A DNA stretch of 64,000 nucleotides, from assembly GCA_013115135.1 (NCBI GenBank), contig JABANP010000239.1, positions 1 through 64,000 on the forward strand, written 5' to 3'. Below the pieces are notes generated by a model. It did not search any database. It was not told the origin of the DNA and saw only the letters and a list, made by a program, of their open reading frames with translations. Origin of the DNA: Perkinsus olseni (taxonomy: Eukaryota > Perkinsozoa > Perkinsida > Perkinsidae). The stretch's first letter is position 1; every line of letters begins with the position of its first letter. This document shows positions 1 to 64,000 of this stretch, in pieces. The position numbers and the translations under genes were made by a program.

Positions 1-158
1 GGACGAACAGTAATGATTAATGATTAATCGTTTACTCAATGAACTTTACGGTGAGTCTTAGTAAAGACTCTTTACCGCTATAGATTTGGGCGCTAGAGGA
101 AGCTACGGTTCAACTGAGAAACGCAACAGAAGACGTTCACGCTCAGAAACATTCACAC

Positions 159-2228
159 TCAAAATAACACACACGAAACTGTGAAGAAACTGTAGGCTTT
201 GCACTCCCAACTTACAGCTCGATATCCATCCGGCTCTGAAGGCGGTTGTTTCTGCCGGGCCTTCCGCGCTTTCGTGGGAATGGCTTTAGTCTCTTCTGAG
301 AAGTTCTCCTGCAGACAACGAACCGCATGATCCCGCATCTTTTCCTCGTCGTAGGTGGCCTTCTCTGGATCGACAGCCGCCCGTTGGAGGGCGTACTCGG
401 TCGCCCACGCCAATGTGAAGAGGCCGCAGTTTGCAGATCCGGCTGTTTGCTGTTGTGTGCGCAAACATACGCATTTTGTGCCTTTACCGAACAAAGCGGT
501 CATCACTTCACGCATAGGTCCAGGAATCGCGTTCATACCCAGTGAGCTATCGAGATATAGCACTAGTCCCTCGTGATTCCTGACAGCGAGGGCAAAATGC
601 TTAGCTCTATGGTCATATAAGGGCTGGATTATCAAGGGTGCATTGCCGAGGCTAGGAGCCTTCGGGATACCCTCAAGCTGTGTTTTCATAACCTCTAATG
701 ATGCTGGAGTTATCGGAGGAAACTGCAGCAGACACAAGCACCTAGTACATAGTAGGGCCATCCAGGTACCAACAGCCATGTCGGAGATTTCGGTGCAAGG
801 TGAAGCTGAGTCGTGACGATCCTGCATAGTGAGACGGAACTCGCCAAGAAGAGTATCATGTACCAACCAGTTAGGCGTCGCGGTTGAGGACGGCGGCCTA
901 CATTCAGTCGATCCATCGAGCTCCTCTGTTGATGCATTGGGCTCCTCCGTCGATCCATTGGGATCCTCCGCCGAACACTGAGAGTTTGGAGTCGGGCGCT
1001 GAGGCACCGATCCTCGGGATGGACCTTCGACCTTACCGGTAGATGCGCTTGGTGATGGTTGGGAACGATGGTTAGCAGTCTTGTGGAATAAATCGACGAC
1101 TGAAGAGGATAGACCAGCATCAGAATGCACAGAAGGCTGGGGAGGTTGGTCATCAGCGGACACCCGTGCGCGTGAGTCACTCGTCACATCGGGGCTGATA
1201 TTGGCCACCCGCTGACGTTTTCCCGGGCAGTTCGAATGATCGCCTACAGCTTGAGTGGAACTGCTCTGGCTAGGCTTGATATCGTCACCGTGGCCACACT
1301 CCTGCTCTGCGCTACCATTATCATCATCATCGTCGTCATCGGAGTTGATATCGACATCGTTGTCATTGCATTGGGCAGCGTGCTTGACTGCTCCCCTAAC
1401 CACTCCGTGGGCGAGCTTGAACCATTCATGGAGATCAGGTTCGTCAACCGGACGGCCGCAAAGTATTTGCAGCCTGGCGTCGAGTGCAACATATTCAGGC
1501 TTTCGATACCATGCGTCACCGCGATCATACATGACAGCGTCCGCATATACTTCGCTGATGATCCGCCTCACCGCATCCACCCAGATCCATAGGTGGGGAC
1601 GGGAGGTCTTTGCGAACCTCCGACCCCATCCCATGTGGAACCCTTCCTGTGCGTTATTCGTCCTCCCTCTAGAGGACATAACCCTTGCCCGCAGGTTCAA
1701 GACGGCTGGACCGACCTGCTTCCCCAAACCGTACTTTCGGTGGAGATATCCCGATAAAATATTCCGCTCACGGTGCGGCAAACCTCCGATAGCAGCCTCG
1801 AATGCAACAGCAGTGAGCGAGACGGGCAAGAAAGGAACACATGCTACAGTGTAGAACGTTTCGTACGCTTCGCGTACTTTCGGGTCCTTGTGAGCATTAC
1901 CGTAGCACATGAAAGGGAACACACGACGAAACTTACGGAATACAGCTTGGGTCCAGTGGAAATAGCATACGGTTATGGACGATAACGGAAGCACAGTCCT
2001 AATCGCTGATAGTAGGGCGGGCTCCATATCACTCATAGTACTGGCAACACGCGAAGGGCCACCGATTTTCGGAACAATGCGCTGTAAGATCTTAATATAA
2101 GTTAATACACTGCGGTTTGGAGCAACACAGTAAAATATTGGAAGAAACCTACCACAGGGATGTTGCACTAATAGAGTTACTTGCTCCGCGAAACGCAGTG
2201 GACAGACAGAAACGGATGGAAAAAGGGG
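159..2228 (-). CDS. MULE-type transposase core fused to a Ulp1-like cysteine protease domain
   Basis: This is the 3' part of a transposase gene. Reading on the minus strand, residues near the start (motif SDMEPALLSAI, then VCYFHWTQAVFRK) match the second catalytic Asp region of MULE transposases, and RTNNAQEGFHMGWGRRF matches the conserved TNN..E..H stretch. A low-complexity acidic/Ser linker follows, with a run of Asp and three imperfect copies of an NGSTEE-like repeat. The C-terminus is a Ulp1/C48-type protease fold: His in KHFALAV, Asp in LYLDSS, Gln in TQQQ and Cys in SANCGLF form the expected triad. The listed ATG-equivalent is GTG; the frame stays open upstream to about 2228, so this is a continuation and not a gene start. 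The first catalytic Asp lies in the next feature, beyond an interruption. Transposase plus Ulp1 is known from plant MULEs (Kaonashi type); this one is in a protist. Activity unknown. Confidence 0.75.
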   Translation of the reverse strand, partial: PLFPSVSVCPLRFAEQVTLLVQHPCGRFLPIFYCVAPNRSVLTYIKILQRIVPKIGGPSRVASTMSDMEPALLSAIRTVLPLSSITVCYFHWTQAVFRKFRRVFPFMCYGNAHKDPKVREAYETFYTVACVPFLPVSLTAVAFEAAIGGLPHRERNILSGYLHRKYGLGKQVGPAVLNLRARVMSSRGRTNNAQEGFHMGWGRRFAKTSRPHLWIWVDAVRRIISEVYADAVMYDRGDAWYRKPEYVALDARLQILCGRPVDEPDLHEWFKLAHGVVRGAVKHAAQCNDNDVDINSDDDDDDDNGSAEQECGHGDDIKPSQSSSTQAVGDHSNCPGKRQRVANISPDVTSDSRARVSADDQPPQPSVHSDAGLSSSVVDLFHKTANHRSQPSPSASTGKVEGPSRGSVPQRPTPNSQCSAEDPNGSTEEPNASTEELDGSTECRPPSSTATPNWLVHDTLLGEFRLTMQDRHDSASPCTEISDMAVGTWMALLCTRCLCLLQFPPITPASLEVMKTQLEGIPKAPSLGNAPLIIQPLYDHRAKHFALAVRNHEGLVLYLDSSLGMNAIPGPMREVMTALFGKGTKCVCLRTQQQTAGSANCGLFTLAWATEYALQRAAVDPEKATYDEEKMRDHAVRCLQENFSEETKAIPTKARKARQKQPPSEPDGYRAVSWECKAYSFFTVSCVLF

Positions 2229-2828
2229 AGTTCACCTAGCCGGAAACGGGGAGGCTGGGCTTAATCGAGGCGGTCGGGGGTCTAGAGGACTCCACTAGAG
2301 GTCATCCGTCTTCCAGCTTCGCGGTTCTAGATAACCCAAATCCAGGGAAAAACCATATTTCTAAAGAAAGTTGCCATTTTCTAAAGAAGTTTCGCGCTCG
2401 ACCGGGAGAGGATTGGGACTACGCTTTTGACTCTCGGATAACCTATGACCTATAACCCTAGGCCTTCGGGTTTGAGGTGATGGTCGCCCGAAGGGCGACC
2501 TGAGTCGGGTTTCGGGTTGACGGGGGTTACGGTCAGTACTCCACTAGGTCTTTTTTTCTTCAGTTTTTCTCCTTCTTTAGATTTTCGCCCTCTCGCTTAG
2601 ATTTTCGCCCGCTCGCTTAGATTTTCGCCCTCTCGCTTAGATTTTCACCGTCTACCCCAAATCCAGTCGTTTCCGAGAAAAATCGATTTTTTGGGCGTGC
2701 GCGCCCTGCGGGCGCGCGCTACCTACAAACGGAAGGAAAATTTGGGAGGAAAGAAAGAAAGAAAGGAAATTTCAGCCACCCTGCAAAAAAAACTCGCTCG
2801 CCCTAAATTCCTTTTTATCCCACAAGAA
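2229..2828. repeat. Repeat-rich segment interrupting the MULE transposase
   Basis: About 600 bp separate the first catalytic Asp of the transposase (motif CLDATFSIV, ending near 2840 on the minus strand) from the continuing frame at 2228. The segment holds a 20-bp tandem repeat (three full copies at 2581-2640, unit attttcgccctctcgcttag, plus partial ends) and two GC-rich perfect hairpins: GGTCGCCC-GAA-GGGCGACC near 2485-2503 and GCGCGCCC-TGC-GGGCGCGC near 2700-2718. A GA-rich tract precedes the junction. It could be a long intron or an insertion of a small non-autonomous element; known introns in this window are mostly about 50 nt, which favours an insertion or a repeat-swollen intron. Confidence 0.5.
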
Positions 2829-3598
2829 ATCGTTCCGCATTTCTCTACGATGGAAAATGTGGCGTCAAGACAAATATGTAGTACGTTGTTATTGGAAAGT
2901 AAACGTTGGAGAGTGCACTGGTCCCAGAAAATCAAAACCCGCTCATCGTCTGTGCTGCCAGAATCCCACAGCAACATGTCGACCGCTTTGCCGCCTACCT
3001 TTGTAGAGCAGAACTCCGGCGGGAGCGCGAAGCCCGTGAGGCTCCGTGGGGGATTGGGCAGCCCAAGAGCTCGCCGCTTTTCCTTGTTCAATTTCTGGTA
3101 AATCCCGCTCTTGCTTGGCAGCTGCTGCAGCTGGGCGTCACTACATTCTGGAACTACATCTCGGAAAGCGTCCCAAGCCGGTTGATTGACGCGGAGTTCC
3201 TGAGCCTTGCGGCACATCTTGTCGAGAAGAATCTTGCCCAAGCCAGTTGCAGTGCATGTATGCTTTTCCGCCGGTGTAGCCTCGACCCATAAGTCGGCCA
3301 CTGGCCCATGTAGATCGCCCACGACTTTTGCACGACCGCCGCAACCGCGACCCTTTTTGTAGCCCACACATCGCCAGTAGGAAGTATTCTCCGGTCGACG
3401 CGAAGGATTATTGAGACTATAGGCATGAGAGCCACACACAAGATACCGACCACGTGCATGGTCGACCAAGCAGACCTCCTCCAGCCCTGAACCATGGCGC
3501 GATCCGCGCCCAGTCGCATCACGTAATTGATGCGGATTTTGCGAAGCTGACGGTTGTGAACCCTGAGTGTTGACGTCGAGTGCGTCATGAGCTAACAT
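2723..3598 (-). CDS. MULE transposase N-terminal part with FLYWCH-type zinc finger
   Basis: N-terminal piece of the same transposase. After a Ser/Gln-rich start comes a FLYWCH-like zinc finger: YLVCGSHAYSLNN, then SYWRCVGYKKGRGCGGRAKV, closing with EKHTC, giving the Cys2-His2 pattern of this DNA-binding domain. About 120 residues later NNNVLHICLDATFSIVEK carries the first catalytic Asp of MULE transposases. From about 2828 to the ORF end at 2723 the translation turns into GA-rich low complexity and is probably not coding. The start at 3598 is the first ATG of the open frame. Together with 159-2228 this would give a protein of roughly 900 residues with the order FLYWCH, DDE transposase, acidic linker, Ulp1. 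Confidence 0.65.
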   Translation of the reverse strand: MLAHDALDVNTQGSQPSASQNPHQLRDATGRGSRHGSGLEEVCLVDHARGRYLVCGSHAYSLNNPSRRPENTSYWRCVGYKKGRGCGGRAKVVGDLHGPVADLWVEATPAEKHTCTATGLGKILLDKMCRKAQELRVNQPAWDAFRDVVPECSDAQLQQLPSKSGIYQKLNKEKRRALGLPNPPRSLTGFALPPEFCSTKVGGKAVDMLLWDSGSTDDERVLIFWDQCTLQRLLSNNNVLHICLDATFSIVEKCGTISCGIKRNLGRASFFCRVAEISFLSFFPPKFSFRL

Positions 3599-3689
3599 TC
3601 GGCCAAAGGTGAAACCTGAGGTGTAGCCAAGAGCTGCCTATCTCGCTAACTTGAATCGCGGGAAAGTAAGTGCCAGGATCACGCTAAGA

Positions 3690-4315
3690 TGCAAAGGTGC
3701 TGCAATCATTGCTGCGCGATGAGGTGCTTCAATGTCGGGTGACTGCCGAAGCGGCAGTGCCGATGACGCAGTGGTTGTTCTTGCATCCACGCAATGATGA
3801 CCTCCGACGAAGATATTGATACCTGGATGACTATGTTGTCCCGCGTAAGTGAGTTTGTCTCACGATGTCCTCCTCTCCGTGTGGCCGAGGTCGAATGCCT
3901 ATGGCAGAATGGGTACCCTGCGCGGAGAAGAGGGGTGAACGCGCAGCCTGTTTATGTCGAGAACTACTTCGGTCTGCTGCTGCAAGATAACGAGTCTGCC
4001 CTTGGGGACTCGGAAGTGTATTACCTCGACCCCGTTCACGGAGGCAGCTACATTCCGCCGAAGGTGTTGGAGATAGTAAGGCAGTTGTATCCACGCTACA
4101 CTACAGTGACCGCAGTACCATGTCAGCAAGAGAACGCCGAGGAGCAGAACTGTGGATTGCTCGTCCTAGCTTGGGCAACTGAGGCTGCACTGAATACCCC
4201 CCGAGACGGTTTGTCGGGCATATGGTACGTCGTCGAGTACGACGAAGAGAGACTACGTCGTCATGCAGCTCGCTGCGTAAGGAACGGTATGCCGGAGATC
4301 TTTCCCCGAAGGTGA
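3690..4315 (+). pseudogene. Second Ulp1-like domain fragment, frame-broken
   Basis: The 173-residue frame from the ATG at 3794 aligns with the C-terminal domain of the MULE protein: DIDTWMTMLSRV matches MAVGTWMALLCTR, VYYLDPVHG matches LYLDSS, CQQENAEEQNCGLLVLAWATE matches QQQTAGSANCGLFTLAWATE, and YDEERLRRHAARCV matches YDEEKMRDHAVRC. The position of the catalytic His reads Tyr/Asn (VENYFGLLL), so the triad looks broken although Asp, Gln and Cys remain. Similarity continues upstream in another frame (SLLRDEVLQCRVTAEA, about 3708-3755), so a frameshift or lost intron separates the parts. It lies head to head with the FLYWCH frame, which suggests a rearranged or second, older element copy. I call it a decayed fragment. 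Confidence 0.6.
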
Positions 4316-4319
4316 ATAC

Positions 4320-4884
4320 AAGTTTAGAGGGATTTCAAAAGTCTTGAATTCGATTGAAGTCTTGACCGGGGTTTAAGACCGTGATTTTAATGAGACCCGG
4401 GAGGAAACCTCTAGCTGTGGTTCCAAGTGATTAGGATCACGCTTGTGTGTGCGGCTCGGGCGAGCGCGAAAGGTTGTGCGGGCTGTGGCACCCGATGACT
4501 GGCTAGTGAGCTAGTCGTGGAGTAATATATGGAGGTGTTGGTGGATGTGCAACGAAGTGTTATAGCTCTTTCCCATCCCTCCCATTCCCTTGACGTTGGG
4601 GGACCCGGAGTGGCTCGGGGTTTTGGAGTTTCATGGTCTTGACGTAATCTCCTTACCCTAGCTACTCCCGGGTCTGCATTCGCGAATCCGGTCTCGAGGA
4701 GGTGTCGGACACCTAGTGTCCCCTCTCTCGGGTTCTGGTTTCGCGTATGCCTCTCCCAACCTCAGCGTCTATGGGTTTCCCTGCGTTTATCCCGGCAATA
4801 AGCGTTGGGTTGCGTTGCGATCCTGGAGTTGTGGCATTAACCTGCTAGATGAACGGACTCACAGGATGATAACTGAGCATTCCC
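4320..4884. other. Stretch with no recognisable gene
   Basis: I see no convincing coding frame, RNA gene or repeat here. It contains a small inverted repeat around 4499-4518 and ends near the first hAT-like frame. Probably TE-flanking or decayed TE sequence. Confidence 0.4.
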
Positions 4885-6089
4885 TTGACAGCCTTGCTAA
4901 CGTACTCTCCTCATATGGGGCGCAAATCAGCGAGTGGCTTCTGCCCGTGGCCGTATGTGACCAAGACTCCAGAGGACTATCACTGTGATATCGGCGGACA
5001 ACCGTGCTATTTCAGACATAAGCAAGACAACTCCACGCGATTCGAGGGACACATGAAGGACGTGCACGAGGATTTAGATTTCGGACGTATAAAATGGAGG
5101 AGGCCTCGCGATAAAGCGATGAGGAAGCAGACAAACGGTAGTACAATACTACTAGTATTGTGTTGGAGAGGAATTTCCACTCCCAACACAATATTACCGT
5201 TTTCTGCTCAGGTGTTCGCCTCGTGGAATCCGTAACGCAGCTGTACAACTATGAGGCTTTACCAAATCTGCATGTGGACGAGGAAGAAAATGAAGTGAAA
5301 GGTAGTTCTAGCGTAAATTGCACCGAATTTCGGAGTCCGAAACAACAAATCATCTGCCTCAGACTGCTCCGCGAGTTCTTCGAATCGTCGTAGCCATCCA
5401 GAAGGAGAAGCCGCAATCCGCATCGACCAAAAAGGCCGCTGACGTCGACGCTCCGCCAGAGATGGTTCTGCTAGATGACTGAGTCATCATGACGAGGAGA
5501 GGAGTCATCATGACTCCTCTCCTCAGAAATGCGTCGCGAAACGGCGCAGGTTAGAAAGTCCTTCCTCATTAGCGCGCCCTGAAGTTAAGGTTGCTCCGGC
5601 AGGGTTACTGAACCCGACTCTTCAACGGAGCCCTTTCGTACCTATGGCAACTGCCGCTACCACAAACTACTTCCTGATGCGGTTCGCCGAGTTCTCTACG
5701 GCTCAGCATTGGAATACCACTGCTATTCTAAGCAACCCGCACTTCCACGATGCCATATCATGCATACGCCCTGGTGTCGGAAGACCTTCTACCTCTCGGT
5801 CAAAGGCCATTGTATCCCAGCTAGAAGAGAAGATAGAGTCTCAAATGATTTGAGTCAAATCCAAGCTCGTCTCGAATCTTGTGAGAAGGTGACCTTCCTC
5901 ATGCAGTGGTGGTCGGCGGAGAACCAGGACAAGAGGCTCCTCATCATCACAGTCCGTGACGTGATTACTGGCCCCAGTAATACTGGGGATACGTTCCCTT
6001 GGAGAGGACGAATGCTTCGTGGCTACAGCGCAGAAGGCACTGCCTTCCAAACAGGAGCGGTATGCAGAGACCGATTTCGGAATGTGTGA
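4885..6089 (+). pseudogene. Degraded hAT-like transposase with BED-like zinc finger
   Basis: Several plus-strand frames together resemble a hAT transposase. The first (4885-5235) has a zinc-finger pattern YHCDIGGQPCYFR...RFEGHMKDVH, as in BED fingers. A middle part in shifted frames shows a basic, Ser/Pro-rich linker (KRRRLESPSS, about 5536-5570). A third part (5644-6089, two frames) has FAEFSTAQHWNTTAILSNPHF, a GRPSTSRSKAIVSQL segment and VTFLMQWWSAENQDKRLLI, which fit the hAT N-terminal pattern in which a DgWs..n motif follows. The expected catalytic Asp is replaced by Gln-Trp in this reading and the frames are interrupted. The DDE core and C-terminal dimerisation domain are not seen. Family call is tentative. 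Confidence 0.4.
5494..5524. repeat. Perfect 14-bp inverted repeat with 3-nt loop
   Basis: gaggagaggagtca at 5494-5507 is exactly reverse-complementary to 5511-5524, with tca between. It lies in the linker region of the hAT-like remnant. Origin unknown. Confidence 0.8.
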
Positions 6090-6969
6090 CCTTGATTCAA
6101 CCCACACCCTGATTCTAGAGTACCGATTTAAATTATATTTTCATGACCCATGAGTCGAAGATTCGAGATGCGTGAGCAAGATTAGTTGAGACAGAGTCAG
6201 AGTGAGGAATGCACTGGATTCAATTCAGGGCAAGACTCTTGCCGCAAGAGTCTTGATTTGTGATTTTACTCAGCCTCTAAATCTGATTCCTGATTTAGAA
6301 TCGTTATTCTAGATTCAGAACCGTACTCAGTTGCTGATTGTGATTCCCCGGCACTGAGTCTGAGTATTTCCTCCACTCAGGAGTAAAAACTCAGTAAATG
6401 AAGGGTCAATTGTCGCTATCCGATTTTTTTTATTTCAGTAAAGACTCTGGCTCACCCCTGGATTCAGAATCCGCATATCACGCGAGGTTTGCTCGAGAGA
6501 GGCGGCCGAAGGCCGCCTAAAAAAATAATAGGATCATTCTTTCCTTCCTAAGTTTCCTATTTTTCCTGAATTCCCGAAAGTAAAGAAATGAAGGAAAGAA
6601 AATCTATTTTTCCTTCCACCAGCCACCCTGTTTTTTTGGTATTTTTTATGGCGTGCGCTGAGTTGTTCGTCCAGTTGAGTGTTCGTGCCATCGATTAGGC
6701 ACCCTCCCCCCGCACAGTGGATTTCTACTGTAACTGCGTTTTTTCGTGCGTGGTGGGTAGCGTTGTACGAGGGATTGGGAGTAGATAAATTACCAGCAGC
6801 CGTTCGAGGCCTGCCTGCGTTGTACGATATAGATAGTAGCGGGTAGATACATGGTCGGCTCTCGTGAACTTTGGCCAAGGCAGTTTCTGAATAGTATAGC
6901 GAGTAACGCATTTCTTCAGTTAGAAAGCTCCAATGAGTTGAGCAGCTGGTGCTACCATAATGTATTTGA
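6090..6969. other. AT-rich repeat region, no gene
   Basis: No coding frame is convincing. The stretch is rich in gattcag and actcag words and has an 11-bp perfect hairpin at 6231-6255 (caagactcttg, loop ccg, caagagtcttg). A GC-rich hairpin AGGCGGCC-GAA-GGCCGCCT lies near 6501-6519, with the same GAA loop as the hairpin near 2485. From 6534 a GA/CT-rich tract followed by cagccaccctg and gcgtgcgc resembles 2690-2790, so both may belong to one repeat family. The word agtaaagactct near 6437 also occurs near 58. Confidence 0.5.
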
Positions 6970-7051
6970 GACACTTTGGCCGAGTGGTTAAGGCGGCGGC
7001 CTGCTAAGCCGTTGGGCTATGCCCGCGAGGGTTCGAATCCCTCAGGTGTCG
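6970..7051 (+). tRNA. tRNA-Ser (anticodon GCT)
   Basis: A full cloverleaf can be drawn: acceptor arms gacactt (6970-6976) and aggtgtc (7044-7050), D arm with ggccgagtggttaag, anticodon stem GCGGC/GCCGT around loop CTGCTAA giving anticodon GCT, a long variable arm as in type II tRNAs, and T arm gggttcgaatccc. No CCA is encoded and no intron is seen. B-box ggttcgaatcc is intact. The nearest T4 run downstream lies beyond the neighbouring tRNA-Arg. Confidence 0.95.
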
Positions 7052-7095
7052 TCATCGTTCCGCGGGTTATTACATGTCAATCAAAGCTGAAAGCC

Positions 7096-7169
7096 TACCC
7101 GATGCAGGATTCGAACCTACGACCATCTGCTCCGTAGGCAGACATTCTATCCAGCTGAACTAATCGGGC
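7096..7169 (-). tRNA. tRNA-Arg (anticodon ACG)
   Basis: On the minus strand the acceptor arms gcccgat (7169-7163) and atcgggt (7103-7097) pair with one G-U. The anticodon stem TCTGC/GCAGA encloses loop CTACGGA, giving anticodon ACG (A34 expected to be inosine). T arm taggttcgaatcctg is intact. It is tail to tail with tRNA-Ser, 44 bp apart. No CCA encoded, no intron. Confidence 0.93.
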
Positions 7170-7604
7170 ATCCAGGTGCAGTTCGTGAACCTCCTCGATT
7201 GCCTGGAGGTTTTCGTCATTGGGAGGTGAGAAATCATTTAGCCGTTAACTGGTTAATTGATCTATTGATTAGCAATTGACATAAAACCAAAATAATGATT
7301 CTTTTATACCGAATCAATTGATCTAAGTCGATGAGCCATGGGCCATTAGACCAGCATCGAAAGTACTCCCGAATTTCCCATGAACAGCAAGAGACTCCAC
7401 GATGTCTCAGGTTCTTGCGCACTGAGTAGTGAGGCACACACATCAGCCAGCAATGACCGGTGTCACGAAGGGGGGAGAGCCGACGAGAATAGCTGTTAAC
7501 CCACAAAATCCGCGACCATAATGGTGTCACGCAAAACCGCCGAAGGCACGACGGCAAAGTTTACAATTCTGCGCTGAACTCAATATGCCAGAATACTTGA
7601 AATG
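7170..7604. other. Intergenic stretch
   Basis: No gene recognised. Composition is AT-rich at 7230-7330 and otherwise unremarkable. Confidence 0.4.
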
Positions 7605-8072
7605 TTACCAACATGTTCGAGGCCAGTATCCAAGCCGATCTCGGTTGCCGAGACTCGACGATTCGATTTCAGTGCATCGCAGAGATAGAAAGTGATGGGA
7701 ATTACTCCGCCACGCCGACGGTTCCGTCGAACTCAGCAATGTTACAAACACCCTACGCAGCCGTCCCCGAATCTCAGAACGCCATGTATGCAACTTTCGT
7801 CCCTTATAGTATATGCGCTCCATTCATATCCTTTATATCCTTCTCCTTTATATCCTTTTGTATATGGGGCGGGACGGGGGTTGCACAGTTTGCAGGACAC
7901 GCTGGATGTCTACTCCTCTCACCGTGGAAGCACCACGAACAAACTCGATCGGTACCAGGCGGCCATCTCGTGTGAGATATCCCAGGTGTTCATACGCTGT
8001 TATTCCGCATCGTCTGCAATGTTCGGACTCCACACACGAGAGCTTGGTAGGCTCAGCCTTTATCTCCCTCAT
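7605..8072 (-). CDS. Possible small gene of unknown function
   Basis: Two minus-strand frames may be exons of a short gene just downstream of CFAP100. The first (8072-7848) begins MREIKAEPTKLSC and contains a Cys cluster CVESEHCRRC followed by GITAYEHLGYLTRDGRLVP, which looks like folded protein more than random sequence. The second (7823-7605) is Arg-rich and less convincing. No family was recognised and the reading could be chance. Confidence 0.25.
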
Positions 8073-8162
8073 TATACTGTAGCCAACGCAGCACCCATCA
8101 GATCACCAGTCGTGGTTCACAACAACGATAGGGAGATGACAGTCTTGCTCTACGATGTACAT

Positions 8163-10944
8163 TCATGACTTCTTAGTGCCTTTTTTGGCCAGAATAGAGT
8201 TCCTCTTTCCCGGAGCAACGTAGGCAATGTTTCGAGGAGGATGTGATCCGAACAGTTTGGCAATGGCCTGAAGCATCGGGCCTGGGCAGATCATTGAAGT
8301 CCTCTTACCTCCGCATGCTCTTCTGCAGCCATGTCAGCCACTTCCTCAACTTCCTTCCTAGACGGTGCAGAACGGAACATGAGCTGTTTTCCACACTTTT
8401 GAAGATCTGAGAGGCTACTCTCCTACCGCTGATGCAACAGCATACTACCGGGGCTTGACTGCGGAGCAGAGAATTTTTCAATCGCTCCTCGTTTTTCTCA
8501 TTCTGAGCCTGGATCTTTTCCTCCCTAACTCTGTCTCGCCTCTCTCGCTCTTTCTCGCGCTCCATCCTTGCAACAACCTCTGCCAAACTGCCTCCAGTGG
8601 CCTCCGCATCTGAGCTCTCAAGCATATTCGGGTGAGCGCGGGACGAACAAAGCGGCGTGCGTGCGGCCACGAACGCGACCCACCTGTGAGTATCTCTAGC
8701 CATTCTTCGAGCTTGGCCTCAGCGGCGCTGAGCATCACCAGAGGCTCTGCATCACGATCTGTGTCGTAGCCACATGTTGCGAACATGCTGGCCATTGCGT
8801 CAGCCAATTCCTGAACGAAGCCGCTCTTCAACAACTATTCTCAGCCTGGATACCTTCAGAAGGCCCTTGATGCCACCACTGTCGCTTCTGCTTGTCACTC
8901 GAGCTTCAAGTTTATCGCAGTCCCGCTGTTTGGTGCCTATCCGCCCCGCAATTTCCCTGAGCTACATTATTCTGTGTGGGCGGCCAGAAGGTCCAGCTGA
9001 CCAGTTCTCTCTCTCCAGCTGCCTCGCCTTGACTCCCAGTGTGCCATGAGTTTCTTGCAGCCGCATCTCCATGTCCTCCAGTTGTTGTTGAGTTTCCTGT
9101 TCCACGTGCAGTGACCATTGACGAAGTGAGCACCTACTTGACCATTCTGGATGAGGAAAAGGTTCTGCTCTTCCAGTGTGGAGAAGAGATCCAGCAATTG
9201 CTTCGGCTTCTTGAAGTACCTCGATAACGGCTTCACTGGAGCGTGGTCACCCAAGAGCCCCAACCAACATTGGTAAATCTTCATCGCTTGACTCAGCTAC
9301 TTCTCGATCATAGTAAGTTGCAATTTGCTCCTCGTCTGGGTGCTGAGCCCGGTGACGCCTCCGCCGTATCTTGGCAACGACCATCATAGATAGTGGTTCG
9401 GAGTAGTACTGCCAACCTCCATCTCCTTCTCTTTCATCGCTATGATATCCTCTTCTGTAAGGTCGTTTCGTCTACTGCCACGACGTCTGTTCAAGGGAAT
9501 GGCATTGAAGAGTGATACGGCTATAATGTACTATCGAAGCTTCCCACTCATAATACCTGCGCCCCTTCGATTTGCTTTTCTCCTCAATTTCTCTATCAAC
9601 CTGAGACAGGTCTCCTCCATGTGCGTATTTGTCGTATGATCATCATAAAATACTGGGCGGAGTGGTAAACAATTCAGCAACCATTGAAAGAGATGGAATG
9701 CCAAGAGAGTACTTCTTGCTCCTCCTCTGCGAGAGCTTCTTCAACGGACTGATCGATTTCACCGCGGCGCTTCTGGATGTAAGCCTGAATCGATGACCAC
9801 CGTTATTTTGGCGATCATAGCTTCGAGGGCCCCGGCTATCGCTATGTCACGCACGGTCGCCTCAAATAACAAGCAACCATCCAAATTCATGGCCATGTCA
9901 TCGATACCTTCCTTCTTTGGCGTTTCCTCAGTCGCTTGATCTCCTCCTGTTGTGCAGTCCATTCGGCTGGGGTTAGTTTCTCTAAGAAAAGTCTTGTATC
10001 TGCTAGTAATCTCCTCGGAACCCAGCGCGACCCCAAAAAGTCGCCCACTTGAGACAGTCCTCCATCTGTTCCTGTAGTTTTGGTTATTTCACTCTGGATG
10101 ACCAAAAGCTGACCAACAGTCATTACGATCACCCATGAGCTCTCGAATGTGCACGTCCCTACTTGAGCCTTCAACTGCTTCAACTTCACCGTTCTCTCCT
10201 GTTTCTTCTTGCTCAAATTATCTGCCGTTTTCATCGCTTTATGGGCCAAAGCATCGTTGGCCTGCAGGAACTTGTCGAACCTGCGGTTGCGCCACTCATG
10301 TCAGACTCCACAGGCTTTCCGTCCGACCTCGCTATATCCTCCTCTAACACCTGCTTGCTCTTCTCGAGAGCCTCACCCCTTCATTTTCGCTTTCTCCTCG
10401 AGTTTTCGAATTTCGTTTCGTTTCACGTCCAGAGACATCTGGACCTGCACAGCCACCTCCGCATGTCGCCGGCATATGAACGGAAGATGATCTCACCAAG
10501 AACATATCTCGCTTTTTAGACAGGAAATCAGATACGTTCTCGCGTTCCCTCCTCGGAGGCTCGCCTGACGAAATGCGTACACACGATACGTCGAGCGAAT
10601 ACTACTATCAGCCCTGGTTGCTTCTATTCGACGTCGTATGCTATTAGCTCGGGCCAACTCGGACATGATAGGCTTCTCCACTCTACCCATTCGGGATGAA
10701 GCTGTAGTCTTCTGCCATACCTTCACAGTCGAGCACAGCCGTGAACATTCTGTCCATCGGGTATGATCCTCACCTTCATTCGCTTGGTCTTCTCTCGCTC
10801 TCGTTGCCTAACCCGCCGCTCGTGGTCCCGCATGAGGAAAATCTCATCATCTGGAGGGATGAGGAAGGGGTTCGCTGGGTCTGGCAGCGCGGGGTCGACA
10901 TCAAGACCCGGGAAGATATCGTCGGATGCTGGTTGCGAGGTCAT
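8163..10944 (-). CDS. CFAP100: CFAP100/MIA1-like flagellar inner-arm coiled-coil protein
   Basis: A multi-exon gene for an axonemal coiled-coil protein. CFAP100 (Chlamydomonas MIA1/FAP100) belongs to the MIA complex that regulates inner-arm dynein. The start at 10944 gives an N-terminus with NPFLIPPDDEIFLMRDHERR and, after a 53-nt intron, VWQKTTASSRMGRV, both typical of the family. Further exons show LEKLTPAEWTAQQEE, KKPKQLLDLFSTLEEQNLFLIQN and a charged coil VARMEREKERERRDRVREEK. The last exon reads AIAKLFGSHPPRNIAYVAPG and stops at 8163. Introns that I could place are 53, 41, 40, 64 and about 41 nt, all GT-AG. The gene implies a motile, flagellated stage. The central exons were not all joined. 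Confidence 0.8.
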
Positions 10945-11428
10945 CGAGAGACAAGAAGCAACGATAATCTGTAGTGCACGGAGAGTCGCGCCGGGCCCAG
11001 CATGAATAGACGAGATAGAACTAATTGACGAAAGCGACGCAGTATGGGTGAAAATAAGAACGAAACTAGCTTATAACAACATCTGCAGTTGCCATACTGA
11101 TATCAGTGGCAAAAAACGAACAAATACAGTCTGCGTAGGGTGTGCGTAGTCCTTACGACGTAAGGGAAGAGGCTGGCTCCCTCAATATCGAGGCCGCCAA
11201 GTTCAACCGCTGTACAAAATCCGAAATCAATACTAATTCTACAGCCGACTTACACACCCTGGTCACTGCACTGCCCGCTCTCATTGCACTTGCTAGCTTC
11301 ATCGAAGCATCTTTTCTTGTGCCCCTGACGGATCGGTCTTAGGCTTAAGCAGGTCGGGGGAGGTCGAAGAGACCGGAGTCACAATGATGATCGGATCTCC
11401 CACATTCCGTGGGAACTGTAATGCCATG
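10945..11428. other. Intergenic region between CFAP100 and the kinase
   Basis: Lies upstream of CFAP100 and downstream of the kinase, both on the minus strand. It probably holds the CFAP100 promoter and perhaps the kinase 3' UTR or a last exon (a Ser/Pro-rich minus frame spans 11299-11487). No RNA gene or repeat seen. Confidence 0.35.
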
Positions 11429-13232
11429 CTACTTGGGCTCACCGCTAGGCCGCTGAATTGGGCTGGAGACGCTGAGAGCGCTGACATTCAACGCTGGTGC
11501 CGTGAGACGACGTCGGGGCGGAGGAAGAGGCGATGGGGCATCAGCTTCAGAGGAGGCCGCTCGCAACCGGTAGCTTGTCTCATCATCACTCCCTTGCAGC
11601 CTCGCCAAGTTGCTCTCTGTGGTGGCATCATCGTCTTCAGGGAAGCCTGAGAGCCACGGATGCTCGAGTGCGTCTCGAGCAGTCAGCCTGAAATCACGAA
11701 TGCAATGTCAGCGACCGCCAGAGGCAGGTCATGTACCTGCTGCCTGGGTAGAGTGAAAGCAGTCGATTGCGAAGGTCCCTGGCCTCTTTCGATACTGTAT
11801 TGCCGAGGCCTTCAAGATCCATCGTGCTGATCCGCTTCATTATTGACTTGTTGTCAGGGGCTGCCGCTGGAGGCACCGAGGGGCGTAGGAGCAGATGGAG
11901 AACAACACCAGCAGCCCACATATCAGAAGCATAGGAATACCTGAGCGGTTCTGGCACTTTCTGGTTGTAGATTCCTCGGCGGCGCCCGACGAGTACCTCC
12001 CCTTCCTGATGCACTCCGGTGCTAGATAATGTACTGAGCCGACAATCTGTTTATCCACAACCCCGTGTTTCCCTCTGGACCTCAAGGCGAGGCCGAAGTC
12101 TATCAATCGGGCCACCTCTTCACCATCGTCATCCTCGTCAATGACGATGTTTTCCAGCTTGACATCACGATGTATGACACCACAAGTGTGGCACCTGAGG
12201 CGATGTGTGAAGGCACAGCTCACAAGAAGAATTGAATTATCTCCTACTGTTCCAAAGCCCGGAATAGATCCCGGACGAACTTCTTAGCGTCACTCTCTTC
12301 CATAGGGGTAGCCTTCACCCTCTCCGAAGCCATCGGAGAGGTGCTAGAGTTCGAGGACGATAATAATCGCAAGGCTAGACTCAAGGGTGACTTGGAGCTG
12401 CTCCTGCTCCTGCGGCTAGGGGTTACTGTAGGGGATACTGGACGAGCGTCTCTGACTAACATGGAGGTCCTCTCGCACGCACACACAACGAATCGATCTC
12501 TGTCTTACTCGAAGGAGGCATTGAGCCATCCAGGCCACCAGAGGGCGGGAGGAGCGTATTCCCAAAACTAGACGACCTCTTAGCTGGATGGAACGCTGGG
12601 GAGGTATGACGGTGCTCCAACGGGGTTGTTACCTTAGGGAATTCGTCCAGCCCCATAGTAATGACGCAAGACCTACCTGCAGGACTCTCGACAACAGCGT
12701 CCCCGCCTCACAATAGTCCATCACTAATCTCACAGTCGCGTTCTCGAGATAAACAGCCTTGACTGAGCATATATTGGGATGTGGGCCAACCCTCCTGAGC
12801 ATCCTAACTTCAGTACGCCACTCTGCCCGACTCTTGTCCATAGTTTTCACCGCAACCTGACACCACTGCAGTTCGACGACCCATTAACCGCCCGTCCACG
12901 TCTACCAATGAGCCGTCCTTGAGGCACTTCCAAAGCTCTACTGTGGAACAACCTCCACCTCTGCCTAGTATGGGCTGTTCCGTGCACTTTTGATAATGGA
13001 CGTGGATGCTACACCCACTGACGGTAACGTCGCCATCTAGACTCAGCTGCCCGGAACTCCGATTCGAGGTGGTATCCAAATTCTCAGATACATAGCAGTC
13101 CGACGGGCCGTCTCGTGAGGGAGATTGCGTCCTCGATAAGCCATCAGTCTGACTCGAATGCTCCAGCCTTGACTCTCGTCGCCTCCTCCGATTAAGGCAG
13201 AGACCACCCAAGCAGCTCCCCGGCATCCTCAT
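11429..13232 (-). CDS. Serine/threonine protein kinase, CAMK-like
   Basis: A protein kinase split by about 50-nt introns. Exon 1 (13232-12906) has a Ser/Arg-rich N-terminus and ends with the glycine loop LGRGGGCSTVELWKC. A 49-nt intron leads to VAVKTMDKSRAEWRTEVRML, with the ATP-binding Lys. Later exons carry FVRDLFRALEQ, then across a 53-nt intron (12195-12247) CHTCGVIHRDVKLENIVI with the catalytic Asp, LIDFGLAL, GSVHYLAPE, and after a 56-nt intron YSYASDMWAAGVVLHLLL. The final kinase block is RLTARDALEHPWLSGF. All catalytic residues are present, so it should be active. A Ser-rich insert of roughly 100 residues lies between the hinge (MDYCEAGTLL) and the catalytic loop; its exon limits are unsure. 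No EF hands are seen, so it is not a standard CDPK. The stop at 11429 is provisional. Confidence 0.75.
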
Positions 13233-13383
13233 TCGGTGAAGCCAACAAACTCTGCGGGCTGCTTGCCCACTACCCCAGCGATTGGATTGAATTTATACCA
13301 ACTCGACAAATCAGACAAAACTATATGAATGCTTATAACAACAATAACTCTTATTAGGGACTTGACCGGTGCGAACACTCTCA

Positions 13384-13487
13384 GTGGTCGGCACTCAACT
13401 GCCGCCTTCGGGGACATCGACGGACTCATCAGGCTCGACGGATTGCAGAATTTGCCGTAGCACCTTCATTCGTTAATTGCCGACCAC
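13384..13487 (-). promoter_or_regulatory. SECIS element candidate in the 3' UTR of the GPx-Grx gene
   Basis: Starting 29 nt past the stop codon on the minus strand. The core reads ATGA (13469-13466), helix II 5' arm GGTGCTACGG (13464-13455), AAA in the apical loop (13453-13451), helix II 3' arm CCGTCGAGCC (13441-13432) and TGAT (13431-13428). Eight of ten helix positions pair, including one G-U. This gives the quartet (AUGA/UGA) and the unpaired AAA at the usual distance of a eukaryotic SECIS. A perfect 10-bp outer stem, TGCCGACCAC at 13478-13487 (plus-strand reading) with GTGGTCGGCA at 13384-13393, closes the structure. The 3' side between quartet and outer stem is long and can form its own small hairpin. 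It explains how the in-frame TGA at 14552-14554 is read as selenocysteine. Confidence 0.8.
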
Positions 13488-13515
13488 CTCGAGGTCATAC
13501 GGTACAAGTTTCCAC

Positions 13516-14769
13516 TTAGAGTTCCTGGTTCATCATATCTTTGATTTTACCATCAGAAATAAGCTCTTGGAGGTCACTGTTGCCACCAATGAACTTGCCC
13601 TTGATAAATACTTGGGGGAAGGTCTTCTGACCGGTCACAGTCTTCACTGCTTCCTTGACAGCGGCGCCATTCTCCATCGTGTCAACTTCAACGATCTCCA
13701 AAGAACTAGTCAACTGACAAAACGAAACAGGATTCCGAAATATAGGTCCGCACAACGAGCCCTACCTTCTTGAGACTAGCAATAGAAGCCTTGCAGTGAG
13801 GGCAATACGACAAAGTGAAGTCCACGGCGGTGCTTGGGCCATTGATCTTATCCTCAACAAACTTCTTAGCCTGACAAGAAAGATGGGCCAGCGCAAGTAT
13901 TTAGAGCCGCGATTACCTCTTCCGGTGACATGGTAGACTTCTTCTCTTCCGCATCCTCCTCAGTGGCGAACTTCTTACCCTCAAGCCTGCCCTCTATGCA
14001 GGCCTCAATGTCGTCCGCAATGGACGACTCCTTTGGACTCCAGAAGCAGACCACTTCGCCACTGAGATAACAATCGATCAATGCAGAACACAAAACGTGT
14101 CGAAGGTCGCTGACGTACTTCTTGTCCACTAAGAACTTGCCGAAGTTCCATGGAATTGGCTTGGACGTCCCTGACTTGGGATCGTAAAGTCCAGAGTGAT
14201 ACTTCAGGAACCTGAAGGAGCAAAAATTACTCACGTAAGTCATGCCGATGGGAGACGTACTCAAAGACGGGCGACGCCTTGTCACCGTTAACATCACACG
14301 GCTCGGCCAATAGGAAGACTTTGTCCTTAACACCAGGGTAAGGCTTAAGGATGTCTGTGACGAAGTCATCGATATCCTGGTTCGTCTTCATCTCCTGGTT
14401 GAGGAATTGTCTACGTAGAAAGAGCACATAAGACCCTATCAATAATTAATGAGACAACTTACCGGCTGGGGAAACCGACGATTTTGAAACCCCTGTCCCC
14501 GAATTTTTGGCCCAGCTCCCCGAAGAGCTTGTATTGGGCCTGCGTTAAGCCTCATTTGGATGCGACATTCGCCACAAGCACGACATCACCTACCGAAGGT
14601 AATGATAACCATGACACAGGTCCATGCAAGAGCATATAAGCTTACCACGAAACTCCTCGAAGTTCAGAACCTTGCCGTTGATAAGCGGGGCTGAGAGCTT
14701 GTAGAAGTTGTCGACAGTGACGCGGGGCTTGGTGGCACCAAAGCCGAGCGCACTCTGCATTCCTCCCAT
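13516..14769 (-). CDS. Selenocysteine glutathione peroxidase fused to a glutaredoxin
   Basis: Seven exons: 14769-14646, 14589-14463, 14410-14261, 14211-14119, 14061-13917, 13870-13766, 13713-13516, with introns of 46-58 nt, all GT-AG and all frame-consistent; the product is 313 residues. Residues 1 to about 175 are glutathione peroxidase: the motif NVASK-TGA-GLTQAQYKLFGELG places an in-frame TGA (14554-14552, codon 54) exactly at the catalytic selenocysteine, followed by FKIVGFPSRQFLNQE and PIPWNFGKFLVDKNGEVV (the Trp-Asn of the active site). An acidic linker leads to a glutaredoxin with active site SYCPHCKAS and TFPQVFIKGKFIGGNSDLQEL (cis-Pro and GSH-binding GG). The product could reduce peroxides with glutathione and recycle the mixed disulfide in one chain. 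Reading TGA as a stop would leave 53 residues and orphan all later exons. Confidence 0.9.
14552..14554 (-). other. In-frame TGA read as selenocysteine (Sec54)
   Basis: The TGA lies at the position that is U or C in all glutathione peroxidases (NVAS.U/C-GLT). Coding frame and conserved residues continue on both sides inside one exon, and a SECIS candidate follows the true stop. Confidence 0.9.
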
Positions 14770-15107
14770 GACTGATTACTTTCTTTTTCCGAGTTGAAAA
14801 TAAGAATAAACTCTACTGCAATAAATATTAACATCAAAGTCCAGCCACATAGCACATCAAAAAAACTAGTTACAAGGCCAAAAGTGTTACTAGCCCAAGC
14901 ACAAAATGGGACAGTTGTGTTGGCGAGATGCCGGGAATTGTATCCTGGATGGACTTGCCTGCGTCTCGACATGCTCCAAGCACTATCTCTATTCAACCTC
15001 AGTATAATCCTTGTCGATGGTGCTGGTCAGCACTCTCGAACGTCGCAGTAACTTGCTCGCACTCCTCTCCAACTTAGCACAGTCACCTGGCTGCAATTCT
15101 TGCCTAG
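14770..15107. other. 5' flank of GPx-Grx up to the retrotransposon
   Basis: Probably the promoter side of the GPx-Grx gene, which starts at 14769. A minus frame with a hydrophobic stretch (LMLIFIAVEFILIF, about 14800-14850) is seen but overlaps exon 1 in another frame and has no support. Before the retrotransposon inserted, this region would have been shared, head to head, with PEX1. Confidence 0.35.
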
Positions 15108-15335
15108 TGTGGTGGCACGTCGGTTCGTGTAGGCCCCGGAACCTTGGACTGTTGAACGCGATCCCCCATAGGACAAATAAGCAAAGAAATACTTGAGCCT
15201 TGAGCCAAGATGGCTACGGATCATATACAATCCCAACCCGGAGCATTGCATCATGCGCTCACGCGGGCGGGCGAAGTATTAATTAATAGAGATACAGTCA
15301 TCAGGGATTGAACTCACGGCTGCCTGGCCGTGACA
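15108..15335 (-). repeat. 3' LTR (228 bp)
   Basis: Identical to 21570-21797 except for one base. It contains the last 19 codons of pol plus its stop (15279), then the spliced-leader sequence (15199-15220 with a partial second copy gctcaag at 15192-15198) and the gag start codon region, which here would be a free ATG downstream of the element's promoter. Confidence 0.97.
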
Positions 15336-18300
15336 CGCCCCCTCCCCGTAGTCCCAAGTCTCCTGAGAGAGTACCAACCACTCGCGAGCAGAGACACCAT
15401 CATCAGCAACGTCCCAGACAATCAGAACGCTGCCCTCCTCGCTTCGGTCTACAAGGACCGTACCCCAATGATGATCCCGAGAACCGTCGACGTGCGACAA
15501 TAGCACCCTTAGCCTAGCTCCCACTAGCGTAGGACCCATCACCAGATCCCTCGGTAGTTTCAAAGGCTGCAGGTTATAGTGGTTCTCGGTGGTTATCCTC
15601 TCTAACCCCAACCTCGGGGAAGAGTGTAGAACTCGGTAACGATGAGGAGAAAGACAGCCAACAATCCAGCCGGTCCGCCAACAAACGTCCTGTTTCCTGG
15701 AGGGCTGATGCACGATAACTGAGTCCCCCACATAGAACCGCGGTTGAGCTGGACCTCGACCTCCTAACGCCTCCAAGACAGCCCGCCTACGGGCCGGAAG
15801 GTAGTCGTTGACGAAGGCTCGCATCAGATGTGCCCGGCGTCCCACGAAGGCGGACCTCTCGGCGTCGTCCATCGCCTCCCCATGTTGGCCGCCCGAGTTG
15901 AGTTTCGGAACGGTCAGTCCCACTCCTTGGTGACTCCTGACTGAGTAACCAAAACGTAAGGAATTGGGAGTGAGCGCAACCACCCTAGCGTCGTGCGTCA
16001 CATCACCGCTCGTTAGGGGTCTCGAGTTGATGATAGCGCAGATCTCGTCGCAGAAGTCCTGGGCTAGAACCGGGTTGCTCCAGTCGCAGCTTCTGCTGTA
16101 TCCGCGGAACAGCACCCGAGCGGCTTTGAGGCCTAGCCTGTGGTGTGCCTCGAAACCCCCAGCCCAGGGAGCCCTGGGGTCCTGTAACACGACCTGGGCG
16201 TTAAGTCGTCTTCCTACCTCAGCAATGTAGGTTCGGCTTCCAACTGCACCGTCGCATACAATGTATCGGAACCGACACCCGCCCTGGCGACGGGAGACTC
16301 TCTCGGTAGCCGCCAAAAGGTCATCCGCAGTGAGGCCGCCGGCCAGTGCAATCCAGCATGAATGCTTGGTCAGTAGACATACGCAAGTGAGACACTTGAA
16401 CGGCCCGAGTGACAAGACGTCGATCCCTACCCAGAGGTAGGGTTCCGAATTCTCCATGGCAAGCTTGTAAATATCGAACTCCGGACCGCCTCCCGCCTGA
16501 CCAGGCGGAACCTCCCACTTGCGCCTACTTCTTAGAACCTGGCACCGTACGCAGGTGTCCATCTCTCCGGTCACAACCTGACGGAGCCTGGGAGAGAAAA
16601 AACCCGCCTCGATAACCCGCTCTACTGTCGCCTGGGCACTACAGTGGGCACCGGCTTTGTGATAGACCCGAGCGATCAGTCGGCGTGTGTATGGGCAGTC
16701 GCTCGGCACATAGAAGGCAAAGAACATCTTCCCATCGGCGCCCACGCATCGGTAGTAAAGCGTGCCGCCCTCGTCAACGTGGAAGCTCTTTGGTAACTTC
16801 CGGGGGTCTCGTTCTTGCGTCACCTCAACACACGAGGAGAGCTGCAAAGACCTCACGAATGATCTAGCGTCTTCGTCGGAGTAGGCTGCTGGGTACTGCA
16901 GCGGCGAAGACTCCTGTGCGGACCATACTCGGAAGACGAATCGTACAGCCTTCCACGAGTGCAGAGCGCCGTCGACGTCCCAGCTCTGGGCAGCCACCTT
17001 CTCCGGCAGGCTCGGGGGATGCGCAACGGATGCGCCATCGTCCTCCTGCAACTGGCATACTCTATCAAACGGTTGGCCAATAGGCCCCGACGGGATATCA
17101 TCGACCTGTTTGGATATTGGGAGCTCTCCCAATCGGCAGACCAGGTCGTCGAGCTCCTGCGATACGCGCGCCGGAGGATCGAGGTGACTCTGCAGGAGCC
17201 GTCCTAGTGGGGTACCACAACCCGCCTTCCTCTCCAGCGCTCTTGAGAGATAGTCCGCTCTGTGGTTCAGGACCCCTGGGAGATGTCGCATGCTTACGTT
17301 CGCCCCGAGACCCCTCAGCTCTAATACCTCAGCGCGGATGGCGGCTGCCAGCCTTTGCAACGCACGTGCTTCCAGCGCACGGGAGACCTTGACATTGTCC
17401 GCCCAACGAGCACAAGCAGCGTTGTCAGTCCGTATCGTCAGGGTCGTCCGGCACGGGCTCGACTGCGTTGCGGTCCAAGTCGACAGGAGGGTGGAGGTGA
17501 ACAGGACGCCCCGCCATAGTGCCGACAGCTCTCTTCGATTGCTGTGCCAGCAGCTGGCCCTGGCAGTCCATCGCCACGCCGCGCTACCCAGCTCGTAGGT
17601 GCCAACATCGCCAAGCTGAGCGTCATCAGGACCGACCCATAGCGAGAAACCTGCGCCTGTCAGAGAGGCATCCGTCTCCAGCACTAAGTTCACCTCCTGC
17701 CTGGGAGAGAATCTCAGCAGCGACCTATGAGAGCATCCGTCCTTGGGGTTAAGCTCCTTCAACCAACGCAATATCGCGTCATAGGCTCTCCCCAACGGCT
17801 CGGACAACCCACCTGGATCATAACTCGAGCTCCACGGCACCCGACTAAAGGCGCGACCGACCACCGCACGAAGGCAATCCGACACAAGTCGGGCGATGGG
17901 ATGTACTTGTGCCACATCATACGATGCGGCACCGGCTGCCTGGAAGGCCTGGCGCTTTGTCGGTCGTTCACAGCTGAGAAACGAATCCACCGCAGACCAT
18001 CGCGACTGACGGTTGCAATCCAGCACCAAGTGCTGGTCATCAAATGACGCTGAGAGCCCGAGGATTTCCACGCGCTCCTTCACCGGAACTCGGACATCGA
18101 ACTGCTGGCACGCCTTCCCGAACTCGGGGAGAACACTCGGGTGCACCAGAGCAGCCACCTTCGCCATCTGCGCAGTGAAGCCTAATAAGAGTAGAACAGA
18201 GATGACCACAGCAAACGCTGCGACGGCTGTGATAGCATCATCGGCCGACATCATCAAGTCATCCACGTACCAGCGGATCACGACATTCACCAAGGGCCAA

Positions 18301-19979
18301 AGGCCAATAATCAAATCACGAATCTGCTGTTCCACTCGGTGCACCCCCGTGGTCAGGAGGCCCGGGCCGAAGTGCAGGCCGAAGCTCACCCTCACACATT
18401 CGAACAACCCGATAGCAGCTTGGATGAGCACAGCATGACGAAGGAGGCGACACTTGTAGAACGCGGCCTCACAATCGCCCTGTAGTAGCAGGAGGTCCCC
18501 CTGTAGCCGCATCGACAGGACGAGGGTCCACGGGATGACCCGCGGGCTGGAGACCTTCCCCAGGGCACGGTTCACCGGCCTACAATCCAAGACCACCCTA
18601 GGTTTCCTCTCCCAGTTCGTTACAAAACACGGACACGGAGGAAGAGGGATCCTATGGGTACTGGTACCGCCAGGCCCGACAGCTCGCCAAAAGCCCCTAA
18701 CCACATACGCGTCAATGAGTTTAGCGTAAATGGCCTTCTGCTCGCATGTGAGCTTGTTATAGGCGTGCTGGGCATACAAACGGCTCCGAACCTCCGCCAT
18801 CGGCGTTTCCGGAAGGTCTATGAACAGGGCCGCCAGCTGCTCAACGCAGTCAGGGTCCTCACCATGGGCCAACCTGCGGAAAGACAGGCGGTAACCAGGT
18901 AAAGCGGGATCTTGAAAGTCGCCAAGTGCGACCAATCGCTGTACGACCGCCTCAGCTTTCTGCCGCACATCGCCGGGCAGAAGGGGCTTCAGATATCCTG
19001 ATGCTTGATCCTCCTTCAGTCGCGGTTGAGCGGTAGTGACGGCTTCTAATTGCTCGACATAGCGGATGTAGTCGGCCTCCTCAGCCACGGGCTCCCCCGG
19101 CGGAATAGCGGCCCTGCGTACTGTCCCGGTACTTAGGTCTAGGCATAGACCCAACGCTGCTCCGAGATCCCGCCCAATTAGCATACGGGTCTCGCTCGTT
19201 TTCTCGTGATTCGGAAGTACAGATACCTTGACTGGTCCAAGGGTGACTTCCGGTGGTTCCTTCACCGTGACGAAGAGGCTGAGCGTTTCCGTTATGCTGC
19301 ACCGGCTTCCATCAGCCAAGCCCACCCACACAGCAGTGGGAATCTTATGGAACCCCTTGGATTCAGAGCTCCGGTGGGCCGAATAGCCAAACGTTATATA
19401 GCTTTTGCCCGCGCCGGAGTCCACGACCGCGCGCACCCCACTTAGTTGACCAGGTGGCCTGCTGAGGCCGTGGGCGGAAGGCGACAGGGTGGCGTCGGTG
19501 ATGTCCAGCAGGATTGACAGCTCAGGAGGAGTCTCAAGGAAGACGGTGTGCTGATGATCGTTCAAGACCACCGAGCATAACTGATCATCTCCCACTCCCG
19601 TGTGCAGGGCTGTGCACGTATGGGAACCTGACGGACTCGGACTAGCAGGGCGGAGCACGTCCTGGGGCGGGGCTGTTCGAGAAGACGAACAGGGGCTAAG
19701 CGAGCGAGCTGAGGGCAAGGGTGTAGGCACACCGTCCATAGGCATTCCCGGCTCACCGCCGTTGTAGGGGATTGTAAGGTTCGGACGGCCCGAGCAGGGG
19801 GCGTCAGAACAATCCACCAGCAATGACGGGTACGGAGCATCAACAAAGGACCCATGGCATTCCGGTTGACTACCGGAAGAATCCGGCGTAGAATCATCAG
19901 CCAAACCAACAATGCGAGGGCTAGAGGGAAAAATATTGATGATCGACGTGGCTCCCTCAACCGACGTCGATCCTAGCAG
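15279..19979 (-). CDS. pol: Pol polyprotein: protease, reverse transcriptase, RNase H, integrase
   Basis: One open frame of about 1,566 codons entered by -1 frameshift from gag; it has no ATG at its 5' end (the first methionine-like codon at 19904 is TTG). Order and key residues: aspartic protease VVDSGAGKSYI; RT with VVLDCRPVNRAL, an Asp-bearing QGDCEAAFYKC and the catalytic WYVDDLMMSADD; RNase H LVLETDASLTGAGFSLWV; integrase with HHCC finger (HKAGAHC...CVRCQ), Asp in YLWVGIDVLS, Asp in IVCDGAVG and Glu in GGFEAHHRLGLKAARV. The NSRPLTSGD...LTPNSLRFG segment after the integrase core is typical of BEL/Pao elements, as is the YVDD box; order PR-RT-RH-IN excludes Copia. The stop lies inside the 3' LTR. 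All catalytic residues appear intact. Confidence 0.9.
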   Translation of the reverse strand: MLGSTSVEGATSIINIFPSSPRIVGLADDSTPDSSGSQPECHGSFVDAPYPSLLVDCSDAPCSGRPNLTIPYNGGEPGMPMDGVPTPLPSARSLSPCSSSRTAPPQDVLRPASPSPSGSHTCTALHTGVGDDQLCSVVLNDHQHTVFLETPPELSILLDITDATLSPSAHGLSRPPGQLSGVRAVVDSGAGKSYITFGYSAHRSSESKGFHKIPTAVWVGLADGSRCSITETLSLFVTVKEPPEVTLGPVKVSVLPNHEKTSETRMLIGRDLGAALGLCLDLSTGTVRRAAIPPGEPVAEEADYIRYVEQLEAVTTAQPRLKEDQASGYLKPLLPGDVRQKAEAVVQRLVALGDFQDPALPGYRLSFRRLAHGEDPDCVEQLAALFIDLPETPMAEVRSRLYAQHAYNKLTCEQKAIYAKLIDAYVVRGFWRAVGPGGTSTHRIPLPPCPCFVTNWERKPRVVLDCRPVNRALGKVSSPRVIPWTLVLSMRLQGDLLLLQGDCEAAFYKCRLLRHAVLIQAAIGLFECVRVSFGLHFGPGLLTTGVHRVEQQIRDLIIGLWPLVNVVIRWYVDDLMMSADDAITAVAAFAVVISVLLLLGFTAQMAKVAALVHPSVLPEFGKACQQFDVRVPVKERVEILGLSASFDDQHLVLDCNRQSRWSAVDSFLSCERPTKRQAFQAAGAASYDVAQVHPIARLVSDCLRAVVGRAFSRVPWSSSYDPGGLSEPLGRAYDAILRWLKELNPKDGCSHRSLLRFSPRQEVNLVLETDASLTGAGFSLWVGPDDAQLGDVGTYELGSAAWRWTARASCWHSNRRELSALWRGVLFTSTLLSTWTATQSSPCRTTLTIRTDNAACARWADNVKVSRALEARALQRLAAAIRAEVLELRGLGANVSMRHLPGVLNHRADYLSRALERKAGCGTPLGRLLQSHLDPPARVSQELDDLVCRLGELPISKQVDDIPSGPIGQPFDRVCQLQEDDGASVAHPPSLPEKVAAQSWDVDGALHSWKAVRFVFRVWSAQESSPLQYPAAYSDEDARSFVRSLQLSSCVEVTQERDPRKLPKSFHVDEGGTLYYRCVGADGKMFFAFYVPSDCPYTRRLIARVYHKAGAHCSAQATVERVIEAGFFSPRLRQVVTGEMDTCVRCQVLRSRRKWEVPPGQAGGGPEFDIYKLAMENSEPYLWVGIDVLSLGPFKCLTCVCLLTKHSCWIALAGGLTADDLLAATERVSRRQGGCRFRYIVCDGAVGSRTYIAEVGRRLNAQVVLQDPRAPWAGGFEAHHRLGLKAARVLFRGYSRSCDWSNPVLAQDFCDEICAIINSRPLTSGDVTHDARVVALTPNSLRFGYSVRSHQGVGLTVPKLNSGGQHGEAMDDAERSAFVGRRAHLMRAFVNDYLPARRRAVLEALGGRGPAQPRFYVGDSVIVHQPSRKQDVCWRTGWIVGCLSPHRYRVLHSSPRLGLERITTENHYNLQPLKLPRDLVMGPTLVGARLRVLLSHVDGSRDHHWGTVLVDRSEEGSVLIVWDVADDGVSAREWLVLSQETWDYGEGACHGQAAVSSIPDDCISIN
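15336..15349 (-). other. Polypurine tract
   Basis: In element orientation ACGGGGAGGGGGCG ends exactly at the start of the 3' LTR. This is the expected primer site for plus-strand synthesis. It lies inside the pol coding frame. Confidence 0.75.
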
Positions 19980-19985
19980 TTTCCC
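19941..19985 (-). promoter_or_regulatory. -1 programmed ribosomal frameshift signal between gag and pol
   Basis: In element orientation: slippery heptamer G GGA AAC (19985-19979) in the gag phase required for X XXY YYZ, a 6-nt spacer TGCTAG (19978-19973) that includes the gag stop, then a stem GATCGACGT (19972-19964) pairing perfectly with ACGTCGATC (19949-19941); inner bases GGTT and AGCC extend it past a one-base bulge. Slipping one base back after AAC gives CTG CTA GGA and enters the open pol frame. Confidence 0.88.
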
Positions 19986-21631
19986 GAGCTCGCGTCAGTA
20001 GCCCCAGCAGGGGGTGCGCGATCACGGAAGACAAATGGCCGATGCTTGTACTCTCCCTCCCCCAGACGGGACATTGCTGCGACGGCGTCGGGCTCGGTAT
20101 CGTAACAAGCGATCGCATACAACTTGGGCGGTCCTCGTCGGGAACGGAAGAAACGGACGTCGCTCGCGGCGAGCAGATCTCTCGTGCGCCGCTCGTCCTG
20201 ACAGCCTTCACCGGTGATGACCATGGCCTTGGCGAACCTCCTAGCCCATTGCTCTAGCTGTCCTGAAGATTTCGTCCCAGCGCCGTCAGCATACGATATC
20301 TGATCATGCTTGGGCGGTGGTATGGAATCAAAGGCGTTGGCGGCGGCCTCGACGTCCTCACAGGTGCGGCAGGTGGAGCGGATCACCTCCCGTACTGACC
20401 TCGAGTCGCAAGCAGTACGACCCCGCCAAGGGAGCATGAGTTCCCATTCTGCATCCGAAGTGTTAACGTCCGGGCGGCAAGCTTTAATTGCCCTGATGGA
20501 CAGACTTCGAATATCTCGAGGAAGTTTTCCCACTATGGCCCTGATGACCACCCTTCTCTCGCTCGATGAGGAATCAAAGACTTCCCGGTGCAAGTTGACA
20601 ATCCTATCAGCATCATTGAGGAAATTGTCACACTGGGCAACACCCGGAAACGACAGTCTTGAGATCGAAGTAACATACGCCTTCTGCAAAATCGATCGCC
20701 GGCAAAACTGGCTCAAAAGGGAGGACTTTACAGCATACCACTCCCAACGAGAGCTCTGAGCCTGATCTTCCGCCACCGATCTGAGGTTCGTGGGATTCAG
20801 CGATGCGACAAGCCTCGAAACACATGCCACCCGGAGATGCCCGTGTGGGATAAACACACCAGATGTAAAGGACCCCGCGTTTGCTTCGGCCAGGATTGCC
20901 TCCACAGTCGCAAAGTGTCGAGGAAGGTCGATGGGGTCTTCACATAACGCAAGTTTGAGGCGCGAAACCTCAGTCGGGGAGGCGAGGCGCCGCGGTAGAT
21001 CCTGAGCCGCATCAGGCCTCACTCTGCCTACCTGACTTGCTAGTTCCTCGCATCCCTCGCTCTTCTGGCTATGCGACCAAAGCACCGTTGCTTCCTCCCC
21101 TCTGCCTCCTAACATGTCCTTCAGAGGGTCTTGTCGCTCGGGGGGTGGCTTGTGGACTACATGTGGCACCAGGCCCAACCGCCTGGCAGACCTCCCATCC
21201 GAACGTGTGCCATCGATCGAAGGGGCCGGCGAGCCAACTCGAGACCGCCCTTCCTCTCTGGCCTTCATTGCACGGAGACCATCGACCCTGGCCGTGATCT
21301 CGGCAATGTCGGCGTCAAGTGAGTCGATTCTCAGGGCTAGGTTGCCGTCTTTCTCCTGGAGCTCCTCAAGTATTTCGCAGTCTTCTTTGTACTGCTCGGC
21401 AGGTGCGTTCTCATCGATTATGATGTTGTCAATGGACTCGCGGACGCGCTTCTGGGTGCCTCGCACCCGCCCACGCTCCACACGCAGAGAGCGCAGTTGC
21501 TTCTTCAAGTCCTCAAGCACACGCGCCTCCGGGACCTTCAGCAGATCACCTTGTGCACAGCTGTCACCATGTGGTGGCACGTCGGTTCGTGTAGGCCCCG
21601 GAACCTTGGACTGTTGAACGCGATCCCCCAT
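19973..21631 (-). CDS. gag: Gag-like structural protein
   Basis: About 552 residues from the first ATG (21631, MGDRVQQSKV), which lies inside the 5' LTR, to the TAG at 19973. The frame is open back to a TTG at 21670, but that lies in the spliced leader and is not a likely start. The first 130 residues form a charged coiled coil (EDLKKQLRSLRVERGRVRG, then DEN/EEL-rich). The rest is helical with conserved-looking stretches (VACVSRLVASLNP, AVKSSLLSQFCRR). No CCHC zinc knuckle is present; only a single CRTC pair is seen, so RNA packaging must use other basic residues. The C-terminus overlaps the frameshift site. Confidence 0.8.
   Translation of the reverse strand: MGDRVQQSKVPGPTRTDVPPHGDSCAQGDLLKVPEARVLEDLKKQLRSLRVERGRVRGTQKRVRESIDNIIIDENAPAEQYKEDCEILEELQEKDGNLALRIDSLDADIAEITARVDGLRAMKAREEGRSRVGSPAPSIDGTRSDGRSARRLGLVPHVVHKPPPERQDPLKDMLGGRGEEATVLWSHSQKSEGCEELASQVGRVRPDAAQDLPRRLASPTEVSRLKLALCEDPIDLPRHFATVEAILAEANAGSFTSGVFIPHGHLRVACVSRLVASLNPTNLRSVAEDQAQSSRWEWYAVKSSLLSQFCRRSILQKAYVTSISRLSFPGVAQCDNFLNDADRIVNLHREVFDSSSSERRVVIRAIVGKLPRDIRSLSIRAIKACRPDVNTSDAEWELMLPWRGRTACDSRSVREVIRSTCRTCEDVEAAANAFDSIPPPKHDQISYADGAGTKSSGQLEQWARRFAKAMVITGEGCQDERRTRDLLAASDVRFFRSRRGPPKLYAIACYDTEPDAVAAMSRLGEGEYKHRPFVFRDRAPPAGATDASSGNC
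21554..21569 (-). other. Primer-binding site complementary to tRNA-Leu
   Basis: Directly after the 5' LTR (no spacer) the element reads TGGTGACAGCTGTG. The tRNA-Leu(TAG) at 39715-39794 plus CCA ends GGCTGTCACCA; its reverse complement starts TGGTGACAGCCGTG. Ten bases match without a gap and 13 of the first 14 overall. Confidence 0.85.
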
Positions 21632-21797
21632 AGGACAAATAAGCAAAGAAATACTTGAGCCTTGAGCCAAGATGGCTACGGATCATATACAATCCCAACC
21701 CGGAGCATTGCATCATGCGCTCACGCGGGCGGGCGAAGTATTAATTAGTAGAGATACAGTCATCAGGGATTGAACTCACGGCTGCCTGGCCGTGACA
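21570..21797 (-). repeat. 5' LTR (228 bp)
   Basis: 99.6% identical to the 3' LTR. In element orientation the upstream part carries TTGTATATGATCC just before the spliced-leader sequence, then a short leader and the gag ATG (21631), so about 20 gag codons lie in the LTR. Confidence 0.97.
21654..21682 (-). other. Spliced-leader sequence embedded in the LTR, with a partial second copy
   Basis: 21682-21661 (minus) gives 22 nt that begin TCCGTAGCC and end CCATCTTGGCTCAAG, the dinoflagellate/Perkinsus trans-spliced leader with C in place of the usual T. It is followed at once by GCTCAAG (21660-21654), a repeat of its 3' end. Leader followed by a truncated leader is what repeated trans-splicing and reverse transcription leave in dinoflagellate retrogenes. 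The other LTR has the same sequence at 15192-15220. No GT follows, so this is not an SL RNA gene. Confidence 0.88.
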
Positions 21798-22226
21798 TAG
21801 AGGGCCATGTTATCCATGCTGTGTCGAATACCCACACTAGTGGACGTCCTCGCAGGGCACGAAGCATGCCCTGCTTCATATCCGTACTCTAATAGTAAGA
21901 AGACGCGAAAGGTGGTGCCAAAAAGGAGACAACACGGCCGAGAAAGCGTGAAATCTCCATGATCGCCGCTAGTGTTGCTACAAGGAGGGAGAATGATTCC
22001 GGGCATGTCCAACAGTAATAGCTCAGAGTAATCCTATTTCTGTGGTACATGAGTACCATGACCATCACCAAGGCAAGCGTTAGAAGTGAACTGAGCTGAT
22101 TGGCCGTGGGGGAATTGCAAGGAGTCTTTAGTTTTGCAAGATTCGCCGGCAAGCAGCAGGACTGTTGTTGAATGTTATCACCGTCGAGGCCTACTAGACC
22201 GCTTCTCTGTTCAGTTCATTCACCAA
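21798..22226. other. Region between retrotransposon and PEX1
   Basis: Probably the PEX1 promoter and 5' leader. An AG at 22214 or nearby could serve as trans-splice acceptor before the ATG at 22227. No other gene seen. Confidence 0.35.
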
Positions 22227-25200
22227 ATGCCTACCGTTAAACTGAGAGTCTCGATAAAAACTATCACCACTGGGGACTTCATCTCGCTCCATCCTGATGA
22301 CAGTCAAATGCTCTTCCTGGGAGTGCCTCCGAGCGACCATTTCTGTCGGGTCCTTCGAACTAGCACTCCTGGCCAGTACGTAGGCTGGGCCGGCCACTCA
22401 GCTGCAGTCAAAGGTACTGTGGAGGTGTCGAGGCCCTTCGCGTCTGCCTTAGGATGGACGGAAGGGCAGCCCGTTGAGCTCACTCCTGTCCCTGTGGAGA
22501 GCATACCCCGCAACGCGGACCCCATTGTGATACGACCATCCAGCAGCGATGATTGGGAAGTAGTAGAGTTGCAGGCAGAGTACCTTGAGTCAGCCTTATT
22601 GTCTCAAATAGCGGTGCTCTTTCCGGGGCTCAAGTTTCCCTTATGGCCGGAAGGAGGCGGAAAACCTATTTTTATGGAGGCTGTCTGGGACGGTGTCGAT
22701 GATAAGCAGGCAACGGTGAAGCCCAAGGTACCGTTCAGGTTGCTTCGTGAGTCTGACGAGTTGGCGATAGAAGCTAAGCCAAGGAAGCTGCTACTGCCCG
22801 ACGCCCGGAGTGAGGTCAAACGGCTGTGTCGAGTAGTCTGTAATGACGAGGTCTTCCCTCCTGAAATTTACGACAAATATGGAGTTACTTGTATCCTGCA
22901 TAGTAGTGCTGGAGTGACCACTGGTATGGTCAAGCTAGGGGATAAGATAGTAGCAGCTTCGATGGTCAACAACGACCTGGTTGATCCCGGGGTACGTCCT
23001 GTTGCATCCCCTTCTAGCAGCCCATTATCCTGATGTGATCAGCGAGGCCGGGCCGGTACTGGTAAAGGCTTGCACGGATGAGCCCATCCTGCCCTCAGAA
23101 ATTATTCTTGTCACTGCTAAGTATTTGGGTGACGTTTGTCGGGAGTTTTCCGAGACTGTGCGCCGGCTCAAATGCCTGGTGATCCAAAATGGCGGCTGGG
23201 TACGACTAAGGCGTCCCTCCGGGATGATTAACGGCAACGAGATGCGCCGAGAGGAGCCTTGCCAACCCCGGCCCGCTTGTCTTACAGTTTCACTGGATTG
23301 TGACACAGCAGAGATCCAGTATGCTGATGAAGAGGGCCGGTCTGGGAAACCCGTCCCCAATACCGCACCTCCGCCGGATTGGGTTGACGTTAGGGTCACC
23401 TTCCCAGAGCAGTCATCTTCCGACGTCTGCGTGGTGCTACCGGAGATGCTGCCTAACGACACCGCGATCGTCGGACTCAATGGGACGACCGTGGGCGGTG
23501 GAATACGCGTTGGTCTCAGCGCGAGGGTCGACGAGTCGATAGCGGTTCCTTTGAAGCCTCGGAATCCGATACTTCCCTTCATCCCGTCTGAAGCGGCCGG
23601 GGTTGTACAGACCTACCGACATCGGCAGTTCGAGAAGCCTCCTCCTTCGCTGCATAAGTCGGCTGTTGAGGTGTCATCGTACATGGCTGCTGGGCTGTCA
23701 GGTAGGGTGCCCTCGTCCTTCCCGGTGCCTGGTGTGGTCGTAACGGGGCCGGCTGGGAGTGGGAAGACTACAGTGGCTCACTGTGCTGTGGAGGCTCTTG
23801 GACATACGGTAGTAGAGGTGGACTGTGCTCAGCTAGCCTCGGCTGAGAGGTTCAAGTTTGCAATGGTCAAGAAGGCTCTCTTGGGTGCCCTCAAGTTCGC
23901 CTGTACCTACGACCCACCAAGCGTGTTATTGCTGGATGGTGTGGACGTTCTGTTGGGGCTGAGGCAGGGCACCAAGCGACAGGGCGGAGCGACGTCGGTA
24001 TCGCAGAGTAGGAGCAAGGTGCTTGCCAGCATCTTTTGGGATATCCTACACTTCCATGTCCGCCCTACGCGGTCCCTCGTCATTCTGGGCACAGCTGAGA
24101 CCATTGATGGACTGGAAGGCCTCTGCTCCTACACTGTCGCCCTCCCAGCGACACTTAACGTGAAGGACCGCCTGTCTATGCTAGGCACCGATCGGGGCGA
24201 GGGCTACACGTTGAAGGAAGTGTCAGTGCTGGCTAGGACGGGAGTAGATCTTCGCGATAGACGACGGGCTGAGGACGAGACAGCGAGCCGTTCATCCCTC
24301 TATAAGTTGAACCAGCTGGGTGGCTCGAGTATAAGGCGCGCGACAGAGAGGCTCATGGACGCTATACAGCTGCCGCTGAAGTATCCTGCGCTTTGTGGTG
24401 GTGTACTCGTTCCTAAAAGGAGCTATGCTTGTTGGACCACCTGGGTGTGGTAAGACAGCGTTGGCAATGAGTGTCGCTGAGGAGTGTGGGCTACCAGTGG
24501 TAGCGGTCCGTGGCCCGGAGCTATTGTCCAAGTACATTGGGGGTAGCGAGGCTCGAGTCAGAGAGACCTTTGCTAAGGCTCGTGCGAGGGCGCCGTGTGT
24601 CCTGTTCTTTGACGAAGTTGATGCCCTTTGCCCTGTTAGAGGGGCTGACTCGACGGGCGTCACGGATCGGGTGGTTAACCAAATGCTCACTTACCTTGAT
24701 GGTGTGGAGGTCTCGGACAGCCCTGTATTTGTGGTAGCGGCAACGAGTCGACCTGATATGGTCGACCCGGCGCTGTCGAGACCGGGGAGGCTAGACATCA
24801 GTCTACTTTGCGATATGCCATCCGGAGGAGATGATCTTGTTGATGTTTTGGAGCATGCTATTGCTGCTTTCGAAGGGCTTCAGGATGTCATTGCTGCCGC
24901 TCCGTCAGACTGGGCTACGCAGTTGATAGGACTGCTGTCCGTCGGGATGGGCTTCACGGGGGCTGACGTCAGGGCAGCTCTGGCGACGGCCCAGCTGAGT
25001 ATAGACGAGGAGGGGGAAGAGGGTTGGAGGGCTCTTAGGGATGCATGTAATAGGGTTCATCCGTTGACATATCCTTAGTGGCTACTGCCTGCTTGCTCCT
25101 CAGTCGCTAAGAAGAGTCCCTCCGCCCCTCCAGAGGTGTTGAAGCGGTACAACAGTCAGTTCGCCGCGTATCGGCGGGACGACCGTCATGACGAAGATCC

Positions 25201-25291
25201 CTATCACCACCATCGAGGCTCGGCTTTTGATGAAGATCTTGTCAATGGAGTGGACCGGACCAAGCCCGGCAGTCGAGTGGCGTTGGCGTAG
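22227..25291 (+). CDS. PEX1: PEX1, peroxisome biogenesis AAA ATPase
   Basis: PEX1 works with PEX6 to pull ubiquitinated PEX5 off the peroxisomal membrane. The ATG at 22227 starts the N-terminal double-psi barrel; [20 protein letters not shown] and FPGLKFPLW are diagnostic for PEX1. An intron near 22993-23047 joins to the linker and D1 domain ([29 protein letters not shown]; the Walker B has Asp-Gly instead of Asp-Glu, so D1 may bind but not hydrolyse ATP). D2 is canonical: [44 protein letters not shown] 57-nt intron (25047-25103) adds a tail [19 protein letters not shown], as in AAA proteins, with a His/Asp-rich end and stop at 25289-25291. At about 24394 the frame shifts by one base between LPLKYPAL and the D2 start; no GT-AG intron of normal size fits, so this may be an assembly error. 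Confidence 0.85.
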
Positions 25292-26489
25292 TAGTAGTAG
25301 CACCGAGTGAACCTAATTTAACGTTTCGTTTTTGGCTCTACCGTCTGGTGTTGGGAGTCATTTGATAACCATTAGCTGGGAGGGGTCGAGATACTCTCGC
25401 AGAGACCTGGTTAATGAGCAGTCACGAGTCCCTAGTGGGAGATGATGCAACACAAAGTGACTATCCGACGGTTGGTGAGGAGATGTTGATCGCTGGAACC
25501 TCTTCCTGACCTCTTTTACAGGATCCTTCGCTGGTAGCGATGGCGCAGTGCCAGCCTCCTTTCGTGGAAGCCTTTCACGGTGATCTCAGCGGCGCTAGTA
25601 GTGAGCGTATCTTGGTGTCGGTTAGACATAGCCCGCATCACCACCATCGCCACCACCATCATGATAGAAACAGCAGTATATTCGTCCTTCCCGGAGGCGA
25701 CAGCTTCTACGGCATCTATGATACCCCGGCGGCGCAGATAGGACGGCAACTGGGTGAGAATCAGGTGACATGTTCGTTGGGAGGGTGCATTCCATTGACC
25801 GGCCCTAGCGTGGGACGGCCGAGTGAGGACTGCTGAGCCTACTGTCATTTACCGTCTCTGAGGCTGAGCGTTTCAGATAGGAGTGTCTGTGATGCCGCCA
25901 CAGCACTTGAGTAACGACATACTAGGCCCGCCCCTGTCGATCAAGCACGCATCGATGATTCCCTCCGCCGCTACTGAACCTTCTGTTACGAACGCCGCCG
26001 AGGTAGCATCGGTTGGGAGCTTACCTGGCACAATAAGGGTACGTGAAGTCGTGGTCCAGCTGCTGCAGTTTCTAGTTCTCCAGGGCTTGCTGGACTATCT
26101 CAGCCTGGGTAACTCTTCCGGCTTCGAAGCGGTCGTGTTCCTGGCTGTGGGGAGCACCCGGTGAGGGCGTCTGCTCGGACCTGCCGTATGGCAGAGGAGC
26201 CGATGTTGAAGGAGCCGGTCAGACGGTAGGGTTGCTCGGAAGTTGCAGGAGATATTGCGAGGATTGGTGGGAATGGGCCCGGCATCGAGGGTCGGAGCTG
26301 GTAGAAGTCATAGAGGAGGTGGGGGAATTAGTGGAGATGATGGAATGAGTCATGTTGAGGGGAGTCCATCGTCAGTTGCTCGTGTTGCGTTGCATTGGTT
26401 GGCGGGAGTTCGCGCAGTTGACCTGGGGCAAACCATGTCAGTGGGCCCGCCTATCGCGAACCTGACAGGGATCTTGATTTTGGTTGTAA
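25292..26489. other. Region with unresolved coding potential
   Basis: On the minus strand two segments join across a 42-nt GT-AG intron (about 25991-26032): SRTLIVP before it and EGSVAAEGIIDACLIDRGG after it, ending at a stop near 25881. This looks like the 3' end of a gene, but I could not follow it upstream with confidence. On the plus strand 25540-25836 encodes a His-rich frame (SPHHHHRHHHHDR) whose other half looks plausible but has no family. A (cac/cat) repeat lies at about 25637-25662. No call is firm. Confidence 0.3.
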
Positions 26490-29441
26490 ATGCTCCCTAA
26501 GAAGGGTCCTCCCATGCCCCCTGGTCGCCCCGTCATGGGCAGGGTCTCCAAGGGAAGGGATAGAGGCAGCAGCGGTGAATGGGCGGACTATAGTCAGGGA
26601 GGAGACACCGACGCTAAGGTCCCTTCTGCATCGGCCCCGGCTGACCGTAATTCAGAATCTGGCCTCTTCAAGAGGACCGGAGTAGACGATGATACCTTTG
26701 TGGATGCATCGAGTAGCAAGGGAGAAGGTACGACCTCACGCGGTTATGGCCTGCCCCCACGTCTATCGGTCAGGTCCAACATCACCCCTACCACCACCAC
26801 CACCGCCCCCACCAACGCTCCCGAAGAGACCCAGTGGCCCGCCGCCTTCCCATCAACCTGAGACTTCCCCGGTGAGGGATCGAGGAGGTGGCGGCCCTGC
26901 GGTCGACGACGATGACGATGACTACCTCACTTTCGCAACCTGCGACATGCCACCGTCACTGTTCAAGGAGTGGGGTGTCAAGGAAGGTGATCATTGGTAT
27001 GAGGTTATGAAGAGCAATGAGATCGTAAGCTCTCCCCCCTCTCGGCAGCGGCGGCGGGATCTTGTGATGTCTTCTACAGGTACTTTCTAATGGTGAGAAC
27101 GTCCCGGGAGTGGATGATGTAGCGTAACATGGGTGGTTCTAGTGGGGCAGCGGTCGGCTCTCAGGAATGGATATACTGTTTGCTCTGCGACAAGAAGTTT
27201 TGCAGCTTCGACGCGTTGAAGATGCACCTAAAGTCGACCCTCCACGGGAAGAGGATCACAGCTTTCCGAGGGGTTAGTCTCGGAGTACATCATACCGCTG
27301 ATGGATCATTTTGTCAGGATATGTGGACTGGACCCAAACTGTCCCCGAGAACGCCCCGGAGGCGCCCTACCGAGGACGAGATCGCTGAGAAGGCCTCGTG
27401 TGAGCTGCCAGAATATGTTAACGTAAGGACGCTCTCTCGAAGATCTCTCTCATATGGAAGAATTGCTTTATGGAAGTCGCTCGGCTGTAGCTCGGCATTG
27501 TGTCGTCGTGGTTTTTTCGGGGGATAGTGTGGGAATTGCGATCGTCTGTTCACCTGATGAGGTGCGATTGTAGCTCTCCGTTAGGCTGACTCTCATGGTT
27601 GGATCTGCACGGTATGCTGTGGACACCACCCGGGGGCAGTCCTACCGAGCTCGGCCCTCATGGAGATGCATCTCATGAGTGAGGATCGTAGACTGCCGGT
27701 CTAGCTTGAGTCAACCTTCTCATTGCCTTAGGTGACCAGCATAACGCAGAGTGCGTCGCGCTAGGCATCGATCCATTCCGTGACTATGACGAAGAAGCTG
27801 CCACCTTAGTAGGCGAGAGGAATGCCGAGGTACGTCGATGAGACCGTGGGCGCCTTGTTAACTGTGTGATGTTAGGTTATGAGCGAGAACTGCATGGTCA
27901 CTATAAGATATAAGGATCACCCTTTGTGGGTGTATTGCGCCGCCTGTGATGCCCGCATGGAGGGGGTGGCTCCGCTCCATAGACACGTCGATAGTGTCGA
28001 GCACAGGTGATCAGGCATCGACCAACTGATGTACCGTTAGTGGATCGGTTGTTGTTGCTAGGGATGGTATGGAGACTGCTCAGTCACGTGATCGACGTAC
28101 CGGGTGGTCCTGGGGAACGACAGCCATAATTGACGAGGATGGTACGGTGATAGGCAGGAGGAGATCCTCTGTTGCCAAGGGCGGCGGCAGCGGTGGGACG
28201 ACTGTGAACTACAGGAATGATGCGGACTATGAAAGAGGTCGGTACCTCGCCGCGGCGCATGAGGGTCTTATGGGGATGGGTCATCATTGGGTGGATCGGT
28301 CAGATCCGAATTGGCCGAAGTGCATCGAGGACGGCGAGTTCGGTTGGGAGTGCTCCTGGTGTGATGCTCAGCTCGCCAGCTCGTGGCACGTTACGAACCA
28401 CCTTCAAGGTGAGCTTATACGGTTATCGGCTGGTCATGATTGTTCTTGTTTAGGCAAGAAGCACAAGAGAGCTGAGGCTTATCGCTCTTACGAAGAGGAG
28501 ACCATCCCCCCTCCTCCGTCTCGTGACCCTGCCTTCTCCACGCGGGCTGAGGAGCCCGCTCCCAAACTACCCGGTAACGACACTACTGGGTGTCCACGTC
28601 TAAATCCGAGTTGCACCTTGTTGTCTTTGTGTGTTTGAGGAAGAGTTTTCAGTTAAGAAACCGGCGAAGCCTCTCAAACCCGCCTGCCCCCGCCACCTCG
28701 CCGTCCCTCGCACTCCCCACCCAGGCAGACCTTCGAACAGAGAGTCATGGATTTCGAGGGCCACCCCGTACGGATCCTATCGCTCGACTGTGCGTCTTGG
28801 TCATTCGCCGAATGAATCTTCATCTTCCGTGAACACAATGAACTCGCTCGCCGCGAAGGATACCTGCGCGTTGCGCACAGCAAAGATTTTTACATTAGCC
28901 CGTCACGACTGAGTGTTCTTTAGTCGTTGGTGAATCCGCCGCCACCTCCCCCGCTTCCAGTGGAGGTTACTAGCTCGACGCGCTCATCGGTGAACCAGAG
29001 GCACGCCATGTCCCGAGAGAACAACTGGCAGGATTCGACAGTCGACATTTCGGTAACCCGAGCCGGGGCTGTCTTAAGTGTCGTATGGTTTACTACGAAT
29101 CAGGCTCATCCTTCCCGACCGTCCCACGCTGATCACCGAGATGAACCTGCCTACAGGATGCCTGCATCGTACTCTGGTACTCCCGAGCATCACTCTCGCC
29201 AACACGCCCCTCCTGAGCTCTACAACGAGAGGCCTTCCCCCACCCGGGCTTACTACGACTCCTACCACCATCGTGAGGATGCCGACTACGCTTATAGCAG
29301 CGGGTATGAGCTTGATGTTCGAAGACCAGAGAGTAGAGAGAGGCGTAGAGAGCGTTATTCGGAGGCCTACACGCCTCTTGATCCTTGGGTAAGAGCAACA
29401 GCACGCACCCTCGAGATGTTCCTGGGCGAGTCTCTCATCTG
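26490..29441 (+). CDS. Multi-zinc-finger, proline-rich protein of unknown role
   Basis: A many-exon gene. Exon 1 starts MLPKKGPPMPPGRP; a 47-nt intron leads to a poly-Pro stretch and an acidic block. The apparent stop TAA and new ATG at 27125-27131 lie in a 46-nt intron (27120-27165) that joins VDD to EWIYCLLCDKKF. Three U1-type C2H2 fingers follow: YCLLCDKKFCSFDALKMHLKS, YCAACDARMEGVAPLHRHVD (27935-28000) and WECSWCDAQLASSWHVTNHLQ, the last completed across a 46-nt intron by GKKHKRAE. The C-terminal exons are rich in Pro, Arg and Ser (RRPESRERRRERYSE) up to the stop at 29439-29441. Fingers of this class bind double-stranded RNA or sit in splicing factors, so an RNA role is likely. Exons at 27430-27730 and after 28570 are approximate. 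Confidence 0.6.
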
Positions 29442-30987
29442 AGCATCTCAGGGATCCAGTAACGAGGGTTGCCCGCCTAGAAGCTACGCAGCTCGACAGT
29501 TGGAGTTCGTCACTCAACAGTGCGTCAAAATCTATGGGAGCCTTCCCACCTAAGTGAGTCTCGAGGCTTGTTTTCACTAACGCCCAGTTCCCAACCTCTC
29601 AGATTCATAACCAAGGACTGTGTATGCGAGACATGCATGGTCGGTCCCGGAAGGGATTTGCCTCTGGACAGTCGTGAAGGTAGCTACACTGAGGCCGCCT
29701 CATGTTCCATGTACCGCCATCTCAGGACTGGCCTGGACGGCTGAGCACGTGTATGTACACCTGAAGACTCGAGTAACCGTACTCGAAATGGGAACCTGTC
29801 ATCCCGTCAGGAAAGTAACCCCGCGTGGCCGTGTGGACTTTACGAGACGTTGATTGTTCCTGGGCGAGCCACTTTGGAACGTCTTGCTTTTGGACTGTTT
29901 GAAATGAAGCATACTTTCATCCTCGTCATGGGCTTTATGTTATCCCCGTCAATAGTCGGGACAGCAACAATAGCTCATGTTGTTTCTTTCAGTGAGGCTG
30001 AGTGGCATGGCGACAGGAATGATCTATCAGCTTCGAAAAGAGTAAAGGTGTCTTTGGTGATTTTGTTTCTTTTCGGAATGGTGTCAAGTTGACTAAGTGA
30101 GCTCGCGGGAACTTGGTTAGCAGCTCAAGCACACAGCGTCAGTTAGCGTCAATTTGCATGCCATTCTACCGTGACATCTACTTCCCCGTCTTAACAATTG
30201 TTTACAAGAGTTGTCTACGTCGTTCACACACTGTCATGCGAGGAAACCTCGAAGTTATTAAGGTATATTTTCGCACAACCTACGGAATTACCGCCATAGT
30301 GCTTCATCCTAACCCATAGTAACCGCCCTGAGCAACTAGGAGTGCCAAGCCTATGATCATGTGTAGAGATGATATCCGGAAATTCGAATCATACCGGAAA
30401 GATCCCCTTTTCGTTTAAAATTCCCTCGCTACAATTTCCTTCTTAATGACACGACGTGTGACGCATCATTAATCATGCAAACACAGAAACAACTCGGGCA
30501 ATTACAGGGACAACATCGTTGCTATCATCATGGGTTGCAGTATGGGTGTTACTCATCGCACTGTCAACACTGTACTTCATGCACCAGCATTAGCGTCATC
30601 GGGCGCGGGGGTCTCGTCATGGACGACCTCATCGCGAGCCTGCAAGAAGTAATACTAATTTCACACCCACAACCAACGTCGAAAGACGACGCCAGAGATC
30701 GAATGGTTGGTCACTCACCTGCTGTTGACCCTCACGTTCAACCTTCGTTGGGGTTTTCTTGTGTTGGCAGCTGTTGAGGTCTAAGCTCATTATACCAAGC
30801 TGGAGAGTGCGTTGTCGTACCGCCTCCGTCCTCGGTGAGTCGGGTTTCTAGCAAGGCTGTCCTGAACTCTGAACCCTACTGGTAGCTCTACCTGGATCAG
30901 CTCCGTCATGGCTCTTGAGACGTTGGGATTCTTCCAGGTTTCGGATATTCGCTGCGGGACTTGCTCCGAATGCTCCGATGAATCTTA
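29442..30987. other. Mostly non-coding stretch; one possible small secreted or membrane protein
   Basis: A plus frame at 29904-30092 reads MKHTFILVMGFMLSPSIVG, signal-peptide-like, and ends with a second hydrophobic block (SLVILFLFGMVSS). With no partner exons or homology it may be chance. The rest shows no gene, RNA or repeat that I can support; 30310-30470 is AT-rich. Confidence 0.3.
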
Positions 30988-32154
30988 TCATGCACACCAT
31001 GATATCGATTGCTCGTGAAGCCGACGATTTTCACCCGTTTTCTCGCAGGAGTCGGCGGCGTTCATTGCCTGGGCAAGGGTTGGCAAGGGGTTCGAGGATG
31101 CTTCTCGAGTTGGCCACTGCCGAGCATCCTTCTGTGCCTCGACGACCAGGCTGGTGCTGAACTTCGCCTGATCAGCCCAACTCCAAAAGACGCATCGCCA
31201 AGTTCGTGTCACCTTGAGATCGCCTTCGAGTATTTGCACACGGCAGAATTTGAAGTCCAGGTCCATATTGTAATCTCGTGAGCTGAGATTCTGGACTCCT
31301 TTGAACAAAGCCTTCACGCCGTCAACCACCACTTGAGTGTTCAAAAAGAGACCTTGAAGGCTAGAGGTGCAGCAAGATGTAGGGACAGCTGAAGCTTAAC
31401 TTACCAGCGGCGATGGGGACTTTATTGAGGTACATCATATTGATGCCCTGTTGGTAGATGGACCCTTCACGCACCGGGGTCTCCTCTTTCCCAGCGTACC
31501 TACGCAAAGCCTCTGCCAGTACGATCAACCTCCTGCGAATCCTGCACCTGCGCAAGGTGGCTTTGAAATGATCATCAGGAACGAAGCATGGCCTCAATCG
31601 TAGTGCGGATGACCGAAAGTTCTTCGGGTTACCGTACCTGCAGTAGACCACTAAGTGTCATGTTCAACCCCACGGAGAAGTGACCTACGGCGCAACGAGA
31701 GGCTCGAACGTGAAGGCGCCGAAATGCTCGATCCTCACGCCCCTTCCCGACTCAAGTATCTAAGAAAATCAAAAGTTGAGCATAGATCACAGCAGCAAGC
31801 GGGCTCTGAGCTCACCTCCTGAATGTACGCGGACATGGCATGCCAAATGGCTTCTAGTTGCCTCTGAGGGTCCAAGCTCTGCAGTCCTAAAGGAAGAAGT
31901 GATGGCTAGGCACGGTAGGCTTCACTCGGAAGCGACATGCGATCTTAACAGTTCACGGAAGATCGCAACGTCAAGAGAAAGCGCGGATAGAGTTTTAGGT
32001 TACCTTTAGAGGTCCGAGGCTGCGACGCATTGTGAAGCCCGGGGAAGAACTTGGGATTCGAGAGCACGAATTCAATCAGCTGGGGTACTGATGAGGGAAC
32101 GATGTCATCGGCCCGATCTGTCCATGTCGGTTTACCTTGTATGACAACAGTCAT
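30988..32154 (-). CDS. CCDC81-like HU-domain protein
   Basis: Eukaryotic proteins of this kind carry two HU-type folds related to bacterial DNA-binding HU; CCDC81 is linked to centrosomes and cilia. The start at 32154 gives VPSSVPQLIEFVLSNPKFF. Next exons: SLDPQRQLEAIWHAMSAYIQE, then ILESGRGVRIEHFGAFTFEP, the glycine-turn and beta-arm of the first HU fold, then across an intron LRPCFVPDDHF. The second fold begins EETPVREGSIYQQG, continues INMMYLNKVPIAAG, and after an intron FLNTQVVVDGVKALFKGVQNL and DLDFKFCRVQILEGDLK. A 48-nt intron precedes the C-terminus, which stops at 30988. The first intron, at about 31890-32007, may be longer than the rest. It is divergent from the helical-repeat gene starting at 32300, 145 bp away. 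Confidence 0.65.
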
Positions 32155-32299
32155 CTTGCGCTGTTGTTGTTGGTGAAATGTCGCCAAGAATTTCAACCAA
32201 ACGTTTTGAGCGGAAATTTTCGCTCTGCGAGTCGCGCGCGCCCAAGAAACTGGACGCATCGCGCAAGTTCGCTCTGTCCGTGCTCCTAGTTGCTCTACT

Positions 32300-35084
32300 A
32301 TGGGTCCTCCGACTAAGATGATGCAGCGGGCCCGAGTGGCCACGCTTCTCGATGGGTTTGCTGCATCATCACCGGGAGATTCGATCAGCAAGATGGCCCC
32401 GTGGACTCTAACCAGGTAACGTTGACGAACGGGCGAGCGGGGAACTCTCATGAACTCTGTGAGGTACGCTCTGCGAAACTTACGAGAAAGTCGAAAGGAC
32501 GCCAAAGTCTGGAAGGCGATAGCTGAGCGGGCGAAACAAATCGTACGGATGTCACCTGCCTTCCCGGAAGGCCCTTCCGTAGAGGTGCACAGGGCCTTTC
32601 TAGGTGCCGATGATGCAGCCTTCGGACATGAGCGTCATCTGCTTCTCATTGGCACGGCTTCGGTTGCGAGACCGAGAGTTGCTATCTAGAGTAGCTCAGG
32701 AGTACCCCACCCAAATGGGGAGGTTTTCCCCAGCGGATCTGGCGTAGGTTAGCCAATGCTGGGAAGTGAGATGAGGAGGCGCTGTGAAGGTATCTTCTCT
32801 CATCGTATGCTCGACTGGAGATGCGCCACGATTTGCTCTTCAACATAGCGGCCCGAGAAGCAGCACGGCTGATGCATCGGTGCAATCCCAGACAAGTACG
32901 ACTGGTCGCGTACGCTGTACCTAGGGCGGTCTCTGCAGGTTAGTGATATCATGTTCGCGTTCGCTAGCCTGCAGTACGTCCATCCACGGCTATTCAACGT
33001 TATTCGTAGACGAGTTGTCGAAGTGGCTCCTAACATGGAGGGATGGCATCTTGCTCTCGTGAGTGGAGCGGTCTCACCATCGCTGTTGACTTTGATGGAC
33101 TCATGTTATCTTTTCGTGATTCTTCCTGCCCCGATGCACACCTCAGACATGTTCGGCTTTCGCCAAGCTACAACTTGCGGATACTAAGTTGTTCGCAGTA
33201 CTGGCGGGTGAAATCTGCAAAAGGATCAGCGACCTCCCTCCAAAGTCGCTTGCACTCGTGGCAAACAGCTATGGTGAGAAAAGAGTAGCGCTTCTCGTGC
33301 TAACGATGTGTTTCAGCCCGGCTTAATGTTCACAATCGATTCCTTCTTGAGGTGCTAATGGATGAATCATTCAGACATCGCGGCAAGTAGCAAGAGTTTA
33401 TGATGGCCGTACGTGCTCAGTCGCTTCTGCGTGGCAGGTTCTCACCCCAGGGTGTTGCCTTGATGCTCAACTCGTATACAAAACTCAAGCATCCAAATCC
33501 ACTTCTTTTTGATTACTTCGCGAAGGTAAAGTAGGCCATTTCGAAGCAGCCTCAATCGACGCTGGCTCAGGAGATCCCCAAGCACATCAAGAAGTACACA
33601 TTACAGTCGGTGATGTTGGTGGCGTCATCATACGCACGTGCTGGTCATAAGTCCCCGGCTCTATTCGCGGCCCTCGGTGATCAGGTGGGAGAGTCCCGCC
33701 TCGTTGGTAGGGTACGCTACATCAGGTATCTCGCGAGGCGGGGAACATGACGCCGAGGATAGCTGCATCGCTTGTGCATTCATTTAGCGTAGCTGATGTC
33801 CGCAATGGCCCCCTGCTGTATCACACACCAGAGCTCATCGAGAAAAAGTGAGGAAGCTGACCACCCGGCAACCCTCCCGGTCCTCACGTATTTTCAGCAT
33901 CACTACTGTCACGCTGGCGGAGATTTTCATGGTGCTTCGTGCTTACGCTAAACTCAACATTAATAACCTCGAGCTCATTGACACGACACTTGCCCGTATA
34001 CCCCATCTCATTGCTATTCAAGACTCGATACCGCGCGAAGGCGGGGTAGGCGATGGGCCCTCATTGCCGGGGAGTCCCTCTTGCGTGTCTTTGTCGCGCA
34101 GGTGGATGAAACGCCTTCAGCGCTCGACGACTACTCGGTGTCCGTGGCGGATGAGGTAGATCCGACTAGAGACCGCTGCGAGATGCTGCCCCTGTTGGGT
34201 ATAATTCATGCAATGAGCATGCTGCATGTCAGTCCAAAAGGGAATGAGGTCTACAGTAGGTCAAGCGATGAGATAGGGCACTAGCGGAAGCAGTTGGCTT
34301 CTCAGAGGCGGCAGTCGATTCCATTTGTGAGCATGTGAGCTCGAGGGACGATGAAGAGTTCACTCCGGTCGAGGTGGCATCCGCGCTGGAAGCGATGTCC
34401 AACCTACACTATCGCCACAACGGACTTCTCGGAAAGGTAGGACTCGTGCTGTGGAAGTGCTCGTGATGTGAGTGGTGCATGCTCCATCAGTTACGGCATC
34501 TGCTCTCTAGAGAATCATTCGTGGCCGCTGCCAACGACGAGGACGCCCAGAAGATTATGGAATCGTTACGGGCGATGGGATGGCAAGATCGTGATGCGAC
34601 AACGCTTTCGGCAGGAGATGATCACAGCGAAGACCATGAGCATGTCGTTACTGATTTCCCTATGTATAGCGAAGATAACTCACATAGAGGTCCAACTGAA
34701 CAGGATGTTTCCGAGAACGGTTTCTGATTATCAATTCAGTTGTGTTGCGTAGTTGGCGACTCCACCAGGAAGAATGACATCGAGAAACTCATAAAGAGCA
34801 ACTGAGTTCTGTTCACTTCATGACACTGCGGTGTTATGCGTGCCAAGCCCATTGAGGAATTCCGCAAAGACTGTAAGGTCGCACCATTCGTGTCACGATA
34901 CCAGACGAGCATTACAGGAGTCAGACCGGACCACACGAGGGAGCCACAATACATGCCGGTCATGACCATCAAGCTGGTTCCCTCCGGGCTATACATCCTT
35001 TATACATCTGTAACCTCCACGCAACGCCATCACCCCTCCAACTCGCGTAATCGGATTGCCTGTGGCGCGCGACATTGTTTCTGA
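32300..35084 (+). CDS. Helical-repeat (FASTK/HPR-type) organellar RNA-binding protein
   Basis: A many-exon gene starting MGPPTKMMQRARVATLLDGF. A 48-nt intron (about 32418-32465) joins it to YALRNLRESRKDAKVWKAIAERAKQI. Later segments show the alpha-helical repeat of FASTK/RAP-family proteins: DIMFAFASLQYVHPRLFNVI, CSAFAKLQLADTKLFAVLAG followed by LPPKSLALVANSYG, RFSPQGVALMLNSYTKLKHP, KYTLQSVMLVASSYARAGHK, VTLAEIFMVLRAYAKLNINN and TPVEVASALEAMSNLHYRHN. Such proteins act on mitochondrial or plastid RNAs and are expanded in alveolates. A C-terminal RAP domain was not clearly seen; the 3' limit (35084) and several introns are approximate. Confidence 0.6.
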
Positions 35085-35564
35085 CTTATCCCTGGATGAC
35101 TTTTGCCTCAGCCACCCGTGACTCTCGCCCACAGCCATCAATTCTTGAGAGAACTTGTAGGCCTCGTGAGGCTGCCCTCAGAACACCTCCTGCGTGACCT
35201 GGGCGTCATGGTCCCTCCGGTTGGTGGGTGTACATTGAGTGATGCGTGACGTGCACGTGCGTGCTAAAACGACTTTCAAAAGAATATTTGCACAGAACCA
35301 TCAAAACTTCTCCCCTGACTCGCTTACGCTGGTTTGCACAGGAAAATCTCGATAATTCATACTTTGACGACTGGAAATGCTACCAGTGATGCCCCTACCC
35401 CTAGCGTGAGGTCTAGCGTGAGGCTTCCTCTTAGCTCGATCGCTTCCTGGGTGTTCCATTCCCGCAAAATGACGACCATCTGCGCTGAGCGAGTTGTACT
35501 TGAATGCTAATTGATTGTTGACGCATTGTTTATCTGGATCGTCTGCCCAGTGTTGCCTGCTCGG

Positions 35565-37747
35565 ATGTCGCTCGAATCTGCGTCCAGCCCGGCGCGTGCA
35601 AGTTCCAGCGCTTACAACGATAGGCTCAGTCCTTATCCAAATAAGGGGCTGTGCGGGGATCCCGAGTTCGAGGAGGACTCCGAGTCCGATGACTATTCTG
35701 AGAAATTACGGCAGTTGTCGGAGTGGGTGAAGGAGGCTAAGGTGAGTCCGACTGGCTTGCTTTCCCACCAACGCTGAGCATCTTGTGGAGTCCAACTTTA
35801 GTGGATCGCGTTCTGGTTGTTCCTACTTTTGCACGGGGTCAGGGGGACTCGACACGCTTTGCGAAGTACGCAGAACGAATCGGAAGTCGTTCAGTGAAGA
35901 AAAAGCTTTAGGGAGCATCGAGAGATCTACGAGCTGTAGACTGCAGCCCTAATCGTTTGTCTGGCCCGATTGTTGGGTAGAGGTGTATGGATTATGACTG
36001 TTTGTTATTAAGTGACGAGTCTCTGTTGGTCAGCTCCTCGCGTCGCTCCGGAAGGGTCCAACTCGCGATTACTACTCTTCTTCAGCACCTCGTTTTCTTC
36101 ACTGGGGCGGGTATATCCACAGCCTGCGGGATACCGGATTTTCGTGGTCCTAATGGTATCTGGACGCGCGAAAAGACGAGCAGTGAATCGAGAACAAGGG
36201 ATACTCCACTGACGCCCTCCATCACGGAGGGAACGGACGCTGTGTGTAGGTCCGACGGATACCGTAACAAGCTCCCACCACGGCAACCGGGCAGTGGACT
36301 GTTTCATACTCACTGCTTGTGCCTCAGCTTTCTCGGAGGCGATCCCGAGCTACTCTCATTTAGCCATTGCCGAGCTGATTAGCCGAGGAAAGGCGAAAGC
36401 AGTCGTAACTCAAGTACGCCTCGCAGCAGTGGTCGATCGAACTCGGCGCCTTCAGAACGTCGACGGGCTGCATTGGAAGTCCGGTATTCCGCGATCTCTA
36501 CTGTCGGAGATTCATGGCTGCCTCCTCGCCTCCTACTGTGACAGCTGTCAGACTGAGTGAGTTGCTCTCTTCGCCGTAGAACCCAAGGGCGGCTGTAAGT
36601 GACTTTACTTCAAGCGGAATCCCTAGCATAGACATTCCTCAAGAAGCTGTGTGGTGTGGGTGTACGATGTGTTAGAGTGACTTGTCGTGTGAGAGGACGA
36701 ATGATCTGCGGTTCAGTCGTGGGAGTCGGCGAGATTCGTCCGTAGGTTCCGCCACCTTGATGACGTCGGAGGCTGCGGCCAGAGACCGTTGCCAGGAGGG
36801 CTACTGTGCCCCAAGTGTGAACGTAGCAATACGAGTATGTTATCTAACCCCATAACGAATTCCCTCGAGCTGAGTTCATTCGTTGTGCAGAGACCGCTCT
36901 ACATCGACCTGTGCGAATGGTTAGACGAGAGGGTCATCGTCGTGACTGCGTGCTGCGTGACTGTGTACTGGATTGGAACGAGGAGCTTCCCGAGCCCGAC
37001 AGGAGCCGAGCTATCCGTCATTGCAAACTAGCTGACCTCTGCATTGTTATCGGTAAGGCTCATTCACACACTTCTTCTCTCATACTGAGGCCTCTCATGT
37101 GACGCCCATAGTACAATGGTCTCTCGTGCGGTTAGTCATACCCGCGATTGAAACTGTCCTTAACAACGAGCAATGCATGACTTAATTATCACGTCTTCCT
37201 GCTCTAAGGCTTCGACCGACTTCTTCTGCGTCTTCCTCCATCCTCGCGGTCAACGTCCCAGTCGCCAGTCCTCGGGCGCTTGCTCCAGCTGCTGTTTTTT
37301 TATTTTTTTGACGCCCATAGTACAATGCTTTTTCGTGCGGCGAGTCATACTCGCAGTGCTAGGTTCTTCTCTACGTATCGAGCCAGCGAGCTCATTCCCC
37401 TTCTACGCCCAGTGGATCAACAAACGTATGGAGAAGCTTGAGCGAGGCCGAGTGGTCATCATCAACCTTCAGAAGACAGAGTATGACGAACGATGTGGTA
37501 CGTGCATGACGTTCCGTGAAGTGCCTGCGGGAATGTCATGTCTGCTGTAGATCTGCGATTTTTCACTCGTTCCGACCGAGTCTTTCGAGACCTCTTCGAG
37601 CAACTCGGCATCACTATTGAAGGGCGTCCTCTGATCAAGCCAGACTTGCTCACGGACCCAGCGCTTTACGAATCGTATCATCGAGTTCGCGGTAGCAGCA
37701 ATACCCGCAGCGGTGATCCGACTGTTAAACGAATACGAATCATTTGA
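35565..37747 (+). CDS. SIRT6-like NAD-dependent protein deacylase
   Basis: Class IV sirtuin. Exon 1 has [19 protein letters not shown], matching the SIRT6 N-terminus (LSPY..KG.CG.PE). After a 345-nt intron: [20 protein letters not shown] with GPNGIW, the NAD-binding core. Further exons: [20 protein letters not shown] and, after a 42-nt intron, [20 protein letters not shown] with SEIHGCL (catalytic His) and the zinc pair CDSC. Then [27 protein letters not shown], and across a 310-nt intron (37053-37362) [13 protein letters not shown] and [13 protein letters not shown], and RDLFEQLGI. The second zinc Cys pair was read near 36810 (CPKC). SIRT6 proteins act on chromatin and DNA repair. The 3' end is unsure: a frame from 37772 to 38293 may belong to this gene or to the next. 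Confidence 0.8.
37101..37148 (+). repeat. 48-nt repeat, copy 1, in a sirtuin intron
   Basis: Begins gacgcccatagtacaatg and contains cgtgcgg and agtcatac. It matches 37310-37357 at 40 of 48 positions. Both copies lie in the same unusually long intron. Confidence 0.8.
37310..37357 (+). repeat. 48-nt repeat, copy 2, next to the splice acceptor
   Basis: Second copy, ending 5 nt before the intron end at 37362. It is preceded by a T-rich run (gctgtttttttattttttt, about 37292-37309). It can form a 5-bp hairpin GCGAG-tcata-CTCGC. The arrangement (copy, 160-bp insert ending in a T run, copy) resembles a retroposed insertion with a long, diverged target duplication. Confidence 0.75.
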
Positions 37748-37771
37748 TAAGACAAGACCAGTGTTAGTCAA

Positions 37772-38293
37772 TTGCCGGCCGGTCGCACACGCGTGCTCAC
37801 AGCGCTAGTTCATGTATCAACTCAGCCGATGATGGGCACGCCGGAGTTACTGCACGGCAGCTACGCTGGTACACCGTGGGGTTATGACTCTGCAATAGAC
37901 GAACTCCGTAGTACCGCCACCACCAAGGCTCTGTCGACAGCGAAGTCCTTGCCTAGGTCACTTCAAAGTTGCGATGGCAACAATGATGGTGATACTCTCG
38001 GGGATCATCGTGAGCTCGTGGGGTATCGACTATGGACTTCGCACGATGTTGCACAGATCTTTCTGTTACTTGTGGCGTCGATCGACGCAGAGCCTAGGAA
38101 GCCGCTCGATACAAAAACGGCGCGGCAGCCGAGGCAACGAGAAAGAATCACACACATCGAAATGGACGACGCCGTGGCTCGAAGGAGAGAGTTTGATGCC
38201 GAGCTGGACAGGGAAGAGCTAGCCTGCATTGTGAAAGCTAACTTCCCGACGGCTGAATCAGGGAAGGAGAGGTACGAGTTGGCTCACATTTGA
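37772..38293 (+). CDS. Open frame of unknown identity after the sirtuin
   Basis: A 173-residue frame entered at TTG; the first ATG gives MMGTPELLHGSYAGTPWGYD. It contains a hydrophobic block (AQIFLLLVASI) and a charged C-terminus (EMDDAVARRREFDAELDREE). It could be a C-terminal extension of the sirtuin or a separate gene with lost introns. No family recognised. Confidence 0.3.
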   Translation: MPAGRTRVLTALVHVSTQPMMGTPELLHGSYAGTPWGYDSAIDELRSTATTKALSTAKSLPRSLQSCDGNNDGDTLGDHRELVGYRLWTSHDVAQIFLLLVASIDAEPRKPLDTKTARQPRQRERITHIEMDDAVARRREFDAELDREELACIVKANFPTAESGKERYELAHI

Positions 38294-38935
38294 TCGTTTG
38301 CCGACGTGGCATCGTACTCCCTCCGCTGCGATGGGTGTAGATACCGATCATCGAGCGAGGATATTCGCCTGCCGTCCATCAACTATATGCGGAAGTACCC
38401 GCCTTTCCGGCGGAAACACAAGCCGGTACCATCCTTGAATGTTGAATAGCCCCCGCATGAGATATTTCCGTAGCCAACGGTGTTCAGTTCTGAGTGTGTG
38501 GGACGAGTATTACGGCGTTCACATGCTACACGTACATATACACGTACGTGTAAGCGATCTCAGCCTATCGACGGCTCATGTAACATCGTTTCTTACGTAT
38601 CCCCGTAGACTACCCACGCGAACGCGACTCCAAAACCGTATGGAAGAGAAACGTAGTTAGGCTCATCACTCCGAGCCAGCTGCCTTGTTCACGACGGCAA
38701 GCCATTTTGTCTCGGTCTCAGGCTGCTGATCATCCACAGGCCGGGTGATAGGTACCTGAGACACATCACATGCTCAATCAACGGCTTCATGGGGCTCTGG
38801 GAGACCGGGTTTTACATGACAATAGCGTCCCTGACGTTGAATTCTTGTGGAATAGACAGACGGCATCTCGAACGAGTACCTGCGAATGAGTAGTAGCGTT
38901 CCCGGTAACACACAACTGCGCTCCGGGAGACTGGC
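38294..38935. other. Intergenic region
   Basis: No gene recognised. It contains a perfect 14-bp palindrome (tacacgtacgtgta, 38539-38552) next to a related cgtacatata. PRORP ends at its right edge. Confidence 0.4.
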
Positions 38936-41458
38936 CTACTCTTTCTTATCAACGTCCTCTTCCGGGAACGTAATCCTCACTCGGCAAACATGCCTCTCTC
39001 GCCATCGGAGGAAAGATTGCGGGACCTGCAAAGGACGCGTCGCGTCAGCACGAGCTTGAGGCGAGGGAACTCATTTCTCACCATCATCCGCCAGAAGTGG
39101 TCTCGCATCAGATCGTTCGAGATCACAAATACTTTTTCAGCTGTTCGTCCTTCTTTCTCTGCCAGTGCACGGGCTTGCTCCTCACAGCGAATGGCTGCGT
39201 ACATCCAGAACCAATCATCATTGGCACGAGGAGGAACCTTCCGAGGGATTAGGGAATAGAAATCTGGCCGAAACGAGGACCTACTCTGTAGAGCTCGAAG
39301 AGGCTATCCTTATCCTCATTTTGCTTTGTCCACTTATCATCGTACCTATTATGCAGGGGCTGTCACGATCAAAGCTCGGCCATGGTCGGAATGATGGCCA
39401 GGACTTGACTTACTTCTTGATAAGCTCATCGTACTTGGTCCTCTTCTCATCGCTTAGTTCCTCAATGTCGTCTTCGTCGCTGGTGTGAGAACTCTGAGGC
39501 TTGGAAGAAGCCGATTCGTCAGCACTGTCAGGGGATGGACCCATTGGCTGGTGCGGACGACGATGTCAGCTCGGGGTCCAGCTCAGGGGCGAAGCTACCT
39601 GGATCGACGCAGCAGTTTGATACACCAGAACCCTAGTGGCTCGGACACGGGCCACTGAACCGAATAATCCTCGACCGACCGCGTCGACGTGTGGTGGAAC
39701 TTTAAAATTTCACCGACAGTCTGGCCGAGTGGTCTAAGGCGGTGGCTTTAGGCGCCATTCCGAAAGGGCGTGGGTTCGAACCCCACGGCTGTCACTTCTT
39801 CGTGCGATCTTTTTCCGACAGACAGCGACAGAGTAGTCGAGATACCATGTTGATCATCCCCGCCTCAGAGCCCACCATCAAGCCTAGCGAGCTTCTGCTT
39901 CTGCTTGCTCGCAATTTTCCGTCTTTTCTTGGCAAGGGGGCCCGTACCGACAGTCAAGTCGAGGCCCTGCTCCAGCCATTTGCTGTGCAAGATAACCAGA
40001 ACCTTGCAAGGGTTGATGATACGAACAAAGCGCGTATCAAAAGTTTTGGCAGCTCCACCTTCTTCCCTTCTTTCGTGAAATGTTCCACAACATCATCTAT
40101 CTGCGAGTGCTGGAAGAAACCATCCGCGTAATTCTGGTTCATGTGCCCAATATTAGCTGCATCAACGATGATAGTTGCGGGCGTCGACTGCGAATCTAAC
40201 GGTCGGGACGAGCAGTTTAGTTCGCCTGAATGACGAGCCGCTCCAAAAATAAGCCGACCTAAGTAATCCTTCAGGTCGAGGAATTTCTGTTGCTGTTCTT
40301 CTGACAAGTCTTGCGTCGCCAGTCGCTCAGTTAAGTCCGAAAGCTCGTGCAGTTCCTCGTCTGTGATGTCAATCGACCGCAGCTTGATGCCAGTCGCGGA
40401 GCATGCTCCCTCCGCGGAGACCTCCGTGGGGAGGACTTCTACGCCCGAATCCCTCTGGCCCATGGTTCTAATAGCGTCCGTCAATCTCGAATCTGTGACG
40501 GCGTCTATGGTGTTGGCAACTTTATCGGCGAGGAAGTCGAAACCTACAAACAGCGGTATATGACCGACGGACGTGTTATCAGGCTGCGGTTACTTTTGCC
40601 TGCAGGACAACACCGAAGGAGGTAGGACAACTCTGCTTCACCGAGAGTGAATCCTCGGCTCTCAAGGTCTGCGACCAGTTTCATAGCCGCCTGAACAGGC
40701 GAGGTGAACAGCAGACACCTATGGACCGAATGCAATCTCACATCGAAATCCTGGTACTGTGGTGAGGAATACAACTGCATGAGAGGAGCATAACTTCTTA
40801 ACCGAGGTTGGAAGTTGCTGAGGCCTAATAGAGCGGATAAGGATGGCAGACAGATGAACACTCACATTCCTTGTGGTACTGGAGGGCCAGATCGATCTCC
40901 CCAGCTGCGACGGCCAACTTCACCATGCCAGTGAGGATGTTCTCTTGCCGCTGCGAGCCTGCCGATGGACAGTAGCCAGGCGCTGCTGTAAGAAGGTGCC
41001 CTTACACTTATCGAGGACCTGCTGGGCGAGCTTAAGTATCTTTCGGGCTGTCTCGATGTCCTTGGCGGGGCATCCTGCCTCCAGATTAACATCACTAGCA
41101 GCAACGGTGAGGATACGGGCATGCATCTGAAGGAACGCACTACTACGACTAGATCTCCCGTCAGCGGCACGGAGGTGAGCCACATGCGGGTGGCCAGCGG
41201 CGGAACCATCCTCCAGTTCGTGGTTGTCCTCACCCCCTTGGTCAGGCCTGCCTCCACAAACTCTTCATTTGAGATGATCTCCTCGTAGGTCTTGAATGCC
41301 CCCAAGATATCATGCTCCCGAGCTGACGTGTACCTGCAGATGACCGGCGGGTGGTGGTGGACACTCGCTGCTGCTGCCGACGACGTACATTTTGGTTTGA
41401 ATGGCCTTCAACTGCTTCTTTAAGGCAACCTCCTTAGTGTTCTTCTGATGGGGCATTG
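38936..41458 (-). CDS. PRORP: PRORP, protein-only RNase P
   Basis: PRORP removes the 5' leader of pre-tRNAs without RNA. The start at 41458 gives MPHQKNTKEVALKKQLKAIQ; a 52-nt intron leads to YTSAREHDILGAFKTYEEII, a PPR-type helix pair, with further PPR-like stretches (LVKLAVAAGEIDLALQYHKE, AAMKLVADLESRGFTLGEAE). The NYN nuclease domain begins ATIIVDAANIGHMNQNYADG with QIDDVVEHFTKEGKK, then across a 56-nt intron VLVILHSKWLEQGLD. After a longer intron come KWTKQNEDKDSLFELYR, ANDDWFWMYAAIR, KVFVISNDLMRDHFWRMM and, after a 56-nt intron, FLRWRERHVCRVRITF, ending at 38936. The conserved Asp residues (VDAAN, NDDW, SNDLMRDH) are present, so it should be active. The central introns are approximate. 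Targeting to nucleus or organelle is not evident. Confidence 0.88.
39715..39794 (+). tRNA. tRNA-Leu (anticodon TAG), inside a PRORP intron on the opposite strand
   Basis: Acceptor arms gacagtc (39715-39721) and ggctgtc (39787-39793) pair with one G-U; D arm tggccgagtggtctaag; anticodon stem GTGGC/GCCAT around loop TTTAGGC, giving TAG; type II variable arm cgaaagggcg region; T arm gggttcgaacccc. No CCA, no intron. A T5 run about 15 nt downstream (atctttttcc) can terminate Pol III. It lies between PRORP exons ending near 39887 and starting near 39550. Confidence 0.94.
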
Positions 41459-41551
41459 GGGAGGGCAGGGCTACTTGAAACAACTGCAGATTCCTGCCGC
41501 TGCTCATCACAACCAAACTCAACATGCCACACCCGACAGCGGCGGAAAACA

Positions 41552-42680
41552 CTAACCCAAGGTCGGCAGGTTGGAGATTCCCAACGCTCGTTCCACAGCC
41601 ATGTGGGTGTCGTGATGGCGCCTGTAGACGAGAACGGCTACACCCTTGGTGGCGACGTGGCATCCAGGAGGCACTCCGTGCCCAACTTCTGCACTCTTCT
41701 TTACATCAACAACCTTGCTGAAGTACTGAGTCCCCAGTAGGCCGTCCTGAACACAAATGGATGATAACGAGGAGTAGTCGAGGGCACCACCACCACCACC
41801 TCGCCGCTCGTAAGGTAAACGTTATTGGCGCTCCGAAAAAAGGCTATGTGGTCTGCAGCGGCCTTCCTAGCATCGATGTATATCTGATGTTGACTAATGT
41901 ACGATACAGAATCGCCATGGCATCTACATAGATCTCCGCGGACTTTCCTCAGCCCACTGACGATGCCTGTGAGAGTAGCCGAGGCGTCCACCAAATGGAT
42001 GTGTTGCCGCTGAGAGGAAGCAAGCACCCTTCTCATCCGCGAAGACCGAGACAAGCCGGCCGAGGCTGCAGCGCGGCTGATCTGGGAGGACCGCCAGACC
42101 CGTGATGAGGCTAACACCGACACTGTTGTACCGCTATTATACGGTTGGCCTACGTTCATAGGCCTGAGGCCTCCACTAGCGAGGATGGCTTTCCAGTGGT
42201 TGAAGTACGTACCATGGACAAGCATTGAGGGGAGGGAAGGTACATCCACGGGGGTCCTGGTAGAGAGCATGACGCCTAGCCGATAAGGCCAAGGTGCTAC
42301 ATGATGAGGGTGGGGTCTACGACAGTCGGGGGGAAGGAGTGCCCCTGTGTTGCTCGGATGAGGAGGTCACCATTGGGGGCCGTCGTCAGGGCAAAACTGA
42401 TGATCCGAGGGGTTTTGGGGAGGGAGCCATCGGGGCCATGTACCGTTGTTTAGCGTTGGTTGCAACACATTCCTTTATATCATCCTGAGTGGCTCTGAGG
42501 CTTTTGAACCGTGGATGGGCTAGAAGGTCCTGCACTCTCACATAACCAGCCTTGTCGATGCTGATACCCATGTCCACAGCCTTGTGACGCAGTACCTGAG
42601 CAAAGGTTGGGAGAAGTTGAGGGGGGCGGGATGAGCTGAAGACCTTGGACAGTAACCGTGATATGGCCTCGCTGGAACTC
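41552..42680 (-). CDS. TPT1: tRNA 2'-phosphotransferase (Tpt1/KptA family)
   Basis: Tpt1 removes the 2'-phosphate left by tRNA ligase at the splice junction, giving it to NAD. The start at 42680 (MSSSEAISRLLSKVF) is followed by VLRHKAVDMGISIDKAGYVR with VQDLL and ECVATNAKQRY, the N-terminal lobe with its conserved Arg-His. The second lobe has LVHGTYFNHWKAILASGGLR with the His-Gly-Thr motif, HIHLV, SGLRK, QIYIDARKAAADHIAFFRSA and NNVYLTSG, then across an intron DGLLGTQYFSKVVDVKKS. It stops at 41552, less than 100 bp before the PRORP start on the same strand. Insert-like stretches between HIHLV and the other motifs are introns or poorly joined. NAD-binding residues look intact. Confidence 0.85.
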
Positions 42681-42817
42681 ATCTCTCGTCGGTGTTGTCG
42701 TCTCCGGTGGTCGGGTGTCCGAGTGGAGCTCATGGCTGCCAAAGAAGCCCCTACTTGGGAGAGGAGCACTCGGACCACGACCCACCAACTCAACAGCTCA
42801 CATCAATGGAGGAACAT

Positions 42818-44384
42818 TCACGAAGTTTTCTGCCTGTCTCCAGCGACCTTCCTCTCGGTGGTCGTCACCCCGGCAGCCCTCATCTGCTGCCTCCGCTGAG
42901 CTATCATGTACTTGTAGAGGGCCGTGTTGTCCCGCTCGATGTTGGACACGGACTGGAGGAGCCCCGCAGCGCACGCTAGGATGGCACCGTATCTGTAGCA
43001 GCAGGAGGCAGTACGCGGTGGGAGGGACGGCCATCAAGGAACAGCGAGGAGGCAAGGATGAATAGCAGAGGTCAATGAACAACAGGCTTACGGCAGGAGG
43101 GGGATGAGTTCTAGTTGGAACCACGCTGCAACGAATAGGTAGCTGACGGAGGCCAGGGCTATGATACAGGCAATCTTCGATATGGGGTAAAGCCATACCG
43201 GAGGGCCTACAGGGCCATGCCCTCTCACGAATGTAGGGCTCCACCTGAGGGAGGCATGTGGGGAAGAAGGGGGGGATGTGTGGTACTCACAATGAGCATG
43301 AAGCCGAAGAGAGCTCCCATTGATGTGGCGATGCTACGATTAAAGAACGACCAATCCGCTACTATACCCCAATACCGATACAGATGGTTGATCTTGGAGT
43401 CCAGTAGGGGGCGAGCAGGACAGCATCGAGATCGGTAGATCGCACCACCTGAGGACAATCCATCAGCTATCATCACGCATGTACTATTGTAGTCAGCGAA
43501 CAACTCCTTGGGACGCTACGACTCCCGAGCTCTACTCCAAGGTCACATCCTATGTCGAGGAAACCTGCAGCCTAAGACAGGCAGCGTCGGACTACAGTCA
43601 CCACAACAACAACCATCATCCTGCATCACGAGAGAATGTAGTAAAACAAGCGAACAGATCTGTTCTCTATTCCAATGCTTTCTATTTCGCAGCAGATGGT
43701 GACTAGGAAATACGCTAAGGTACCTGTTGCCCGTAGCCTCCTCTCGGTGGCCCATGACCTCCACTATCTCAGTCAGGAGGCACCAGAGCAGCCCACAGCC
43801 GGCCATGAGGGTCTGCCTCCTACGGTCAGTGCATCTACTCCTAGGGCCAGTAAAGCACCAAAGGAGGACTGCTACTTGGATGGCAGCCAAACTAATGTAG
43901 ATAAGAAGGTGTAGCATTTCCCGCAACAGCTGAACACTGATTACAACCACCATCATGATAACGATGGGGATGGTAGGTGACGCCGGCCTAGCAGACCTTT
44001 CATAATGTCACAGCAACGCAGAGGTTATCACCCTTAACACGGGCCTTCAGTACGTTCGTTCGGAATCACCATCCCACTGCTCAACGCAACCCAAGGAGGG
44101 GTACGAAACACATGGCGTAGAAACATAACACATCCTCATCATCACGGCAGCACTGATGGCTTCTGTTCTGTTGTCCTCCCTTTTCTCCTCACTACTGCTC
44201 ACGTCCTGATCCTCGTAGTAGACACCCTGACGAGGTACAGCAGTCGTTAGACCCTACGGCGCTCCATACCCACCCCGGTAGGCTGCTGCTCCTCCTCCGT
44301 GCCACCACCAGCGCTATCAGCCTCATCGGCCACGCCCCCTTGGAAGGACTCTGCTTCTCCACACAGTAGACTACCCCCGTGCAT
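42818..44384 (-). CDS. Multi-pass membrane protein of unknown function
   Basis: The start at 44384 (MHGGSLLCGEAESFQGG) gives an acidic N-terminus; a 48-nt intron leads to VYYEDQDVSSSEEKRE. Hydrophobic segments follow: HLLIYISLAAIQVAVLLWCF, LMAGCGLLWCLLTEIVEV, a loop with RYWGIVADWSFFNRSIATSM, GALFGFMLI, ACIIALASVSYLFVAAWF and YGAILACAAGLL. The C-terminus is a charged helix (QSVSNIERDNTALYKYMIAQ) ending at 42818. The gene has five or more introns. No family was recognised; transporter or membrane-remodelling roles are both possible. Confidence 0.5.
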
Positions 44385-44461
44385 GGAGTGTATCCAGCTG
44401 GTCGGCTATGACAGCAGGGACCTAAGTACAAACCGAAGGGCCTTCGATGATGGTACGGGGG

Positions 44462-45799
44462 TCAAGCACTGACTTCCTCATGCATGGCCAGGCCTGCCGG
44501 TATCTCCTTATAAAACAGGTCTTCCCTTTTAGCACTCATGATAGCCTCTCTAACGTCATCAACAGTCGCCCTGTCGGCTGGGGTGAGGGCTATGGTGGGG
44601 AGGAGGTAAGTCAGTGGAGGGCAATGCATCATCGCTGTGGAAGCAGCAGTATTCCATCGCTCATCCGCAGCCTCTGCAGAAGACCCCGTCAATAGGTCCG
44701 TAGCTAGAGACACTCACTGTCCTCTTCCTCCAGCTTTCTGCTCCACTTTGGCACCTTCATACTCAACAGCATATCGTCCTCGTCATCAGTATCCGCCAGG
44801 GCAGCCTCCGCGGCACCTGAAGGGGGCGTAGAAGCGGCGTGCCCCCACCCCCCCTTACGCATTTCGGGGCTTTCCTTGTGGACCTCGCCAGCTGCCCCTT
44901 CCCACTGCAGCCGAGTACCCTGCATAATCTCCCTCATAAACGTGACAGTGTCCTTCACAGGGTCAGTCCTGCCCACTATCATTGCTGTATCCAGCTGGTA
45001 AGGCCTATGCCTTCGTAGGATCACCTACCGGCACCACGATGGTCTATCACAACAGCCCTGACTACTACCCTCTTCTGGAATATGAGTTGGGGCGTGAGGG
45101 AGTTGGGATCCATCTGCCTCTTCATGATCCTCTTCACCATCCCCTTCCCACTATATACCCTCGACAAACGGAACCACGTGGCGAGCATTTCAGGCAATCT
45201 GTTCTCTATGTACTGCTGCCGCCGCGCCAGAGCCTTCGGCTTGCCCTCCCCGACCCATCTGCAGTGAACCTCTCCGCAACGAGCACGCTTGCACGGAAGA
45301 TACTACCTGCGCAAATATGCCAGCCAAGTTGGCGACGTCGCCACCACGTGCGCTATCTTCTGTTTCCTCTCCTCTTCCAACTCCCTCAAAGCCCGCAATA
45401 CATACACCGTAGCCTGTCCTCCAGCTACGACCAAATAGAACGGCCGCGGGCGCGCGCTAAAGTGATCAAGAACCTGCTACTCAGATGTGGCACTCCTGGG
45501 CATCATCTCCAACCTGGTAGGCATAGTGAGTGTAGGTGCTAACGAGCGTGCCTTGGAAGACGTCTTCGAGCATGGCCCAGTTGGCAAAACCATCCTTCAA
45601 TGCGAAGCCTGGCCAGTCCACGATGGCCGAAGTATGGCCTAAATCGATCAACAGGATACACGACGGGGAGAGGCCCTAGACACACGGTACCCAGCTCTGC
45701 CAAATGCTTAGCTACTGTACGCCACTCCTCGCGGCTGCTCACCAACGAGAATGATGGGAAGAAGACAAACCGTGGCTGAGGGGCCGACCTGACAGCCAT
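44462..45799 (-). CDS. Alpha/beta-hydrolase fold protein
   Basis: Exon 1 starts MAVRSAPQPRFVFFPSFSLV and continues SSREEWRTVAKHLAELGTV, the first strand and helix of the fold. After an intron of about 50 nt: HTSAIVDWPGFALKDGFANW, the strand-turn typical of hydrolases. Another exon has FYLVVAGGQATVYVLRALRE, at the place of the nucleophile elbow; it reads G-G-Q-A, so the usual Ser/Asp/Cys nucleophile is not present and the protein may not be a classical hydrolase. Then QMDPNSLTPQLIFQKR, AMIVGRTDPVKDTVTFMREI and an acidic linker. A 43-nt intron joins KLEEED to KAADERWNTAASTA, and the frame ends at 44462. The fold resembles plastid-type hydrolases of plants and algae; substrate unknown. Confidence 0.55.
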
Positions 45800-46248
45800 G
45801 GTAACAGCTGAGGGGTCGTCCTACCACCCCACTACCTCCGGGACTTGAACCCGACATGGTCGTCTGTCGGTGTGACGAGGGCATACTCGTACCTGAGAGG
45901 CAGAACATTTCCATAGCGACGACTGCTGAGGTAGTGACCTATTAAAATCCTGTGTCTTGTGGTGCCAGCGCATGACGCCTGTAGTGAAGGACGGACCCGA
46001 GGAGGGAGGATGAGGAGGAGGAGAACCCTCGCCGTGCACTAGCCATCACGCGTGTGGGGGACATGAGTCGCTGCAGGCGGCGGCAGATGCAAGGAGGAGT
46101 CATGACAAGAAAATCCTGGAGAAGAAGAGGACCCGATGATTCCTCTGCCCCTTGGGCTGCATACACGTATCAACACGGGCAGTCCTTGGACAGTTTGTGT
46201 TCTACCGTGGACCTCCTCCGGAGCCTCAACACTCAACAGCACCTACGG
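45800..46248. other. Stretch between hydrolase and POP4
   Basis: Several short overlapping frames, none convincing. It probably holds the hydrolase promoter and the POP4 3' UTR. Confidence 0.3.
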
Positions 46249-46810
46249 CTAGAGAAACATCTTCTTAAGCCGGGGTCGGGGAGGGCATCCCCCCTGCGAT
46301 GGCTTATTACGTACATCAGGACCGAAGACAGTGACCCGATGCCCATGACCGCCCTCTGATGATGGCGACCCAACTCTGAGTTCAAATGTACACACTGACT
46401 TTGGCAGAAGCCGATATCTGAGCAACAGCAGGATGGTGTTGACGAAGAGAATAGCAAGCCCGCCGTGCACCGTCACCGCGCCACGAAATTGGGGAGAGCT
46501 ACAATACTGCGGAGTCTTAGTACCTCCCATCATCATGGTCCATAACCACAAGGCTGTTCTGATTCTCCATTACAACCGTACCAGCCAGTCCTATCATGTA
46601 CTTGTCCGTGCAGTCGATCACCTCCACTACAGCTCCCAGCCAGGATGCTTGCCGCAGCTGCCTCATGTCAAGACGCCCTCCTTCCATGACGCAAGTCTTA
46701 TTAATATAAGCTAACCAAAGCTCCCTCAGGTCAGAGGCTGCCGACAAGCGACGCTGCTTCTCCTTGTCATCTGAGGAAGCAAACCGTGCAACACCGGCGT
46801 TGGAGGTCAC
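46249..46810 (-). CDS. POP4: RNase P/MRP protein subunit POP4 (Rpp29)
   Basis: POP4 is a core protein of RNase P and RNase MRP. The first exon read here has DKEKQRRLSAASDLRELWLAYI, RLDMRQLRQASWLGAVVEV and YMIGLAGTVVMENQNSLVVM, the Sm-like barrel of the family with the conserved G-I/L-x-G-x-V-x-E pattern. An intron of about 107 nt leads to YRLLPKSVCTFELR (the lPK...F motif), and a short intron to VTVFGPDVRNKPSQGG, ending at 46249. The true start is upstream; the frame is open above 46810 without a clear ATG, so an upstream exon is likely. Because PRORP is also present, POP4 may mainly serve RNase MRP here. Confidence 0.75.
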
Positions 46811-47005
46811 GTGGTCCCTTGCAGGACAGGATATTCCTCCCGTAGAACAACATTACCAAATCCCAACCAGCTGAGCCATAAGCGCGCGGGAAAGTTCTCA
46901 CTGAGTGAGTTTCTCGAGGCACTCCAGCTTCGAAAGGTAGAGGGGATGCCAAAATCGTGCACAAGCCCTTACTCGCAGGCTTCCCTCCGTGTTTTCTATC
47001 ATCGA

Positions 47006-47662
47006 TAACCCCTCAGCTTGGTGGCCCTCCTGCTGAGCATTGGCCCAATATCTTCTTGTCTGGGTCGAGGCACCTTAGCCATACCAGCATCTAATGGTAC
47101 TGGCTTCGTGGCTATCTGCCGGTTATACCTTCCCACGACAAATACCACACCATGCCCAACTCAGCAACAACAGCCTCACTGATCTCGAATCTTGGTGAAG
47201 GCCGCATCCTCGTCCTTGAGTCCAGCATAGACCCCCGCCCACTTCATTATCCTCGGTACTGCTACCTCTGGGTTGAAGTCTGCCAAGAAGGGCATGGACT
47301 TCTCCTCCTGCTCCGGCCCTCCCGCTCACCCATTAGCCTATCACCATCCAGTGTAGAATAGATGAGGTCCTGCGCTGGTGGGCTGCCTGGGAGGGATGCT
47401 CGATCCTCCGGCCGAACCGACGACGTTGAAGGCGAACTCGCTGCTGCAGAGGAGGCTTTCCTGACCCACACCGTTCCCTCTCACCCAGGGCGTTCCGTGC
47501 TGCTAAGCTACGACCAGTACACTACCTTCCATTCGCCCCACCCTTGCGCTTCTTCCCCTTAGCCTTGTTGGCTCTCTTCGGCTGAACCTTCTTACCACCA
47601 CCGCCGCCCCCGCCGAAGACCGAGTCCAGGAAGGACTCGACAGCCGCCGAACGACCGGACAT
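47006..47662 (-). CDS. Small basic protein of unknown function
   Basis: The ATG at 47662 gives MSGRSAAVESFLDSVFGGGG, then a Lys/Arg-rich stretch (KKVQPKRANKAKGKKRKGG). A GT-AG intron joins it to KASSAAASSPSTSSVRPEDR, and a 50-nt intron to MDFNPEVAVPRIMKWAGVYA with GLKDEDAAFTKIRD. A later frame, IATKPVPLDAGMAKVPRPRQ, may be the last exon. Basic, Gly- and Ser-rich composition suggests RNA or ribosome contact. It could also be an upstream part of the POP4 transcription unit. Confidence 0.4.
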
Positions 47663-47796
47663 GGACAACACGAAAGAGACTACTGAAAGGAAATGATCGA
47701 GGCCCGGCAACCAAAACCTCTGGATAGATCATAAAATAGTCGGCATCGAAGCCTACTGCTGTTGTTTTATTAGAAAGCTAGTGCAATCATGGACAA

Positions 47797-50013
47797 TCAA
47801 GGCTGCTGCTGCTGCTGCCGCTGAGCGAGCCTACCAACCACGGGTAGTTCATGCTCCCTATCATGCGTGTCGAGGAACCAGCGTAGGATACCACGATAAG
47901 AGGGCCTCAGCAGATGGTGATGCTGCTGCTCGACGTCCGCAGCGGCAGCAGGAGTGGGCATCCTCGGTGCCTCACTACTATCCCCATAGTCGGATTGGTA
48001 TTCCTCTGACGACAACTCTGACTCAGAGTACAGCGATGCCGAGCTAGGCGGCAAGTCCCGAGGTAGGGAGGGAGGCCGTAGAGAACTCTTGATCGGAGGT
48101 ATCGGAGCTGCAGGCAGCCTACTCAGAACAGCGAGCCTCAATACTCCCGACAAGCGGTCATTGTGCGGTCTTCTTACACGTTGTTCTGGCATGCTGTTGT
48201 GCGTGTCTCCTCAGCATCGAAGGCATAGGTAAGGGTTCCAACACCGCATGCCGCCAGTACTAACAAAACCCTCCGGAGGGCCGGGCCGATGGTGAGCCTT
48301 TGTAACACTATATGAAGGGCATGCGACAGGACGAACATCGCTATCTCGCGCCTGACAACAAGTGCCTGGCCTGCGGGCCGCCCAGGCCCACGTACCTCCG
48401 CTGTGGCTTTTCTAATAAGATGGCTGGTCCAGCGAGCATACCACCTATCAATGGGCCGTGCTTCGAGTTGAGTGCCTCTGGGGAGATCAGGTTGGAGCCC
48501 GCGCAAACGATGAGGTGCAGTAGACCGACTTGCCTACAACAGGAGAGCTAGCTACAGCAGCAGTCTGGGTAGTTGCTGCTACGCTGTCATGAAGAGGGAA
48601 GACTGGCCGACGTTCATGACGAAGCGTCTGGCGGCTTTGGGCAGATTACGCTCGCCTTTGATGAGGGCGATGATCAGGGTTGCTAGGTAGAGTTTGGCGT
48701 AGAGTGGTACGTTGAGCCTCGTGAAAGAGTTAACGGAGAAGTGCAGGAGGCTCGGGACGCCTACCAACAAGATCGGGCATCACAGCGAGCATCACAGGCA
48801 AGCCCTACAGCCCTCAACTCCACCGTAATGATGCAACCCACAGAGAGGGACATTGGCATAACGAGCCTTCACTCGCGGAGGGAGCTCTCCCGGGCCACCG
48901 AGTCTGAGGTTTGAGGAACTACAGGGGGCGGGAGGGATGTCAGGGATGTCGCCTCTCCTGAACTACAGGCGCGCTCCCAGGATGGGATTGGGGGTGCAGA
49001 AGACGATCCCGAGTGCGAAACTCAGGAGAGGCAGCAGGGTATTGAGCAGCCGGGGTGCGGACTGGTACTAACCTGCTGAAGAATGCCTCTAGCCTGTCCC
49101 TCTCCACCATAGCCTGGATGCCGGCGAACCTCCTGTATTTGGGGTCCATAGTCTGTGGATGGCGGATACAGGCATCCACCACAATACCATCACCAACCAT
49201 CATCGCCGCCAACTGAGAGCCGCATGACCTCTGATGACGGTATCAAAAGCGAGCCTCCGCTACTACCGAAGCTGCCGCCGCTGGACTGCCCAGACAAATC
49301 CTATCAACAATGGCCCGCAGCCTAGGAGGCAGGTTGGCATACCCCAGCACAGTGAGGACCTCACAGGCTCGGCAAATGACGAATAGAGCAACGAAATAGC
49401 GACCGCTGCGTTCGGCCAGGGGTAAGGCGCACATGGTGGATACGAAACCTCGGAAGAATGGTGATGATAGAGGAGAGGAGCCGGAAACACTCCCTGATGG
49501 AGAAGGGCGGGCTCGAGCTACCATGCCGTTGTAAAGTGCCTGATACCGACAGTGCCAACACTGCGAGTAGCTGGAATTGTGGTATAGCAGAGGGTTGAAA
49601 TGACGAAAACTGATGCGGGGTTTGTTTCCGTCGTTGCCTCGGCCGAACCATCGCCCTACACTGGCTCTCCACCCTATTACCATGAAGACTCCCGACTGCC
49701 AGAGCATTCCGAGCATGGGCTGGTAATGTCCGTAGAATCTGAGTCAGCCTGACGACCTTCCTCTTCCTCCCCATTAACAAAGGACATCATCGATATGACA
49801 GCAAGGCCCGTAGTAAGACAGACTGTGCCTTCCAAGAAGCTCCTCAGGGCGACTACTGTCGGCTCGCCCCGAGAGGCCCTGCAAAAGGTACGTCATGAGG
49901 GCATGACCTGTTAGACTAACCAAGCCCATAACGTCCCCGACGGACCTCCCTATGCAGCGAGGACTACAGACCAACGGGCGCGACCGCCAGTAGGATTGAG
50001 GGGAGGACAACAA
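47797..50013 (-). CDS. TMEM135-like membrane protein (tentative)
   Basis: A multi-exon gene for a multi-pass membrane protein. Segments seen: GEPTVVALRSFLEGTVCLTT with GLAVISMMSFVNG; FFRGFVSTMCALPLAERSGR followed by YFVALFVICRACEVLTVLGY; YAKLYLATLIIALIKGERNL with PKAARRFVMNVGQSSLFMTA; EIAMFVLSHALHIVLQRLTI followed by ALRRVLLVLAACGVGTLTYA. The R-RF...N...SSLF pattern and the Leu-rich R-A-E helix recall TMEM135/PMP52 proteins of peroxisomes, mitochondria and lipid droplets. The C-terminus is Pro/Ser-rich with acidic SESELSSEEYQSDYGDSSE and ends in a Gln run at 47797. The start is uncertain. Confidence 0.45.
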
Positions 50014-50716
50014 CCGTACGAGATCTCATAGTCGTGCGACATAGAGCCGGACGAAGCTAACACCCCACACTACCTATGGACGTCTTTCAACCTATGCTCC
50101 TCCTCCTTCTCTCTGTCCACATGCTTACGATGAAGGTACAGTGCTGATTGTATTCTCGATAGCACCTGTAGATCAGCCCCTACCACCTGGCCGAGGGGCG
50201 TGAGCTCCGATGATGACAGGAGGGTATCCATTCCCGACCCCAACTGCTGCCATCACAACATCGGCCGTACTAGGGCGATTTCACCCATCTCCCGTAACCC
50301 CACTCCGAACGCAACCTTTCCGTCCAGTCTCATACTAAATCACCGTCACTTTCAAGACGACGCCGGAAGGGAATAATCGTTCGCAAAAATAAGTGTAGAC
50401 AGTCTGCCCCGGCAATTCCACAGAACCGTGCTGGGCCCTTTGCCAACGGCAGCTGAAGAGCAATCAAGCGCCAGGGCATGTGCGCCCAGCGGTAGGTTTA
50501 CGGCCTCCTCGACACGGGCAGGTTCCCCTAAGATGGACCTTCTCCTCGCCGTCCACTGGGCAGCATTTCGATCGCAGTGTTGATATAAAGGCTCGTATGA
50601 GGGTAAAATTCTCAGACCCTTCTGTGAGGTTGAGTAGAACCTTTGACGGGCTCGGTATCTGAGCATCCGGGGTTGAATAGCGTCGTATCCAAAACGGAAG
50701 ATACGCTCGGGGGACC
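50014..50716. other. Stretch between TMEM135-like and phytochelatin synthase genes
   Basis: A minus frame (50352-50750) overlaps the end of the phytochelatin synthase gene in another phase and could be a further exon. Otherwise no gene is seen. Confidence 0.3.
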
Positions 50717-52386
50717 TCACAATACTACCTCTGTAGCTGTGGACTGGCACTCTGACGACGTACCACTCTTCCCATTGTTGATCATCAAAAGCTCATCAGG
50801 CAAGCAGAAGTAGACTGCAACCCAGACGGCTGCAATGGCCTTATCATCCATCCAGTCCGCTCTGTCCCTAGAGGGCCCAAACATGGGAGGGAGGCGTCCA
50901 GCCACTGGTGGGTGTGAACTCTCATCACCGAAGGCGTGTAGTAATGTGGCCACGATCGATGCCTTGTCGTCATCCTCATTATCCCCCTGAGGCGTCCAGT
51001 AGGCATTGATAGTATCGACCAGCCGCCTTTGCTCAGCTACTGCGAAGAAGACGCCACGCATGATGGGCGAGTCCAACTTAGCCACTGCCCGCAGGAAGCA
51101 TCGGAACAGCTCCTCTAGGTACGTCTCCTCGCGACAAAGTGGGCTGCCTCGAGGACAGCTCGACCTCGGCCGACTGCCGCTGTATTTCGTTTTGGAACGC
51201 AGTCGTCAGAGCCATAGTAGCCGAGGTAGGTATCGAGGCCAAGGCAAGCAGCTTGGGACCAGCCTCAGGTGGTAATGAACCAGGCTGAACGGGAGAAGAT
51301 ATCGTTTGTCAGTGATGCTAGGTATTACCCTCTGCCTCCCCAGCACTATATAACCTCTTGAATTGCCTGTAGCATTATCGATAGGATACATGGCCTTTAC
51401 TAGCCTAGGAAGCTTTATCCAGTGCGGTGGGTACTTGAACCTAGGATACCCATCTCAAGATGCCTGGACTGATTCCAGCGCCCACACCTAGCCACGTCCA
51501 AAACTAAGACGGAGTCCGAGGCAGCATGATAGGCCCCAATCGGAGAGAAGTGCCCGCTGCCAGCTTGACCTACTGCTGCTCTGTCGTAGGACACTACCAA
51601 TACCTGAAGCACGGTGCTGCTACCCCGTGAAACTCCCGCCCTTCCCCTCAGACCACGACGACAACAGCTCGCTATCTGTCATCACCTTATCGAGGCCACC
51701 GCAGCTTTCAAGCAACCTCCCATCAGACGTCCATGACTCCACAGTATCCCGGAAGTCCTGTAGGAACTGAGCATCCAGGTTGGGTTCCGCAGTGGACTCA
51801 GTAGCCGTCGTAGAGCATTCTGATGGTTCCTCGAGCTGATAAGGGATCGCTGGGGCGAGGATCATCACATCCACCTACCGAAGGCCTGTGCACTTGTACT
51901 CCTAGACCATTGCACCGGGCTAAGCAAGCGAAGGTGTCGATAGAGATGCCCTCGGAAGCAACCTCCTCCAAGTTAATACAGCACGCTCCTAGATGGTTCT
52001 CATCATACCTGAGACCCTCCATGTTCTGCTGTCAAGACGGACCCTAGGGACCGCTAACGACCACCTGGTACTACCATCGCCATACTCCCCTCCAGGTCCT
52101 CCATGGGTCGATGCCCAACGTATTGAGGGTCATAATGAGCGTGGTAAGGCCGCAGTACGCGGGCTGGTCCTGAAGTGGTGGTGGAATGGGAAGCGATAGG
52201 TCATACAAGAACACGTACTTGCGTTTTAAATTGGCACATAAGTGGTAGAAAAGGGTAAGCATGCCCATCGGCCATGGCTTCACTCAGTCGTCGACGGCCC
52301 TCTTTACTACACACAGCAGGCTCATCATCTGGGAGAGTCTTCTGGTAAAATACCCCTTGGGGCACTGCCCTTGGTGAGCTAGGCAT
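50717..52386 (-). CDS. PCS: Phytochelatin synthase (glutathione gamma-glutamylcysteinyltransferase)
   Basis: Makes metal-binding phytochelatins from glutathione, activated by cadmium or zinc. The start at 52386 ([20 protein letters not shown]) is followed by [16 protein letters not shown] and [10 protein letters not shown] 49-nt intron joins to [20 protein letters not shown] with the catalytic Cys, then [11 protein letters not shown] further intron joins to [20 protein letters not shown] and [15 protein letters not shown]. The next exons give DFRDTVESW and [20 protein letters not shown] with catalytic His and, just after, LDVARC with Asp; then [17 protein letters not shown] eukaryote-type C-terminal region follows ([20 protein letters not shown], then [20 protein letters not shown]) to a stop at 50717. 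The triad is intact. End of the gene is provisional. Confidence 0.88.
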
Positions 52387-53030
52387 GGTATAATACTATG
52401 AAGATAAACTGAAATACTGAAGGGTCAATTTACAACACACTGAAGGAGATGGAAAGAAGATTTTCCCCCCTCTACCCCAGACTGCCTGTGGCCTACGTGT
52501 GGGTGGGTCTACGACGGTTGTTGAACTCTCTGCCACTTCCACGAGCGCCTCAAGGCTCTACGCGCGATTTTAGCACTGTAAGTTTGAAAGTGATCTGTTC
52601 GCTCGCTCGCCCCCGGCACTGGACGGCCGTAAGCTCTCCTCAGCAGGGATGAGGTGTGCTTGTTCGTAGGCTCCTAGCCCTACCCTACATCATCAACCAG
52701 GTATACCACCTAGTACACTGTGTAGGTAGTAAGATGCAGTCATCAAAGCTTGGACGCACGTTATTGCAACACTTCTGTGAGCTAAGTGCATGCTCTGGTA
52801 TGGGCAGCATAATCCCTGCGACGATCTCTGAGTATTATGGCCTTCTGTGGCCTGGGATTTCAGCTGCATTCGGATCCTTCAAAGCTGGGTCCCCTCGAGC
52901 TTAACCATCCGATAGGCCTTCACCTGAACCCTACTTCAGTGATATCCGGGAGATGATGACGTTAATGTACTGCACAATGGTAGAACGCGTGGTGGTACTG
53001 GGCGGCAGTCTCGTTGTCGACGCTCCTTAT
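52387..53030. other. Intergenic region
   Basis: Upstream of phytochelatin synthase. No gene recognised on either strand. The word gaagggtcaatt near 52419 also occurs near 6399. Confidence 0.35.
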
Positions 53031-53756
53031 TCAGAAGCCCTTTCGAAGATAGGCAACTCTACCCACAACCTGCTGGACTTGCGATAGTGATGGACAGGTA
53101 CTATGGCTGTGTGAAGCCATGGGCCCGCTGACGGGCGAGTACGGGTCGCAGTTTCCGACGATGTCCTCTTCGGTCGCCGTGGGCTCATTGGACTCCCGCA
53201 ATGCCTTCTCGCGGGTTGCCAGATCGAAGCGATTGAAGTTAGAATCGAGCAGGTGTGGCATTGGGTCGGGATGTGGCAGTTGCAGGGATCTCACGGTCCC
53301 TCCTTGGATGCGCTCGTCGTACTCCACTCGGTCTGCATGAAGTGCGGTAGTTCCTATGGAATGGACTGCTCTCCTCCGCCATGGAGATCAACCCAATCCG
53401 CCTGAGCTCGGTTCATCACTTGACACGATTGTGCCCTCCGGGGCAGACCGAATATCACCTTCATAGCATCAGCATGGGCTGAGTCGATCGGCATTGACCG
53501 GCAGGACCATGAGTTCAGACCTTCTAATAGCATCCTAGCGTCTCTAATGTCCCGGGTCCTAGCAGTTCGAGTCTTCTGGGTCCTCCCGTGGTGAGAGGAG
53601 AGTGTCGATCGTCTTTACTGATTCGTAGTCCGAAGACCCCTGAGTAGTGTTGTTGCTGCTTGTTACGGAGACAACCCACGCCATGCTCCTCACGGCTGGG
53701 CCCCCCTCACGGAGAGTACGTGTAAACTGGCGCCGGCCCTGGGCCGTCATCGCCAC
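53031..53756 (-). CDS. Unidentified gene, divergent from RAV1
   Basis: Minus-strand frames that look coding: MAMTAQGRRQFTRTLREGGP (53756 start) through YESVKTIDTLLSPREDPE, and after unresolved introns VEYDERIQGGTVRSLQLPHP followed by HLLDSNFNRFDLATREKALR to 53031. No family recognised. The middle (53340-53560) could not be joined. Confidence 0.35.
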
Positions 53757-53924
53757 GATGCTATCGAGTCAAGGCTCTCTTCACCTGTACTTGTACTTGA
53801 GTTCTTCTTCAGTATCATAATGGTGGACTCATACCCCTGGTCGCTCCGGGCAGAGCATGCCGTACTCGCGTGTTCTTTTCAGTACTGGTGTGTTTACGTT
53901 TTTTGACGACGAGCTTAAGCTCGA

Positions 53925-56900
53925 ATGATATCTTCCACTGGCCGTATGTTGGTACATCCAGAAGACCCTAACCTAGTTTTGGAGCTCACAGCGGATAGCG
54001 GGTCTGTCAGCGTCTTCGATCTATTGGCCAGTCCCAAGGCCGACACTGCTGCTGGGCAGATCGACGGCGGCGTTAAGGATGCTTGCTGGCTCCCTGTCAG
54101 CTGCGGGGAAGCTGTCTTCATCACTGTCACTGACAAGGGGTCCATTAGAGCTTATTCAGCCCTAGTGTGTCTGTTGGCGCCGCCGCCTAAACCCCGACCG
54201 GATCCCTTGGAGATGCGCCCTTTGCCGGAGCTGGCATTGACCGGAATGATCACAGGCTTGTGTGCTACTACCTGTAATGTCATCGGATTCACCTTCGCCG
54301 ATGGTACGGCAAGGTTGTTCAAGCCCCGCCTGAGGGACGGAAGTGGTCTGCAGCGCCATGACAGCGTACTAGGGTTGGATCTTCTCAGCACCCTCGACTG
54401 CCGTCCTGGCAGCCCGGTGGCGGTCTGCGGTCCAACGGCCTATGCCTACTGCCATGCCCAGCGGGATTCAGTCGTCTTGGAGGGGTTTGGTGCGCGGAGA
54501 TCACCGAAGCAATGTGAGATCGATTACCCCAAGGGAGCTGTGGGTGTCATCAGCTTAGCAGCTACGACGGACGTGGTGGCCGCGATCTACGACCTTGGTG
54601 GTACTGGCAAGTGTCAGCTCTGCGTTTACTCGACGTACGAGGTGCCGCCCAGCCTAGTGCATTCTGAGGTGTTCGACGTCGCGGAGGTCAAGGGCCCACT
54701 GCAGATCAACAGCATTAGAGACACCAACGCAGTGGTGATGGTCGTGAGCTCGTCAAGGATCGTCGTCCGGTCACGAACGTATGCCGATGGCGAGCGGTGG
54801 TTGACTCGGGGCATCTCTAACCCTCCCAAATGCTGTGCCTTGATACCTGGAGACGGATGGTATGGGTTGGGACCGTTGTCTTGTCGCAGGGAAGGCCGTC
54901 GAAGATCTGCCCGAGGCCACCACGAGACTCTTCTCTAGGTCCAGCTTGCCTCTGGAGGATTCCAACCCGGTCGTTGCCTTGCACAGGGCTCTCAATGCGG
55001 CATTTGCACGCTCGGAGTACTTGCCCAGTTGGTGTCTCGAGTTCGCCGCTGAAGGAGAGGTAGAACGCCTGGTGACAGACGGCCCCTCTCGGCGGTTCTA
55101 CGTTAAGCTCGCGTTTGTTCTATCGCCTGACCACAGGCGGGAGTGCAGGGACTTGGGCATAGCTGTGAATACTGAGGATTGCTTCTTGGCATCAATCGGC
55201 GAGTCCCAGGACTTCCTGCTCCAGTTAGCCACTCGGGCTGCACCAACACACGACAGTGACGCTGAGCTTTGGAGTACATATTTCCGTCGACTAGGAGTCG
55301 GCTTCTGGGCCAACTCACTCAACCAGCTGCGGTCCACCGTTCTGGACTTGCTATTGAAGCGGTCTCTGGCCAAGTACCGAAGGACGAAGGAGTTGTCGGT
55401 CATCGAGGGCGAGAGCGCCTTGTGGTTGGCGCTCCTTGGACGCCAGAAGGTTTTGGCGTCCCTCTATAAGCAGCATGCGCGGCTCTTCCGCGACCCGAAG
55501 GCCATGCGTGTGTCCAGATTCCTGGCCATGGACTTCACCACACCTGAGAATAAGCGTATTGGCGCTAAGAACGCTTTCGAGTTGGTCCGCCAAAAACGGC
55601 ATGCAATGGCGGCTGCGGTGTTCCTGCTCATCGGCGATGTCCAGTCGGCTATTAACGTGGCCACGCGGTACCTTGAGGATGTCCAACTGGCCATCCTCTT
55701 CGCCCGATGTGCTATCACTGACGGTGTGATCAGCAAAGAGGCTGCTAATGATATGCTAGCTACCGAGCTATCGTTGTTCGATGCTTGGGTTGACTTTTGG
55801 CACCTCTGGTCATCTCACAACTACGCCCAACTCGCTCGGAGATTGGCCGCGGTCGGATCTGAGGACCTCTCGGTCGCTGGGTCCACTGAGCTTGAGGCTT
55901 CACTAGGCGTCCTGCCTACTCCAGCCCATCTCAGCACCTGCTCTAGGAGCGATATCTTTGAGTATCTTTGCAGTGCGGTACCTGCATTTGGAGCTCAAGC
56001 TACTGGCATTGTCGTGGAAGATACTCCTAGCAGTGTGGTTACCACCCGCCTGCTTGGTCGAGGGTTGGCTGCTCTGCTGCCACCTGTCGCGGAGGACTCA
56101 GACTTCACAAGCCCCGTCAACTGGGCGAGGAGGGCCTCCATCATATTCGATGAAGCCCTCACTCCGCGGAAGGCTTCGAAGATGCCGCCCTTCATCCCCG
56201 GTAACCCCACAGACGCTCCTCTTGGCAGCGACCTTCAGAGCTACTGGATACGCAGGGTCCGAGGGGCGTTGCTAGATCCAAGATTGAACCCTATGCCGCC
56301 GGCCCCCGAGCTGTGGTCGATACTGTCGAGGCTGGTCCATACCTCTAATGGAGGCATGCTGCCAAGCTGGGCTGCCGAGCTGACATCCGATGGTGCTGGC
56401 GGGTATTGGGGACTGGTCGACCAGCGTACCCGAGGTGCAGGAGGCTGCCGCGGCTGTGGTCCTGAGCGAGCTCGAGAGGCTCCTACTGGAGCACGAGGCC
56501 GCTGCGAACAATGACACGGCTGAGAAGAAGCAGGCTGACGATGCTCGACTTGCTCTAGCTGAGCATTACACCGGCGTTTTATACCAACTTTTACAACCAG
56601 ACACTTCGCCTCTGGTGGCAGTGGACGCCGAAGCCCCGCCTTTGCCTTGCCTGACAGGACCACCCGGCTCCCACACTATGCGGCTGCGGTCACTTGTGGT
56701 ATGCTCTCTGGTCTTGGAACGTGTCCTGAGCCCACCTAAAGGCTCTCCTAAACTGACCGTCTATGAACGGCAGTATCAGCTGTTGGTGAGGTGGCACTTG
56801 AAGACACACGTCTATGAAGCCATGCTGGAGCCCGATGTCGTGCAGGAGGAAGGGGCGGTCGACATCGACCAGGAGCATCCCTTGGAAACGACACTGGCAG

Positions 56901-58326
56901 CACCCGAGACGCCTCAAGCTCCTTCAAAGTACATGCCCGGTGTATCGTTGCACGCCCGAGCAAGACCGGGAGTACTTGCCGAAGTCGTTGCCTCTACTGG
57001 GAATTAGAAGGCAGCTCGAGTGGCACTCTATCACTGGTCTATGTTTTGGATAGATCTCCTGGAGCATGCCTGAGACTGGCGGTGTCGGCACGCCACGAAG
57101 ACGGCCTTGTGAAGGTCATCGACCTCCCGCAGCTCATTCGATCTTCGGTTGGGTGTCGTGACGCCGTGACGCCGGAGGAGTACTATCATGATGATTCTCG
57201 ATGGCAGATGGAGATCGAGAAGTCGGTCATCAATTCCAACACCAACTTGCCTACTGGTACCAAGATAGTCCCAAGCGAGAGGACTAGATTTCTCATCGGT
57301 GAGTCCTCTGCGGCCAACCACCTCGGCTCGGGCTTACCCCTACGCCCTGACTGCCGCCTGTACGCTAAGGATGTGATGCTTCTCTCCTTGGGCATTGACT
57401 GGCCCATCGGCAATAACATCACAGGTCTGTTCGACCGCATCAACCACGATACTGTCTCTGATGATGAACCATTACCTGTTTCCAATTCGCTCACTGCTCA
57501 TCCCACAGCTAGTGTCTTTGCCTCGGCGACTAACAGCGGCGTTCGGGTATGGTCTTTCGGATGTCCAGCCCTTGACGAACCCGCTCGCCCATTGTGCTTG
57601 TTTGAGTCTCCCAAGCGGCCGTCGTTCCGCGATACCCTCCGGGTCGCGTCATGGTCGGATGATGGCGGGATGCTTGCAGGGATTAGCAAGAAGGGCCGCA
57701 TGTCTGTCTGGTCCTCTTGCCGGCCAGGCAAGCCCATCATCTCCTTCAACTCGCCCTTCATTCGAGGGAATGACGTGAAGGCGTTGACGCCCTCAGGCTC
57801 CCTGATGCTGATTTGTGGACGACAAAGCCCTAGTGGTTCTGGCGGTGCTGCTATGGTTGACTGCAGGAGCCCGGAGTTGGTCGTCCAGAAGTGGAACGCT
57901 GGTCCAGGCCTCGAGTATACTTGCGCGTCTGGACTGTCCCAGCCGCAAGAGCTGCAGCTTGGCACCTGTGATGGCCGAGTGGTTGATCTGGACACCCGAG
58001 CGGGTGGCCGCAGCAAAACGGTTATGTTTTACGGTGATGATCACGACAGAAGCCCGGCTATCCACAGCTTGTTGCGGTATGGTACCGACCAAGACGGCAT
58101 AGTAGCAGTGACACACGGGAGCGCCGTGGGAGTCCTCCAAGCAGGGAAGGATGCTGGATCCTTCGACTCCGAATACACTATGCACAAGGGCGGTATGAAG
58201 TCGGCCGTAAAGGCTGCCTTCAGCAAGATAGGCCCAAAGCTGGTAGCGGCCGCTGACGCCTGTGGTACTGTAGCCATCACTGCTGGGGCCTCGGACGAAC
58301 AACTACTATTGCATAGATTGCCTTGA
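53925..58326 (+). CDS. RAV1: RAVE-complex subunit RAV1 / DMXL (rabconnectin-3 alpha) homologue
   Basis: RAV1/DMXL proteins drive assembly of the V-ATPase. The ATG at 53925 starts an N-terminal beta-propeller region (GRMLVHPEDPNLVLELTADS). A 55-nt intron (54835-54889) joins KC to KAVEDLPEATTRLF. The Rav1 core domain is clear: YRRTKELSVIEGESALWLAL with LGRQKVLASLYKQH, FLAMDFTTPENKRIGAKNAF and MAAAVFLLIGDVQSAINVAT with YLEDVQLAILFARC. A frame change near 56390 needs either a very short intron or an assembly indel; the frame then continues SVPEVQEAAAAVVLSELERL. Another junction near 57010-57050 leads to a C-terminal WD40 part (LRLAVSARHEDGLVKVIDLP, FASATNSGVRVWSFG), ending at 58326. Total about 1,430 residues, shorter than animal DMXL. 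Confidence 0.85.
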
Positions 58327-58835
58327 CTGTTGATACAATTATACAATTCTTCTTTATAATAGTGTTCCTTCGCTACCGCGTGATCTTGAGTTCGGTAATT
58401 CACCTGCATCCTTTAGGGTTCCCGGTGTTTTCACGAGTCCACTCTCAAGACTTATTCTACTGTTCTCCTGTGGTCTCTTCACTAGGAAAAACGCTTACCC
58501 TGTAACTCTTGGGAGTATTTGCTCCTGCGTCACGAACAGCTGTCTCTAAGCGCTCCCAGAGGCCCGTATGCGGATATCGAAGCTCGCCTCCGGCAATGTT
58601 TTGTCGGACTCTGAATCAAAACTAACGCTATTGGACCTGCGGGCTGTGTTTGGGGGAATCCTTTCCCTCTTCGACCGGGTTTTGCCCACTTGTCGTCGGA
58701 AGGTTTTGAAGATGAGTTGTGTGCTTGAAGATGGTGGCAGGCTACTCTCATTCTACTGGATGCTTCTACTGAATTCGGACGCTCTCCTCATGAGATCCTA
58801 GCCGTAGTTGTTACCCAGTCCTTTCGGTCCACCTA
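58327..58835. other. Intergenic region between RAV1 and ZIP genes
   Basis: Likely the ZIP promoter. A 77-residue plus frame at 58568-58801 has no support. Confidence 0.35.
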
Positions 58836-59817
58836 ATGGATCCCCTCGAGACTTGGAAATTGGTATCAATACTCGCCACTTTTGCTGTGGCAAGCCTAGG
58901 TATATGGATGTCATTCTATGTTCGCAAGTCTAAGCTGTTCCCTCTCGGTTGTGCTCTGGCCTGTGGTGTCCTACTCGCCGCTGGCTTCACGCACAGCCTC
59001 CCTGATGGTGTCGAACACTTGGAGGCATGGTCGCAGGATAACCTCAACGGCTACCCATTTGCCTACCTCCTCTGTGGTATAACAATAGCTTTCCTTGCCT
59101 TCTTCGAAGAGGGAGTCCAGCTATGTTTTCCGACCCAAACCGCGTCCACCCCCTGAGGAATCGTCGTCTAAAAACGTGCAAGCTGGCGAGCAAATTCTGA
59201 ATCACCATGCCCACCCTGGCAACCTGACGAAGACGTCAGCCCTGTTCGTATTTCTGGCCCTCTCGCTGCATTCAATCCTCGAAGGAATGGCTACGGGTGT
59301 CGCCACTGGAGTAAGCAACCTCTACGGAACTGTGATCGCCATCCTGGCCCATAAAGGCCTGGCAGCTTTCGCTTTGGGTGCTAGTATGGTGGAGGCTAAC
59401 GTAGCCTCCCGCACAGTCTTGCTGTATGGAACCATTTTCGCCGTTGTTACACCTGTTGGCATCATGGTCGGTTGGCTCGGCGGTCTTGCCGAAGACAGTT
59501 CTGGTAAGTTCGGAGGGGGGTTCGGGACACTTATTCGGGTAGCGCTCCCGGGGTTGAATTCAACGCGCCAGAAGAGATTCTGGGGACACTCATGATCTTC
59601 AGGTATTTTCGGTGGTGTAGCTTATGCTCTGGTCGCTGGTACGTTCATCTACGTCAGCATCGTCGAATTTATGCCCATAGTGTTTGGGCTCAATGGCGTT
59701 AACTTCTTAATGAAGGCAACTGTGGCTCCTAGTGGTGTCGTCAATACAGTCTCCTTTCAGGTTATCATGTTCTTAGCTGGTTTTTCTTCAATGGCCATAC
59801 TCGCAATTTTGATTTAA
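58836..59817 (+). CDS. ZIP-family metal transporter
   Basis: ZIP proteins import zinc, iron or other divalent metals into the cytosol. The ATG at 58836 starts an N-terminal TM segment (VSILATFAVASLGIWMSFYV), followed by ALACGVLLAAGFTHSLPDG and GITIAFLAFFEEG. A 43-nt intron (59115-59157) removes an apparent stop and joins to a short His-bearing loop (NHHAHPGN). TM4 has LSLHSILEGMATGVATG with the HS..EG metal site and TM5 AHKGLAAFALGASM with the second His. A 99-nt intron (59504-59602) joins to IFGGVAYALVAGTFIYVSIV and the last TM, stop at 59815-59817. Eight helices are consistent. The variable loop is short, as in the ZIP I/II groups. Confidence 0.88.
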
Positions 59818-60956
59818 GCTCCTCCGTTAAGCGGCCATGAACGATGGTGGAATCGTTGTCTTAGACTCTCGATTATCTCCGCCTTATTAAATTCTCATTT
59901 TTTGACCTGCTAGGTCGTTTATGTCAGCAGCTACTGAGTTTCATGACCTTAATAGTCCCTGTCTAGTTTAGCTGTACATGGGACGTCTCGCCGCTTGGGT
60001 TCGAGCAGTTGAAGAAGTATATCACTATTGTCGGTTGGTGGAGCTTGCGGTCTCTCTTGGAAAGTGACTGCAACAGATTCTTCCCCCATCCTCGATATTT
60101 AACCTCCCGGAGCTTTTCGATGACCCGGTGGCAACGGAGAAGGTCCACTCCACATCCACTCGTCTCACAGGCACCCACCTTCCCGTCATCCGGACAGTGT
60201 CAACAACCATCGACGCACTTCCCGCAGCTCGGCTCAGGAGCAGCTCCTCCCGTTCTACTCTACTCTCCCCCGCTGTGATGAAGGAGGCCCTCACACTCAT
60301 CAGTGATATCGTCCTCTTGGGATCACGAAGTTTTCACTATGCTCTTTTTTCTCGACGGCCCAACCCGCGGGCTGATGACCCATCTTGGGAAAATTCCTCG
60401 TGGGTAAACACCTTCATCGCCAGTCGTCAGCAATCGACTGGTGTATCATGCATAAGCCGTCCCATCGTCCCAACGACTGACTCTCAACTGTATCCCATAA
60501 TCAATAATGCTCCAGGCCTGCTACCAGCTCACATTCGTGGCGTAGAACGGTACTATTAAGTCGACGAACCGCTACAAGGGCAGGTCTTCTCCAACCGTCA
60601 CTCCCAATAGCTAGATACAACCCAGTCAGGGTCTGCCGTAGAGGCCAACTGTGAATTACCAACACGACAGGGTAGAGCCGAGAATGTACGTTTGTGTGTA
60701 GTAGCCAATAGTAAATGACGATGCTTCTAATATTGTTGTTGTTCTTGATGATGGACGATTCACCTCTGGATAAATCAACTACTACTATTCGGAAGAACAA
60801 GATAAGGAAATAGAGAAGACGACAGTAGTAACTGGTTAAGACAGCGGCTGCGGAAGGAAACTACACCTCTCCTCATCACTATCATTATTTCTCTTAGACG
60901 ACGATAATCGATAATACAGTCAACTTAGTTTATCACCATCATGGCCGGTGATGCTA
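59818..60956. other. Stretch with one doubtful open frame
   Basis: A plus frame at 60128-60559 (in phase with DDPVATEKVHSTSTRLTG upstream) is Ser/Thr-rich and could be an exon, but no family, start or partner exons are seen. The rest shows no gene. The 3' UTR of importin-5 lies at its right end. Confidence 0.3.
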
Positions 60957-63900
60957 TTACACGCTCTTAGCATCATTGAGGATCCTCATAACACCCTTCT
61001 TAGACTTCTCGTTGAGTGACCCTTGGAGGCCTCCGATTGTGGCTTCACCCAAGCCAGCAAGGATCTCGCAAATGGCCCGATCGATGAGGGCGTTACTGTA
61101 GTCCTTCTTATATACCAATGCCAATACATGTACTATCGCACCCAAGTTGCCGTTGTTGGCACCAAGGACCTGTCAAAAGGCAACTAATAAGCAAAACCCC
61201 AGAGACCAGCAATGCTCACCCCCGGCCGCTGCTCCTTGACAAGACGGACCAACTGGGCGTGTGTCTTCTTCCCCTCATCTTCATCCTGCTTCAATGGCAA
61301 GTTCTTGATCCAAGCAGCCCAGTAGTTGCCAGCATCATTGCCAAGCCTCTGCTCGAACTTCTCGCAGACATTTCCGAGTGCGGCCACCGCGTTCTCATGC
61401 GCGGCGATGTTGTCCTTGTTCCGGGCATCAGGTCTCTGCATCGCCCTGTAGAGCTGGGCCGCAGCAGTGGCAGCGATGTCGCCGAACTGAGGGATGTTGC
61501 ATGCCACATTAGCGCCATAGGCAGCAGCCTGTCGAAGTGACGGGTTGTTGTCGGTAATAGCGGCAACCATGGGCTCCATGAAGATACCCCAAGCCTGGAC
61601 TGAGTCGGCGCCGAGACACTCGAGGAAGTCACAGGCGATGTACAGGGCCAAGCACCTTGAAGAGGGAAAATAGGGAGAGGACTAACAAGAACGGACAGTA
61701 CCTATCCTGGGCCATGCATCGAGTGTCGATCAGCTTCTGCACCAACTCGATGGACTTCTGTAGACCACCAGTAGAGACGAACAGCTGCTTGTGTTCCCGC
61801 ATGAGGGCACCGCCAATCTCGGTGATGGCAATACGAACGCACTCGTCCATCTCCTTGATGTTGCGAATCTCATCAACCTGAACTCGACCGGCCCTCGTTG
61901 GCGTTGGTACGGCAGGAAAGCCCGCAGTACCTCATCTTCATCACACTCGCCACTCTCCTCCTCAGCAGTGGCATCAGCACGACGATTGAAGGACTCCTTA
62001 AGGAGGTTGAAGCAGACCTCCACGATGTGCGATACCTGCCGGGCTAAGACAATGGCGGAATATGATGACGAGAGTATCCCTGCGACTGCTGCCTACAGTC
62101 TGCTCAGAGAGGGTTCCAGGGCCAGCGTTCTTGATGCAGTTGGCAATTCCGCGGGACTCGGCCTCGAGGAGCTGGGAAGGAGGATACTGCGTGGAGGACC
62201 ATTGAGCATGCATGACCAACCTCAAGCTCATCCTCTTGGGACATGGCCTTCAACATCGACTCTATAAAAGGAGTTCAACAGGTCCTGAGAACAGCACATG
62301 TGGCGCCAGTATGAACCTGTCGATGAGGCTGTGAATACCTTGACAGTGGCAGTATCATTAGCCCTCCTCGCGCAGGAGATTAGCTCAGACCAGACGTTAA
62401 CGGCCAATGATTTAACCTCATCATCGAACTGGAAGTCGAGTAGAGGACGGAGCTTCAACGCGGTATCTTTGACGTATCTTGAAATGAGCAGGGAGTAACC
62501 TTAAGATACCCCCAAACTAATACATACGGGTTGTAGACAGCAGGGCCGCAGTTCTCAACGAAGCAGCTGATGGTCTGCAAGGCTGATGCCAAGTCCTCAA
62601 TGGCGCTGGTCTTGAGGCCAACACACTTGCCCTGAAGAGAGAGTGCATCATCGAGAGAACAATACCCCTAATGATGTTAGCAGTACTACCTCAGCAAGCA
62701 TTATCATCGTCATATCCTGCTCCTCATTAGCATCATCAACCTACAACAGTACGCCATAGACCGCAGCACAGGATTTACCGGACCACAGTCTTTACCTCCG
62801 CAGCAGTGAGGGAGAACTGGTTGAGGATGAGAGGGAGTAGGGCTGGCAAGAACTGGCCGAAGTCGGGGCCGAGGGTCTGAGGGAGAGAAGGACAGTCAAC
62901 TGTCTGCGCTGCTGGTGCTGATCGGGTTGTCCCCACCTTAGAGATCCTCTGGAGACTCTCCAGGACAAATCCCTTGAGAGGGTCGTCATCCTCGAAGTGC
63001 TTCTCAGGCTCCCGCAGCATCGACACGATAGCCTGCATGGCTTCAACAGCGTCATTGGCGAAGACCTCCTTGCCAACAGCCAAACCCAGAAGGGAGAGGC
63101 ACTCGAAGGCCTTCCCTCTAAGGGTCCTCTCCTCCTTCGACGAGGCTTGCTGGACAGTTTGCTGAGCAAAGGACCATCAGGAAAAGGCAATAGAGCGCCG
63201 AGGAAACCCACCTTGAGAAGGGGCATGATGTGAGAGTAGTAGCTCACGAAGTGAGACTCCGACACACCAGCGATGACGGCGATGGCAGTGATGGCCTGCT
63301 TCCCGGATCTGATGATAGCCGAGGGGGGTGGGGTGAGGAGGGCTGGGGTATGATGATGTTACCTGTCTTGGCTGGTCCATCTGTAGTTTACGATAAAGCT
63401 TCTCCATGAGGGTCTTCACATGGGGTATGAGAGCCTCCTGCTCGACCTGACATCAGTGGCATGGTGGTGAGACCAGTGGCGAGGAGGAAGGCAGTACATC
63501 CTCCGCGTAGTTGACGAAGGCCGCGCAGGCATGAGAGGCCACGCGCGGTATCGGGTCATCCATGGCCTTCTCCAAAGCAGTCAGGACCTGACAAAGAGCA
63601 GGCATGCGCCAGAGTTGACGAGGGCAAGGAGCCCTACCTCCTGAGACCAGGCCTCCTGGACGTAAGGGGTGCAGTCAGTAGCAGTCTGGCCCATAGCATG
63701 GAGGGCTGCGTAGCGGACGCGGGGATGCTGGTCACCCATATGCTCTGATGGGATGATGGTAGGAGGAGACGGGATGATGAAGCATGCTTACGGAGCAAGA
63801 GCTTGACAATCTCGTCCATCTGAGTTTCCTCCTCGACGACCTCAGCCACTTGACTCAGCGTCATTATGGCAGCCACCTTGTGTTTCCACGTACCAATCCT

Positions 63901-64000
63901 TACGAACTCAGCCACGGCTTGGAAGACAACAGGGAGGGTCTTCTCAGCACCGAGGGCCTGTCATAGTGCACGACAAAATACAATAACCAACGCCACCACT
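60957..64000 (-). CDS. IPO5: Importin-5 (Kap121/RanBP5), 3' part; 5' end outside the window
   Basis: A HEAT-repeat nuclear import receptor that binds RanGTP and cargo such as ribosomal proteins and histones. From the right edge: EFVRIGTWKHKVAAIMTLSQ with VAEVVEE (63915-63820), exons at 63180-63500, then VGKEVFANDAVEAMQAIVSM with EDDDPLKGFVLESLQRISKV and GPDFGQFLPALLPLILNQFS, which match importin-5 closely. Further down: LLDFQFDDEVKSLAVNVWSE, ECVRIAITEIGGALMREHKQ type repeats and IACDFLECLGADSVQAWGIF with NPSLRQAAAYGANVACNIPQ and HENAVAALGNVCEKFEQRLG. The last exon has DRAICEILAGLGEATIGGLQ and stops at 60957. Introns are somewhat longer (50-120 nt) than in neighbouring genes. The gene is cut by the window end. 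Confidence 0.85.

What the first reader, a model, noticed from the sequence alone, without database searches (positions are those of the whole stretch)
15108..21797. LTR retrotransposon that encodes the host spliced leader in both LTRs
Each LTR of an intact, nearly fresh BEL/Pao-like element contains the 22-nt trans-spliced leader in sense orientation, followed by a truncated second copy (GCTCAAG), about 29 nt before the gag ATG. Leader relicts are known in dinoflagellate retrogenes; finding one fixed in the LTR of a working retrovirus-like element suggests that its RNA either starts at the leader and mimics a mature host mRNA, or was once trans-spliced and copied back. Either way the leader must lie within or at the edge of R. 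This may be an undescribed way for a retroelement to obtain host-like 5' ends in a trans-splicing organism.
Basis: partly seen in the sequence, partly recalled or inferred. Interest (0 to 1): 0.88.

Follow-up and report, generated by a model that had tools for sequence, protein, structure and literature searches.

The report
Retrotransposons with built-in host spliced leader
Several unrelated-looking families of retrovirus-like jumping genes in a Perkinsus parasite carry an exact copy of the short leader that the cell splices onto its own messages, placed just before their first gene, which suggests that they make their RNA look like, or pass through, the host's own message processing.

Summary
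Confirmed, and larger than reported. The window holds an LTR retrotransposon (minus strand, 15108-21797; LTRs differ at 1 of 228 sites) with the host spliced leader (SL) in both LTRs, 29 nt before the gag ATG. The 61.5-Mb genome (Perkinsus, nearest P. olseni) has 85 exact copies of the 21-nt SL core: 36 in SL RNA genes or their arrays, 46 in LTRs of nine families, 3 elsewhere. Apart from one related pair, the families share no clear U3 sequence next to the SL. In the copies tested the first ATG comes 23-69 nt later. Ten related elements lack an SL where it was sought.

Best explanation (0.45): the element RNA is trans-spliced and copied back. An SL at the 5' edge of R lets strong-stop cDNA ending in SL complement pair with the 3' LTR, and each cycle renews the leader. 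Support: in two families some LTRs have the SL joined just after a downstream AG, with U3 unchanged. Main rival (0.35): transcription starts at the encoded SL. No RNA data were available. The BEL/Pao label is not supported. Eight searches of open-licence papers showed no SL-bearing LTR.

The parts
21570..21797 (-). 5' LTR (228 nt)
   Evidence: direct repeat with 15108-15335; TG...CA ends; TAG target duplication at 21798-21800
15108..15335 (-). 3' LTR (228 nt)
   Evidence: direct repeat; TAG target duplication at 15105-15107
21661..21681 (-). 21-nt spliced-leader core CCGTAGCCATCTTGGCTCAAG in the 5' LTR (preceded by T at 21682)
   Evidence: exact pattern match, 0 in 100 shuffles; same 21 nt as the exon of the SL RNA gene units read
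15199..15219 (-). 21-nt spliced-leader core in the 3' LTR
   Evidence: exact pattern match
21654..21660 (-). truncated second leader copy GCTCAAG directly after the SL, 5' LTR
   Evidence: sequence; relatives at C2 and C899 have CTCAAG here
15192..15198 (-). truncated second leader copy GCTCAAG, 3' LTR
   Evidence: sequence
21558..21569 (-). primer-binding-site-like TGGTGACAGCTG
   Evidence: directly abuts the 5' LTR; the same 12 nt follow the family I 5' LTR at C249
15336..15349 (-). polypurine tract ACGGGGAGGGGGCG
   Evidence: directly abuts the 3' LTR; other families have GGGGGGCG, or GGGGGGCATA/GGGGGGCGTA, at this place
19973..21631 (-). gag-like ORF, 552 aa; its first ATG is 29 nt after the SL and inside the LTR
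   Evidence: no Pfam match for its last 528 aa, but similar to the gag-position ORFs of families A, B and I
15279..19904 (-). pol ORF, 1541 aa: DSGAG protease-like motif (by eye), reverse transcriptase, integrase zinc-binding domain
   Evidence: weak RVT_1 and Integrase_H2C2 matches, both below Pfam cut-off; 41 homologous stretches in the genome, itself included

Best explanation
SHOWN: nine LTR families of this Perkinsus genome, the window's among them, carry the exact 21-nt core of the host spliced leader inside the LTR, in sense, just before the first ATG downstream. INFERRED: the SL marks the 5' edge of R, and the RNA that is reverse-transcribed begins with the SL. COMMITTED MECHANISM: a precursor transcribed from U3 is trans-spliced by the host. 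The acceptor is the AG that ends the encoded SL, or occasionally the next AG downstream, so the genomic RNA starts with a fresh host SL. Reverse transcription from the PBS runs to the RNA's 5' end and gives strong-stop cDNA ending in SL complement. That end can pair with the 3' LTR only because an SL is already encoded there in R. The encoded SL is thus both the footprint of trans-splicing and the homology that lets a trans-spliced RNA complete first-strand transfer. Each cycle rewrites the SL from the host's SL RNA, and a shift to a downstream AG leaves an LTR with U3-SL unchanged and the stretch between SL and AG lost.
For: 1) Recurrence: of 85 exact SL cores, 36 are SL RNA genes or lie in their arrays, 46 lie in LTRs of nine families and 3 lie elsewhere. 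The reversed-pattern control gives 0 against 183 hits at up to 2 mismatches. 2) Apart from the SL, the LTRs are unalike: of 45 pairs among 10 SL-bearing sequences, only F-H share clear U3 similarity in the 110 nt before the SL (z 12.9); two further pairs, B-C and H-J, show 13-nt matches reached by 1 and 2 of 200 shuffles. 3) Position: first ATG 23-69 nt after the SL in the tested copies of the nine families, 14 nt in K. In the best copy held it opens a long ORF in six families (552 aa in the window, at least 489 in E, at least 477 in I, at least 190 in C, 228 in A, at least 176 in B). 4) Junctions: family C has 3 loci with SL|GTCTCAG|TGTACG and 3 with SL|TGTACG (2 of these are the LTRs of one element), U3 side kept. 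The more diverged copy L095 has the long form, so the loss looks derived. In family B, 1 of 12 exact-SL copies has lost 46 nt ending in ...GGGAG. Both losses start exactly at the SL's end and stop just after an AG; AG cut points are 6 of 89 and 3 of 66 positions. 5) F and H share U3 up to the SL but not the stretch after it. 6) The base before CCG is T, G or A, never C, in the 46 exact LTR copies (44, 2 in the window), like the 'D' of the dinoflagellate SL (PMC12014239, passage); weak.
Against: No RNA data. The C and B short forms could be deletions with AG/AG microhomology, because the SL itself ends in AG. The short forms need only about two or three events. The base before CCG is T in 6 of the 10 SL-bearing sequences (all or most copies), not the A of the SL RNA genes, so the first leader base is either not copied or not from SL RNA. 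TATA-like stretches within 15 nt before the SL in 5 of 9 families fit a transcription start at the SL better. Ten related elements lack an SL where it was sought, so the trick is optional. One single old acquisition of the SL is not rejected (p-AU 0.215). In an SL-blind set of family A copies I cannot show that the SL is better kept than its flanks. Some copies have early stops in the gag-position ORF.
Confidence: 0.45

Rival explanations
1. Start-site mimicry: RNA polymerase starts at the encoded SL, so the genomic RNA begins with a host-like leader without any splicing. The SL is kept by selection, for translation, export or evasion.
For: SL sits at a plausible R start, 23-69 nt before the first ATG. 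A TATA or TATT stretch lies within 15 nt before the SL in 5 of 9 families (A, B, D, F, I) against about 1.5 expected from the rest of U3 (P about 0.003; motif and window chosen after looking), and the SL RNA genes have CTATAGGTTA or CTATATGTTA there. An RNA-virus precedent, a dinoRNAV with a 5' dinoSL read as mimicry, is described in PMC10235124 (passages).
Against: No such stretch in C, E, H and J representatives (one H copy, L088, has TATAAAAG), and the distance is much shorter than for a usual TATA box (recalled). Start-site choice does not explain why the C and B short forms end just after an AG with U3 unchanged.
Confidence: 0.35
2. One ancient capture of an SL from a trans-spliced element RNA, inherited ever since. 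It is now a passive or mildly useful relic, like the SL relicts of dinoflagellate retrogenes.
For: A single clade of SL-bearing elements is not rejected (p-AU 0.215, 14 rows, 177 columns). Decayed SLs occur (12 of the 15 one-mismatch hits fetched lie in the same LTR families or close relatives; F2 copies at C2 and C899).
Against: Families whose pol pieces are about 30% identical, and whose LTRs do not align, still hold 21 of 21 bases. The first ATG stays anchored to the SL. In C and B the downstream junction moved while the SL stayed.
Confidence: 0.12
3. Repeated spread of the SL among families by inter-element strand transfer or recombination at the SL, without ongoing trans-splicing.
For: F and H share U3 but not the downstream part. 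C and H share SL+GTCTCAGT although their U3s differ.
Against: The C-H match is 8 nt and did not stand out in the shuffle test. It does not explain the first acquisition or the AG-ending losses.
Confidence: 0.06
4. Chance or an assembly artefact.
For: None found.
Against: 0 of 100 shuffles; 0 reversed-pattern hits against 183; many contigs, target duplications and solo LTRs.
Confidence: 0.01

Closest known systems
Relict spliced leaders of dinoflagellate retrogenes (DinoRL; PMC12014239, passages)
   Same: An SL copied back from a trans-spliced RNA into DNA; relicts lie in tandem behind a new SL.
   Different: Those are host retrogenes tagged at the 5' end. Here the SL core is complete, sits in both LTRs of retrotransposons, and recurs in nine families.
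Cer1 of C. elegans, an SL1 trans-spliced gypsy/Ty3 element (PMC3315495, passages)
   Same: LTR retrotransposon RNAs that receive the host SL.
   Different: In the passages read, SL1 is added at a splice acceptor and RNAs starting 5' of it also exist; nothing there says that the SL is encoded in the LTR.
Hydra TE transcripts: about 30% of TE Iso-Seq reads carry an SL (PMC12220107, passages)
   Same: Host trans-splicing of TE RNAs is common in an SL organism.
   Different: No SL encoded in LTRs is mentioned in the passages read.
DinoRNAV with a 5' dinoSL (Levin et al. 2017, seen only as described in PMC10235124, passages)
   Same: A selfish RNA with the host leader at its 5' end; mimicry was proposed.
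   Different: A +ssRNA virus, not an LTR element. There is no LTR cycle in which the SL can serve as R homology.
Perkinsus L-type SL RNA (PmaSL1; PMC3101222, passages and section 14)
   Same: The 21-nt core is identical to positions 2-22 of PmaSL1.
   Different: The SL RNA gene units read continue with GTAAATATC or close forms; the LTR copies do not.

Membership tests
LTR retrotransposon (general) | two LTRs with TG...CA ends, PBS, PPT, target duplication | tested here: met
   (window: 228-nt LTRs, TGGTGACAGCTG, ACGGGGAGGGGGCG, 3-bp duplication)
LTR retrotransposon (general) | gag and pol with reverse transcriptase and integrase | tested here: met
   552-aa and 1541-aa ORFs. RVT_1 and Integrase_H2C2 matches are weak, both under Pfam cut-off; many homologous pol stretches in the genome
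BEL/Pao superfamily | BEL/Pao-type Pfam domains (Peptidase_A17, DUF1758, DUF5641; recalled names) | tested here: not met
   none found up to E=10 for the window's pol and the last 528 aa of gag, nor up to E=1 for 6 homologues. Divergence may hide them
BEL/Pao superfamily | 4-5 bp target duplication (recalled) | tested here: not met
   3 bp in the window and in families A and B, 4 bp in two C copies; 3 bp read by eye for family I
Ty3/gypsy | strong RVT_1 and rve matches | tested here: inconclusive
   RVT_1 E 2.6e-4, below cut-off. Best solved-structure match of a 7-row profile is Ty3 Gag-Pol at E 0.28, not significant
Ty1/copia | RVT_2 domain | tested here: inconclusive
   PF07727 not among the window pol's Pfam matches. 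The genome search with it found nothing, but rang in no control genome either
SL RNA gene | SL exon followed by a GT splice donor and SL intron | tested here: not met
   the SL RNA gene units read have GTAAATATC or close forms after the SL; the window LTR has GCTCAAGTATTT
Dinoflagellate-type SL-relict retrogene | single SL-tagged cDNA copy, no LTRs | tested here: not met
   SL lies inside both LTRs
Trans-spliced LTR element (Cer1-like) | element RNA shown to start with the SL | not testable with these tools
   no RNA data

The most novel reading that the evidence does not exclude
A community of LTR retrotransposons has made the host's spliced leader its R region: the genomic RNA is made by trans-splicing, the encoded SL is the obligatory homology for first-strand transfer, the host's SL RNA rewrites it every cycle, and because all these families share the same R handle, strand transfer can jump between families and shuffle U3 and U5 at the SL.
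Probability: 0.28. Interest if true: 0.92.

Novelty: new variant of a known kind. Interest (0 to 1): 0.8.

Why it matters
In organisms that trans-splice their mRNAs, an LTR element faces a plain problem: the splice removes the 5' part of R that first-strand transfer needs. Putting the leader into the LTR would solve it. If true, part of the LTR is supplied in trans by a host RNA gene, which ties element evolution to host leader evolution. It also gives a direct test with natural leader variants. If instead the RNA starts at the encoded SL, it is a DNA-encoded imitation of a processed host mRNA end in many element families, which is also unusual.

Tried and rejected
Chance: rejected. LTR match as an SL RNA gene: rejected, because the donor and intron are absent and those genes form separate arrays. 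BEL/Pao label: no support; Copia: nothing found, control weak. NCBIfam and solved-structure searches did not classify pol. SL motif in viral and prokaryote contig collections: one virus-like contig and two MAG contigs with the dinoflagellate form, no LTR seen around them. K (C810, gypsy-like RT 0.6 kb after an SL) showed no LTRs in 3 kb and is not counted as an LTR family. G (C289) proved to be an SL-led ORF beside a different LTR with a decayed SL, and is not counted. The C11 pair is a duplicated stretch, not two LTRs of one element. D and J: LTR start and PPT are clear, but the 3' LTR end is not defined in the sequence held. An excess of conservation of the SL over U3 could not be shown in family A, and loci found through the SL are biased for that purpose.
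Full report
OBSERVATION. The window carries a minus-strand LTR retrotransposon at 15108-21797: 228-nt LTRs with one difference, a PBS-like TGGTGACAGCTG, a purine tract, and a 3-bp target duplication. The 22-mer TCCGTAGCCATCTTGGCTCAAG is exact in both LTRs in sense, with 0 matches in 100 shuffles, and is followed by GCTCAAG. The first ATG comes 29 nt later, inside the LTR, and opens a 552-aa ORF. A 1541-aa pol ORF follows. Pol gives only weak RVT_1 and Integrase_H2C2 matches, both below cut-off. No BEL/Pao domain was found, so I leave the superfamily open.

HOST. A PEX1-like ORF next to the element is 96% identical to a P. olseni protein and 71% to a P. chesapeaki one. The pol is 87-96% identical to two P. 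olseni proteins and 59-72% to two P. marinus proteins. The genome is therefore Perkinsus, nearest P. olseni. Its SL RNA genes lie in arrays (C268, C41, C871, C270, C586) or singly (C16) and read ...ttA|CCGTAGCCATCTTGGCTCAAG|GTAAATATC... or close to it. Not every unit of each array was read; the rest are inferred from spacing. The exon equals PmaSL1 of P. marinus (PMC3101222, passages).

CENSUS. One search found 183 matches of the 21-nt core with up to 2 mismatches and 0 for the reversed pattern; it listed the first 100, of which 85 are exact. Of the 85, 36 are SL RNA genes or lie in their arrays. By their flanks, 46 lie in LTRs of nine families: A 12, B 12, C 6, D 3, E 4, F (window) 2, H 3, I 2, J 2. 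Three lie elsewhere (C289, C445, C810). Of the 15 one-mismatch hits listed and fetched, 12 are in the same families or close relatives (B 4, A 2, C 1, E 3, one E-like, one H-like), 1 is an SL RNA gene and 2 are unassigned. The other 83 hits were not listed and not read.

ANATOMY OF THE FAMILIES. LTR starts and the adjoining PPT (GGGGGGCG or close forms) are seen in A, B, C, D, E, H, I and J besides the window. LTR pairs with the SL in both LTRs are held for six elements: C856 and C584 (A), C438 (C), C714 (E), C156 (F) and C249 (I); in C584, C438 and C714 one LTR is cut by the contig end. Solo LTRs with target duplications occur in A, B and C. The SL lies 116-350 nt after the LTR start. Among ten SL-bearing sequences (nine families plus K), 45 pairs were compared. 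In the 110 nt before the SL only F-H are clearly alike (z 12.9), with 13-nt matches for B-C and H-J; in the 60 nt after it A-J and B-E show short matches. The SL is thus the one thing common to all. The first ATG after the SL was looked at in 22 copies: it comes 23-69 nt after the SL in the nine families and 14 nt after it in K. In the best copy held, that ATG opens a long ORF in six families (A, B, C, E, F, I) and a medium one in K (168 aa) and D (118-136 aa); in H and J it is short, and some copies of B, C and E have early stops.

CONTROLS. Ten related elements, chosen among the pol matches, were examined in the 500-600 nt after their pol match: C43, C188, C153, C685, C952, C232, C183, C541, C137 and C267. 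In 10 of 10 the best sense match to the SL core has 7 or more mismatches of 21. An SL further downstream in a long LTR is not excluded, and the other pol matches were not examined for this. A tree of 14 RT pieces (6 SL-bearing, 8 without) groups F/I/J and A/D and leaves B on a long branch. The label needs at least two changes on this tree, and one clade is not rejected (p-AU 0.215). C, E, H and K are not in the tree. C137, the closest relative of family I over the integrase part (54%), has no SL in the stretch read.

JUNCTIONS. These are the best mechanistic evidence. In family C, six loci match SL-N{0,30}-TGTACGTTYGGTTG: three have GTCTCAG between and three have nothing, two of these being the LTRs of one element. 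The U3 side of the SL is kept in both forms, and the more diverged copy L095 has the long form. In family B, one of 12 exact-SL copies (C748) has the SL joined directly to CGGAACACC; the 46 nt present in most of the others end in GGGAG. Both losses start exactly where the SL ends and stop just after an AG. Trans-splicing to that AG followed by reverse transcription predicts exactly this; AG cut points make up 6 of 89 and 3 of 66 positions. Because the SL itself ends in AG, a deletion with two-base microhomology gives the same product, so this is support and not proof.

MECHANISM. In a normal cycle, strong-stop cDNA made on the RNA's 5' R anneals to the 3' R (established knowledge of LTR replication). 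If the host replaces the RNA's 5' end with the SL, the cDNA ends in SL complement and that end has no partner in a 3' LTR that lacks the SL. An LTR that encodes the SL at the edge of R removes that block, and afterwards each cycle copies the SL from the host's SL RNA. This accounts for exact SLs between unlike flanks, the fixed U3-SL junction, the movable SL-R junction, and the distance to the first ATG. It does not by itself explain why the base before CCG is usually T while the SL RNA genes have A. Either the capped first base is not copied, or that base belongs to U3. The rival, a transcription start at the encoded SL, fits the anatomy too. In its favour, TATA or TATT lies within 15 nt before the SL in 5 of 9 families against about 1.5 expected (P about 0.003, motif chosen after looking), in the place where the SL RNA genes have CTATAGGTTA. 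It does not predict the AG-ending losses. The two could also act together.

OTHER RESULTS AGAINST OR BESIDE THIS READING. In an SL-blind search with the U3 of family A, 12 of 15 full-length hits have an exact SL, 1 (C291) has a 1-nt deletion that happens to equal the short P. marinus leader (PmaSL2), and 2 have no exact SL listed. This does not show that the SL is kept better than its flanks. Two relatives of the window's LTR (C2, C899) are 87-89% identical, yet carry four changes within five bases of the SL.

KNOWN AND NEW. Trans-spliced TE RNAs are known (Cer1, PMC3315495; Hydra, PMC12220107), SL relicts are known in dinoflagellate retrogenes (PMC12014239), and an RNA virus with a 5' dinoSL has been described (in PMC10235124). 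For these I saw passages only. Eight searches showed no LTR element with an encoded SL. I saw their listings (in only the top of a longer list), starts of abstracts, and passages of some papers; the library holds open-licence papers only.

Noticed in passing
L119 (IMGVR_UViG_3300045993_001077), 2746-2766(-) and 2893-2913(-): A virus-like contig carries two exact copies of the dinoflagellate spliced leader (CCGTAGCCATTTTGGCTCAAG), one ending about 46 nt before the ATG of a 254-aa ORF.
   Followed up: no
L124 (C291:40150-40450): The only match (up to 1 mismatch) to the short P. marinus leader (PmaSL2) in this genome sits in a family A 5' LTR, preceded by A as in SL RNA genes. It may be a 1-nt deletion or a copy of a rare host leader.
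   Followed up: partly
L027 (C289, SL at 5953-5974 minus): An exact SL with a 193-aa ORF open to the end of the piece lies about 14 nt downstream of an E/O-type LTR that has its own SL with two changes.
   Followed up: partly
families A, B, F (and I by eye): Target duplications are 3 bp, and 4 bp in two copies of family C, shorter than usual for LTR elements (usual size recalled).
   Followed up: partly
families A, C, D, F, H, directly after the SL: Five of ten SL-bearing sequences have an AG at positions 6-7 after the SL (ACCTTAG, GTCTCAG, GTGCGAG, GCTCAAG, GTCTCAG), possibly a second acceptor or decayed relict leaders.
   Followed up: no
L105 (C131:49499): An SL-like stretch with one change is followed by GTAAATGCC, as in SL RNA genes, and preceded by CTCAAG; it lies in a locally duplicated region.
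   Followed up: no
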